Of a stretch of 64,000 nucleotides of DNA, positions 1-64,000 are shown piece by piece (position 1 is the stretch's first letter; every line of letters starts with the position of its first letter). The translations under genes and the position numbers were made by a program. This DNA comes from Mesostigma viride (Eukaryota; Streptophyta; Mesostigmatophyceae; Mesostigmatales; Mesostigmataceae), in NCBI GenBank assembly GCA_009746045.1, contig RPFO01002254.1, positions 1 through 64,000 on the forward strand, read 5' to 3'. Below the pieces are notes generated by a model. It was not told where the DNA came from, made no database searches, and saw only the letters and a list, made by a program, of their open reading frames with translations.

Positions 1-3000
1 ATGGGATTTCAGGTCCCATGGTGTCAGATGTCATGGCCTGTCTACGTACATGGAGGATTGTATTAATTAATGATGAGAATTCAGTCCATTGGTGTCATCA
101 TGGTGGCCTCGTATGTACATGGTGTCAAGAAAAAAAAAGATGATTGATTGGCTCACCATGGTGTCATTCATGGCCGCGTCTACGTACTATGGGTTATGTT
201 CAGGAATAGTAAATGATGAGGATTTCAGGCTCCATGTTGTCTCATGCGCTGTCTACGTACATGGTGGCATGTATGTATTTAATGATGAGGGATTCAGGCT
301 CCCATGGTGTTCATCATGGCTGGCACGTACATGGATGTCTCAGTAAAAAAAATGATGAGGATTCAGGCTGGCCCATGGTAGTCATCATGGCTGGCCTACG
401 TCATGGATGTCAAAGAAAAAAAAAATGATGAGATTCAGCTCCCGTGGTGTCTTATGGCCCGTCACGTTGTTGTTGGCATGTATAAATTAATGAATGAGGA
501 TTCAGGCTCCTAGGTGTCATCATGGCTGGCCTACGATAATGGTTGGCATTTATGTAATTAATGATGAGGATTTCATGCCTCGCCTGGTGTCATCATTGCC
601 CGTGTTATTGTACATGGTTTGGCATTTATGTATTAATGAGAGGATTCAGGCTCCATTGGTGATCATCATGGCCGTTACGTACATGGACGTGGCATGGTAG
701 TATTTAATGATGAGGATTCAGGCTCCCATGGGGTCATTGATGATCATGGCATTATGTATGTAATTAAATGATGAGGATTATCAGCTCATTGGTCTCATGG
801 CTGCCTACGTACCATGGTTGGCATTTATGAGATTAATGATGAGGTTAGCTCCCATTGGTATGTTCATCATTGCCCGTCTGTATGATACATTGGTTGGCAT
901 TTGTAATTAATGATGAGGTTTCAGCTCCATTGGTGTCATCATGGCCCGTTACGTACATGGACCGTGGGATTTATGTATTTATGATGAGGTTCAGCGCTCC
1001 CGATGGGGTTCATTGATGATCATGGCATTTATGTATGAATTAATGATGAGGTTCAGGCTCCATTGTGTCATCATGGCTGGCCTACGTATGACATGGATGT
1101 CAAAGAAAAAAAATGATGAGGATTAGGCTCCCATGGTGTCATCTATGGCGTTACACATGGATGTCAAGGAATAGTTAATAGATGAGGATTTCAGGTCCCA
1201 TTGGATGTCAGATTGTCATGGCCTGTCTACGTACATGGATGGCATGTATGTATTTATGCATGAGGATTCAGGCTCATGGTTGTCATCATGGCTGTTCCTA
1301 CGTACCAATGGATGTCTACAGAAAAAAGATGAGAGATTCAGGTCCCCATGGTGTCATCATGGCGGCTAGCGTACATGGATGTCAAAGAAAAAAAGATTGA
1401 CAGATTCAGGCTCCCGTTGGTCTGTCATTATGGCCCGTCTCGTGTTGTTGGCATGTATGAAATTAATTGGGAGGATTCAGGCTCCTGGTTGTCATCATGG
1501 CCTTCACTTACGGATGGCATTTTATGTAATTAATGTGAGGATTCAGGGCTCCCATGTAGGGTCATCATGCTTGTCTTACGTACTGGTTGGCATTATGAAT
1601 TAATGGGAGGATTCGGCTTCCCCATGGTGTCTCATGGCTGCCTACGTAATGGAATGTCAAGGAATAGTAAATGATTGAGGATTCAGGCTCCCATGGTGTC
1701 TATCATGGCCTGTCTCGTACATGGAGGCATGTATGTATTAAGAGGGAGATTCAGGCTCCCATGGTGTCATCATGGTGCTACGTTACATGGTTGGCATTTA
1801 GGTATTCTGAGGAGGAGGATTCAGGCTCCATGGTGTCAAATTTTCAATTTTGGGGGGGGGGGCTTGGGGGGGTTCTACCCCGTAATGTTGGCATTTATGT
1901 AATTAATGATGAGGATTCAGGCCCATGGTGTCTCCATGGCTGCCTACGTATATGGAGTCCAAGTAATAGTAAATGATGAGGATCAGGCTCCATGGTGTAT
2001 CATGCCCGTGTACGGTACATGGATGGCATGTATGTAATTAATGAGGAGGATTCAGGTCCATTGGTGTCATCATGGTGGGCCTCGACTGGATGTCTCAAGA
2101 AAAAGAAATGATGAGGATTCGGCTCCCATGGTGTCATCATGGCTTGGCCTACGTACATGGATGTCGTCATAAAATATGATTGAGGATTCAGGCTCCCAAT
2201 GGTTCATCATGGCATTGTCTACCTACATTGTTGGCATGTATGTAATTAATGGATGAGGAGTCAGGCCCCATGGTGTCTCCATGGCTGGCCTTACGTAATG
2301 AATGGCATTTATGTATTATGATGAGGATCAGGCTCCCCATGGTGTCATATGGCCGTCTACGTACATGGATGGCATTTATGTATTATGATGGATTCAGGCT
2401 CCCATGGTGTCTCATGGCGTGTCTACGTACTATGGTTGGCATTTATGTTAATTTAATGAGGAGGATTCAGGCTCCCTGTTCATCTGGCCGTTACTTACAT
2501 GGATGGCATTTATGTATTAATGTATGAGGATTCAGGCTCCCATGGGAGTTCATCTATGGACTTGTCTAGTACCATGGTTGGGCAATTTTTAATTAATGAG
2601 GGAGGATTCAGGCTCCCATGGTGTCTCCATGGCTGGCCTCGTACTTGGGTATGTCAAGGAATAGTAAATGAATGAGGATTCAGGTCCCTGGTTGTCATCA
2701 TGGCCCGTCTACGTACATGCGATGGCATTTATGTAATTAATATGAGGATCAGGCTCCATTGGGTCATCATGGCTTGTCTAGAACATGGTTGCATTTATGA
2801 ATTAATTGAGGAGGATTCAGGCCCATGGTGTCTCCATGGTGGTACGTACATGATGTCAAGGAATAGTAAATATGAGGATTCGGCTCCCATGGTGTGCATC
2901 ATGGCCTGTCTACGTACATGGGATGGCATGTTACTGTAATTTAATGATGAGGATTCAGGCCCATGGGTCATCATGAGCTTGTCTACGTACTGGATGGCAT

Positions 3001-4440
3001 TATGAATTAATGATGAGGATTCAGGCTTCCATTGGTGTCATCATGGCTGGCCTACGTATGTAATGGATGTCAAAGAAAAAAAAAATGATGAGATTCAGGC
3101 TCCCATGGTGTCATCATTGCCCGTGTATGTACATGGTTGCCATTTTTGATAATAATGATTGAGGATTCGGCGTCCATTGGTGTCATCATTGCCCGTGTAT
3201 GTACATGGTTGGCATTTAATTGTATGTAATTAATGATTGGATCAGGCTCCATTGGTGTCATCTGGCTGGCTACGTAATGCTACAGGATGTCAAAGAAAAA
3301 AAAAATGATTTGAGGATTCAGGCTCCCTGGTGTCATCATGGCCCAGTTTCTACGTACATGGATGTCAAGGAATAGTAAATGCATGAGTTTCGGCTCCCAT
3401 GGTTTGTCGATGTCATGGCTGTTCTACGTACATGGATGGCATGTATGTAATTAATGATGGAGAATTCAGGTCTTAGGTGTCATCATGGATGGCCTACTCG
3501 TATGTACATGGATGTTTCAAAGAAAAAAAATGATGGGATTCAGGCTCCCATGGTTCATCATGGCCGTCTACGTAATGGATGTCAGGGAAATGTAATGATG
3601 AGGATTCAGGCTCCATGTGTCTCATTGGCCTTGTCTACGTACTGGGATGGCATGTATGTATTTAATGATGGAGGATTCAGGCTCCCATGGTTCATCATGG
3701 TGGCTCCTATCGTACATGGATGTCTCAGAAAAAAATGATGAGGATTCAGGCTCCGATGGTGTCATCATGGCGCCTACGTACTATGGTGTCAAAGCAAAAA
3801 AAAATGATGGGATTCAGGCTTCCCGTGTGTCTTATGGCCCGTCTACGTGTAGTTGGCATGTATGAAATTAATGATGAGGATTCAGGCTTCCCATAGTCTT
3901 CATCATGGCTGCCTACGTCATGTTGGCATTTATGTAATTAATATGAGGGATTCAGGCTCCATGTTTCATCATTGGCCCGTTGTTTGTACATGGTTGGCAT
4001 TATGTATTATTGATGAGCGGATCAGGCTCATTGGTGTCATCATGCCCCGTCTCGTTACATGGCCGTGGCATTTATGTATTTAATGAATGAGGATTCAGGG
4101 TCCCATGGGGGTCATTGATGATCATGGCATTATGGTATGTAATAATGATAGGATTAGCTCCTGGTGTCATCATGACTGGCTACGTACATGTTACATGGAT
4201 GTCAAAGAAAAAAAAATGATGAGGATTCAGGCTTCCATGGTGTTCATCATGGCCTGTCACTACATGGATCGTCAGGAATAGTAATGAGGAGATTCAGGGC
4301 TCCCATGGGTTCATAGCCCGTGTTACGTACATGGATGCATGTATGTATTAATGAGGAGGATTACAGGCTCCCATGGTGTATTAATGGCTGGCTACGTACA
4401 TGGATGTCAAAGAAAAAAGAAATGATTGAGATGATTCAGG
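1..4440. repeat. Satellite array, indel-rich part
   Basis: This is the same satellite as the following 12.5 kb, built on the core GAGGATTCAGGCTCC plus CTACGTACATGG. Almost every monomer carries one-base deletions or insertions, often in homopolymers or doublets (GGCTCC becoming GTCC or GCTCC), with few plain substitutions. That spectrum is typical of uncorrected long reads at a contig edge rather than of old sequence divergence. Short open frames here are by-products of the repeat and are not genes. Confidence 0.9.
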
Positions 4441-7400
4441 CTCCCATGGTGTCATCATGGCCTGTCTACGTACTGGATGGCATGTATGTATTTAATGATG
4501 AGGATTCAGGCTCCCATGGTGTCATCATGGCTGGCCTACGTACATGGATGTCTCAGAAAAAAAAATGATGAGGATTCAGGCTCCCATGGTGTCATCATGG
4601 CTGCCTACGTACATGGATGTCAAAAGAAAAAAAAATGGATGAGGATTCAGGCTCCCGTGGTGTCATTATGGCCGTCTACGTGTTGTTGCATGTATGAAAT
4701 TAATGATGAGGATTCAGGCTCCCATAGTGTCATCATGGCTGGCCTACGTACATGGTTGGCATTTATGTAATTAATGATGAGGATTCAGGCTCCCATGGTG
4801 TCATCATTGCCCGTGTATGTACATGGTTGGCATTTATGTAATTAATGATGAGGATTCAGGCTCCATTGGTGTCATCATGGCCCGTCTACGTACATGGACC
4901 GTGGCATTTATGTATTTAATGATGAGGATTCAGGCTCCCATGGGGTCATTGATGATCATGGCATTTATGTATGTAATTAATGATGAGGATTCAGGCTCCA
5001 TTGGTGTCATCATGGCTGGCCTACGTACATGGTTGGCATTTATGTAATTAATGATGAGGATTCAGGCTCCCATGGTGTCATCATTGCCCGTGTATGTACA
5101 TGGTTGGCATTTATGTAATTAATGATGAGGATTCAGGCTCCATTGGTGTCATCATGGCCCGTCTACGTACATGGACCGTGGCATTTATGTATTTAATGAT
5201 GAGGATTCAGGCTCCCATGGGTCATTGATGATCATGGCATTTATGTATGTAATTAATGATGAGGATTCAGGCTCCATTGGTGTCATCATGGCTGGCCTAC
5301 GTATGTACATGGATGTCAAAGAAAAAAAATGATGAGGATTCAGGCTCCCATGGTGTCATCATGGCCCGTCTACGTACATGGATGTCAAGGAATAGTAAAT
5401 GATGAGGATTCAGGCTCCCATGGTGTCAGATGTCATGGCCTGTCTACGTACATGGATGGCATGTATGTATTTAATGATGAGGATTCAGGCTCCCATGGTG
5501 TCATCATGGCTGGCCTACGTACATGGATGTCTCAGAAAAAAAATGATGAGGATTCAGGCTCCCATGGTGTCATCATGGCTGGCCTACGTACATGGATGTC
5601 AAAGAAAAAAAATGATCAGGATTCAGGCTCCCGTGGTGTCATTATGGCCCGTCTACGTGTGTTGGCATGTATGAAATTAATGAGGAGGATTCAGGCTCCC
5701 ATGGTGTCATCATGGCCCGTCTACGTACATGGATGGCATTTATGTAATTAATGATGAGGATTCAGGCTCCCATGGGGTCATCATGGCTTGTCTACGTACA
5801 TGGTTGGCATTTATGTAATTAATGAGGAGGATTCAGGCTCCCATGGTGTCTCCATGGCTGGCCTACGTACATGGATGTCAAGGAATAGTAAATGATGAGG
5901 ATTCAGGCTCCCATGGTGTCATCATGGCCTGTCTACGTACATGGATGGCATGTATGTAATTAATGATGAGGATTCAGGCTCCCATGGTGTCATCATGGCT
6001 TGTCTACGTACATGGTTGGCATTTATGTAATTAATGAGGAGGATTCAGGCTCCCATGGTGTCATCATGGCTTGTCTACGTACATGGTTGGCATTTATGTA
6101 ATTAATGATGAGGATTCAGGCTCCCATGGTGTCTCCATGGCTGGCCTACGTACATGGATGTCAAGGAATAGTAAATGATGAGGATTCAGGCTCCCATGGT
6201 GTCATCATGGCCCGTGTACGTACATGGATGGCATGTATGTAATTAATGAGGAGGATTCAGGCTCCCATGGTGTCATCATGGCTGGCCTACGTACATGGAT
6301 GTCAAAGAAAAAGAAATGATGAGGATTCAGGCTCCCATGGTGTCATCATGGCTGGCCTACGTACATGGATGTCTCATAAAATAAATGATGAGGATTCAGG
6401 CTCCCATGGTGTCATCATGGCTTGTCTACCTACATTGTTGGCATGTATGTAATTAATGATGAGGATTCAGGCTCCCATGGTGTCTCCATGGCTGGCCTAC
6501 GTACATGAATGGCATTTATGTAATTAATGATGAGGATTCAGGCTCCCATGGTGTCATCATGGCCCGTCTACGTACATGGATGGCATTTATGTAATTAATG
6601 ATGAGGATTCAGGCTCCCATGGTGTCATCATGGCTTGTCTACGTACATGGTTGGCATTTATGTAATTAATGAGGAGGATTCAGGCTCCCATGGTGTCATC
6701 ATGGCCCGTCTACTTACATGGATGGCATTTATGTAATTAATGATGAGGATTCAGGCTCCCATGGGGTCATCATGGCTTGTCTACGTACATGGTTGGCATT
6801 TATGTAATTAATGAGGAGGATTCAGGCTCCCATGGTGTCTCCATGGCTGGCCTACGTACATGGATGTCAAGGAATAGTAAATGATGAGGATTCAGGCTCC
6901 CATGGTGTCATCATGGCCCGTCTACGTACATGGATGGCATTTATGTAATTAATGATGAGGATTCAGGCTCCCATGGGGTCATCATGGCTTGTCTACGTAC
7001 ATGGTTGGCATTTATGTAATTAATGAGGAGGATTCAGGCTCCCATGGTGTCTCCATGGCTGGCCTACGTACATGGATGTCAAGGAATAGTAAATGATGAG
7101 GATTCAGGCTCCCATGGTGTCATCATGGCCTGTCTACGTACATGGATGGCATGTATGTAATTAATGATGAGGATTCAGGCTCCCATGGGGTCATCATGGC
7201 TTGTCTACGTACATGGATGGCATGTATGTAATTAATGATGAGGATTCAGGCTCCATTGGTGTCATCATGGCTGGCCTACGTATGTACATGGATGTCAAAG
7301 AAAAAAAAAATGATGAGGATTCAGGCTCCCATGGTGTCATCATTGCCCGTGTATGTACATGGTTGCCATTTATGTAATTAATGATGAGGATTCAGGCTCC

Positions 7401-9292
7401 ATTGGTGTCATCATTGCCCGTGTATGTACATGGTTGGCATTTATGTATGTAATTAATGATGAGGATTCAGGCTCCATTGGTGTCATCATGGCTGGCCTAC
7501 GTATGTACATGGATGTCAAAGAAAAAAAAATGATGAGGATTCAGGCTCCCATGGTGTCATCATGGCCCGTCTACGTACATGGATGTCAAGGAATAGTAAA
7601 TGATGAGGATTCAGGCTCCCATGGTGTCAGATGTCATGGCCTGTCTACGTACATGGATGGCATGTATGTAATTAATGATGAGAATTCAGGCTCCATTGGT
7701 GTCATCATGGCTGGCCTACGTATGTACATGGATGTCAAAGAAAAAAAAATGATGAGGATTCAGGCTCCCATGGTGTCATCATGGCCCGTCTACGTACATG
7801 GATGTCAAGGAATAGTAAATGATGAGGATTCAGGCTCCCATGGTGTCATCATGGCCTGTCTACGTACATGGATGGCATGTATGTATTTAATGATGAGGAT
7901 TCAGGCTCCCATGGTGTCATCATGGCTGGCCTACGTACATGGATGTCTCAGAAAAAAAATGATGAGGATTCAGGCTCCCATGGTGTCATCATGGCTGGCC
8001 TACGTACATGGATGTCAAAGAAAAAAAAATGATGAGGATTCAGGCTCCCGTGGTGTCATTATGGCCCGTCTACGTGTTGTTGGCATGTATGAAATTAATG
8101 ATGAGGATTCAGGCTCCCATAGTGTCATCATGGCTGGCCTACGTACATGGTTGGCATTTATGTAATTAATGATGAGGATTCAGGCTCCCATGGTGTCATC
8201 ATTGCCCGTGTATGTACATGGTTGGCATTTATGTAATTAATGATGAGGATTCAGGCTCCATTGGTGTCATCATGGCCCGTCTACGTACATGGACCGTGGC
8301 ATTTATGTATTTAATGATGAGGATTCAGGCTCCCATGGGGTCATTGATGATCATGGCATTTATGTATGTAATTAATGATGAGGATTCAGGCTCCATTGGT
8401 GTCATCATGGCTGGCCTACGTATGTACATGGATGTCAAAGAAAAAAAAATGATGAGGATTCAGGCTCCCATGGTGTCATCATGGCCCGTCTACGTACATG
8501 GATGTCAAGGAATAGTAAATGAGGAGGATTCAGGCTCCCATGGTGTCATCATGGCCCGTGTACGTACATGGATGGCATGTATGTAATTAATGAGGAGGAT
8601 TCAGGCTCCCATGGTGTCATCATGGCTGGCCTACGTACATGGATGTCAAAGAAAAAGAAATGATGAGGATTCAGGCTCCCATGGTGTCATCATGGCTGGC
8701 CTACGTACATGGATGTCTCATAAAATAAATGATGAGGATTCAGGCTCCCATGGTGTCATCATGGCTTGTCTACCTACATTGTTGGCATGTATGTAATTAA
8801 TGATGAGGATTCAGGCTCCCATGGTGTCTCCATGGCTGGCCTACGTACATGAATGGCATTTATGTAATTAATGATGAGGATTCAGGCTCCCATGGTGTCA
8901 TCATGGCCCGTCTACGTACATGGATGGCATTTATGTAATTAATGATGAGGATTCAGGCTCCCATGGTGTCATCATGGCTTGTCTACGTACATGGTTGGCA
9001 TTTATGTAATTAATGAGGAGGATTCAGGCTCCCATGGTGTCATCATGGCCCGTCTACTTACATGGATGGCATTTATGTAATTAATGATGAGGATTCAGGC
9101 TCCCATGGGGTCATCATGGCTTGTCTACGTACATGGTTGGCATTTATGTAATTAATGAGGAGGATTCAGGCTCCCATGGTGTCTCCATGGCTGGCCTACG
9201 TACATGGATGTCAAGGAATAGTAAATGATGAGGATTCAGGCTCCCATGGTGTCATCATGGCTTGTCTACCTACATGGTTGGCATTTATGTCA

Positions 9293-9330
9293 CCTGAATC
9301 CTCTCATTAAGAAAATGAAGAGGATTCAGG
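9293..9330. repeat. Inverted monomer fragment (hairpin) inside satellite
   Basis: CCTGAATCCTC is followed after a short AT-rich spacer by GAGGATTCAGG, so a piece of the monomer core is present in reverse next to its direct copy and can form a hairpin. It interrupts the otherwise head-to-tail array once per higher-order repeat. Its partner is at 13059-13096. Confidence 0.85.
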
Positions 9331-12300
9331 CTCCATTGGTGTCATCATGGCTGGCCTACGTACATGGATGTCAAGGAATAGTAAATGATGAGGATTCAGG
9401 CTCCCATGGTGTCATCATGGCCCGTCTACGTACATGGATGTCAAGGAATAGTAAATGATGAGGATTCAGGCTCCCATGGGGTCATCATGGCTTGTCTACG
9501 TACATGGTTGGCATTTATGTAATTAACGAGGAGGATTCAGGCTCCATTGGTGTCATCATGGCTGGCCTACGTACATGGATGTCAAGGAATAGTAAATGAT
9601 GAGGATTCAGGCTCCCATGGTGTCATCATGGCTTGTCTACGTACATGGTTGGCATTTATGTAATTAATGAGGAGGATTCAGGCTCCCATGGTGTCTCCAT
9701 GGCTGGCCTACGTACATGGATGTCAAGGAATAGTAAATGATGAGGATTCAGGCTCCCATGGTGTCATCATGGCCTGTCTACGTACATGGATGGCATGTAT
9801 GTAATTAATGATGAGGATTCAGGCTCCCATGGTGTCATCATGGCTTGTCTACGTACATGGTTGGCATTTATGTAATTAATGAGGAGGATTCAGGCTCCCA
9901 TGGTGTCATCATGGCTTGTCTACGTACATGGTTGGCATTTATGTAATTAATGATGAGGATTCAGGCTCCCATGGTGTCTCCATGGCTGGCCTACGTACAT
10001 GGATGTCAAGGAATAGTAAATGATAAGGATTCAGGCTCCCATGGTGTCATCATGGCCCGTCTACGTACATGGATGGCATTTATGTAATTAATGATGAGGA
10101 TTCAGGCTCCCATGGGGTCATCATGGCTTGTCTACGTACATGGTTGGCATTTATGTAATTAATGAGGAGGATTCAGGCTCCCATGGTGTCTCCATGGCTG
10201 GCCTACGTACATGGATGTCAAGGAATAGTAAATGATGAGGATTCAGGCTCCCATGGTGTCATCATGGCCTGTCTACGTACATGGATGGCATGTATGTAAT
10301 TAATGATGAGGATTCAGGCTCCCATGGTGTCATCATGGCTTGTCTACGTACATGGTTGGCATTTATGTAATTAATGAGGAGGATTCAGGCTCCCATGGTG
10401 TCATCATGGCTTGTCTACGTACATGGTTGGCATTTATGTAATTAATGATGAGGATTCAGGCTCCCATGGTGTCTCCATGGCTGGCCTACGTACATGGATG
10501 TCAAGGAATAGTAAATGATGAGGATTCAGGCTCCCATGGTGTCATCATGGCCCGTGTACGTACATGGATGGCATGTATGTAATTAATGAGGAGGATTCAG
10601 GCTCCCATGGTGTCATCATGGCTGGCCTACGTACATGGATGTCAAAGAAAAAGAAATGATGAGGATTCAGGCTCCCATGGTGTCATCATGGCTGGCCTAC
10701 GTACATGGATGTCTCATAAAATAAATGATGAGGATTCAGGCTCCCATGGTGTCATCATGGCTTGTCTACCTACATTGTTGGCATGTATGTAATTAATGAT
10801 GAGGATTCAGGCTCCCATGGTGTCTCCATGGCTGGCCTACGTACATGAATGGCATTTATGTAATTAATGATGAGGATTCAGGCTCCCATGGTGTCATCAT
10901 GGCCCGTCTACGTACATGGATGGCATTTATGTAATTAATGATGAGGATTCAGGCTCCCATGGTGTCATCATGGCTTGTCTACGTACATGGTTGGCATTTA
11001 TGTAATTAATGAGGAGGATTCAGGCTCCCATGGTGTCATCATGGCCCGTCTACTTACATGGATGGCATTTATGTAATTAATGATGAGGATTCAGGCTCCC
11101 ATGGGGTCATCATGGCTTGTCTACGTACATGGTTGGCATTTATGTAATTAATGAGGAGGATTCAGGCTCCCATGGTGTCTCCATGGCTGGCCTACGTACA
11201 TGGATGTCAAGGAATAGTAAATGATGAGGATTCAGGCTCCCATGGTGTCATCATGGCCCGTCTACGTACATGGATGGCATTTATGTAATTAATGATGAGG
11301 ATTCAGGCTCCCATGGGGTCATCATGGCTTGTCTACGTACATGGTTGGCATTTATGTAATTAATGAGGAGGATTCAGGCTCCCATGGTGTCTCCATGGCT
11401 GGCCTACGTACATGGATGTCAAGGAATAGTAAATGATGAGGATTCAGGCTCCCATGGTGTCATCATGGCCTGTCTACGTACATGGATGGCATGTATGTAA
11501 TTAATGATGAGGATTCAGGCTCCCATGGGGTCATCATGGCTTGTCTACGTACATGGATGGCATGTATGTAATTAATGATGAGGATTCAGGCTCCATTGGT
11601 GTCATCATGGCTGGCCTACGTATGTACATGGATGTCAAAGAAAAAAAAATGATGAGGATTCAGGCTCCCATGGTGTCATCATTGCCCGTGTATGTACATG
11701 GTTGCCATTTATGTAATTAATGATGAGGATTCAGGCTCCATTGGTGTCATCATTGCCCGTGTATGTACATGGTTGGCATTTATGTATGTAATTAATGATG
11801 AGGATTCAGGCTCCCGTGGTGTCATTATGGCCCGTCTACGTGTTGTTGGCATGTATGAAATTAATGATGAGGATTCAGGCTCCCATAGTGTCATCATGGC
11901 TGGCCTACGTACATGGTTGGCATTTATGTAATTAATGATGAGGATTCAGGCTCCCATGGTGTCATCATTGCCCGTGTATGTACATGGTTGGCATTTATGT
12001 AATTAATGATGAGGATTCAGGCTCCATTGGTGTCATCATGGCCCGTCTACGTACATGGACCGTGGCATTTATGTATTTAATGATGAGGATTCAGGCTCCC
12101 ATGGGGTCATTGATGATCATGGCATTTATGTATGTAATTAATGATGAGGATTCAGGCTCCATTGGTGTCATCATGGCTGGCCTACGTATGTACATGGATG
12201 TCAAAGAAAAAAAAATGATGAGGATTCAGGCTCCCATGGTGTCATCATGGCCCGTCTACGTACATGGATGTCAAGGAATAGTAAATGAGGAGGATTCAGG

Positions 12301-13058
12301 CTCCCATGGTGTCATCATGGCCCGTGTACGTACATGGATGGCATGTATGTAATTAATGAGGAGGATTCAGGCTCCCATGGTGTCATCATGGCTGGCCTAC
12401 GTACATGGATGTCAAAGAAAAAGAAATGATGAGGATTCAGGCTCCCATGGTGTCATCATGGCTGGCCTACGTACATGGATGTCTCATAAAATAAATGATG
12501 AGGATTCAGGCTCCCATGGTGTCATCATGGCTTGTCTACCTACATTGTTGGCATGTATGTAATTAATGATGAGGATTCAGGCTCCCATGGTGTCTCCATG
12601 GCTGGCCTACGTACATGAATGGCATTTATGTAATTAATGATGAGGATTCAGGCTCCCATGGTGTCATCATGGCCCGTCTACGTACATGGATGGCATTTAT
12701 GTAATTAATGATGAGGATTCAGGCTCCCATGGTGTCATCATGGCTTGTCTACGTACATGGTTGGCATTTATGTAATTAATGAGGAGGATTCAGGCTCCCA
12801 TGGTGTCATCATGGCCCGTCTACTTACATGGATGGCATTTATGTAATTAATGATGAGGATTCAGGCTCCCATGGGGTCATCATGGCTTGTCTACGTACAT
12901 GGTTGGCATTTATGTAATTAATGAGGAGGATTCAGGCTCCCATGGTGTCTCCATGGCTGGCCTACGTACATGGATGTCAAGGAATAGTAAATGATGAGGA
13001 TTCAGGCTCCCATGGTGTCATCATGGCTTGTCTACCTACATGGTTGGCATTTATGTAA

Positions 13059-13096
13059 CCTGAATCCTCTCATTAAGAAAATGAAGAGGATTCAGG
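13059..13096. repeat. Second copy of the satellite hairpin
   Basis: This is the same inverted core fragment as at 9293, exactly 3766 bases downstream. It differs just before the hairpin (TATGTAACC here, TATGTCACC in the first copy), so it is a useful landmark for the higher-order unit. Confidence 0.85.
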
Positions 13097-16000
13097 CTCC
13101 ATTGGTGTCATCATGGCTGGCCTACGTACATGGATGTCAAGGAATAGTAAATGATGAGGATTCAGGCTCCCATGGTGTCATCATGGCCCGTCTACGTACA
13201 TGGATGTCAAGGAATAGTAAATGATGAGGATTCAGGCTCCCATGGGGTCATCATGGCTTGTCTACGTACATGGTTGGCATTTATGTAATTAACGAGGAGG
13301 ATTCAGGCTCCATTGGTGTCATCATGGCTGGCCTACGTACATGGATGTCAAGGAATAGTAAATGATGAGGATTCAGGCTCCCATGGTGTCATCATGGCTT
13401 GTCTACGTACATGGTTGGCATTTATGTAATTAATGATGAGGATTCAGGCTCCCATGGTGTCTCCATGGCTGGCCTACGTACATGGATGTCAAGGAATAGT
13501 AAATGATGAGGATTCAGGCTCCCATGGTGTCATCATGGCCTGTCTACGTACATGGATGGCATGTATGTAATTAATGATGAGGATTCAGGCTCCCATGGTG
13601 TCATCATGGCTTGTCTACGTACATGGTTGGCATTTATGTAATTAATGAGGAGGATTCAGGCTCCCATGGTGTCATCATGGCTTGTCTACGTACATGGTTG
13701 GCATTTATGTAATTAATGATGAGGATTCAGGCTCCCATGGTGTCTCCATGGCTGGCCTACGTACATGGATGTCAAGGAATAGTAAATGATAAGGATTCAG
13801 GCTCCCATGGTGTCATCATGGCCCGTCTACGTACATGGATGGCATTTATGTAATTAATGATGAGGATTCAGGCTCCCATGGGGTCATCATGGCTTGTCTA
13901 CGTACATGGTTGGCATTTATGTAATTAATGAGGAGGATTCAGGCTCCCATGGTGTCTCCATGGCTGGCCTACGTACATGGATGTCAAGGAATAGTAAATG
14001 ATGAGGATTCAGGCTCCCATGGTGTCATCATGGCCTGTCTACGTACATGGATGGCATGTATGTAATTAATGATGAGGATTCAGGCTCCCATGGTGTCATC
14101 ATGGCTTGTCTACGTACATGGTTGGCATTTATGTAATTAATGAGGAGGATTCAGGCTCCCATGGTGTCATCATGGCTTGTCTACGTACATGGTTGGCATT
14201 TATGTAATTAATGATGAGGATTCAGGCTCCCATGGTGTCTCCATGGCTGGCCTACGTACATGGATGTCAAGGAATAGTAAATGATGAGGATTCAGGCTCC
14301 CATGGTGTCATCATGGCCCGTGTACGTACATGGATGGCATGTATGTAATTAATGAGGAGGATTCAGGCTCCCATGGTGTCATCATGGCTGGCCTACGTAC
14401 ATGGATGTCAAAGAAAAAGAAATGATGAGGATTCAGGCTCCCATGGTGTCATCATGGCTGGCCTACGTACATGGATGTCTCATAAAATAAATGATGAGGA
14501 TTCAGGCTCCCATGGTGTCATCATGGCTTGTCTACCTACATTGTTGGCATGTATGTAATTAATGATGAGGATTCAGGCTCCCATGGTGTCTCCATGGCTG
14601 GCCTACGTACATGGTTGGCATTTATGTAATTAATGATGAGGATTCAGGCTCCCATGGTGTCATCATGGCCCGTCTACGTACATGGATGGCATTTATGTAA
14701 TTAATGATGAGGATTCAGGCTCCCATGGTGTCATCATGGCTTGTCTACGTACATGGTTGGCATTTATGTAATTAATGAGGAGGATTCAGGCTCCCATGGT
14801 GTCATCATGGCCCGTCTACTTACATGGATGGCATTTATGTAATTAATGATGAGGATTCAGGCTCCCATGGGGTCATCATGGCTTGTCTACGTACATGGTT
14901 GGCATTTATGTAATTAATGAGGAGGATTCAGGCTCCCATGGTGTCTCCATGGCTGGCCTACGTACATGGATGTCAAGGAATAGTAAATGATGAGGATTCA
15001 GGCTCCCATGGTGTCATCATGGCCCGTCTACGTACATGGATGGCATTTATGTAATTAATGATGAGGATTCAGGCTCCCATGGGGTCATCATGGCTTGTCT
15101 ACGTACATGGTTGGCATTTATGTAATTAATGAGGAGGATTCAGGCTCCCATGGTGTCTCCATGGCTGGCCTACGTACATGGATGTCAAGGAATAGTAAAT
15201 GATGAGGATTCAGGCTCCCATGGTGTCATCATGGCCTGTCTACGTACATGGATGGCATGTATGTAATTAATGATGAGGATTCAGGCTCCCATGGGGTCAT
15301 CATGGCTTGTCTACGTACATGGATGGCATGTATGTAATTAATGATGAGGATTCAGGCTCCCATGGTGTCATCATGGCTGGCCTACGTATGTACATGGATG
15401 TCAAAGAAAAAAAAAATGATGAGGATTCAGGCTCCCATGGTGTCATCATTGCCCGTGTATGTACATGGTTGCCATTTATGTAATTAATGATGAGGATTCA
15501 GGCTCCATTGGTGTCATCATTGCCCGTGTATGTACATGGTTGGCATTTATGTATGTAATTAATGATGAGGATTCAGGCTCCATTGGTGTCATCATGGCTG
15601 GCCTACGTATGTACATGGATGTCAAAGAAAAAAAAATGATGAGGATTCAGGCTCCCATGGTGTCATCATGGCCCGTCTACGTACATGGATGTCAAGGAAT
15701 AGTAAATGATGAGGATTCAGGCTCCCATGGTGTCAGATGTCATGGCCTGTCTACGTACATGGATGGCATGTATGTAATTAATGATGAGAATTCAGGCTCC
15801 ATTGGTGTCATCATGGCTGGCCTACGTATGTACATGGATGTCAAAGAAAAAAAAATGATGAGGATTCAGGCTCCCATGGTGTCATCATGGCCCGTCTACG
15901 TACATGGATGTCAAGGAATAGTAAATGATGAGGATTCAGGCTCCCATGGTGTCATCATGGCCTGTCTACGTACATGGATGGCATGTATGTATTTAATGAT

Positions 16001-16965
16001 GAGGATTCAGGCTCCCATGGTGTCATCATGGCTGGCCTACGTACATGGATGTCTCAGAAAAAAAATGATGAGGATTCAGGCTCCCATGGTGTCATCATGG
16101 CTGGCCTACGTACATGGATGTCAAAGAAAAAAAAATGATGAGGATTCAGGCTCCCGTGGTGTCATTATGGCCCGTCTACGTGTTGTTGGCATGTATGAAA
16201 TGAATGATGAGGATTCAGGCTCCCATAGTGTCATCATGGCTGGCCTACGTACATGGTTGGCATTTATGTAATTAATGATGAGGATTCAGGCTCCCATGGT
16301 GTCATCATTGCCCGTGTATGTACATGGTTGGCATTTATGTAATTAATGATGAGGATTCAGGCTCCATTGGTGTCATCATGGCCCGTCTACGTACATGGAT
16401 GGCATGTATGTATTTAATGATGAGGATTCAGGCTCCCATGGTGTCATCATGGCTGGCCTACGTACATGGATGTCTCAGAAAAAAAATGATGAGGATTCAG
16501 GCTCCCATGGTGTCATCATGGCTGGCCTACGTACATGGATGTCTCAGAAAAAAAATGATGAGGATTCAGGCTCCCATGGTGTCATCATGGCTGGCCTACG
16601 TACATGGATGTCAAAGAAAAAAAAATGATCAGGATTCAGGCTCCCGTGGTGTCATTATGGCCCGTCTACGTGTTGTTGGCATGTATGAAATTAATGATGA
16701 GGATTCAGGCTCCCACAGTGTCATCATGGCTGGCCTACGTACATGGTTGGCATTTATGTAATTAATGATGAGGATTCAGGCTCCCATGGTGTCATCATTG
16801 CCCGTGTATGTACATGGTTGGCATTTATGTAATTAATGATGAGGATTCAGGCTCCATTGGTGTCATCATGGCCCGTCTACGTACATGGGTGGCATTTATG
16901 TATTTAATGATGAGGATTCAGGCTCCCATGGGGTCATCATGGCTTGTCTACGTACATGGAGTCAT

Positions 16966-17231
16966 ATTGATTCATGGAACAATGAGATACCATTCTTAAT
17001 TGAAAATTGTTCTTGATACTTTCACATGCATGCCCGGAATCGTGAATTTGTGCGGGTTTCCATGATGACAATCCTCATTGAATTCTTGAGCACACAATAT
17101 TGAGCAATTTAGGGGCACTTCGGCAATGTTGACCATTTTCATTCATGATCAATAAAATTAACATTTAATGCAATAAATACATATTCCACTCATTTTAATA
17201 AACCATGCAAAAACTTTACAAGCACGCTCAA
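16966..17231. other. Unique AT-rich spacer
   Basis: The satellite stops abruptly inside a monomer near 16960 and is followed by AT-rich single-copy sequence. I see no gene, RNA or element end in it. Confidence 0.6.
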
Positions 17232-18003
17232 GCTAGGGGTGGGCTGGCATGCACGCGTGGGTGTGGGGGTGGGCTGGCATGCATGCGTGGGTGTGGGGGT
17301 GGGCTGGCATGCACGTGTGGGTGTGGGGGTGGGCTGGCATGCATGCGTGGGTGTGGGGTTGGGCTAGCCTGCATGCGTGGGTGTGGGGGGGGCTGGCATG
17401 CATGCGTGGGTGTGTGTGGGGGGCTAGCATGCATGCGTAAGTGTGGGGGGGGGCTGGCATGCATGCGTGGGTGTGGGGGGGGCTGGCATGCATGCGTGGG
17501 TGTGTGTGGGGGGCTAGCATGCATGCGTAAGTGTGGGGGGGGGCTGGCATGCATGCGTGGGTGTGTATGGGGGCTGGCATGCATGCGTGGGTGTGTGTGG
17601 GGGGCTAGCATGCATGCGTGGGTGTGTGGGGGGGCTGTCATGCATGCGTGGGTGTGTGTGGGGGCTGGCATCCATGCGTGGGTGTGTGGGGGGCTAGCAT
17701 GCATGCGTGGGTGTGGGGGTGGGCTAGCATGCATGCGTGGGTGTGGGGGGGGCGGTCATGCATGCGTGGGTGTGTGGGGGGGCTGGCATGCATGCGTGGG
17801 TGTGTGGGGGGGCTAGCATGCATGCGTGGGTGTGGGGGTGGGCTAGCATGCATGCGTGGGTGTGAGTGTGGGCTAGCATGCATGCGTGGGTGTGGGGGGG
17901 GGCTAGCATGCATGCGTGGGTGTGGGGGGCCGGGGCCGGGGCTAGCATGCATGCGTGGGTGTGGGGGTGGGCTAGCATGCATGCGTGGGTGTGGGGGGGG
18001 CTA
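17232..18003. repeat. G-rich ~30 bp minisatellite
   Basis: About 25 head-to-tail copies of a unit of roughly 30 bases: GGGCT(G/A)GCATGCATGCGTGGG followed by TGTGGGGG-type runs. Each unit contains the alternating purine-pyrimidine stretch GCATGCATGCGTG and several G-runs of three or more, so G-quadruplex or Z-type structure is plausible. Open frames on both strands (Cys/Gly-rich on plus, His/Pro-rich on minus) are produced by the repeat and are not considered coding. Confidence 0.93.
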
Positions 18004-20871
18004 GCACGCCCCACCCCTCCATCGGCACAGCCAGCCTTGTGAGTCTACCCTTAACAACAAGGCTGGTAGGACGACACGCCTGAGCAGCATATGTCATGCC
18101 TATCTCAGGCTAATAATGTGTGATTTTGTGCCAACAACCAAGTTGTTCCACCCAACAACACATTATAAACCCTCTTCCAAAATGCCCAACAAGCCGGACA
18201 CGTGGAGGACCACACACGCAGTATATAAAGAGAAAATAAGCTGACTTTTTATCCAGCCAACCTGTGGCTAGCTGCTCTGGTTAGCATGACAAATGCTAAC
18301 ATTTACTCAGTGGGAAAGGTGAAGAGACCATTGGAACAGCCTACCTGACGCATGTGCCACCAAAGCATTGTGTCCCGCAAAATGCACACTGCCTCCTTTC
18401 TAACAAGCACGAGCCGCTCTCTTTAGGAGACAGGTGCCAGCTCGTCAGTGTCTGGGGAAAATGATGCCGCTGCTTAGGAAGACCGCGTGAATTTCCTCGA
18501 ACACAACTGTCTATAAAGCAAAAGAAATTTCAGAGAAGCATGGAAATAAAAGCATTACACCTTCCCGACAGGTTGCGGGCCACGCGCTGCAGAAAGCCAG
18601 CCACGTCACAGACGATTAACTAGCTAAAAGACACCCAGGAATCCAGCGATGCAGCGCCAGGACCCGCAACTTTCTGGCTGCATCTGGCCGGAAAGAAGGC
18701 AAAAAGCTTACGCTCAACGAGGTAAGAAAGCAGGAAAACGCAAGCTTAAGACGTTTAACACAAGAACGTACCATAACGGGCATTTATTCGTGCCCAGGCG
18801 CACAAGAAAGTCCACCCTTTCATGGAGTGGTTGGGCAGTACGCATCGCGCAGGGCTAATGTTATCTTACCGCAAAATGACGGGAAAGGTAAAGATAGCAG
18901 CGGGAATTTTTACGGCTTTAGAAACATCATTAAACTAGCTTTCCTTACGACCATCAAAACTGGCAACAATCGACAATCAACCCGGCAGGCATCCAATATA
19001 CTTTATTCATCCCGACAGAAATTCAGGCCGGACCCCCCCTGCCGATGGCAAAGAAAAAAAGCCCGCGACATTATAGATCGCAACCATCCCGCCATAAATT
19101 AGAATCAGTAACTAATTTTCTCCAACAATCGAGCATTTCTGCTTTCCGCGTGCCAGATTTGTCACGTTTCGTCTAAAGGCAGTCGCCATGGCCCCTACCG
19201 CAAGGGGTGCGCGCACCATGCCGACATAGCTTTTGGGCCTCAATTTGCACCGAAATTTGGTCCGTACCGTCCAGCTCAGTCGGATTATGTTGTCCATGTT
19301 CCCAAGAAAAGTCCTTATTTTAGGACCAGTTTGAATTAAAAAATATATGTGCAAACATCAAATTTTGACCCTGGCATTTTTACCACTGACAGATAACACA
19401 CTTTTTGAATTTTGGACAAAAACCTGGGTTCAAATAATTACATTTAGTGCCTGAATGGACCCTGGCCCATGGCAGGCCTCAAACCGCGAATTTGGTCAAA
19501 ATGAGAATTTAGGACCAATAGGACCAATTAGTGTCAACGCATGACCATGCTATCCACACGGTCCCTTGAGCATCTTACAAGCGCTAGGGGACCCTACGAG
19601 GCCTTGGGATGGCGGGGCAGCGTATAACAAGGCCATACCCTGCTGTGGCTGCCTCTATATATACGCGTGCTTCACGGTGTCACAGATGGTGCAGGTAATG
19701 CAATATACGGTTGCATGGTTGCTGAGGTTGCCCGGCTTGAACATGGCCCACCCCTTGCGGTAAACTTTCTCTAAGCATATGCCAAGCCTTCTTTGACATC
19801 ACGGACATGCTGGCCACCACCCAGCGATGAAAAAACATTGCATTTGCATTGCAACTAACACATGAATGCAGCCAAATCAAGTTACAGAACAACGTTGTGC
19901 TAACATGCAACGCTTTGTGAGCGAATTCAGGGTGCATGTAACACCTAAACCATATTGTATATACTGTCTGAGAACACCCTGAACAACTGCAGGCCATAGG
20001 ACCATGGTTTATAACTAACACATGAGTAAAACTGCTCTTACGCATGTGTGTTTTAGCTGCAGCGGACGACGAAGATAGAGACGTAAAAAATTGTATGACG
20101 TAAACCAACTATGTGTGACAGTTATGTGCACAGAGAGCGTCCCCTCTTTTTAGGCATAGCTTACTGACTCAAAACACCACGACAGCGTTGCCAGTTACAC
20201 TCATGATCTAGGGCACCCCGGCACGTACCTGCTACTTACGTCGCCTCATTCCAGATGGTTGCAAAAAAGTCGCTGAAATCCGCAGCGAGGTCAGCTTTCC
20301 GAGAGCTGAGCGCACCAAAGCTGGCCAACCGGTTCGAAAATGATATAAACCACGCTTGTGCTGCGTTCTAGGTCCAAGAAATACCGAAAGTGAAGACCTA
20401 TAAGGTGCGCTCGCTGCCCAGCCTGAACGTCCCTAAAACATGGTCGACAATGGAAATCGGGCAAGAATATCACGGCCCAGGCGCTCCCATGTCAAATACT
20501 CCGTTTATAAACTCCAGACTATAATCAAAATCGTCCACAAAAATTTCCTGGCTTGATTCGCACCACCATTGCTAATACACTAACATGTTTGTGCCAAAAT
20601 CGACCCTCCGCGAGCAGGCGATCTGCGACCCATTTGTGTTGTGCCGCTGTGCTACAGCGCTACACATAAAAACTTGCGCAGAAAATTTCACAGCCTTTAA
20701 GCATAACTAACGACCTTTCGTTTTTGCTACTGGGCGCCCGAAATGATAAACGCACGTGAAAACGCCGGCCACGATTGTCAGGTCGCCATATCCACCTCAG
20801 ATCATTCCCGCACCCACTTTTTCGCTCCAAAATCGGTTATATTTTTGGTCGAGGTACCTACTTTCCCGCCA
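18004..20871. other. Intergenic, no gene recognised
   Basis: About 2.9 kb of mixed composition without a frame that looks like a known protein and without a clear repeat family. Several frames of 60-140 codons exist but have no domain features or plausible splice partners. Exons of a weakly conserved gene cannot be excluded. Confidence 0.5.
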
Positions 20872-20985
20872 TTATACCCGGTACCCGGGTACGGAATCCG
20901 GGTACCATGTGCCGGTACCACGGGTCGGGTACATCATGCCGGGTACGGTCCACATGGGGTACGGTCCATATAGTGACCCCCCCCC
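20872..20985. repeat. GGGTAC/GGTACC-rich cluster
   Basis: A run of degenerate hexamers of the type CGGGTA and GGTACC recurs about ten times, ending in a C-run. It is simple degenerate repeat DNA. Nothing shows a regulatory function. Confidence 0.6.
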
Positions 20986-21007
20986 GGTACCTCGGTTATA
21001 GTAAATT

Positions 21008-21044
21008 GGTCCTTAATTTAGGACAAAGTCCTAAATTAAGGACC
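21008..21044. repeat. Perfect 17 bp palindrome, 3 nt loop
   Basis: GGTCCTTAATTTAGGAC is followed by AAA and then by its exact reverse complement. The arms are 17 bases without mismatch. It lies next to the GGGTAC cluster with no gene nearby. It could be the core of a small foldback element or a cruciform-forming sequence. Confidence 0.85.
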
Positions 21045-22084
21045 GTGGGAGGCTTAACAATGTATGTGGATCGGCCGTGTTGGTTGCATACGCAGGTATA
21101 TTAATTCTTGCATTCGCCCCGGACCTTCCCCAGGACAGGTCAGGATATAACAATAATTCTTGCATTCGCCCCCGCCCTTTCCTATGGCCTGGTCAGGTTT
21201 GGGCGCGACGCCACTAGCGCGGCGCCCGCGACAGAGTGGCCAGGCTCGAGCACGTTTTCTGGATCCCAAGCACCGGATTGGACACTGTCCGAGGACTGGA
21301 CAGGAATTGGCTGACCAATCGGATGCTTGCTCGTCGTCTCCAAAAACATATATAAAGAGCCAAATCGCGCGAACTACGCAAGGATCCTTTAAGCAGCGTT
21401 ACTCTGCCGAAATGTCAACCTAGGCCGGTCAAGTGACGCCGAGGTGTTCACCGATAGTTCAGGTCAGCCACAGCGCGCCTTCGAATGTAGGCACGGTCGC
21501 ATTTTTTTTTAGGAAATGTAGAATTGTTGTCGACCAGCTACCAACGCCCGACCGGACCCATACAACGGAAACATCAAGGCGATGTGATGTAGGTGTGTCT
21601 GATATGTCATTAATACACAGAGCATCGTGAATATAATATATAATATAAATTATATAATATACTATAATTAATATATAATTTTAATTTTATGTTAATTTTA
21701 ATGTTATTTCATATAACATAATATAGCATAATATAATATAATATAATATAATATTATATAAAGTAGTATATAAAAAATTAAAATGTAAAAGAAAAATATC
21801 TACCTTATTGGGGTTTAATGTTCCTTTCCAGTTCAGCATAAGTACACTCTTGAGTGTGTGCAATGTTTGGTTATACGCCATTGTCTTAAAATAGCAACCA
21901 ATGTAAACCTCCGTCCTAACCACATTTGGATACAATAAAGACATTGATGCCTGACACATAGCATTCATTGCTTGAAATACCATGCATATTTTGTGTCAAT
22001 GTTCTGCAGACCACAGCTTCAAGTGGGCATACTTCGCTTTCCTCAATATAATGGCGACATGGCATTTGGTGAAAGTGGTGAGTG
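21045..22084. other. Intergenic with AT-rich tract and small duplication
   Basis: AATTCTTGCATTCGCCCC occurs twice about 47 bases apart near 21104 and 21151, a short tandem duplication. At 21630-21780 the DNA is almost pure A/T with TATAATA-like reiteration. No gene is recognised. Confidence 0.55.
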
Positions 22085-22650
22085 CCATGAAGTTGCGCCG
22101 GCCGTCGTTATCCATGACGAACTGAATGGGTTTCGTGCAAATCAAGTTTTTTGTTTTGGTGTTCCAGTTGCGCCGGCCGGCGTTTCCAATGGTATCTTGC
22201 GCGCACTTGCAAAAGCTTGCACGCTTATCAACATTTTGTGTTGGTAAACATTTTATCACCTCTGGGATTTCCGCCTTCACTACCTGAGTTGCTTCTTTGT
22301 GGTTTTCAAATGCAACCGAGTTACGCCGGCCGTCGTTACTCATGACAAATTGTAGGGGTTTTGTGCAAATCACTTTTGTATGGTTTATGTACATGCATCC
22401 AGTTGCGCCGGCCGGCGTTTCCAATGGTATCTTGCAGTTGCGCAATCAGGCCCCATTACCAAAAGTGTGTTTGTACATCTTTTTTACACCTGAAGGATTT
22501 CTGCCTGCATATCCTGAGTTGCTTCTTAATGGTTTTTAATTGCGCCCGAGTTACGCCGGCCGTCGTTATTAATGACAAACTGTATGTGTTTCATAAAATC
22601 ACTTTTGTATGGTTTACATGTATCCAGTTGCGCCGGCCGGCGTTATTAAT
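22085..22650. repeat. ~229 bp tandem repeat with CGCCGGCCG palindromes
   Basis: Three copies are anchored at 22092, 22320 and 22550. Each holds a pair of near-palindromic motifs, T(T/A)(G/A)CGCCGGCCGTCGTT and then GTTGCGCCGGCCGGCGTT, 75-82 bases apart. Copies two and three also share the flanking CCTGAGTTGCTTCTT. A single motif of the first kind lies inside intron 3 of the downstream transposase-like gene, and a diverged GTTGCGCCCCAAGGCGTTTC is in its intron 2. The array may therefore be intronic sequence of the same gene or a family of intron-borne elements. Confidence 0.75.
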
Positions 22651-22790
22651 GACGCTTGTCGTTCTTGTTTGATGCCCATCGTTTTCGTCGTGTCTTTAAT
22701 GGTGATTATTTATCATTACTCATCCTCAGGGCTTTCGGTGCCGCGGGATTAAGAGGCGAAAAAAATCAGCTGCCGTCTGACCAAAGTCTG

Positions 22791-25700
22791 ATGGCGCGAT
22801 CGGGGCGGGGGGCCGTTTCCGACGGTTCGCGTCCCTTGTCCAATGACGACCGGGAGCCTGCACTTCGCGGTCTCTGGAGCGACAAGTACATCGAGAACAA
22901 GGGGTACAAAATTGCCAATGACATCTTTCCTATCATGGCGGAACGCGTGAAAGCAAACAACCACAGGACGCCAGAGATGAGCGCGGAGGTTCTGTCTTGC
23001 GCAGCTTCAAGACTAAATGCCATGGTGGCGGAGAGCAACGGCATTAAGAAGAGGAAGAACTGTGACGGCGGGCTTCCTGAAAATTGGGCGGAATCTCTTC
23101 GGGATAACATCAAGAAGGCTTTTGGCGACTTGGGAACATCTGAGAAGGATCGTGGGCTTAGGTGGGCCTTGTGTGGACTTGTTACGAAGGCAATGGAGGG
23201 CGTCCCGGACAGGATTGTGGAGCGCGCGTTCGGGATTGACAGGCGCTTTGTCGCAACTGTTCGGGGTCACAGGGATGGAATGGAAGAAGGGGAGGACGAC
23301 CTTTTGATGAGTGCGCCAGAGAGGAGGAGGAGGAAAGACGAGCTTCCGACGGAAGTCATTGCCCTGATACAAGCGTGCTGGAGGGATGATAACTTGACGC
23401 GGGCGTCTCCGAACATGAAGGATGTTCATTGTGAATGGACCAGAAAGGATTACAAACATACACTAGCGTTTTCGGAGGGTGCGCGCTACTATACTGTCTC
23501 CAAGTCGAAGATTTACGAAGTGTTCATTTCCCGCCATCCGGAGTTGAAGCCACCGCGGCGGATGGACAGTAGGGAGGGGGGGGGGGGAGGGAGAGGAGGG
23601 TGTGAGGGGGGGAAATCAGGTGATTTTGGAGACGGAGGCAGGGATGTCAATGCTACGCACGAATCAGAAGAGCACAGTTCATGTGGGATACACTACTTTT
23701 TGCAAGCATATGCCCGCATGCGTCAAGGGGCGGTGGAAAATGCGGAACTTGTGCGCATGCCAGCACCACACTACCATGCAGTCCATGGTTGGGGGGTTGG
23801 CCAAATTTCGTGCAACTTTTCATGCCAGATGCGAGTGCGGACCTGAATGCCACGCGTGCGATCATGGTAGCCAGCTCGACGTGGGGTCGTCCGTGCCCAC
23901 ATGTTCCATTTTCAAAGCCACTCACACGACAGAGTGGGTGAACAAGTTTACTTGTGAGGTGGAGGGGATGAGGGAGGGGGGAGGTTCGAGGTCGTCTGTG
24001 GGGTCGTCGCGGCCGCAGGTTCAGCCTTTTCAGGGCGAACTTGAGGATCTGCCCATGCATGGGAGGGTGCTGGACGACGAGGAAGGGGTGCCCGATCATG
24101 ACCTGGGCGAGGAGTTGGGGGTTTGCTCGATCCGGCGTAAGGCTTGTGTGTTGGGCACTTGCCTGGCTCCCAAGTGTGGAATTCGGAACTTCATGTTATG
24201 CGAACGGGAGGAGGCTTCCAACCACCTGATTTCATGGACCAGATACGAGATGCAGGATGTGCCGCCGGGTGCGGTTCTTGGGCCAGAGGTAATTTTTAGT
24301 GGAGTGGTTGCGCCCCAAGGCGTTTCTTTTGCAATGTTTCCTGAAGTTCTTGGGCCAGAGGTAATTTTTAGTGGAGTGGTTGCGCCCCAAGGCGTTTCTT
24401 TTTCAATTTTTCCTGAGGTCCTGTCTTTTTTCTTTCTACAGGTCATTGGTGGGTCGAAGTTGATGTCTTTTCTGTATGTGCACACTGCGCATATGCAGGA
24501 CGACTGTGACGAGATCGCAAAGGCTGGTGGGCAGCGATTGACGCAAGTCGACGTCAAGTCCACACCAACGGAGCTAAAGGAGGCAATTGTGGACAAGTGG
24601 CCGGACTTCATCCAGCATTGCTTCAACGCGTGGTGGCAAGCGGACGCCTCCAAGGAATGTCTCTCAAGGATGCGGGTGGGGGACCTTGTATGCCACACAG
24701 ATTACGCCGAGAACTACCAGTCTTACACCTATCACAATCTCCAAGCACAGTATTGGCATCCAGTCACATTCGTCCTTATGCCCTGGATCGTGCGCTACTT
24801 GGATCCAGCGTCGGGAAAGGTCGTGAGAAGGGAGTTTCACTTCATCGGACAGGGCGGAATGAAAAGGGACGGGCGGGCCCTCCGTTTTGCTATCCTCAAA
24901 ATCCTGGCGACACTACGGTCAGAAGGGGTAGAGGTGAAGCGCTTCATTGGGTGGTCGGACAATTGCTCCATGCAGTTCAAGTCAAGGAATGTGATCGCGG
25001 AAGTGGCCCGGCTGCTGACGGAGGATCCGCACCTGGAGTCATTTGAGTGGAATTACTTTGGGGAGCAGCACGGAAAGGGGGAGGTGGATGGAGCTGGTGG
25101 GACTGTGAAGTGCATGTTGAGGAGGTGGCACATCAGGGAAGAGAACCAGGACAAACAGACGGCCGCCCAGTTGGTGGAGAATCTGGCGTCGGGGGCGGTG
25201 GGCGGGACCACAACGACCAGGCGTAACTTCTTCGAGTTCCCCGAGGTAATTAAGTGTACAGTCCTCGTTCAGGGAATAGTTACGCCGGCCGTCGTTTCTA
25301 GGGCGTTCTTGGAGTCCTGGCGATCAGGAGTGCTTAATAAAACACAACTAGCTCGATGGTCTCGTAACTTCAACTTTCCCTTGTGCAAATCTTGTCTTCG
25401 ACGCGCAGGTGCTTCCTTACAGCCCAGGGCGCGGCGAAATCAAAGGAGTGAAGAAGGCGCACTGGTGGCGCATGGACAAGTCGAATGTGACGCGCTTAAT
25501 GCTGCGCCAGTATTCCTGCTATTGTGGCGGTGCGTGCGCCGAGGAAAGGTGGTGGGATTGTCGAAAGGAGTGGACCGACATGGACGGCTGGAATGTGGGA
25601 GGTGCTCGGATGAAGCTCCACAAACTGGGGGAGCCAGTGCAAAGGAACCCAAACGGACAAGGGGGGCACGCAGGGACGCGACTGAACAGACTACAGGCAG

Positions 25701-26140
25701 AGAGGACGATGATGGGAAGGAGACTGAAGCTGCGAGACATTTTTGCCGTCGAGTCCTACTCTGGTGATGAGTCCCACGATCCAGATCATCCATATTGGCT
25801 AGCGGAAGTCTTGCAGGAGCCTTATCAGGTGGCCGCTACTTTCGTGAGGCGAGTGGCCGACAGAAACGGCAAGGTCGATAGGGAGTTGTTCCGTAAGGGA
25901 CAATGGGTGGTGGGGGTGCGCTACTGGGACAGATTTCCGGGTATGGCGACGATGTTCAAAATGGACGCCGATGCGCAAGCTGAACAGCCAAACTTGGTCA
26001 ATTGCTACCTGTGCATGGACGCGGGGTTCGAACACACCATTGTTGTCAACCCAGCTAACAATCGCCAGGCCATCTTGACCATTCCGACAGACGTCGAGAA
26101 ACGGCTCACGAACTTGGCCAAGAAGAGACCTGTTGAGTAG
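22791..26140 (+). CDS. Transposase-like protein, four exons
   Basis: Exons are inferred at 22791-23568, 23642-24288, 24442-25245 and 25409-26140, all with GT-AG introns that keep the frame, giving about 986 residues. A Cys-rich block follows the second junction (CACQHH, CECGPECHACDH). A core domain follows with DYAENY, GWSDNCSMQFK and HGKGEVDGAGG, and then a C-terminal part with PYWLAEVLQEPYQ. The same motif order (D-AENY, SDG/SDN-QFK, HGK-DG-GG) is known to me from a widespread family of uncharacterised transposase-like proteins in animals and protists. The aspartates are candidate DDE-type catalytic residues, which is inference. ATG 22791 is the first convincing Met. An AG acceptor at 22728-22729 would allow an upstream exon. 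No terminal inverted repeats were found, so it may be a domesticated or decayed element. Confidence 0.7.
24274..24418 (+). repeat. 72 bp tandem duplication of an exon end plus splice donor
   Basis: Two 72-base units begin GTTCTTGGGCCAGAGGTAAT. The first supplies the end of exon 2 and its donor. The second repeats the exon end, the donor and the start of the intron. Because 72 is a multiple of three and the unit has no stop, splicing from either donor keeps the reading frame. Confidence 0.85.
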
Positions 26141-26251
26141 GCCAGCTCGCCCGGGCTTGGTTGGACGAGGTGGACAGCCTTGAGAGCACGTGCTTCGTTG
26201 TGAGCACTTGCCTTTCAGCCGTGATTTGCAAACGAGTTCCTTGTCCTGAAT

Positions 26252-26256
26252 TGTAA
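26252..26256 (+). promoter_or_regulatory. TGTAA polyadenylation signal
   Basis: TGTAA lies about 112 bases after the stop codon of the transposase-like gene. TGTAA is the usual chlorophyte poly(A) signal, so this is a plausible 3' end. Position and motif are seen; use is inferred. Confidence 0.5.
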
Positions 26257-26798
26257 AGCTCGATTCATGCTCTTTTAAGGAAGTGTATAATATTATCCAG
26301 ATCATGTATATATTTAGATCTAGACCTGAGTTCAAATAACATTTCTTAGAGGGCTGAGATGCGCGAGGTCCAGCATACATGTATATATCCATGGAGACAT
26401 GTTACAAACTCAAATGTTTCATTGTACGTACCACTAGCTCGTCGACGGGGGTATCCCATGTAATGTATGATTTATGAATTAATTAATCGCTTAATTGTAC
26501 AATTTAAATGGATCATGAACTTGTCAAGTGGCCTAATTTGGTTTATTTGGTTCATCATTTATTGATGTCAATCATTCTTAATTGAATCTCGAGCAATAGC
26601 AATCATGAAGCACATCCTAATCATGTGATTCGCATAATGAGAATAGGCAACAAGTGCTAAGTACTTTGAGGAATGCGGGGTTGGTCAGGTTATTATAGAG
26701 CTAGAGCTACAAACGGCACATATATTGCAAACTTTGCGCTCCAGGCATGGAATTTCAAAAGTACCAAAATTGGAGCAGTAGATGTTGGGGACGCCCCA
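26257..26798. other. AT-rich intergenic, nothing recognised
   Basis: Low-GC sequence between the transposase-like gene and the next dispersed repeat. No frame, RNA or repeat could be supported. Confidence 0.5.
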
Positions 26799-26890
26799 AA
26801 GCGATAGAGATATTCACGGCCGAATTTGGTGCCCAAACGTGAAAGTTATGAGCTCCCGTCAGCCATGGCTACGTCGTGGCTCGTGGCTCA
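26799..26890. repeat. Dispersed ~90 bp repeat, copy 1
   Basis: The stretch from AAGCGAT through GAAAGTTATGAGCTC to TCGTGGCTCGTGG recurs at 46575-46668 with about 90% identity by eye. Both copies lie within a few hundred bases of LINE remnants, so it may belong to an untranslated part of such an element. Confidence 0.7.
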
Positions 26891-27046
26891 TGGCGAGCTC
26901 GTACTCCATCCATGGCCAGACCAAGGGCGGTGTCTACCTGACTGGCTCGAGCAAGATGTCCTACAAATGCTATTCTACGCAGCAATATCCGTTATCTACG
27001 CAGCAATATCGATCGATCAGAAACGCGAGGCACTACGCATACCCTT

Positions 27047-27409
27047 CTACAAAGACTCAAATGACCGGTGGGTGGAAAACCCAACATTCAGGACCTGTCG
27101 GAGCATCCGGGTGACTGTGCCGTTCACTGGCCAGGTGACCAGCTGGTCCGTGAGCGTCCAAGCCTCGGCCCCGTACGTGGGCCGACCGCGAGGATCAACA
27201 CCTTCAAGAGCACGTTTGCGGTCCTCGCTCAGGTCCTTTGAGTGCCAGTAGGTGTTGAGCAAGCGGAGCCTAGCCCAGGCCAGGCCGATGCGGGTGTCCA
27301 CATCATCAGCTGTGTCCGGGAGCATGCTCCCCAATGAAGCGGTCACGGAACTACACCTCAGACCCGTTGAGCAGCCGCGGGAGCTTCGGGCGACTGGTAC
27401 AATCACCAT
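27047..27409 (-). pseudogene. LINE reverse transcriptase C-terminal fragment
   Basis: The minus-strand frame reads LGSMLPDTADDVDTRI, then LSEDRKRALEGVDP, TYGAEAWTL and NGTVTRMLRQVLNV. This is the post-catalytic region of a LINE-type reverse transcriptase. The same blocks occur in the copy at 42400-43850 (LGSWLPSTADDINTRI, YLSERHKRILIKA, LLYGCEAWTL, GTVTRMLRHILRV), so the two belong to one family. The catalytic YADD part and both ends are missing, leaving a short dead remnant. Confidence 0.8.
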
Positions 27410-27867
27410 CGCCTCGGATTACAATAATAAAGATGGTATTACAGTATCAATTAGACAACCAGTATGCCAATACAGTATTTGATCAGGCACTCCGCAAACT
27501 ATGCCAATACAGTATGTCTAGCTGCTGGTTGTCTCCTTGATGTCTAGGTCCACACAGATGAAGCACCGTGGTGTACTCAAAATCAAAGAACTCTTGCAAG
27601 CTTCCCTAACCCCGGCCAGATGTTCATAAACATCCATAGAACCATGGATACATGGATGGAAGCACACGTCAATTCAGATTTTCAAGGGTGGTGCAGAGCA
27701 TAACTGCTATGCTGGCACTTAAGGTGTCATGAGCTTGTCCGTGAGAGTGGGGGGGAGGGGGCTGCCATGCCCAGCTGATAACATTTGCAGGCGGAGCTTT
27801 CCTGTTGCAGATACCAGCGAGGCTGCACAAACGGCCACCAAAAAACATGTCCCAGAATTCCGTTCAT

Positions 27868-27872
27868 TTACA
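27868..27872 (-). promoter_or_regulatory. TGTAA polyadenylation signal of the histidine kinase gene
   Basis: TGTAA on the minus strand, about 270 bases after the stop codon at 28141. It fits the chlorophyte poly(A) signal and gives a 3' UTR of ordinary length. Confidence 0.5.
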
Positions 27873-28140
27873 TCTCAAATAAAGTGCCCGAGTCCCGGGC
27901 TCTCAGGACTGGCCACGAACCAGCGCTGTGAGTGGTGGACCACTTCATCGCCGCATGGTGCCGGATCCACCACTGACTGCTGAGCCATGCCCCTTTCTCG
28001 CCATTTGGTGGCTCTCTCCATGCTCCCAAAATCAATGGCTCGCTCCTCTGAAGGGTTCACCAGTTTGTGGCTGGACCATGCCCCGTTTGCCACTTGATGC
28101 CCCCCTGGATGGCTCACCATCTGATGCCCCCAATCCTGGC

Positions 28141-28859
28141 TCACCACTTGGCGGCGGCGGCGCGCCGACCATTGTCCCTCCCGTACGTGCGCAGCAGCTC
28201 GTACAAACTCTGCGTGAGCCGCTCAAGCGACATGGGCTTGGTCATGAACGCGTCCACCCCGGCCTCAAAGCACCGCCGCTTGGTGTCGTTATCCGCGTTG
28301 GCTGTGAGCACGACCACGATGGGCACAGGCTTGCCCCCCGCGCGCGCGCCCTGCCGTATGCGCTTGCACACCTCGATCCCGTCCATGTCCGGCATGCATA
28401 GGTCCAGCAGCAACACGCTGGGCTGCTCTATACTTGGGTCCGCGAGCCGGTCGAGGCACTCCTGCCCGCTCTCCGCCATGTCGATGCGGCAGCCAGCTTT
28501 ATCCAGCAGTGCGCGCGTGACCATGCGGTTGATGCGGTTGTCGTCGCAGACAAGCACCAGCTGGTCGCGCAGCGCCTCCTGCGCTGTGACCGCATCCACC
28601 ACCACGCCTTTGCGCCGCCAATCAGCACCCGCAGCCGGTTTCAGCAGCTTGATGACAAAGGTAAGCGTGGAGCCCTTGCCTGGCCCCTCGCTCTCGATCC
28701 AGATGGCGCCGTCCATCAGCGCAACGAAGCGCTTGGAGATGGACAGACTGGGGGGGGGAGGAAGGGGGGGGGAAGGGGACAAGCAAGATTGGTGTGGTGT
28801 GGGTTGATATAAAGTTGGTCAGGGGGGAGAAACAGGGGTCAGAAGCAAGTGTGAGTCCG

Positions 28860-28933
<74 letters not shown>

Positions 28934-31900
28934 GGAAGGGGGGGGAGAAGGGAAAAGCAGGGCGAGGGGCAGCGTGGAGGGGAACACACAGGCCAAGGTG
29001 GATATCAAAATATGGAACGGCAGGTAGGTAGGAACAACCGAGTTCAGCACCACCCAATCCTTACCATATCTTTTTCATTACAGGCACCCAGACTACTGGG
29101 GTACAGGTGTAGCGCGTAGCACGTACCCCCCAACCCTCCCTCACATCTCACAGCCACGGATGCCCATGGCACCGACGAAGAAAGCAAATACAGATGAGCC
29201 GCACAAAAGTGGTATCGTTGGAATCATCCAATCCAGCAGCAGCGGCAGCATCTGATAGCTGGCAGGCAGGCAGGCAGCACAGCCACTGCAACCAGATCGC
29301 ACGACCTGCGTCCACCCTTTCCCTTCTAAGGCCTTGCATACGGTCCTCGCCCATGCAGGTCATTTCATGATGTCCACCAGCAGGCCATCCCATCATCATA
29401 AGGTGCACCCAAAGCCACCCTTGGTCACGGCCACCTACCCCAGGCCTGTTCCACGGAACTGCCGCGTGGTGGACGAGTCAGCCTGCACAAACTTGTTGAA
29501 GAGGCGAGGGATGTCCTCCGCCGCCAGCCCCACGCCCGTGTCCTTGACAACCACCTTGAGCAGCACGTGGTTGTCCCAGCCGCCGTCGCCACCTGGAGCG
29601 TTGCAGGGGGACGACCGCACGCTGGACCAGCCACCAGGGGAGTCGGACATGGGTTCCCCCCGGAGTAACGATGACGCGGCCGTGGAGGGAGGCTCCCCCA
29701 CCGCCAGGGACATGCTGGGGCTGGCCACCGTGGGCCCGCCGACTATGCCTCCAGTGGTGTACGAGGGGGCCGAGTGGCCCGGCCCGCTGTTGAACAAGGA
29801 GAGGGAGGGCGTGTGGTGCGACGAGGGCGAGGCATCTGGGGCAGAGACACGCAGGTGGTGGAGCCCTTCCTGCGGCGGGCCACTGCTGCGCGATAGCCCT
29901 TGGTTGCTGCTGTTGCTGTTGCCGATGCCGCAAGCGCTGGTATCGCGGTTAATGCTGCCGACGTGCACGCCACCACCCAGTGGATTATACCCGCCACCAC
30001 CCCCGCTGCCTCCCTGCTGGTGGAACCCGCCCCCCCCTCCGCTGCCGTGATGGTGCGAGTGCGGCGCATGCGCGCCCGCGAGGTTGCGGTGGTTGCTGCT
30101 GTCCAGCCCATAGCCCATGGTCTTGGAGCGTACCATGGAGCCACCGCCCAGGCCCCCACCGGACGCGTACGGTGCCCCCCCATGCACCCCATGGCCATGC
30201 TGCGGCGCCGCTGAGGGGTACAGAATGGACCCCCCCTGGGAGGTGGGTGTGGCGGGTCCCGCCCCCACGTGCTGGCTTGACCCCTGTCGGGTCATTCCCC
30301 CTTTCTCCATGCGCGGCCGCGGGGGCAGCGCGGCGCTCGGGTTGAACAGAACGGGGGTGGTGTGGCTGCGCGTGAGGCCGCCACCCCCCACAGCGCCCGC
30401 GCGCGCCACATGCTGCTGCACCTGCTGTGCCACCTCCGAATCGGCGGGGATAAAGCTCCCCGTCTTGGTGTCCCGCCACCCAAACACACCACTCTTCTGG
30501 CGCTGCATGCCCACCACGGGCGCCACGGGCGGAGGCGGCACAAACGACGAGTCCGCCATGACCATCTCCTTGCCGATGCTGGCCTGCCGGGTGAGCGGGC
30601 CACCCACGCCTGGGGTTATACTGACGCCTGCCCCGCTGGGCTGGCGCTGCATCATCCCCCCACCCATGGGCCCACCGGGAATGCCTGAGCTGGTGACCCC
30701 GGCCATGAGCGTGGGCGCGCCACTGATCATGCTGCCACTGGACTGGCGCTGCATGCCGCCACCAGACGCGCCGCCACTGCCGGCATTCGTCACCACGCTG
30801 GAGCTAGGCTGTCGCTGCAACCCGCCGCCACCACCACGCTGGATCACACTTGAGCTGGGCTGACGCTGCAGGCCCGCCCCGCCGGCCCCCCCGGCCATGC
30901 CCCCCCCAAGTGCACCCGCATTCAGGATGCTGTTGCTGGGTTGTCGCATAAGGCCCCCGCCCCCTCCCCCGCCCACCATCCCGCTGCTGGGCTGTCGCAT
31001 CATGCCCCCCACCATGCCCACCCTGCCAGGGGACCTGGGGCTATTCTCACCACTCAACGTGTCCCCTTGCTGCAACGCGCGCGCAAACACGCACCCTCCC
31101 GCTGCCGCCGCTGCCATCATCCCGCTGCCACCAAACGCGGCCGCGCCGGCCATCCCCCCGCCCCCCAATTCCCCCCCCATGCCCTGCTGCATCGACCACG
31201 GCCGAATGGTCTGCACGCCGCGGCCCTCCTCCACCACTGACAACGCCGTGTTGGAGCGCTGCATCATCGTCTCGCGGTCCATCATCTCTACACGGTCCTC
31301 GCTGTCCGCCGACACCATGCGGCGGCCGAACGTGAGGCTGCTCTGCCGCACCAGCTGGCCGGGGGCGGTCACCTGCCGCGTCAACCCTTGCCCTGGCCCT
31401 GGCGCCGCGTCCTTGGCAACCGCGCGACCCGTGGGCGACATGGGCGCGTTGTCCCGCCCTGTCGCGCTCGCCGACTTGCTGACAAGCTCAGCCGTTGCTG
31501 CCACCACAGCCGCCGCCACGCTCGGCTTCAACCCTGGCGCCACCAGTGCGCCGCCCACCATGCCCAGTGTGTTCTGCCACCCGCCCCCGTTGCCAGCCTC
31601 CCCGCTGCCCCCTGAACTGTCCACTCGCCCGCCGGCCAATGCCATCAGCCCCCCCCCGATGGCCCCCCCAATCGCGCCTGACCGGTTGGGCAGCAACCGC
31701 GTGCCGGCTCCCCCGCCGACAAACAGTGCACCCTCATCAACGCCCCTTGCGGGCCCCACCGCGGTGTACATGGTGTCGTCATCATCATCCTCCATGACAC
31801 CCCCGGGCACGCTAAGCCCTTGCCCTGCGCCCTGCCGCGCCGCCTGCAGCGCCCGATTCGCACCGCCCCCCTGCGACAGTATGCGCGCCTGCATTTGCAC

Positions 31901-34900
31901 CTGCGCCTGCGCCTGCGCCTGCACCTGCACCTGCGCCTGCGCCTGCGCCTGCGCCTGCAGCTGGGCTTGCATCTGCATCTGTGCCTGGAGGCCCACGCCG
32001 AGCGGCGGGCCCCCTTGGAACACGGGGCTTAGCTGCGAGAGCGTCTTGTAGTTGCTCTGCGTGAAGTAGCGGGGCCCCGCGAGAGACTTACTGCGCGGCA
32101 AGTCCGAAAAGGATACCAGCTCGCCCACCACGCTGCCGCCGTCGCTGCTGCCCCCGTCCTCGGAGACCGTCGACGCGCTCGCCACGCTATTGCTGCTGGC
32201 AAACTTCTGCGAAGGGCTGCCCACCACGGCGTCACCCCCACCCCTACCCCCGGCCCCGGCCACGGACAAAGAGGTCCCCATGCTGGACTGGGACGCGGCG
32301 CGGTCGACCATGGTCGCGGCGATCACGTCATTCACCGAGCTGAATGACTGAAGCGTGGTACTGGCGCCCACGTACCACTCATCCTCGTCGTCGGCCCCCA
32401 GCAGCTCCGTGTTCGCCGCCAGCGTGGACACGTGGCGCAAGCTCGCGTGCCGTTGCCGCGCCGACATGGCCCCGCTGTTCCCCCCCGCGCCCACGTTGCC
32501 CGTACCGATCGCCCCCCGTGCGCCCACCGCGGTGATGACCGGGGATGACGCAAACCGACTCAACACCCCCCCCGTGTTGGACCGTTGCGGCACGGGCAGC
32601 GCCTTCACGCCCATACGTTCTGCCGCGTCCCGGACCTGCGGGTCGTAGCTGTACACGCGCGGCGCAGAGGTTGATGACGTGATCACCTGGCCCACCAGGG
32701 GGGACACCTCTGGGTCCAACGGGCCCACAAACCACTCGTCGTCGTCCTCGCTCGACCCGCGGGACTCACGCATCATCGTCGTCGCAATCGCCTTCACAGC
32801 AGCTGCTGCCGCCACTGCCTTTGGGTTGGTGGGGCCCTGGGGGCCCGAACGAGCCCCCATTGTGGCTGCTGTCGTCGCCGTAGTGGTACCTGCTGCAGAA
32901 GCCGACGCCTCCCCTTGCGGCGGCTTGGCCACCGAGGGCTGCGCGGCCACTTCCTGCGCGGGCGTGGGCGCGGCAGGCCGTTCCTGCTTGGTGGGGGGCT
33001 CCAGCACGTCCGCCAATTGGGCTGTCCGGACCTTGGGTGATGTGGAGGCGCCAGTAGCCACGACCGCAGGCGCTGCTACTGCTACCGGTGCAGGTGCAGG
33101 CGCGGGCGCAGGCGCCGTTTTGTCCCCAAAGTACCACTCGTCACCGTCGTCATCGCCATCTGCCAGAAGCGCACGCAGGTCCAGCGGCCGCTGCGGCTGA
33201 GGCTGCCGCAGCGATCCCTGATGTGACGGCGGCGGCTGCTGCTGCTGCTGTGGCTGATCTTTTTGTTCTTGCGCTGCGGTGGCCGCTCCCTTCTTGTCCT
33301 TGTCCTTGCCGTGGTCACTGGCGTCCCCACCAAGAAGACCTGCAGCAACTTCCCTGCTGGCCGCCACAACCGGTGCCATTACCGCCGTCTCGGCCGGCGC
33401 AGCATCTTCGCCTCCATGACCCTCCGCCGTGGTGGTGGCCGACTCCTCACTATCCACCGAGCGGCCGCCAAGGCTGCTTGCGCGCAGCAACCCACCATGT
33501 CCCTGCGAGGGTGAGGGGGATGGGCATCGCACCGACACCGGTGACGATGTCTCGTCCGAGTTGCGCGCCGACAGGCTGCGCAGCACCGTCCCGGGGCCAA
33601 AGTCGCGCCGCTCCTGCTTGACCAGGCCGGGCGAAGGCGGCTGCTTGAACAGGCCAGGCAACTGCGGCTGCGACGGCGGCTGCAGGACCGCCGGCAGGGC
33701 AGGTATCTGCGGGACCGCAGGCGATGCGGATGGGGACGCCTGCGGCTGGGCCATGGGTGCCGGCGACTGCGTTGCCTGCGGGGCCACGGGGGGTGCGGCC
33801 AAGAGTGACGCCGCTTGCCTGCGCAGCGCGGGGGGCGGAACCTCCTCTGCCTGCTCCCCAAAGAACCACTCGTCGTCGTCACCCAGCAGCTCCCGCAGTG
33901 CCTGCGCTGACGCCTGTTTCTGCGTCAGCGCCATGCCCATGCGCGCCGGGGCAGCTGTGCCGGATGGGGCACCACCCGCGATGGCGTCGGTGCGGGCTTG
34001 AACGCTGGCCTCTAGCCTCACAGGCTCCTCGGCAGAGGCACCCTGGGAAGCTGGCGCCTGCCCTGCCCCTGATGTGCGGGCACCTGCACCACCCGTGGCG
34101 GGGAGGGGTGCCGCGGCACCCGTTGTTGATGAAAAAGAGGATGGTGAAGGGGTCACACCCACATTGCTATTGGCATCTACCACGCTGGCACCAGCAGCCA
34201 TGAAGGCAGTACCAGAAGTAGCGGTGGCGGCCAAAGGTGTGGCTGAGCCAGCAGCAGACGGTGTGGTGTCCCTTTCCGTGCAATTGGAGCCCTTCTCTGC
34301 CCGCGCGTCCCCTGACTGCGACACCCCTGTTGTGGCAGCCTTGGTAGCTGTCGAGGTGGCCGCTGCGCTTGACACCTCGGCCTTGTTGCCCACGTCCCCA
34401 CTGTGCCGGGCCAAGCTATTACTGGCGTCTGCGCTGGCCTTGTCCAAGGGACTGATGCACTCCCCGTCTGAATGCGAGACATCCCCCACGGCGTTGTCGT
34501 TGCTGCGGCGCCCCACCGGTTTCCCTCTCCCACCCGCGCTGGTTTCGTCGCCCTTCCCCGCCCCAGAGGCACCGCTCTGATTGGCCGGGCACTTGGCCAT
34601 GATGGCGCCATACTCCTCTGGCGTCAGCACGCTCACATCCACGCTCACGCTCCCCTTGTCGGTGAACTTGACACTGTTCGAGATCACGTTGAGCAGCGTC
34701 TGCGTGAGCCGGTTCTTGTCCCCAGCCACCTGCGGGGGCACCCTCGGGTCCATCGCCACGTCCACCGCGACATTCTTCAGCATTGCGATCGGCTGCACCA
34801 GCGAGTGGACCAGCGAGAGCACGTCCCCAAGGTCAAACAGCTCCGTGTCCAGTTCCACCGACCCGCTCTCTAGCCGCCCCACGTCAAGCACGTCATCCAC

Positions 34901-37900
34901 CAGCATGCCCAGCAGCGTGGACGACTCGTTGATCGTCTTCACGTACACGCGCTGCTGGGCTGAGAGCGGCGTCTCCTCGAGCAGCGAGCATGCCGCCACG
35001 ATTGCATGCATGGGGGTGCGCATCTCTGTGGGTGGGTGGGGGGCGGGGATGGAGGTAGGCAAGCAATTTGAAGGGAGGGGAAGCCAGGCAGGCCGTTTGG
35101 GTGGGGTGGGGAGAGGGAAGGAAGGCGATTTGGAAGGGAGGCCGGGGGGGGCAAACGGAGTGCAGCAAAGGGCCCATGGCGAGGCAAATAGGTTAGTGCG
35201 TGGGTTGCATCGGAGGGGCAGAAGGGGGGGGGGGGGGGATGGCGAGAAGCTTTGGGAATGTGGTCTGTATCAGGCGCATCACGGCTGGCATTGTGTGTGA
35301 GCGGGCCTGGGGAAAACCGTGGGGCCGCATGCTTTGGGTGCGTGGCATGCTCCACAGGTGGCGTCCATGTGGCACCGTGGTGGCTCATCACAGCAGCTCA
35401 CCAAACCATCCTGTCGCTGCAAAACAAAAGACTTGACTGCTTCTCCCCCACCGGTTGCAAGTAAAGCCTTCGTGTACTCCACTGGCCCTACTATGTACAT
35501 GTGCATAATTATCGCACGAAGACTTCGAAGGATTCTTGTTAAGTGTACAGGAACTCTTAGGGATTGCTTTACACTGTATGCGCCGTGGCAAACGCCATGC
35601 GATGGCTGGAAAGGCTTCATTTATGTTTGCCAGGGCTCCTGAGGATACTACTTTGTGCTGTGCCAGGCCAAGGTGAGGGTATTGGGGGGGCATGTGCGGG
35701 AGTAATGCGTACATAATGCTGAGTACTGATATTAGCAAGCAAACTGGGCTGCACGTTCGTATTTGAGCAGAGTCTGCTAGCACAAGAAGCCACAGCGAAC
35801 ACCCGCACCCTCCCCATGCAGCTCCGTTGCAGGTGGTTGCATTGCCATGCGCACCCGCACACCCATGCATTACCAACCTAGCACTAGCCAACCAACCCAA
35901 TGTGGTGGGCATTGCGTGGGGCCCAGCCACTGCGGTTGACCATATTGCCAGAACCCGCTCACCGTGGTTAACGATGCACAAAAAGTCGGTGCGGCTCTTC
36001 TCGAGCGCTTCCCGCTGGTTGTGTGCCTGCTGCTCCGCCTCGCTCTTGAGCAGCGCCTCCTCCAGCATGCGGCCAAGGATCTCCACCGCGGACACCTGGC
36101 GCATGCGGCCGTAGGCAGGAAAGCGATGGGCATATGAGGGGAATGAGGTGGCAGGCAGTGCAGGGTATGGGGCATATGCAACCAAACTTTGTATGCGACC
36201 AATGTGCCTAAGAGACCAGGGCAGAAGGCATACGAGGCAAGGCCAGTGTGCATGAGGCAGCGCACGGACCAGCACCAGGCCGATAAGCATGATGCAACAC
36301 AGACGGCAAGAGGTTTTACGCGAGACAGTGGGATGGATATAGAGCGAATAAAACACCAACTTCAGGCAATAGCACAGAGTACAACATAGAGTATTACCAT
36401 AAAATTAGCCATGCGTCTCTGCGGGGCAAAGGAGCGCCCGATGGTCCTAGCCGTCAGGCAAGGACCATGCACCATGCACCATGATCATGGTCCACACATG
36501 CATCCCACCGTTGGCACGGGAGGGCTCACGCTGGGCCATGCGGGATAAAGCAGGTCTGCAGTACCTGCCGCGAACCCACCCACCCACCCGCCTGCCCGCC
36601 CGCCCGCCCGCCCGCCCGCCCGCCCGCCGCCCGCCCGCCCGCCCGCCCGCCCGCCCGCCCGCCCGCCCGCCCGCCCGCCCGCCCGCCCGCCCGCCCGCCG
36701 CCCGCCGCCCGCCCGCCCGCCGCCCGCCCGCCCGCCCGCCCGCCCGCCGCCGCCGCCCGCCCGCCCGCCCGCCGCCCGCCCGCCCGCCCGCCCGCCCGCC
36801 GCCCGCCCGCCCGCCCGCCCGCCCGCCCGCCCGCCGCCCGCCCGCCGCCCGCCGCCCGCCTGCCCGCCCACCCACCCACCCACCCACCCACCCACCCACC
36901 CACCCACCCACCCACCCACCCACCCACCCACCCACCCACCCACCCACCCACCCACCCACCCACCCACCCACCCACCCACCCACCCACCCACCCACCCACC
37001 TACCAACCCGCCCGCCAAGCAAGCAAGGTACTACCCAGAAAGCCACACGGCCGAGAAGAGGGCAGTCTGAACTAGGGTATGGCATAGACGGCAGGATCCC
37101 AGCTGATAAAGAGACGCGCCTTCCCTCCCCCAGAAAGAAAAACCCTCCTCTTCTCCTTTCCCTTCCCAAGAAATAAACAATCCTACCCCACGCCGCAAGC
37201 GCACCCCTATCCCCAGGCTATCAGCTGCTGCCTCACCTCACCCACGCCAGACCCATAAGCGCTACCCTGCCCCCCCTTCCCATCAGCACACCTGCGCCAC
37301 CCTCCAGCACAGATACACATAAATCCACCGCAAACCCACCCCGCACAGCAAACTCAACCGTCACCGGCAAGAGCGAGCACGCCACTTACCTTCCATGCAC
37401 GCATCCGCCACCACAATACCTGCGAAAGGTGGCATGCCAAGTACCCTTGATGGCGAGCAGGCCAGATCCCTGCACACGCACATGCGGCACGCACCTGTGA
37501 TAGCGAGCAGGCCAGCTGGTCAGCCACCACCTCCACCAGGTGCTGCGCCTCCTCCACTGAGAGTGCGCCCACCATGGCCCCATCCCCGCTGCTGCCGCCC
37601 ACCACCCCCCCCTCCACCATTGTGAGACTCTCCCCACAGCTCTCAAAGCTGCGACGGGACTTGCGCACCGTAGTGCTGCTGCCACCCGCGCTCGACCCGT
37701 ACCCTGCAGGGCACACCCCCGCGCCCGCCCGCGCAGGGACCTCCCCCGCGGGTGGCGCAGCGTCTGACATGGATGACCCCGCTGCCGGTGGGGGCAGCTG
37801 GACCAGCAATATACCATAGATCACGCTCTCCTGCTTAAGTTCGCGGAACACGTGCTGCACCAGCAGGGCCACGTCGGGCTGAGCCGACCCGTTCCCCTTG

Positions 37901-38379
37901 AGCGCGGACGCTGGCTCCGGCGCTTGCGGCTCTGCGCGGGGAAAGGGCACCCTCACCGCCGCAACCGTCGCGAGATCACCGGCCACCGCTGAGCCCTTGT
38001 CTGTGCCGTCGCCCAGCAGCGTCCACAGTGACGCCCACGCCCAGGGCGCGGAGAGCGGCGCCACGTCCCTGTGCACGGTGGCCCCGCGCGCGTACAGTAT
38101 CTTGGTCACCATGGGGTGGCGCGACGACACCTCGGCCATAAGAGGGCTGGAGACTGTGCCGCGCGCCAGCACGTGCGTGCAGCGCAGCGCTTTTCCCCCC
38201 ACGTGCGGCGCCCACATCATGGCCGCCGCATCCGGCAGCACGCGCCCCAGCTCCCGCAGCATGGTGGCAACGATGGAACCGCGGTCCGACGGCAGGGGCT
38301 CCCCGTTGGCGCGGTGCTGGCTGCTGTCGCCCGCGTCCCCTGGCCTGGCACTGGACCCCGTGGCCTTGGAGGTATCCTG
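28141..38379 (-). CDS. Ethylene-receptor-like hybrid histidine kinase (5' part not found)
   Basis: Four exons are supported: 38379-37495 (GAF), 36095-35963 (linker and H-box), 35025-29439 and 28747-28141. All introns are GT-AG and the joins are in frame, giving 2,403 codons. The GAF part has VATMLRELGRVLPDA and HLVEVVADQLACSLSQ, which match plant ETR1. The join of exons 2 and 3 creates NHEMRTPMHAI with the phosphoacceptor His. The N-box (NSVKF), DTGVG, FNKF and GTGLG boxes are intact. The receiver has CDDN, the phospho-Asp in LLLDLCMPDMDG, LTAN and MTKP. All catalytic residues are present, so kinase and phosphorelay activity is expected. About 1,690 residues are inserted between the N-box and DTG box. 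No exon for an ethylene-binding membrane domain was recognised upstream, so ligand binding is unproven. The acceptor at 38379 is phase 0; using 38376 is equally possible. Confidence 0.88.
28857..28931. repeat. (TG)n microsatellite in the last kinase intron
   Basis: About 36 uninterrupted TG dinucleotides inside the 691-base intron 29438-28748, flanked by G-rich runs. Confidence 0.95.
29567..34627 (-). other. Low-complexity insertion inside the kinase ATPase domain
   Basis: This part of the third kinase exon encodes about 1,690 residues rich in Gly, Ala, Ser, Pro and Gln, with no intron and no stop. It contains four acidic-aromatic motifs of the form DDEW(F/Y)(F/V)G, near 33870, 33140, 32730 and 32380. 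A Gln-Ala/Val/Met tract lies at about 31880-31980. From 31400 to 30250 there are about ten (L/M)xRQ(P/S/A)S-type motifs. The insertion sits where plant ETR1 has a short loop between the N-box strand and the DxG strand. It is likely disordered and surface-exposed. Regular phosphosite-like motifs suggest regulation by kinases or adaptors, which is inference. Confidence 0.85.
36576..37003. repeat. (CCCG)n then (CCCA)n tetranucleotide tract in kinase intron
   Basis: A (CCCG)n-type stretch with CCG slips (to about 36866) passes directly into more than 30 copies of CCCA (to about 37003). It lies in the 1.4 kb intron 37494-36096. On the transcribed strand it is a continuous series of GGG runs, so it could form G-quadruplexes. 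The proline- and glycine-rich open frames through it are artefacts. Confidence 0.95.
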
Positions 38380-38761
38380 CTGGGGAGCGGGGGGGGGAGG
38401 AAGAGGGGTGAACAGGGGGCAGTGAATTAGGCGAGCAGAAGACATGGGGTGCAGAGGGTGGAATGAGTGCGATGGGTGGATGCAGGGGGGTGAGGGCACA
38501 GATGCAGGGAGGGGCCGGCATGGTCCAAACAGAGGTCAAAGAGGGGGGCCTGGCTAACCAGCGGGGTGGCGGAGATGGTACGTGCGGTGGTGGTCAACTG
38601 CTGATGGCGAATGCGACGGCGGCGCGTGCGACAGCATGTAGCTGCACGACCAGCCAGACAGGCTAACTTGACAGGTTACTGTTATTAAGGCGACACACCA
38701 TGCCACATGAGATAGCCACTGGTTATAACGGGTACAAGCACTGGTAATAACTGTGACCCCA

Positions 38762-39056
38762 CTACCTTGACCAGCTACCTAGGTTACCGTTACCTTGACC
38801 AGCTACCTAGGTTACCATTACCTTGACCAGCTACCTAGGTTACCGTTACCTTGACCAGCTACCGAGGTTACCGTTACCTTGACCAGCTACCGAGGTTACC
38901 GCTACCTTGACCAGCTACCGAGGTTACCGTTACCTTGACCAGCTACTGAGGTTACCGTTACCTTGACCAGCTACCGAGGTTACCGTTACCTTGACCAGCT
39001 ACCGAGGTTACCGTTACCTTGACCAGCTACCGAGGTTACCATTACCTTGACCAGCT
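38762..39056. repeat. 28 bp minisatellite, ~10.5 copies
   Basis: The unit is ACCTTGACCAGCTACC(T/G)AGG followed by TTACC(G/A)TT, with only a few point differences among copies. It lies about 380 bases upstream of the first recognised kinase exon, in sequence that may be an intron or 5' flank of that gene. Confidence 0.92.
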
Positions 39057-42000
39057 CCCTTGATTTTAGGCACCAAACACCGTCCATGGATACCGATCCA
39101 TCGCACTGACCCTTATACCCTAACCACAACCCATGCACATTAACACAGCAGCACCCTCCATGCACAGCGAAGTATGGCCGCAGCGTGGAAACGCGGCCGA
39201 CCGGTGTGAGACAGTCGGCTGTGGCCCCCCTCCCCCTCCCTTTAAGTCGGCTGTTGCACATGCACTGCTGGCCTGCGTCTACCGCCACGCCATCATCAAA
39301 TGGCGTGTGTTTGCAACGTGGCACAACCTCGCAACAAGCTTGAGGAGGGGAGGGGGGGAGTCGCGAAGGGGAGGGACACGAGTGGGGGAGTCGCAAAGGA
39401 GAGGGCCAGGGGTCCGGCAAGGTGAAGTGAGGGATGAGGAATGGGGGCATGGTGGGAGGCATGGGGCATGATGACAATGGATAGCCAGTCAAAGTGGACA
39501 ATCGACAATGGGCAATGGAGCCAGACCAGACAAGGTACATACAGGCTCAGCCTCTGCTAGCCTACAGCTAGAGCACACTACACAGAAAGATAAACGACAA
39601 GATACCTTTCGTCTTAACCCAAAAGGCAGCACAATTGCCATTGAATGGCAAAGGCAGACGCTAATGACGCATGACTATGACTGTGGAGGCAGTTATGGAA
39701 GGCATATTCAGTGCATTCTACGCACGTACCTGGGGCAGGGAGTTGCTGGCTTGCCCGAAACCACTTGAGGTGGGTTGATCGCTTTCACGAGTAGGGCGAT
39801 TTACTCCTGGATGATCCATGGCTGATCACCGTACCGTAGGCTTCTGGAAAAGCTTCCACAGCTGGGCGGTTACACGCCAGAAACTAATTTATCGACGCGC
39901 TTCAGCCCAGTCCCTCGTCCGTGCATGCGCACATCGTATGTAAAAAATGGCCGCTCAAGAATGTTGCCAGAAATTTCTGGTTGGGTTAACCTGCGACTAT
40001 CCCATCCAGGGACATACTACTTTCTACTTTGGACGCTAGCGTTCGCAAAAATTTCTGACGTGCCTAGATGCCAACATCCGCTACGTTAGCTGGTTAATGC
40101 CAGGCGCGATAACAAAAGCTTTTTTGGCCTTTCTTCAGGCATAGACCAAACGTTCAAACTGCCGAACGATGCTCATCCATCCTCATCCGCGTCCCTAAAT
40201 GTTATCCTACCAGCAAAGATTGCAATTTCGGTTCCCTGTAATTACACATTTGATTGCTGCGTATCCCAAGAGCAGTTTTCCCTGTAATTCCCTAGGCAAG
40301 AAGTGCGCATGTATGCACATATTCCGCATAAGGTGCGAAATTCTAAGCGCAAAAACTTCATGTGTGACACGGTCTCCGCAGTGACAAGAACATGGTGATT
40401 ATGCAGGTCAACTACACGCGTGAAGAAGAGGTGACGGTGATGCTTACGGCAACGAAGCGGGCGGCGGCATTAAGGAACTCGGCGCCATAAAACCGCCATC
40501 TAGTCAGCATTGAAGCATGCAGTTAAACTTTATAGTTCCAGCCTTAGCATGCTGGACTAACGTGGGCTATGAACCCAATGTATTGCCCCGAAATTTCTTT
40601 CTAGTTAGAAGACGCTCATCATATCGCTATGGTGGTCCGTGTGCCAAAGAGGCTCGAGCTCCGGCCCAGCTACGACCTACACGTTGCGCGGCTTCCGGCT
40701 GGTACTCATGCGACCAAGGCAGCCCAAACGCCGGAACTCGGAGTTGCCTGGTTGGCCAAGCTGGTCTGACGCAGATCTGTTCCTGGAAGTTAGAAACAAC
40801 AGACGCATGGCGTTGGGACATACAAGATCTCGCGATCCGGCGCTCTTAACCGCTCATTCCGAATTCCCTGGAGTGTCTCTGATGATGCAACTGTACATGG
40901 CTCCTCTAAGTAACTTTGTCTGTGGTGTCACGCTGTTCAGGGCCCTCGGCCGTTTCTAAATCTCTGCTACGCAATGTGCGGCGTGGGACTCGACAACAAC
41001 AACAGCGACAACAACATCTCCAATTCCCAAACCGTACACAGGGGCGGCCGTCACGTACACCTGTACCTTCTAACACGCGGGGGGTGCGCGTGAGCTGAAT
41101 GCCGCCGCCCAATCGCAGCAAGGAAGGCTGCAAGCGGATACCAGGGCATGGCAGGTGGCAGATACTTGGCCTTTATTATGCCACTACGCGTTCAAGCAGT
41201 GGGATTTACGAGCGTGGGCAACCAACAACAACAACACCGATGACTGCGGTTGGGACAACCGACAGCGTCGACCTGCCGCAGAATTCAGAAGTCAGAAGTC
41301 AGAACTCAGCAAAATCTGTCCACGCGAGAATGCATTTTTTAAAAAAAGTGTGCACCAGCGCTGAAACTGGAGCAACCCTCGAGGTTCCGTAGACAAACAC
41401 TTGCAATGCATATTACTGAAGACGAAGGGTAAATAATTCTAGGCATTGTCCCGCATAGAGCAGCCCGCTCGTGAGCTCCCCGTGGTTGCCCAGTGCAGGG
41501 CCGGGGTTGCCTCGTAATGGATACATACGGCCCGCCATTTCCTGGAAAACGAAGCAGCCATGCTTCAGCGACGTTTACTTTTCAAGCCGGTCTGCACGTC
41601 TCGGAAATCACCAGGCTGTGACATTGATATGAGCAGCAGCTGGAGGCTGTTTTGTTTAGTACAAGACTGGATATCGCCTGTAAGCACCTGGATTTCGCCC
41701 ATGCAGCATTCGGCAGATAAGTGGCTTGTGTTTTCAGCATATTGAATGATTTCCTTTGCATTTGCATCTTCTCTACCCGTTCATATTGGTCGAACAGAAT
41801 CAGGGTTTTCAGATAGGTCACACTTCCATCCAAATAGGACATTGTCAGCGTAGCGACTTACTGGGTGGGCTGCATGGGTGTTGCCACAGCATGAACTTTT
41901 GCGCGTTTAGAATTTCTTGTATCATTTGTAGGAAACGCACCAGGAAAGTTAGCAGTTTGGCCGTCGTAGGCTTCTGGCAATGTGCAGTCGGTCACAGTGT

Positions 42001-42399
42001 GAATTCATCGTCACATAATGTTGTGTGGCATATGCGCTCGCAACACCGTTTGCAGTGTTGACGCAGTCACTGAGAGGACAACGAGCTAGGAAAGCTATAG
42101 GCATGCCAACCAAATCCGTGACCAAAAGGCTTCAGCAGCCTGACTGTCGTGACTACCTGGCTGTGGTTTTGAAAGGCTCCTCTCTGGTTCTTTAGCTTTT
42201 TGCCAAGCGCTTTTGTTGCGAAGCACATTCCACAGGTTCACAACACAGGCCAGTAAGCCCTGTCACTAGGGACCAGGTAAGTAAGTACTTGCGTGTCATG
42301 CGCATGGGCACGCCACGGAGTACTATGCTAATCTCATTAGAGAAATAATGACACGAAAGTTACAAATATCGTCTGCATCATGCCCCAACCATATAGTCA
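39057..42399. other. No gene recognised, ~3.3 kb
   Basis: The missing 5' exons of the histidine kinase might be expected here on the minus strand. I could not recognise the three-helix ethylene-binding domain in any frame. Short open frames of 60-110 codons lack convincing features. Confidence 0.45.
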
Positions 42400-43850
42400 C
42401 TAGAGGGGGATATAATCCTGATTTGAGCTGTCCTCTACTGTAAGGGCAGATGAGGCGGTAGTGTAGCGGCTATCCTCAGGGGCAATAACCTCCACCTGAG
42501 GACTTCTACCCTGCATTCTACATGTGGTCAGTGGGGCCGGTGGGGAGAAAACAGGAGCATGCCCCACAGGAAGGTGCTTATCGCAGACGGCAGCCCATTT
42601 CTCCTTGTCTATCATGCGTGCGCGGAGTACAGATAATCCCAGAAGCCCTGCATCCTCAAGCCATTGTGTCAGATAGGTCCGGGTCGCACCGTGTCGGTGC
42701 GGGGCGCGCACAAGTTTGCCAGTGGGTTGCGACAGGGCAAAAGGACCCTGCCATAGGAGGTGTCTACCTGGTTGGCCAGTCCTAAGCCCGACCGCAGGGC
42801 CCACATCGGTATTCACCTGGTCTGTGCGGGCAAGATGGCATGTCCGGCAAAGAGGAGACGGCGGTCAGGCGGATGGTATGGTTGACCATAGCAATGAAGA
42901 GGGAGCTCGCAGTAGAGTTCGGCCCGGATGCGGCGCTCTTGGTAGCGGACACGGAGGATGTGACGGAGCATTCGAGTGACTGTGCCGTCAAGCTGCTTGC
43001 TCAGCGCCTGGTCTAGGGTCCACGCCTCGCAGCCGTACAGGAGGATGCTGAGGACAAGGGCCTTGATCAGAATGCGCTTGTGCCGCTCACTCAGATAGCG
43101 ACATGTCCAGAACTTGTCGAGGCAGCGGAGGGCCGCCCAGGCCTGGCCAATATGCGGGTGTTGATGTCATCAGCCGTGGAGGGGAGCCAGCTGCCGAGGA
43201 GCTTGAAGCGAGTCGCCGGGGGGACGGGGCTGCCGTCCAGCAGGAGGGTGGGTGGGGTGGTCCCAGCAGGGAAGCCGATGGCCATGACCTCCGTTTTCTT
43301 GCTGATCATAAGCCCCACCGCCCGTGCTTCCAGTGACAAGCTATCTAGCCAGAGTTGGGCGGACTCCGGGGTCTTTACAACCGTCGTGTCATCAGCGTAG
43401 ATCAGATCGCTCATGTCGGTAGGGCGGGTCAACCCCGCCGTAGCTGGAATACTCCGTGGTCTCGATCCCCGGCAGGCGCCCCTTCACCCGGGCAAAGCGG
43501 GCTTGTGCACGCCTCACAATATAGTCCACCATAATGATGAATAGATATGGGGAGAGCACACAGCCCTGCCACACCCCGGTGTGCACGGGGAATGCCGGAG
43601 CGGTATACGGACCTGGGCTTGGGACCCAACTAGGAACTCGGGGGTGGTAAAAAAGTGGTAAAAGTGGTGTAAAAGTGGGTAGTAAAAGTGGTAACATGTG
43701 GTGAAATGGATTGATCTCGGCGGCAAGTGTCTCCACCTCCTCCGCGTGTGTGGCAGTATATGCTTGGGTAAGCCGCTCATGGTATCACGGGTACACGTCC
43801 TCCGGCCGCAGCGGCGGGCCTGCACTAGCGCCAGCCGGGCAGTGATCACC
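42400..43850 (-). pseudogene. LINE reverse transcriptase, frameshifted
   Basis: Reading leftward there are the RT motif GVWQGCVLSPYLF and then the catalytic LIYADDTT in another frame (one-base shift near 43435). LGSWLPSTADDINTRI follows, then, after a further frame change, YLSERHKRILIKA and LLYGCEAWTLDQALSKQ. A C-terminal frame ends near 42402 with YLTQWLEDAGL. This is the RT domain and tail of a non-LTR retrotransposon that would copy its RNA at a nicked target. At least two frameshifts make it inactive. The endonuclease and 5' part were not recognised. The ORF1-like gene at 45179-46468 on the same strand may have belonged to it. Confidence 0.85.
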
Positions 43851-44214
43851 CGGGCGCAGTCGCCCTGGCGAACCTACATAGCTGGTCCGAGCGCGATTTC
43901 GACGTCAACAGGTTATTTTCCGCCTTTGACGTTGGCGCGGGCCCCGCTTTTTTCAACAGCCCCCAATCAAGATACTGGAGCTCGTGTTTTATGGGTCGCA
44001 CGCCTCGGTCCTTGCCCTGTGCCAGCAGCTGGAAGCCAAAATGCGCCTCCGCAACGGAGTAGACGGCCGGTTTTCCCACCGCCGACCTCCTAGTGACCAC
44101 CTGCCCGCCGGGTTGGTCCCGTCCTCGCCTTCACGGCTCGCCGCTCTCTTTTCCATCCTTAATTTAGGGCTCTGCCGACTACCTCTGGGTCCCCTCCCCC
44201 TTGACCGCATCCTT

Positions 44215-44463
44215 TTAGCCCCAGGTCGCGTGTTCGGGCCGGTGCGCCCGCCCCCAACTCCAGCACATCATTCTTAACTCCGTTCTCATGCGCTCTGATG
44301 GCGAGATCTTGGCTCCATCCATTTCGACGCACTCACACTCTGCTCCATCCTTACGGAAGCCCTCCAGCAGCACGTGACTCCCCTCGCTGCAGATGTGGCA
44401 GCAATGCCCGGAGGCGTACTGTACGCTGGCTACTGAGCTCCCTCACCTTTCCACCACCGTCAC
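44215..44463 (+). pseudogene. Remnant of LINE ORF1, opposite orientation
   Basis: On the plus strand a broken frame reads SILTEALQQHVTPLAADVAA with flanking ORF1-like residues, matching the minus-strand protein at 45767-46468 (SILTEAFQQHVTPLAADVAA). It contains stops and ends exactly where the MITE-like element begins, so it was probably cut by that insertion. Confidence 0.75.
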
Positions 44464-44464
44464 A

Positions 44465-44645
44465 GTTAGGTTAATATTGTGCGGAACCTTTTGCCACTTC
44501 AATGGCTAATTTTCTTAGGACCGCGTTCCGCACACCGGCATGAACTTGAGTTTAGGTCAGCGAGTGGTACGTTGAATCGCTGGTAATATTGTGCGGAACC
44601 TTAGAAGCCGAGTGGCAAAAGGTTTCCGCGTAACTAAAACCTAGC
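44465..44645. mobile_element. MITE-like element, copy 1
   Basis: One end reads AGTTAGGTTAATATTGTGCGGAACC-type sequence, continuing into TTTTGCCACT. The other end has the inverted form, AGTGGCAAAAGG followed by TTTCCGCGTAACTAAAACC. A second internal GTGCGGAACCTTAGAAG block is present. The same element recurs in opposite orientation at 46885-47030. It has no coding capacity, so mobilisation would depend on another element. Confidence 0.7.
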
Positions 44646-45178
44646 CGGCTGGCCTCTTGGGCCGGAGGACGAATCACTAGGCTCGGAATTAATTAATTAA
44701 ATAATTAATTAGGAACATAACTCCGTTGGGAGTACATGTAGCACATATCCCCGAGAAGGGGCATATGGCTACTTTTTTTTCATTCTGGGCCACTTCCTGC
44801 AAGGGTGGGAATGTGAGCTACACTTGCTCTAGGTGCGCCAGGGCACCTGCACCCCCATGATCTAGCAAGCTATTCCCAGCTTAGGGGGAGCCTGTCATGT
44901 GGGGGAAGATCATCATGGCTATACAAGAGCTAGGGCATGGCTTCTCACCAGAGAGCGTCTCTCTGAATAGGCGTAGCATGGCTAAATTCTTAATGCTACA
45001 TCCATGGGAGGTCCCATTATAGGCATGGTTTGGCTAGATTCTGAAGGCATCATCCATGGGGGCCATTATGGGCGCACATGCGCGTGGGCCACATGCAAGG
45101 CTAAGCCTGACTAGTCTACACTACTGGTGATATATTCCCTAGTCTGAGGTGGCAGGAGGTGCCTGCCAGGGCTTGTGG
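44646..45178. other. Spacer without recognised features
   Basis: Mixed sequence with a TTAATTAATTAA run at its left end. GGCATGGTTTGGCTAGATTCT-like wording recurs loosely near 44975 and 45030, suggesting a small old duplication. No gene is supported. Confidence 0.45.
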
Positions 45179-46468
45179 TCAACGTGGATGATCGACCGCC
45201 CCCCTCCAGTATACCGGCTTCCCCCCTGCGCTCTGCCGGAGCTGAAAGTAGGTCGGCCATTGCTCGCGTCGCCGCTGTTGCTGGGCCAGGGTCAAGTCGT
45301 CGTCCAGCGTGAAGCGAGTCCCCGAGAGCTTCTTGCGGCCTTTAAGGAACGACAGCTTGTCCGCCATGTACTTAAAGGTGAGGAGCACGGGTGCCGGGCC
45401 AGCCTTGCCCCGCGCGCGGGGGAGGCGGACAGCCGACATCCGCAGCTCACCAATGAGTTGCATGGGGGCAAGAATGTCGCGCTTAAATGCCGTGAGAAGA
45501 GTCGTCGAGGTCTCACCTACCGGCTGGTCGAAGTGCTTGACGATGGCATTGTGGCTGTGCTGGGTGATGTCGGCCTCCTCGCGAAGGTCGAGGGCTTGTT
45601 GCTTGAGCTGCGGTGCCGCGATGGTGGAGGTGGTGGAGGTGGTATGATGCTTAAGCAAGTCCGCGCCCAGGTGGAGGGAGCATCGCTGGCCGGGCCAGCA
45701 GGTGCCGGCTGGGCAGCGATGTCCTTCACCGCCCGGGCGGTGAGGCCGGCGGTGTCATGCAAGCTCTCAAGGGCGGTGGCGGTGGCTTAATTGGAGGCGC
45801 TGGTCGAGGTCGCGAGGAGCTGGCTGGGCCGTGATGTCGGCGGCAGTGGAGGCGGAAATGGCAGTGGAGGTGGAGGCGACGGTGGTGGAAAGGTGAGGAA
45901 GCTCAGCAGCCAGCGTGCCGCCCAGTGCTGCTACGTCGGCAGCAAGGGGAGTCACGTGCTGCTGAAAGGCTTCCGTAAGGATGGAACGGAGGGTGGGGGC
46001 GGAGATGGAAGGAGCCCAGATCTCGCCATCAGAGCAGAGCGCATGAGGAGGGAGGGTGATGTGTTGGAGTTGGGGGCGGGCGCACCCGAACAGAAAGTTG
46101 GCCGGTCCGCTGACCCAGGTGCCGTCGGGGTGGATGAGGCGGTTGATGTCGTGGAGATGGAGGCACAGGTCGTAAAGCAAGGCGTAGTCCCCGTAGAAGA
46201 GGCAATGCATAGCATCGCTCGGGGACATGTTGGTCCAGTCTTGATCGTCGACCTTGAAAGGTTGGGGCCGAAAGCGCGGTTCTGTGGGGCGTGAAAACCC
46301 TCCTGTTTTGTCGGCTGGGCGGCTGCGTTTAGGGTCAGGCGATGCCGATGACGAGGCATTAAGCCCGGGAGGGTTCGGGGCGACCACCAGTGCTTGACTA
46401 GTGTCACCGCTGCCTGCCGGACCTGATCGAGGGCGAAGCTGCAGCCGGAGCTGCAGACGTATTTTCAT
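45179..46468 (-). pseudogene. Retrotransposon ORF1-like protein, frameshifted
   Basis: The first frame (46468-45767) begins with basic, Pro/Ser-rich sequence, then DAMHCLFYGDYALLYDLCLH and SILTEAFQQHVTPLAADVAA, and ends in Ala/Thr-rich sequence. A second frame (45658-45179) ends with GTRFTLDDDLTLAQQQRR, then EQWPTYFQLRQSAGGKPVYW. That ending resembles the C-terminal domain of L1 ORF1 (Transposase_22-type) proteins, which bind the element RNA. At least one and probably two frameshifts lie between 45770 and 45650. Another remnant lies at 44215-44463 on the other strand. Confidence 0.7.
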
Positions 46469-46574
46469 GGCCTAGCGCAGCCGCCAGGCTGCATTGCGTC
46501 GAGGAGCGTTTGCTCGTCATATATTGCGTAATAGCTTCGGAAATTTATATCAGCATGTGCGTCTTAGAAAGACG

Positions 46575-46668
46575 AAGCGATTGTGATATTCACAGCCGAA
46601 TTCGGTGCTCAAACGTGAAAGTTATGAGCTCCGCCGTCAGCCATGGCTACCTCGTGGCTCGTGGCTCG
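46575..46668. repeat. Dispersed ~90 bp repeat, copy 2
   Basis: Matches 26799-26890 over GATATTCAC, GCTCAAACGTGAAAGTTATG and the CTCGTGGCTCGTGG end, with scattered substitutions and a two-base indel. It lies about 100 bases upstream of the ORF1-like gene. Confidence 0.7.
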
Positions 46669-46884
46669 TGGCTGTTAGGCTCGGAACACCCGCAGATATG
46701 AATATGAATTTGAGCGCAATTGTTGCGCAAATATGGATATGAATGTATGAGCGCAATGTTGTGCCGATATCAGTGGATATGACTTTGGGCGCCGAGGGCG
46801 CCGCAGCTAGGCCGGTGCCAAATCAGGACGAAATAATTATCCGGCTCCGAGTTGATTCAAACCTGCGCCCCGAAGGGTCAAAGG

Positions 46885-47030
46885 TCTTAGTTAGGTTAAT
46901 ATATTTGTGCGGAAACCTTTTGCCACTCGGCTTCTAAGGTTCCGGCCGCACATGCAGTATTACCAGCGATAACCACTCGCTGGTACACTCAAGTTCATGC
47001 CGGCATTCACCGCCCCGACATTACCATACA
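46885..47030. mobile_element. MITE-like element, copy 2 (inverted)
   Basis: Starts TTAGTTAGGTTAATATATTTG and continues GTGCGGAAACCTTTTGCCAC, TCGGCTTCTAAGGTTCC and CACTCAAGTTCATGCCGG, which is the reverse complement order of the copy at 44465-44645. The right end is less complete. The two copies bracket the ORF1-like pseudogene as an inverted pair about 2.2 kb apart. Confidence 0.7.
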
Positions 47031-47044
47031 TTATTATGCTTGTT

Positions 47045-47480
47045 GACTATACGATGGGGCAGGGTTGCCACCTGCTCATCGATGTCTCCGTGGCTCGGCC
47101 GCTCTCCGGTTGCCACATCCTCCACGCGGCTCATGGATGCCGGCGCTGCAGCCGCTGTGGCTGAGCGCGACAAGCTTGCCTCCTACGGCAAATTATGTGG
47201 GGCCCCACCGGGTCATCCCCCCCTATGTAAATGTCCTTGAGGAGTTCGGGGCCATGGATGGGCCCCAAGACGGCGGAGTTTTTCCACGAGTGCTGCCATG
47301 CAGCGCCGTGAAGACCGCGCCTCGACCTTGATGGTCAGACCACCCCGTGGTCTGCCCGCACGTGGTCCTCGTATTGGCGGCAGTCCCCCTCACTCGCACC
47401 GTGGCTGATCAGTGTTATTCCGTCGCACCCGGGCCGACTTTGTCGCGACCCATGCGGCCAGTCTAGATCCCTCCCAGGCC
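47045..47480 (+). pseudogene. Decayed 3' end of RLE retrotransposon, plus orientation
   Basis: Broken frames encode CHLLIDVSVARPL, then EERDK/AERDK-like and LASYG sequence, VLEEFGAM, FFHECC and WSARTWSSYWRQ. These match in order the C-terminal endonuclease region of the element at 49109-53619 (HLLIDVSVARPL, LEEFGAM, FFKECC, WSARTWTSYWRQ). Many stops and frame changes show an old insertion in the opposite direction. Confidence 0.8.
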
Positions 47481-47689
47481 TGCATGGTGCATGGGCCGGC
47501 AGCAATGTTGCTGCGTGCATGTCGTAGACTCGTAGTTTTGTGATGTAGTTAGTTGTGCAGCTGGCGCGTGATCCTTGGATGTCCGGCCGTGTCAGATTAT
47601 TATTAATTTCTTCAGGGTTCTTCTTCTTTTCGGGTTTTTCCTTATGTTGCATATGCCAATCTCACCTCCGTACTTTATCATTCTCAATG

Positions 47690-48957
47690 AATATATATTA
47701 AAAATATAATTACTTACAGCAGAGTGAAATCATTCAAACCAAAGCAAACGCCCAGCTATAAACCTAATAATATACAGAGCCATGTCAAAGCTCTGTATAC
47801 TACGATAAGACCAACAATGGAAACTCCTAACGGGAGGAGTTCACCTAATAGCCCTGCTGCACCGCAAAATCAGCCCGCGTACGGCGGAGCTAGCATGATG
47901 TCAGCCATGGCCCGAGTCAGCGCCACCGACAAGGGCTGACGCCAATATGACGTCCATGCAGGTCCGCGCCGACCATGGGGCCCGCTAGGGCTCCCTCCAG
48001 GTCCAGCCGGTCCTCCCGGAGCCGGCAACACTCCTTGAAGAAGGCAGAGGTCAGGGGCCCCATATGGCCCCAAACTCCTCCAGGACAAAGGGCACCACAC
48101 GATGGTGCCCGACGTCGCCGTAGGCCAGGAGCTTGGCCCGCTCCGCCCGGTCCGCCGTGTAACCTGCCGTGAGGGAGGCCCCAGCCACGTGGCTAAGAGC
48201 CAAGGGCCGCGCCACCGAAACGTCAATAAGCAGATGCCGGCCACCCCCCTCAAAGTCCAGCACCACGATGTCAGGCCGGTGGTACGTTGGGGGAATAGAA
48301 GGCAGCGCCATCCGCATCCTCGGACCGGATGTTCGCGTGGGGGAAAACCGACCGAACCATGGCGAGCACCACCGTCAGGAGGACAGTGTGCAAATACATA
48401 CACATACCAATTCTGATTCTGTTGGCCCCCCATGCAGGCAAGGTAGTGAGTCCCCATGGGATCCAGCGGCTGCCCACAGCTACCACAAGGCCGCCCCGCC
48501 CGCCCGGCCGGAACAAGAGGCTGCGGGGCAAATAGCTGGTGCCGGAGCGCCACCGAGTAGTGGCTGGGAGCTAAGGCGAATGGGGGGGCCATGGGAAGAG
48601 CACGAAGGTACGCCGAGCCCACACTCCGCAATTATTAAAGCGAGAACAGCCACGCACGTCCCTGGGCGTTGAGGTCCGCAAAAAGAGCCATCCAAATCAG
48701 CCGTGTGCAGAATACCCGCGTAGGTTTTCTGGTGTTTATCGATGACGCGAGCAGGGAATGCGGCGGGAGATTGAACGGAGGCGACCGAGGGAGTGCCGCG
48801 AGGGAGGCGGCGCTGTACCGCCTGAGCGGCACGGACGGGAGAACAGGCCTGCTGGATCTCAGCATAGGCCTCCTGGATGGCGGTGGCGAAGGGCAAAAGG
48901 CTGCTGGGGTCCAGGAGGTCAGGCGCTGCCGTTGCATATCTGGGGCATGAGCCGGCA
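47690..48957 (-). mobile_element. RLE retrotransposon, 5'-truncated copy A
   Basis: Nearly identical to the last 1.2 kb of the copy beginning at 48965, including the 3' untranslated end and TA-rich tail (TTAAAAATATAATTACTTAC on the plus strand). It is cut at its 5' side (48957), directly against the tail of copy B. The coding frame is destroyed by about a dozen short insertions, mostly of two to four bases, relative to copy B. 5' truncation and TA-rich tails fit target-primed reverse transcription. Confidence 0.88.
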
Positions 48958-49108
48958 GCCCTAATATATATATATTAAAAATATAATTACTTACAGCAGA
49001 GTGAAATCACTCAAACCAAAGCAAACGCCCAGCTATAAACCTATGTACAGAGCCATGTCAAAGCTCTATACTACGATAAGACCAATGGAAACGCCTAACG
49101 GGAGGAAC

Positions 49109-52100
49109 CTAATAGCCCTGCTGCACCGCAAAATCAGCCCGCGTACGGCGGAGCATGATGTCAGCCATGGCCCGAGTCAGCGCCACCGACAAGCGCTGAC
49201 GCCAATATGACGTCCAGGTCCGCGCCGACCATGGGGCCCGCTGGCCCTCCAGGTCCAGCCGGTCCTCCCGGAGCCGGCAACACTCCTTGAAGAAGGCGGA
49301 GGTCAGGGGCCCCATGGCCCCAAACTCCTCCAGGACAAAGGGCACCACACGATGGTGCCCGACGTCGCCGTAGGCCAGGAGCTTGGCCCGCTCCGCCCGG
49401 TCCGCCGTGTAACCTGCCGTGAGGGAGGCCCCAGCCACGTGGCTAAGAGCCAAGGGCCGCGCCACCGAAACGTCAATAAGCAGATGCCGGCCACCCCCCT
49501 CAAAGTCCAGCACCACGATGTCAGGCCGGTGGTTGGGGGAATAGAAGGCAGCGCCATCCGCATCCTCGGACCGGATGTTCGCGTGGGGGAAAACCGACCG
49601 AATCATGGCGAGCACCACCGTCAGGAGGACAGTGTGCAAATACAAATACCAATTCTGATTCTGTTGGCCCCCCATGCAGGCAAGGTAGTGAGTCCCCGTG
49701 GGATCCAGCGGCTGCCCACAGCTACCACAAGGCCGCCCGGCCGGAACAAGAGGCTGCGGGGCAAATAGCTGGTGCCGGAGCGCCACCGAGTAGTGGCTGG
49801 GAGCCAAGGCGAATGGGGGGGCCATGGGAAGAGCACGAAGGTACGCCGAGCCCACACTCCGCAAGGAAAGCGAGAACAGCCACGCACGTCCCTGGGCGTT
49901 GAGGTCCGCGAAAAGAGCAATCCAATCAGCCGTGTGCAGAATACCCGCGTAGGTTTTCTGGTGTTTATCGATGACGCGAGCAGGGAATGCGGCGGGAGAT
50001 TGAACGGAGGCGACCGAGGGAGTGCCGCGAGGGAGGTGGCGCTGTACCGCCTGAGCGGCACGGACGGGAGAACAGGCCTGCTGGATCTCAGCATAGGCCT
50101 CCTGGATGGCGGTGACGAAGGGCAAAGGGCTGCTGGGGTCCAGGAGGTCAGGCGCTGCCGTTGCCAAAAGGGGCAGGAGCCGGCAGCTTTCCGCCCACGA
50201 CTGAGCGACGGAGCCCAAAAATGCTGCTGGGGCCAGCCGGGCGGCACGAGTCAGACCGCAGCCACCCATCCGTGCAGGCAGGGAGGCAATGCGAATAGCA
50301 TGTGGCGGGAGGTCGGGGCCCGGGACCAGCTGCGCCAAGGCCGACTGGATGCGTTCGTCGTGGCCCTCGGCGGCCAGCCGGACCTGAGCCGGAAGAGCGC
50401 CCCGGAGCCAGTGAACGACGCGAGGGTGAGCGCAAAACCACAGAAGCAGACCCTTGGTCTGCGAATCATGAAGGCGCGCAATCAAGGGCAGTACCTCAGT
50501 GCGTGCCTCGAGGGCGGCCCGCAGAGCATCGATGACAAACGCGGGGTCGCCAACCGGAACGCCGAGGACATCCAACCCATGGAGGCGCTCGTCCCGGCCC
50601 AAGAGCTGGGGCGGAAAGCCGGAGCAATCACCTTGGGGCGAGTACACCGCGCACTTGGCCAGGGTCAACTGGAGGTTGATGTCGGCCACCGCGGTCTGCA
50701 GTGCCAGCAGAGCCGCGGTGGTGTCCGGCACAGGGCCCAGAAGGTAGATATCATCCAAGTAGGCCTGAATAGCGACCGCCGGGTGGGCAGCATGGACCGC
50801 TTGGAGGCAACCCTGGAGGGGGGCGGCAAAGTACAGGGGTCCCAGGGGGTCCCCTTGCTGGGTGCCCGACCGCGACAGCAGGCCGCCGCGAGTGCCGTCC
50901 TCCATGATGTGAACCAGTTGGCCGGGCTGGCCGTAGCACACGGCTGTCCAAGCGTACAAGTCCTCGAAGGACTCCATGACGGCCGCAAACATGCTGGCGC
51001 GGGACAGACTGTTGAACGCGTTGTGGCAGTCGACCTTGACGACAGCGTGGGTGGGGTGGGCCTCGAGGTAGGCCTGCACCGAATGGATGAGGATATCCGC
51101 CCCGCCTGGAGTCGTCACCCCCAGCTGGGCCGCCACCGAGGTCTCACCCGCTGCGAGGGGCGGGCAGAAAAAGGCACGGAGCTCGGGCGCCTTTTGGCGG
51201 CAGATCACTTTGCCCACGAGCTTGCGGAGCACCTCACCGCAGGCGATCGGGCGCACCTTGCCCTCGGGGGGGGCAAGACACCCTTGAGCAGAGCGAGGAG
51301 GCGAGCGCCCGCTAACCACTCGCGCGCAGCGGGAGGAACGCGACCAGCCGCCAGGTCAATGAGGGTGTCAAAGAGAATGTCCTCGCCCCCATGCCCCACC
51401 AGGACCTCCAAGTGCTCGTAGCGCCAGCCCGACGGCCCGGTAGAGGAAGCCCGCGGGACCGCACGCATCACCTCCAGGAAGCAGTCGCGGTCCAGCCGGA
51501 GGGGGGCCGGCAGGGGGTCCGGCACGGGCAGCTGGAATCCGGGCTCCGCAGGGTGAAGAGCCTCCAAGGCCGCCAGGGTAGCCGCATTGGCGGGGGCCAG
51601 CTTGGCCATTTCCAAGCGGGTCATGGCCCGGCTGAGCTGCCCCTCGCGGACGAGGCGGATGACGTCGGCGGCCACCCGCTCGAAGTTGACCTCCCCCGAC
51701 AGCCGGGCCGTGCGCGGGGGCGGCACGCCAAACAGCCCCTCCCAGTCCCCCTGCAGAAAGCGTCGGCAACGGGCAATAACCGCACCCTGGAGGCCGCGCA
51801 CACCACGCCCGAGAGGGGTGAGGAGCAGGCGGGGGGTCACCATGTGCAGTTTAAAGCCCAGCGGGTCGTCCGGAGCGGCGTGCATGCGCCGGAGAGAAAC
51901 GATTGCACATTGCGCGAAAAGGCTACGCGCGCGGTGGGGGAGGTCGGTCAGGGTAGACGTCGGGTTGATGGCGCATGCATCCCAGGGAACCGTGTCAAGC
52001 CAACGCCAACTGGCCGAGTAGTCGGGCGGCGGGGGCTGGGAGCCGGTGGGAGCCGAGGCGGGAGGGGGGGAGGGGGCCGGGACTGCTGGCCGGTTGAGGG

Positions 52101-53619
52101 GCCGTTGAGCAACACAGGCGCGCGCGTGCTGAGCGCGCCCGTGAATGGAGTACACCCGCTGGCAGTGAGCTTCCGGGCACCGGTAACAGCTCATGGCCTG
52201 CAGATCCGCCGCGCCGAGATCGGGGTGCACAGCGCGAAGGTGCTGGCAGAGGAGGTTACGGTTGTGGAACACACCAGCACACGGGGACCCCGTGGGAAGC
52301 AGCACGGCACACCGGTGAAGGCCGTCGGCGGGCGCTGAGTGGCGGGGAGCGGCGCCAGCAAAGGCAGGACGTGGGGCCTGCGGCGTCTCCCCAGCCGGGC
52401 CGGCAGGCGCGCGCACCACGACCCGACCAGCGCCCGGCATGCCCGCCGGGGCCACGGAGGAGGCAGTGCCCACCGGGGAGACCCCCAGCGGAGGGGGATC
52501 GAGAACGCCGGCGCCCCTCCCAGGGGGACTCGCCAGCGCGCCCGCGACCACCCCAGGCCCCGGCAACGAGGCCGGGGGCGGCGGCCGAGGGGTCGGGGAG
52601 GCAGCTGGCCCCGGGGCCCGGTGGGGACCCGGCAGGGGACCCAGCGAGACCGGGGGCGGGCCGAGAGGAAGCGCAGTCCCAGGGGGCGGCACAACAGCCC
52701 GGCACAACGGGCAGCGCGGCACGGAGTGGAGCAAGCTGCGCGCGATGCACGCTTGATGGAATGTGTGGCCGCACGCGGGCAGGCGACACAAGCCATCCCC
52801 CGGCCGGAAGGGCTCAAGGCAGATGGCACAGGAGCCCGACTCGGGGTCGTCCCCCTCCAGAAGGGACCGGACATGAGGGGGGGGCGGGTCCCAGCCGGCC
52901 TCCCAGCAACCCGGGAGAGCAGCAATCTGGGCGCGCGAGAGGATGCCGACCGGTTGGTCAGCCGCGGGGTGCCATTCGTGCGGGATGCCTGCCAACTCCA
53001 GGATGTCGTGGAGGAAGGCAGAAACAGGCGTCCCCGCGGTTAGGGGCTGGGCGCGCCCGGCCGAGTCCACCAAGATGGCCTGGCCGCCCTGAACCGCGAT
53101 GGGGGCCCCGAACTCCACACGCAGCATGGCGGCCTGCGCCAGGCTGAGGGAGGTGATGAGAAAGCCCCCACTGGCAACCGGGCCGGGAGGCGGGGCCTGG
53201 GCGTCCAAGAAGAGGCGAAGCTGCCGCGGGGACATGAGGCCCAGGTCGGCGCCGCCCGCGAGGTAGGCCGCCCGCACCGAGACCTGTGCGTCTCGAGCCA
53301 CCGCCGTGACGAACTCGACCACCTCCTGACCCACCCGCTCGTCCAGGGAAAGCAGCTCTTCCTGCCGGGCGGCCGGGAGATGCCACGGCAGCCGGCAGCC
53401 GGCGTGATATCCTTCCAAGACATACCCCCAAAGAGTCGAGGCCGTCACCGGGGGGGCGGCGGAAAGAAATGTCGCCCGCACCCGCGCAACTAGGGCCAGG
53501 AAGGCCGGGGGCCTAGGGAGCGAGGGGAAGGCGGCCGTCAACCCGACCGCGTCCAGCAACAAAGGGCAGTACGCCCAAGAAAAGGTGGCGCGGCCCACCA
53601 CGCCGACAATGTGCGACAC
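49109..53619 (-). CDS. Retrotransposon polyprotein: RING, C2H2, RT and restriction-like endonuclease
   Basis: In order: an N-terminal region of about 250 residues, a RING finger (CAICLEPFRPGDG, CGHTFHQAC, CPLC; about 52840-52700), a Pro/Ala-rich linker, C2H2-like fingers (52320-52110), then reverse transcriptase with VKVDCHNAFN, SGTQQGDPLGP and the catalytic YLDD. A CCHC-type motif (CGSCGQPLDPTGTHYLAC) follows, then RPDIVVLDFEGGG and LLIDVSVARP, typical of the restriction-like endonuclease of R2/NeSL-type elements. The frame changes once near 51270 at a run of eight G, so one base too many or too few (sequencing or mutation) splits an otherwise open frame of about 1,500 codons. The start is lost because the DNA element sits in front, so the natural N-terminus is probably the PHD part at 58031-58690. 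Confidence 0.85.
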
Positions 53620-53621
53620 TA

Positions 53622-53960
53622 GGAACTCAGATTCTGAGAATTTTCTCAAAACCCTCAATTTTCTCACCTTTTGTGAGAATTTTTTGAGAAATTTGAGAAA
53701 AATCTCAATTTTTTTCCGCAAACGCTAGGCAAAAAATCTCACCAGGGTGAGATTTTGGTGAGAAAAAGGGGGTTTTGGTGAGATTGGGGTGAGAAAAAAC
53801 CCTTAAGTGAGAAAAAAGGTGAGAATGGGTGAGAAAAAGTCCGAAAAATTGAGAAAATTGAGAAAATTGAGAAGTTTCTCACCAACACGAGAAAAATCAC
53901 TAACACGAGAAAAATCACAAGTCAACGTGGTGAGAAATTTCTCACCAAGAGTGTAACACG
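53622..53960. repeat. Left TIR of nested element
   Basis: TGAGAA/GTGAGAAA-type words repeated with drift, starting GGAACTC. Reading the minus strand through it adds a spurious Lys/Phe-rich N-terminus to the retrotransposon frame. Confidence 0.75.
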
Positions 53961-54125
53961 AGAAAAATCATGAGCTTTATTTCATTAAGTCCTTAACGTG
54001 AAAAAAAACTCAACACCACTTTGATATGCATTATAGGGTGCACAAAGGTGCAATTAATATAGGGTTGTCATACAATATAAAACAGCACATCATTCCATAA
54101 ACAATGCTGTCATGCCCAAATTAAA

Positions 54126-55068
54126 TCAATAGTCATCTTCTTCAGAACTGCTGTCCGAGGGGTTGCTTGCATCAACATCATCTTCTGATGACATAGTGTC
54201 ATCCCCACTAGTGTCGCAATAGTTCACAGCTTTACGCTGCCTTCCACTGGCCCTCTTTGCCATAGGGACCTCCTCAATTACAACGGTGGGCTGGCTAGGT
54301 CCAGCATCTGTGGGAGCACCACGCTTGCGGCTGCGCCCTCGAGCAGGTGCCTTGCCAGCGCGGCGCACCACGTCGCCATCACCTAGGTCTGCCGCTGCCA
54401 CCTTCTTCTTCTTGGACCCCTTCTTCTTGCCTTTCTTCTTGCCACTAGGCGGTGGCGGTGGCATCGGCTCACCCTCCTCAATCACTTCAAACTGCGGCAT
54501 GGTGGGGAAATCTGCTGCCACGCTGTGATACACATGGTTACTGAGGGCAGATTGCGCCTGATGTGCCATGCTCCATGGCAGTTTGGCAGGGATTACCACC
54601 ATTTCGGGAGCATAGCATTCATCGACGACATACCCAACTGAGCTCACTGCACCTGGCAACACAAGGCGCGACGACCTGGGGGCCTGTGCGCTGCTGATGA
54701 CCACCAACCTCTCGTGGGGCAGGTGAGCGACATGAAGGCGATCAAAAAGCTCCACCTTCAACAACAGCTGCCATTCCCAGCCCCCTCGTGGGTACTCTAA
54801 CCTGGCCTTCAGAATGTGTGTAATGAAACCAAAGTCTACACCGCCCGGGCCATGCACCGCAACTCCCGCATTCTTGTGCCGCTTTCCCTGGGATTGGTCC
54901 GCAGCCTCCGTGCGGTAGTTGAACCCGTGTATCCTGACTTTGTGGAAAGAATCCGCGTAGCGCTTCACGCCCCCACACGCCGCTACAATGCCTTGCGGCA
55001 CAAGCGGCGTCAGGTTTAATGATGCCCATGCAAGCACGTTGAACGTTGTGTCAGCACAGCGATCTCGC
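54126..55068 (-). CDS. Protein of nested element, unknown function, Lys-rich acidic tail
   Basis: The probable 3' exon starts after an ATGCAG acceptor at 55069-55070 and ends at 54126. The first 170 residues look globular: SFHKVRIHGFNYRT, GVDFGFITHILKARLEY, WQLLLKVELFDRL and VGYVVDECYAPEMV. Such an order resembles the accessory domain seen beside TNP2-type transposase genes, but I cannot assign it firmly. The rest is low complexity: GKKKGKKKGSKKKK, an AT-hook-like basic stretch (KRASGRQRKAV) and an acidic Ser/Asp C-terminus. A nuclear DNA-binding role for the element would fit. Upstream exons were not resolved. Confidence 0.55.
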
Positions 55069-55504
55069 CTGCATTCAAACAAACGCACACCGATAACCCA
55101 GCAAAGAGTATTATTATTGCAAGTATTGGTTATTAAAAAAAATAGAACAGATACAACACAGGACGCTTTTACTGGCGGCAAGATCATGGCACCCGGATGG
55201 GTAAAACCAAACAAACTAGATATTAATTACTAGGGCTGGCTTTGTGACAGTAAAACATGATTGCATGGCTAATCCCAAGGCGCCTTTCAATAGGACTGAA
55301 TTAAAAAAACCAAAGCAGACGGCGTAAGTAGCATTTGCAAAAAACAAGGCTCACCAGTAGGCCTCGTCGCCATTCGCAGGGTCGCTGTAATCAGCCTTGG
55401 GAAGGGCATCTTCTACCAGCAAATCCCTTGCCGCGTTGTGTCAGCACAGCGATCCCCCCTGCATCCAAACAAAGGCACACCGATATAACCAAGCAAAGAG
55501 TATG
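55045..55504. repeat. Duplicated exon-boundary block
   Basis: GTTGTGTCAGCACAGCGATC and the following roughly 50 bases (through CACACCGATA and GCAAAGAGTAT) occur at 55045-55113 and again at 55435-55504. On the minus strand each contains the same TGCAG acceptor and exon start. Downstream of the second copy a short frame ends with DYSDPANGDEAYW and a stop at 55351-55353. It could be the last exon of another gene of the element. Confidence 0.65.
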
Positions 55505-55507
55505 CAA

Positions 55508-56448
55508 ATGTGTAGCCTTGTTCATTGAAATTATGGCTGGCTTACGCAAAGAGCGACTGTAAGATGACCTATACAGTGGGGCCGGAAACAGCTTGCTTGA
55601 TCAGGGCGTGTTTTTCGAGCTTCACTGGCCGGGAGTGTCTAGTGGTGAGAACCATTGCTGCGATCGCTTTCCCACCATTTACGAGGAAATACCCGCAAAT
55701 GAAAAACCACTGAAACGGTCTAGCTAGTCAGTCATTACATTAGCCACATGCCATCATGCATGTTTCCAAACGTCCAGGAACTGCACACGGTGCAAATGCC
55801 ATTTGCAGTGCAAAAATCCAGAGGACACGACCTCATTGCTTCATATTTGTATGCAGAAGACTAAAAAAGTAACATGCATTAATGGCCCGCATGCATAAAG
55901 GGCCTGAATTCTGATGCGGGCCCAACGGCAGCACCGCCAAAGCAGATAAGGGCCCGCAGTCTGATGCGGGCCCCACGGCACCACCGCCATAGCAGAGCTC
56001 GAAGGTCGTGGTGCGCGTGAAACGTACGTATGCCCTTTGTCGGTAGGTGCCGTTGGGGTCAAATTGGGTGCCGCCAAAATCGGGCCGACGCGTCAATAGA
56101 CTGAGGCCGTCGATGAGAGCCATCATGCGGCTTGGGGAACTTCAGCTAAGTTAACTTAACGCAAACCACTGGTCGCCCGCGTCGGGAACCGGCCCAACGG
56201 CTCTCCCGCAACAGAAAATTACGCGGCATACTGCATAAGTCGTCGGATTGTTACATTTCGACGGTCAAGATTTCATGATGAGGTTTGCGTTCAATTTGCC
56301 GCAGTTTGCCGCCCAGAGAAAGTAGTTGTTGGACTCGTTGCCCACGATGAAACACAATCAAGCAAGCCGTTTCCGGCCCCACCGTGTAGGTCATGTAGTC
56401 GCTCTTCACGTCAGCCAGCCGTAATTTCAATGCACAAGGCTACACATT
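55508..56448. repeat. Inverted repeat of ~92 bp with coding potential
   Basis: The arms are 55508-55600 (plus) and 56357-56448 (minus) at about 88% identity by eye. Both encode KSD-x-MTYTVGPETACLI in the corresponding orientation, so one arm is an inverted copy of an exon fragment. The 756-base interval also carries a tandem duplication of TCTGATGCGGGCCC-containing sequence at 55898-55994. Confidence 0.65.
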
Positions 56449-56907
56449 TCCATCTCCATTCATATTCATAATCCTGCACGACTCGAAAACGCGGACAAGA
56501 TAACGGCAGGCTCGAGCTACCATGGTCCGGATTCTCCCGATTTCTGGCCTGCGCTGGTTGTCTCCTTGATATTGGCAACTCTCTCCGGTAAGAGATTTTC
56601 CGCAGTTTGGCTGTTTCGAAACGTTAATTAAGTGAGATGCCTTCGGATCAGGAGACTCACACAGCCGCGAAATCATGCCAAAGGTCATATGTTCGATCCC
56701 TTGCTGGTAGCTTCTGAGCTTTCTTATTTTCTGTGTTCCGCGGAATCTCAGATTTGGGCCGCTAGCGTTTTCACGTTTGTTGCTTTCTGATCCGACGACA
56801 ACGTTGTGCCTTGCTCGTGTGACATCTGGCGCATGGTGTGATTCATGTGTATGGTGCTGCCTTGCCACATGGGGCTGCTTTGCCATAAGAGTGAGTGTTG
56901 GGTTCTA

Positions 56908-57265
56908 CACATTTGCTGCATGGACCGTTAGGTGCTGGTGAGCTCTTCCTTGTAGAATGGTGATGTCTATGTCAAGGATCTGATGTCTTTTTTGTCTCTT
57001 GCACTGCTTTCATTTTAGGGGGAATTATAGGTGTCATTATTTTGGCATTTGAAGGTATAGATGTTTATCTGCAAGGGCCTGTTTTTTTTCCCCCGGCCTC
57101 TTGCATGCATGGATGTGTAGAATTGTATGTTGATGGAATTATGATTTGCCATACACATTTGCTGCATGGATTTTTAGGTGGTGCTGAGCTCAAGATCCTT
57201 GTAGAACGCTTACATCTATGTCAAGGATCTGATTTCTTTTCCTCTTGCGTATATTGTGTCGGTTT
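56908..57265. repeat. ~250 bp tandem duplication
   Basis: CACATTTGCTGCATGGA, then TTAGGTG, GAGCTC, CTTGTAGAA and CTATGTCAAGGATCTGAT recur in the same order beginning at about 56908 and 57156. The copies are diverged. No coding frame is supported. Confidence 0.65.
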
Positions 57266-57375
57266 GCTTTATTTCTTGCAGGGACCACGAGAGTAAAATG
57301 CAAGCGGTTCCACTTTCAAGTCAGCATGTGACGCCCTGTCGACCGGCCCGCTTTGTTAGCTAGCTACCATATAGT

Positions 57376-57535
57376 ATTTGATGATAGGCATTGAATGCGA
57401 AAGATGTCATAACGCCATAACAGACTGTGTTGAACAGGCATTGAATGCCGAAGATGTCATAACGCCATAACAGACTGTGTTGAAAAGGCATATTTGAATG
57501 CCGAAGATGTACATAACGCCATAACAGTGTTGAAT
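57376..57535. repeat. ~53 bp triplicate
   Basis: Three copies of GGCATTGAATGC(C)GAAAGATG-like sequence followed by TCATAACGCCATAACAG. The third copy has small insertions (an ATTT-like insert in the first block, AC before ATAACG). Confidence 0.75.
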
Positions 57536-57689
57536 AGTTGAATCAACGGGTTCTTGCAGCTGTAAACATTAAAATTATTCAAACATTTAATGAAAAAATC
57601 ATTATTGTTCGTGCTGTTTTGAACAGCGGTTGTTACTGGCACTGCATGCATGTGTCTGCTGCCAGCATATTGCATTATGGGTGTGTTTT

Positions 57690-58028
57690 TCAGCGCTGTG
57701 TTTTCTCACTTTTCTCACTTTTCTCACGTCCTGTTTTTCTCACTTTTCTCACGTCCTGATTTTCTCACTTTTCTCACGTTTCACACCTCCCGTTTTTCTC
57801 ACTTATCTCATGTCCTGTTTTTTGAGATTTTTCTCACGTTTTTCCCCTTTTTTCACCTTTTTGGGGCAATCTCACCCGGGTGAGAAACGTGTTTTCTCAC
57901 CCATTCTCACCCCATTCTCACCCTTTTTTCTCACCTTTCTCACCCATTCTCACCCATTTCTCACCCTTTTTCTCACCTTTCTCACCCTTTTTCTCACAAT
58001 TTCTCACCCATTCTCAAAGCCGAGTTCC
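57690..58028. repeat. Right TIR of nested element
   Basis: TTCTCAC-type words for about 340 bases, ending AAGCCGAGTTCC. It is the inverted counterpart of the left end at 53622. Confidence 0.75.
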
Positions 58029-58030
58029 TA

Positions 58031-58690
58031 GTGGAGGGCGGCCACGAGGTGAACGCGTGGGCCCGGGGGCCGCCGTCCCACGCGGCAAGGACGGGGGTGG
58101 CGGCTGGGTGGCCAACCGCGGCCGGGGGAAGGGAGGCCAGAGCGTCGGGGAGCGAGGGGCCGGGGGCGGGCGCCGGGGTCGCCAGGCCCGCCGGGGGTCG
58201 GCCGGGCCCAGCCCAGGCGACAGCGCCGCGCCCCCGTCGGCGGGGCCAGGCGACGGGTGGGGCCCGGGGCCGAGGGCGCCAGGGCCCGAGCAACGGCGGC
58301 CCCATCGGGCAGGCCACGGCCCGCCCCGAGGGCCTCGGCAGGGGGGCACACGGGGCAGGGGGCCGGAGCACCCAGCGGGGAGGGCAGCCCGGGGGCCCGC
58401 GGGGGGGGACAGCGCGGGCACGTCCAGGAGCCCGGCGGGACCCGGTAGAGCCGGGGAGTAAGACACTGCAAGTGCCACCCGGAATTGCAAGCATCACAAA
58501 CTAACATGTGGTGCCCGCGGTGCCCGCTCCGGCAGACCTCGCAGACCAAGGAGGGGGAGACCGGGGCGCCCGAGCCCCCCGCAGCCGGGTCGCCCACCTC
58601 CGCAAGAAGGGCCGCAAGCCGAGAGGACCGCCGAGGCGCCAACCAGGGAGCGGGGGAGCCGTTGGGTGAAGGGGGTCGTGGGTCGTCCAT
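58031..58690 (-). CDS. Retrotransposon N-terminal part with PHD finger
   Basis: ATG at 58690-58688 starts MDDPRPPSPNGSPAPWLAP. A C4HC3 PHD finger follows: CEVCRSGHRGHHMLVCDAC, then GWHLQC and WTCPRC. PHD fingers read histone H3 tails and occur in ORF1 proteins of some non-LTR elements. The rest is Pro/Ala/Arg-rich in all three frames, so the exact frame into the RING half is uncertain. In the frame listed a TAG is met at the insertion junction (58030-58028), even if the nested element is removed. The frame of the RT half instead runs through the region in another phase. A frameshift, or two separate ORFs, are both possible. Confidence 0.7.
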
Positions 58691-58802
58691 GAACAATCAG
58701 GGCAGGCGTGGCAGCCACCGAGGGGGGGGGGCGGGGGTGTGGGGGGCGGAGCCCCCCACGCGGGGGTTTGGGGGGCGGCAGCCCCCAACGCGCTGCGGTC
58801 GC

Positions 58803-61068
58803 GGTACCGCCTGCCGTCCGGCACTTTGAAGCCCGCCGGTGCTATAATTCCTATCGTCCACGCATGTTTTCCCCTGCCTCAAACCGCACGTTGCATTTAA
58901 ATCTGGAGCCCAAAATTCACTGAAAACGTGTGCCAGCCGGTAGCAAACTGGGCCAAGCTGCCACGGAGTGGTGGTACCGCCTGCCGTCCGGCACTTTGAA
59001 GCCCGCCGGTGCTATAATTCCTATCGTCCACGCATGTTTTCCCCTGCCTCAAACCGCACGTTGCATTTAAATCTGGAGCCCAAAATTCACTGAAAACGTG
59101 TGCCAGCCGGTAGCAAACTGGGCCAAGCTGCCACGGAGTGGTGGTACCGCCTGCATGCCGTCCGGCACTTTGAAGCCCGCCGGTGCTATAATTCCTATCG
59201 TCCACGCATGTTTTCCCCTGCCTCAAACCGCACGTTGCATTTAAATCTGGAGCCCAAAATTCACTGAAAACGTGTGCCAGCCGGTAGCAAACTGGGCCAA
59301 GCTGCCACGGAGTGGTGGTACCGCCTGCCGTCCGGCACTTTGAAGCCCGCCGGTGCTATAATTCCTATCGTCCACGCATGTTTTCCCCTGCCTCAAACCG
59401 CACGTTGCATTTAAATCTGGAGCCCAAAATTCACTGAAAACGTGTGCCAGCCGGTAGCAAACTGGGCCAAGCTGCCACGGAGTGGTGGTACCGCCTGCCG
59501 TCCGGCACTTTGAAGCCCGCCGGTGCTATAATTCCTATCGTCCACGCATGTTTTCCCCTGCCTCAAACCGCACGTTGCATTTAAATCTGGAGCCCAAAAT
59601 TCACTGAAAACGTGTGCCAGCCGGTAGCAAACTGGGCCAAGCTGCCACGGAGTGGTGGTACCGCCTGCCGTCCGGCACTTTGAAGCCCGCCGGTGCTATA
59701 ATTCCTATCGTCCACGCATGTTTTCCCCTGCCTCAAACCGCACGTTGCATTTAAATCTGGAGCCCAAAATTCACTGAAAACGTGTGCCAGCCGGTAGCAA
59801 ACTGGGCCAAGCTGCCACGGAGTGGTGGTACCGCCTGCCGTCCGGCACTTTGAAGCCCGCCGGTGCTATAATTCCTATCGTCCACGCATGTTTTCCCCTG
59901 CCTCAAACCGCACGTTGCATTTAAATCTGGAGCCCAAAATTCACTGAAAACGTGTGCCAGCCGGTAGCAAACTGGGCCAAGCTGCCACGGAGTGGTGGTA
60001 CCGCCTGCCGTCCGGCACTTTGAAGCCCGCCGGTGCTATAATTCCTATCGTCCACGCATGTTTTCCCCTGCCTCAAACCGCACGTTGCATTTAAATCTGG
60101 AGCCCAAAATTCACTGAAAACGTGTGCCAGCCGGTAGCAAACTGGGCCAAGCTGCCACGGAGTGGTGGTACCGCCTGCATGCCGTCCGGCACTTTGAAGC
60201 CCGCCGGTGCTATAATTCCTATCGTCCACGCATGTTTTCCCCTGCCTCAAACCGCACGTTGCATTTAAATCTGGAGCCCAAAATTCACTGAAAACGTGTG
60301 CCAGCCGGTAGCAAACTGGGCCAAGCTGCCACGGAGTGGTGGTACCGCCTGCCGTCCGGCACTTTGAAGCCCGCCGGTGCTATAATTCCTATCGTCCACG
60401 CATGTTTTCCCCTGCCTCAAACCGCACGTTGCATTTAAATCTGGAGCCCAAAATTCACTGAAAACGTGTGCCAGCCGGTAGCAAACTGGGCCAAGCTGCC
60501 ACGGAGTGGTGGTACCGCCTGCCGTCCGGCACTTTGAAGCCCGCCGGTGCTATAATTCCTATCGTCCACGCATGTTTTCCCCTGCCTCAAACCGCACGTT
60601 GCATTTAAATCTGGAGCCCAAAATTCACTGAAAACGTGTGCCAGCCGGTAGCAAACTGGGCCAAGCTGCCACGGAGTGGTGGTACCGCCTGCCGTCCGGC
60701 ACTTTGAAGCCCGCCGGTGCTATAATTCCTATCGTCCACGCATGTTTTCCCCTGCCTCAAACCGCACGTTGCATTTAAATCTGGAGCCCAAAATTCACTG
60801 AAAACGTGTGCCAGCCGGTAGCAAACTGGGCCAAGCTGCCACGGAGTGGTGGTACCGCCTGCATGCCGTCCGGCACTTTGAAGCCCGCCGGTGCTATAAT
60901 TCCTATCGTCCACGCATGTTTTCCCCTGCCTCAAACCGCACGTTGCATTTAAATCTGGAGCCCAAAATTCACTGAAAACGTGTGCCAGCCGGTAGCAAAC
61001 TGGGCCAAGCTGCCACGGAGTGGTGGTACCGCCTGCCGTCCGGCACTTTGAAGCCCGCCGGTGCTATA
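58803..61068. repeat. 170 bp tandem array, 13 units plus 44 bp
   Basis: Units start at GGTACCGCCTGC. Thirteen full units span 58803-61024: ten of 170 bases and three (59143, 60167, 60851) of 174, the latter having GCATGC where the others have GC near the unit start. Otherwise the units are almost identical. The array begins about 110 bases upstream of the PHD start codon and ends against a retrotransposon 3' fragment. It may supply promoter units for the element; no other gene is next to it. Confidence 0.95.
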
Positions 61069-61076
61069 TATAACCA

Positions 61077-61275
61077 CATCATGCTCCGCCGTACGCGGGC
61101 TGATTTTGCGGTGCAGCAGGGCTATTAGGTTCCTCCCGTTAGGCGTTTCCATTGGTCTTATCGTACTTCGTAGTATAGAGCTTTGACATGGCTCTGTATA
61201 TAGGTTTATAGCTGGGCGTTTGCTTTGGTTTGAGTGATTTCACTCTGCTGTAAGTAATTATATTTTTAATATATA
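61077..61275 (+). mobile_element. RLE retrotransposon 3' end, plus orientation
   Basis: Encodes MLRRTRADFAVQQGY and stop, then the same 3' untranslated sequence as copies A and B (GGTTCCTCCCGTTAGGCG, ATAGCTGGGCGTTTGC, TATATTTTTAATATATAA). It is severely 5'-truncated and carries a small insertion (CGTACTTCGTAGTATAG instead of CGTAGTATAG). It joins the 170 bp array at 61069. Confidence 0.88.
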
Positions 61276-61539
61276 ACCACTCATTGAGTGATAGGGCCGT
61301 GTGGGGTACCGGGGAGCCATTCTTGAGTGATGATGATTTAGTGATAAATTGAGTGATAAAATATTGGATTTCGTTTTTTTCTACTGACGCACGTCACGTG
61401 GCAGCCGTGACTTCCCGACCCCTGCCAACCCCGGCTCAGGGGTCGCGGGGCTTTAGGATGTCATAGAAATGCTGGCGCCTGTCACCGGTCACCCACAAAA
61501 ACCACACCTGCATCAACATGTGAGACAGGGTTCTCATAT
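61276..61539. other. Spacer between repeats and the viral-like genes
   Basis: Contains loosely repeated GAGTGAT words near 61285-61365 and otherwise nothing recognisable. Confidence 0.45.
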
Positions 61540-61601
61540 GGGGGAAAATTGGCCAGATAATTTGATATTAGTACTATACTTTCTCTGGCCAATTTTCCCC
61601 C
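61540..61601. repeat. 18 bp perfect inverted repeat, 26 nt loop
   Basis: GGGGGAAAATTGGCCAGA at 61540-61557 is repeated exactly in reverse complement at 61584-61601. It lies about 90 bases beyond the stop of the first viral-like gene. It could act as a transcript end or mark an element boundary. Confidence 0.85.
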
Positions 61602-61691
61602 CTCCCTCATAACCCCTCAACAAACAAGCAAACAACGCCACACACCAACCGCATGACTGTATTCGGAGGATGGCTTTGTTGTCACTCGCCT

Positions 61692-62060
61692 CTATGGGAG
61701 CTGCAAACGCTCCTTCACCTGATCAAACGTGGATGAGGAAATGGATTGTCTGCCAGTGACACAGCCGGCCATTATGGATATGACGACCAAATCCTCGCAC
61801 GCCTTTATAATCTCGTCAAGAGTCGCGTCGTCTCCAAGGGCGCACAGAGCAGCCGACGAGAAGATGCGCGGGTCGTCTAGCTGATCTAATTCTACCTGGT
61901 AGTTGTCCTCGTATGGATCGGGCTTTCCGGCGACAACGCAGGAAACTCGCGCCACTTCTGCAGCGTTGACAGATCGTCGCGTGCCGTTCTGGATGTACCC
62001 GCCGCTGCTCGGCTTGCAGGCCTCGATGCAGTTCAGAATGTCATTCATGGTTATGAACAT
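61692..62060 (-). CDS. Hypothetical protein, 122 aa, viral-like segment
   Basis: ATG at 62060 (a second in-frame ATG at 62048), stop TAG at 61692-61694. The protein is soluble-looking, with no signal peptide or membrane segment, and has blocks GTRRSVNAAEVARVSCVVAG and ALGDDATLDEIIKACEDLVV that look like a small alpha-beta fold. I do not recognise the family. It is intronless, on the same strand as and 93 bases from the next gene. Confidence 0.65.
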   Translation of the reverse strand: MFITMNDILNCIEACKPSSGGYIQNGTRRSVNAAEVARVSCVVAGKPDPYEDNYQVELDQLDDPRIFSSAALCALGDDATLDEIIKACEDLVVISIMAGCVTGRQSISSSTFDQVKERLQLP

Positions 62061-62099
62061 GTTGGAATGTGTATAAATTCATGCAAGAAATTATATTAA

Positions 62100-62130
62100 C
62101 CAATTACAATAACAAATGCCAATTACAATG
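62100..62130 (-). promoter_or_regulatory. Direct repeat upstream of the 122 aa gene
   Basis: On the minus strand ATTGTAATTGG occurs twice, 19-20 bases apart, in an AT-rich stretch 40-70 bases before the start codon. A duplicated promoter or binding element is plausible but only inferred. Confidence 0.35.
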
Positions 62131-62153
62131 TGTCAATACGCGATGAATTCTAT

Positions 62154-62651
62154 CTATTTGTGATGACACTTGCACGAATCAAACCCGCGAACCTTCTCGA
62201 ATCGAAGGACGACAAGAAAGCTGTCCGCGGCATTAGGCGACTCGTAGTCAGCGTCGCCCGCGCTGCGGTCCAAATGAACCATCCGCATCGTCAAACGCCC
62301 TCCGTTTCGGAACAGGTATGGGTTCTCGAGATTGAAATAGCTGTGATCGTTTATCATGTTGTAGGACGTCGCCTCGGTGCCGTAGCATTCGTCAGACACT
62401 AACGCCACCTCGTCGTTTACGTTGTGCGACCCACCCGTAAAATCCGGCGAAACTATTCCGATAGTCTTGTAATTGCTCGCGCCCTCGATATTGGCCAGAT
62501 AAGCCGCGTGTGCTCCTCCACGCCAGGTCTCGTCGATTACAGGAGCCCTAGCGTCTGGCTTTACGACAAACACGGCCCGCATGGTCGTTTCGTCGAACTC
62601 TTGCGCCTTCCCGGAGTCTAAGATTACTTGGTAGAAATACGGGTAGTCCAT
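62154..62651 (-). CDS. Hypothetical protein, 165 aa, viral-like segment
   Basis: ATG at 62651, stop at 62154-62156. It begins MDYPYFYQVILDSGKAQEFD and contains TMRAVFVVKPDARAP, IGIVSPDFTGGSHNVND and MRMVHLDRSAGDADY. The pattern of short hydrophobic strands suggests a beta-rich structural protein. No known domain is recognised. It is intronless and 42 bases downstream of the Ig/LamG gene, which suggests a compact gene cluster as in large DNA viruses. Confidence 0.7.
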   Translation of the reverse strand: MDYPYFYQVILDSGKAQEFDETTMRAVFVVKPDARAPVIDETWRGGAHAAYLANIEGASNYKTIGIVSPDFTGGSHNVNDEVALVSDECYGTEATSYNMINDHSYFNLENPYLFRNGGRLTMRMVHLDRSAGDADYESPNAADSFLVVLRFEKVRGFDSCKCHHK

Positions 62652-62693
62652 GGCTTCGATACACTTACGGGAGATATTAGTTTACTGGGCGAT

Positions 62694-64000
62694 CTACGCT
62701 GGGATGGCGGCAGGCGTGCCCCATTTATGCACTAGGTAACCTCGGATCGCCTCGAGCTCGGCCGCGGTCTTGGCGGTGCTGTAGATCAGGATCTCGCCGG
62801 TCCATCCGTCCCAGTTACGAGTGCTCCAATCTATATCTGCGCCCACACAGATCCTTCCGGGATTCTGTACCGCAGTACCGGTGTACGCCCCACCATCTCT
62901 ACCATCAAATCTGGTAATGGACGTTTTTGGCGTGCTTCCTAGGTCGCACGACAGCGCCAGCACGTGCGCCCGGCCGTCGTAAAACTCTGCATTCGTGCAG
63001 ATCAGTTGAGTGGCTCCGTCTGTACCCAAAAGCGCATAAAACTTGGAATTGTCGCAGTTGTTGCAGATGCCCAGTCCGTAATTACTTTGAGCACCGACAA
63101 CGAGGCCTTTCGTGGAAACTCCCGATTGTTGAGGGTAAACACTCGGGGTGTTTGATTTTGCGACGACGATCAAGGTGTTTTGCGGACGACCCCAGAAAAA
63201 CCCGTCGCTCTGGAGCCCGTTACGCAAACTGTAACTGAATTGAAGAGACCGCTTAGAGTTTAAGCTAGTGTTGTCGATGGTCGGCGCATTGGTGGTGAAG
63301 CACAGTAAGTGCTGGGTCCCCTTCTTGTCTTTCATGCCCCTTACTGAAGTCGTGGCGAGCGTGGTAAAATTGGTGTCGCTGTACAGCGTCGACGAGTCAG
63401 TGGGATCGTACCACGCGTACAGGGCCGAGTCGGTGGCGGGGTTGTATGGCGTAAACGTGAACGATAGCGAGTTCGAAGCCGAGTTGCCGGTCCCAAACAC
63501 CGCGTCTGTCGCAGCCCCTGCGCCAACGCTGAAGGATGTGGCAGAATTGGCCGTCGTCGCCGTCACGTTGAACGTGTACGACGCCCCACTGCCAACCAAA
63601 TCGGAAGCGGTTCCGTTCGTCACTGCGATGTCTCACAACGCGAAACCGGTCACCGCTCGACTGAAAGTCGCTGTCACAGATATGACACTAGATGTAGTAG
63701 TTGTTCCGGCCGACGTTGACAGCGTGACGGTGGGCTGAGGGGCATAAGTGAATGACAGCGTATTGGAAGCCGCGTTGGCGGTTCCTGTCGAGGCGTCAGC
63801 GACAGATCCAGCGCCCACATTGACACTCGTGACGGCGTACGCGGTCGTTGGAGTCACCTGGAAGGCGTACGACGCCCCGCTGCCGGTAAGGTTGGCGGCT
63901 GTCCCGTTGGTCACGGTGATGTCGCCCAACGCGAACCCCGTGACCGACCTGCTGAACGTGACGGCAACATCCACGGGTGTCGAGGATGGCGTGGAGCCCG
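62694..64000 (-). CDS. Ig-like repeat plus LamG-like protein (partial, in-frame TGA)
   Basis: Open from the window edge leftward to TAG at 62694. There are two Ig-like repeats of about 95 residues: VTFSRSVTGFALGDITVTNG and GSGASYAFQVTPTT, then VTATFSRAVTGFAL and GSGASYTFNVTATT. A C-terminal domain of about 230 residues follows, with ALYAWYDPTDSSTLY, GFFWGRPQNTLIVVAKSN and WTGEILIYSTAKTAAELEAI, then YLVHKWGTP, a typical LamG/concanavalin A-like ending. Such Ig-LamG proteins serve as surface or fibre proteins in bacteria, phages and large algal viruses. In the second repeat the Gly codon after FAL is TGA (63635-63633) while the frame continues, so the gene carries one nonsense change. The 5' end lies outside the window. 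Confidence 0.75.

Follow-up and report, generated by a model that had tools for sequence, protein, structure and literature searches.

Among histidine kinases, the cytokinin receptors offer a close described precedent for a split catalytic domain. The linker between strands beta2 and beta3 of their CA domain carries an insert of more than 50 residues, located opposite the ATP site, and in CckA of Caulobacter a shorter CA-domain insert forms a helix, as PMC10779265 describes. No giant insert in a histidine-kinase ATP domain or in an algal protein was found in the literature surveyed, which was covered partly at the level of titles. Here we describe a kinase gene on the minus strand of a 64,000-nucleotide stretch (the window) of a Mesostigma viride contig, RPFO01002254.1, in which the same linker is occupied by 1,685 residues. 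The volvocine origin suggested by a first-pass annotation of this DNA is probably wrong.

The gene centres on a minus-strand open frame (35269-29435; 1,944 codons; translation P0001) and comprises the following features:

37495 to 38379, minus strand: GAF-like exon upstream of the kinase; 3' edge LVEVVADQLACSLSQ/GTGCGT, 5' edge approximate, splice edges placed by eye
35963 to 36095, minus strand: linker-helix exon, closing with the H box (..RTDFLCIVNH/E) and the phospho-accepting His; 5' edge guessed
29439 to 35025, minus strand: single large exon with the DHp part after the His, the first CA half, the insert, the DTG and F boxes and most of the GTG box; donor GG/GTAGGT
29573 to 34627, minus strand: insert in the beta2-beta3 linker of the CA domain, 1,685 in-frame residues with much G, A, S and P
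28141 to 28747, minus strand: last exon, with the end of the GTG box, the end of the CA domain, the receiver (LLLDLCMPDMDG, TKP) and the stop

Pfam and a comparison with an ETR1 sequence identify the product as a hybrid histidine kinase whose core is ETR1-like, with matches to HisKA (E 1.6e-10), to HATPase_c in its second half (E 4.5e-10) and to a receiver (Response_reg, E 1.3e-25). The N, G1, F and G2 boxes are all present (NSVKF, DTGVG, FNKF and GTGLG/L), as is the receiver Asp (LLLDLCMPDMDG, TKP). The boxes and receiver had been called intact from the start, and this stands with a correction on two points. The GTG (G2) box is interrupted by an intron within its last Gly codon (GGC CTG GG/GTAGGT) and is finished in the next exon, which resumes at 28747; the phospho-accepting His is encoded one exon earlier than the large exon, with a codon split 35963/35025 (NH/E), and HisKA reads NH/EMRTPMH across that intron. 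Identity to ETR1 reaches 47% over the DHp and first CA half, 49% over the DTG/F part and 35% over the last CA part and receiver, so that the description "very close to ETR1" holds at most for the first two parts. PDB entries 4pl9 and 4mt8 also match the kinase core, and the best phmmer match in the PDB, 7p8e, leaves 76 residues between its matched stretches (175 to 252), compared with 7 in the second match, 7z8n. The GAF-like exon matches ETR1 weakly by tblastn (E 0.04; 0.004 with BLOSUM45) and has no Pfam match. The label "ethylene-receptor-like" is borne out for the kinase core; a search of the contig and of the genome, which had no positive control and in which introns could break the 97-residue domain, did not recover an ethylene-binding domain (PF25487, with its Cys/His copper site). 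The ethylene pathway of M. viride is described as almost complete in PMC7027972, which counts against a true absence of that domain.

The insert corresponds to P0001 residues 133-1817 (window 34627-29573; 5,055 bases) and lies between the strand that follows the N box (NSVKFTDKGSVSVDVSV) and the one that leads into the DTG box (HVLLKVVVKDTGVG). Since the linker in ETR1 is only 16 residues long (matches stop at 486 and restart at 503), about 1,670 residues are extra. Its own frame contains no stop, compared with 35, 28, 30, 13 and 31 in the other five frames across the same stretch, and 200 order-2 Markov simulations of the insert DNA always gave in-frame stops (mean 21, at least 7; longest open run 604 codons); the open frame is therefore not a matter of chance. 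This confirms the large insertion splitting the CA domain within a single open exon, as first proposed. Third-position GC, on the other hand, is not raised in three 600-base blocks of the N-terminal part (starts 34423, 33823 and 33223), which argues against a uniform coding signal. At E 0.01, Pfam matches on P0001 are confined to the kinase domains and no domain falls within the insert, and a pattern search of IMG/VR returned 12 matches, none coding for a relative. The insert is probably disordered for the most part, a judgement resting on its composition (W, C, F, I, Y, V and L at 17%, compared with 36% in the kinase), with the charge-hydropathy value (0.464 against a border of 0.415, the folded side) speaking against it.

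Other kinases of this genome carry insertions at the same site. The HisKA matches listed number 59, and 43 lie on contigs other than the bacterial-looking C2011; 23 loci (L009-L027 and L035-L038) were taken together with the window kinase, and 16 of these plus the window kinase could be counted, the remaining seven (L010, L011, L017, L020, L021, L024 and L027) being dropped as the patterns used gave no one-frame N-box/DTG pair. L019 may be non-algal, as may possibly L027 among the dropped loci. Over the 17 genes the N-box-to-DTG distance ranges from 32 to 1,712, the latter in the window kinase, with 859, 647, 503, 194, 189, 168, 168, 121, 111, 105, 101, 70, 54, 49, 37 and 32 in the others; it is 35 and 30 in two kinases of contig C2011 and 43 in ETR1. 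L035-L038 are not a random sample, because they were chosen for carrying open frames 1,000 residues long or longer, and three of these four have giant inserts, the fourth having a distance of 101. Like the window kinase, L035, L036 and L037 (859, 503 and 647) hold their inserts in frame at this site, within one exon whose end falls close to the corresponding GTG-box position. Unlike it, they lack the LxRQxS array and the DEW repeats described below, and blastp at 1e-3 found no similarity between the window insert and the other inserts; L035 and L036 have in common a Cys island, SPCERCxGxG..RCPCGA. In the closest paralogue trio dN/dS is 0.75-1.25 in the loop and 0.00-0.05 in the adjacent CA part, so loop sequence of this kind can be weakly constrained, and L012 has an internal duplication of 26-27 residues that is absent from two close sisters. 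Judged from these sequences, the window insert is the extreme of a length trend at an insertion-tolerant linker that has expanded in other kinases as well.

Two kinds of short motif recur within the window insert, both of them defined only after the sequence had been read:

33857 to 33880, minus strand: acidic-aromatic repeat 1 (ALRELLGDDDEWFFGEQ)
33125 to 33160, minus strand: acidic-aromatic repeat 2 (DLRALLADGDDDGDEWYFGDK), gapped and missed by the genome-wide DEW pattern
32723 to 32749, minus strand: acidic-aromatic repeat 3 (SSEDDDEWFVG)
32366 to 32392, minus strand: acidic-aromatic repeat 4 (TELLGADDEDEWYVG)
30119 to 31384, minus strand: array of 14 of the 15 [LM]xR[QS]x[ST] sites, the fifteenth starting at 32101

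The 15 [LM]xR[QS]x[ST] sites compare with a mean of 0.22 and a maximum of 3 in 2,000 shuffles, and with 0.24 and 3 when shuffling is restricted to 40-residue blocks. The other five frames hold 0, 0, 0, 0 and 1. The insert has 8.9 sites per 1,000 residues, the density in 259 control frames (each of at least 200 codons, from all frames, coding or not) being 0.11, and 14 paralogue inserts totalling 2,975 residues contain a single site. Ser/Thr is enriched at position +3 after Arg (32/85, p 7e-6), with no enrichment at +1, +2, +4, +5 or +6; it occupies +3 in 15 of the 17 [LM]xR[QS] occurrences (p 4e-10). Hydrophobic residues around the sites are enriched at +3 (8/15, p 0.002) and +4 (9/15, p 4e-4), and the acceptor codons belong to three families (AGY 9, TCN 2, ACN 4). 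Enrichment of R-x-x-S/T as a property of the insertion site itself was ruled out, six and seven paralogue loops in two tests showing none. Because the paralogue inserts lack the array, any function of the motifs does not come with the site as such. Substrates of AMPK/SnRK kinases follow a consensus of a hydrophobic residue at -5, Arg at -3, the Ser/Thr acceptor and a hydrophobic residue at +4; here the +4 residue is missing in 6 of the 15 sites, and the -5, -3 and acceptor positions are built into the selecting pattern. LxRxxS is assigned to PKA in PMC5066223. The four acidic-aromatic repeats resemble DDDEW[FY]xG, and the DEW pattern has four matches across 440 Mb, three of them inside the insert, compared with one for the reversed-pattern control. 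The remaining genomic match (L028) is a 66-residue frame within a repeat-rich region. The DNA alignments of a repeat finder, covering three array copies and three DEW repeats, are 63-73% alike, so the motifs are not fresh DNA repeats.

How such an insert arose and what becomes of it in the protein could be explained in several ways. That it reflects a pseudogene, a mobile-element insertion or an assembly artefact is very improbable: retroelement-like reading frames do lie upstream in the window, at 43-48 kb, but the frame is open, the kinase boxes, receiver and splice sites are intact, and same-site inserts in other genes sit on contigs of 3.1-12.1 Mb. A further copy, whether a mobile element or a second haplotype, was sought by a genome DNA search with the insert and rejected; the 35 matches were the insert itself and 34 simple-repeat matches, which cover only query 2713-2834 and 1412-1526, very common words being passed over in this search. 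Exitron-like alternative splicing would remove all or part of the insert from some or most transcripts and leave a short form that works. The first CA half ends at two GTGAG donors (34648 and 34636), in-frame pairs under stricter rules would excise up to 2.6 kb (34648-32056) or 3.2 kb (33450-30210), and looser rules admit pairs that excise nearly the whole insert (e.g., 34613-29786, 34533-29592 and 34648-29869), although these last rely on weak sites (GTATGG, GTGGGA, or an acceptor with 7/14 pyrimidines). A strict scan near 29573 (GTRAG donors, at least 11/14 pyrimidines) found no in-phase flanking sites, a result that cannot exclude splicing since two of the gene's own donors, GTAGGT and GTGCGT, would be missed. 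The restriction of the motifs to the protein frame, together with the stop-free frame, argues for at least partial translation of the insert, and we regard such splicing as improbable. A regulatory lid above the ATP site, as the first-pass annotation had proposed, would fit the placement of the insert within the CA domain. The ATP lid is positioned after the F box, and the segment from the F box to the GTG box, where the lid sits, is short here (FNKFVQADSSTTRQFRGTGLG). The lid is highly unlikely, and we reject it on topology, because PMC10779265 places the beta2-beta3 linker of cytokinin receptors on the face opposite the nucleotide.

The choice lies chiefly between a loop that has grown without a task and one that has acquired one. 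A tolerant linker may lengthen as a neutral ratchet, by GC-rich slippage and small duplications, with selection keeping only the frame; the broad series of linker lengths over 17 genes, the duplication in L012, the loop dN/dS near 1 in the paralogue trio, and the slippage tracts, such as (QA)n, and simple composition of the window insert all agree with this. Against it stand a position-specific array in the coding frame of this one gene and DEW repeats that are almost unique genome-wide; moreover, paralogue inserts of 477-833 residues lack the array, so it is not the usual filler of this site. We consider neutral growth doubtful and give somewhat more weight, with a rough probability of 0.48, to the insert being a disordered loop for multisite Ser/Thr phosphorylation and docking that may tune the kinase. 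Both ends of the insert would leave the fold side by side and point away from the nucleotide, so the CA halves could still form a working ATPase, and the loop of the window gene would have become a platform for signalling. In it, the C-terminal part would serve as a multisite Ser/Thr phosphorylation array of the AMPK/SnRK/CDPK type and the N-terminal part would offer four acidic-aromatic docking motifs; a change of charge, or the binding of a partner (14-3-3 or other), might then tune the kinase or influence which phosphorelay partner it uses, thereby joining Ser/Thr-kinase signalling to His-Asp signalling. A scaffold role is possible. A more specific proposal, which we think rather unlikely, is that the linker acts as a phospho-antenna of ~1,700 residues whose ~15 LxRQxS sites would be written by AMPK/SnRK or Ca2+-dependent kinases, wiring energy or calcium signalling directly into a two-component relay, and that kinases with a split CA domain form a class, perhaps lineage-specific, with varied inserts (phospho-array, Cys island) in one socket. 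The initial suggestion that the insertion is tolerated or used gains support from no fewer than three further kinase genes with long inserts in the same loop and from the position-specific, non-random motif array.

If the phosphorylation and docking loop is real, the beta2-beta3 linker of histidine kinases would be a general socket for very large modules that spares the ATPase fold, holding here an array of Ser/Thr-kinase target sites. It would provide a concrete and testable route by which Ser/Thr-kinase pathways and His-Asp phosphorelays could communicate, and the Mesostigma host would place such crosstalk close to the streptophyte base. Even on the neutral account there remain an extreme, 1,685-residue split of a catalytic domain and a graded series of paralogues within one genome.

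Compared with known systems, the window kinase resembles ETR1/ERS1 in its kinase core, having the DHp and CA halves, a receiver and a weakly matching GAF-like exon, and departs from ETR1 in replacing a 16-residue linker with a 1,685-residue insert. The CckA insert is short and folded, whereas this one is giant and of low complexity. The plant cytokinin receptors (AHK/CHK) carry their insert at the same place in the CA domain, and the site agrees by alignment of the N-box and DTG strands; their insert, however, measures tens of residues, while that of the window kinase has 1,685, is of low complexity, bears a phosphosite-like array and sits in an ETR1-like core. As far as sequence can tell, this is a known kind of site in an extreme case, a catalytic domain split by 1,685 low-complexity residues and kept open.

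The window carries a hybrid histidine kinase gene on its minus strand, as indicated by sequence matches and by Pfam, which recognizes HisKA, the second half of HATPase_c and a receiver in it. With ETR1 as the query, three stretches align: 35026-34628 (47% over 133 residues, E 6e-32), 29572-29438 (49% over 45 residues) and 28746-28192 (35%, E 3e-30). Splice signs together with alignment give the following exon model.

Exons of the kinase gene (window positions)
~38379-37495, minus strand: GAF-like exon
~36095-35963, minus strand: linker exon, carrying the His
35025-29439, minus strand: large exon
28747-28141, minus strand: last exon, in which the GTG box is completed and which ends with a stop

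A 442-base tract at 36575-37016, upstream of the linker exon and probably intronic, is built of four-base units (CCCG, in part CCCA), and 38763-39056 holds a tandem repeat (28-base unit, 10.5 copies, 96% matches).

The first-pass annotation had proposed a huge uninterrupted insertion between N box and DTG box, and it is real: 1,685 stop-free codons (34627-29573, minus strand) separate the first two ETR1 matches. In the five alternative readings of these 5,055 bases, stops number 35, 28, 30, 13 and 31. When DNA was simulated from the insert with an order-2 Markov model (200 runs), stops averaged 21 and no open run exceeded 604 codons. GC by codon phase is 0.69, 0.61 and 0.78 over the whole insert, similar to the paralogue inserts, but three 600-base blocks in its N-terminal part lack the rise at third positions.

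The insert contains 15 sites of the form [LM]xR[QS]x[ST], putative Ser/Thr-kinase targets, 14 of them at residues 1214-1635 of the translated frame. Composition shuffles (2,000) gave a mean of 0.22 sites and a maximum of 3, and shuffling inside 40-residue blocks a mean of 0.24 and again at most 3. Site density is 8.9 per 1,000 residues, vs 0.11 in 259 control frames, each 200 codons or longer (89,411 residues; all six frames of the window and of the other kinase loci examined, coding or not), and the 14 other inserts exceeding 15 residues in length hold a single site in 2,975 residues. Ser/Thr is enriched at +3 of Arg (32/85, p 7e-6) and not at +1, +2, +4, +5 or +6; this +3 bias is absent from the seven paralogue inserts that reach 142 residues or more. 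Hydrophobics are over-represented around the 15 sites at +3 (8/15, p 0.002) and +4 (9/15, p 4e-4); the remaining offsets examined show no enrichment. These conditional tests are less circular than the counts, as the array and the acidic-aromatic motifs were defined after the sequence was read. AMPK/SnRK1 substrates have a hydrophobic residue at +4, and the layout here comes near to theirs, with this residue missing in 6 of 15 sites; LxRxxS is ascribed to PKA in PMC5066223. Because the acceptor codons fall into three families and the copies aligned by the repeat finder (three of the array, three of the acidic-aromatic repeats) share 63-73% DNA identity, the array is not a young DNA repeat.

Four repeats of acidic-aromatic type lie within residues 382-886; their cores resemble DDDEW[FY]xG, and LL precedes three of them. 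Their DNA pattern has four matches in the genome, three of which lie in the insert, and the reversed-pattern control has one. The sole other match in the assembly is at G000:C2:4831220-4831239, where a 66-residue frame, SSDEEWFVGEPEVSSG, resembles repeat 3 of the insert (SSEDDDEWFVGPLDPEVS).

The same linker was compared across kinases of the genome (439,911,974 bases, 2,243 contigs). From N-box Asn to DTG Asp, counted within one open frame, the 17 measurable kinases (this one included) among 24 loci, a subset of the genome's histidine-kinase loci, span 32, 37, 49, 54, 70, 101, 105, 111, 121, 168, 168, 189, 194, 503, 647, 859 and 1,712 residues. Three giants were found by searching with the window's DHp half and chosen for long frames.

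Giant-insert kinases of the same genome
L035:26-3061: 859 residues from N-box Asn to DTG Asp
L036:1-1968: 503 residues
L037:1622-4021, minus strand: 647 residues

Each has DHp, insert and DTG/F boxes within one exon, and their inserts have islands alone in common: SPCERCxGxG..RCPCGA in L035 and L036, whose Cys-rich stretch (CERCxGxG..RCPCG) has a metal-binding look, and SRLAAxVARWxxxRR in L035 and L037. Two kinases of C2011, a contig of bacterial appearance (1.3 Mb or longer) with unbroken kinase frames within the algal assembly, span 35 and 30 residues. This contig has several histidine-kinase frames of 940-970 residues with equal HMM scores and is perhaps the symbiont known from Mesostigma; PMC9098888 describes a Rickettsia-related symbiont genome assembled from M. 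viride NIES-296 reads.

The kinase boxes are intact, the exon is open, the linker tolerates insertion and the motifs are non-random. The best reading, at a probability of roughly 0.48, is that the insert serves as a phospho-regulated docking loop: it would be translated and disordered, the CA halves would pair despite it, and phosphorylation of the array would affect kinase output. In favour of disorder, bulky hydrophobics make up 17% of the insert vs 36% of the kinase, but the insert's charge-hydropathy value falls on the folded side. The main rival, a tolerant loop grown neutrally without a particular job, appears less probable but is a serious contender. In the close trio L009/L012/L013, loop dN/dS is 0.75-1.25, the 75 CA codons that follow hardly change (0.00-0.05) and the stretch beyond them gives 0.43-0.78; L012 is also set apart from the other two by an internal tandem duplication of 26-27 residues in its loop. 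Thus, at least in these three kinases, the loop is free to lengthen and diverge.

Splicing might also remove the insert from some transcripts. Requiring GTRAG donors and strong pyrimidine tracts leaves no pair that excises the whole insert, although under these stricter rules, which are blind to two of the gene's own donors, in-frame pairs could excise up to 3.2 kb. Since looser rules admit weak in-frame pairs, e.g., 34613-29786 and 34533-29592, that would excise nearly all of it, such excision is a possibility.

As to the organism, a volvocine origin had been supposed; we infer the streptophyte Mesostigma viride instead. The genome's rbcL has 1gk8 (Chlamydomonas) as best PDB match (1,053 bits), with land-plant chains such as 4hhh (pea) at 1,031, and fits chlorophyte and streptophyte alike. 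The published M. viride NIES-296 genome comprises 2,363 scaffolds totalling 442 Mb (PMC6947507, which also covers sequencing of full-length isoforms). Elsewhere in the window, 58803-61068 is a tandem array (170-base unit, 13.3 copies, 98% matches), and reading frames at 42800-48600, judged by eye, resemble reverse-transcriptase-type retroelement fragments, e.g., LSPYLFIIMVDYIV at ~43.5 kb. No ethylene-binding domain was found across the 67.4-kb contig, nor in the genome with PF25487 or the ETR1 N-terminus. These searches had no positive control, and PMC7027972 finds the M. viride ethylene pathway almost complete, so the domain may still be present.

The insert is flanked by the strand that follows the N box and the one that precedes the DTG box, a site corresponding to the beta2-beta3 linker (PMC10779265), where its ends would exit the fold side by side, so that insertion would be tolerated. 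In 7p8e, the top PDB match, the two matched stretches are 76 residues apart, compared with 7 in the next, 7z8n. This placement makes the regulatory lid suggested in the first-pass annotation unlikely, at least as a lid over ATP: in cytokinin receptors the linker is opposite the ATP site (PMC10779265). Those receptors carry an insert of >50 residues at the same beta2-beta3 linker (PMC10779265), whereas that of the present kinase reaches 1,685.
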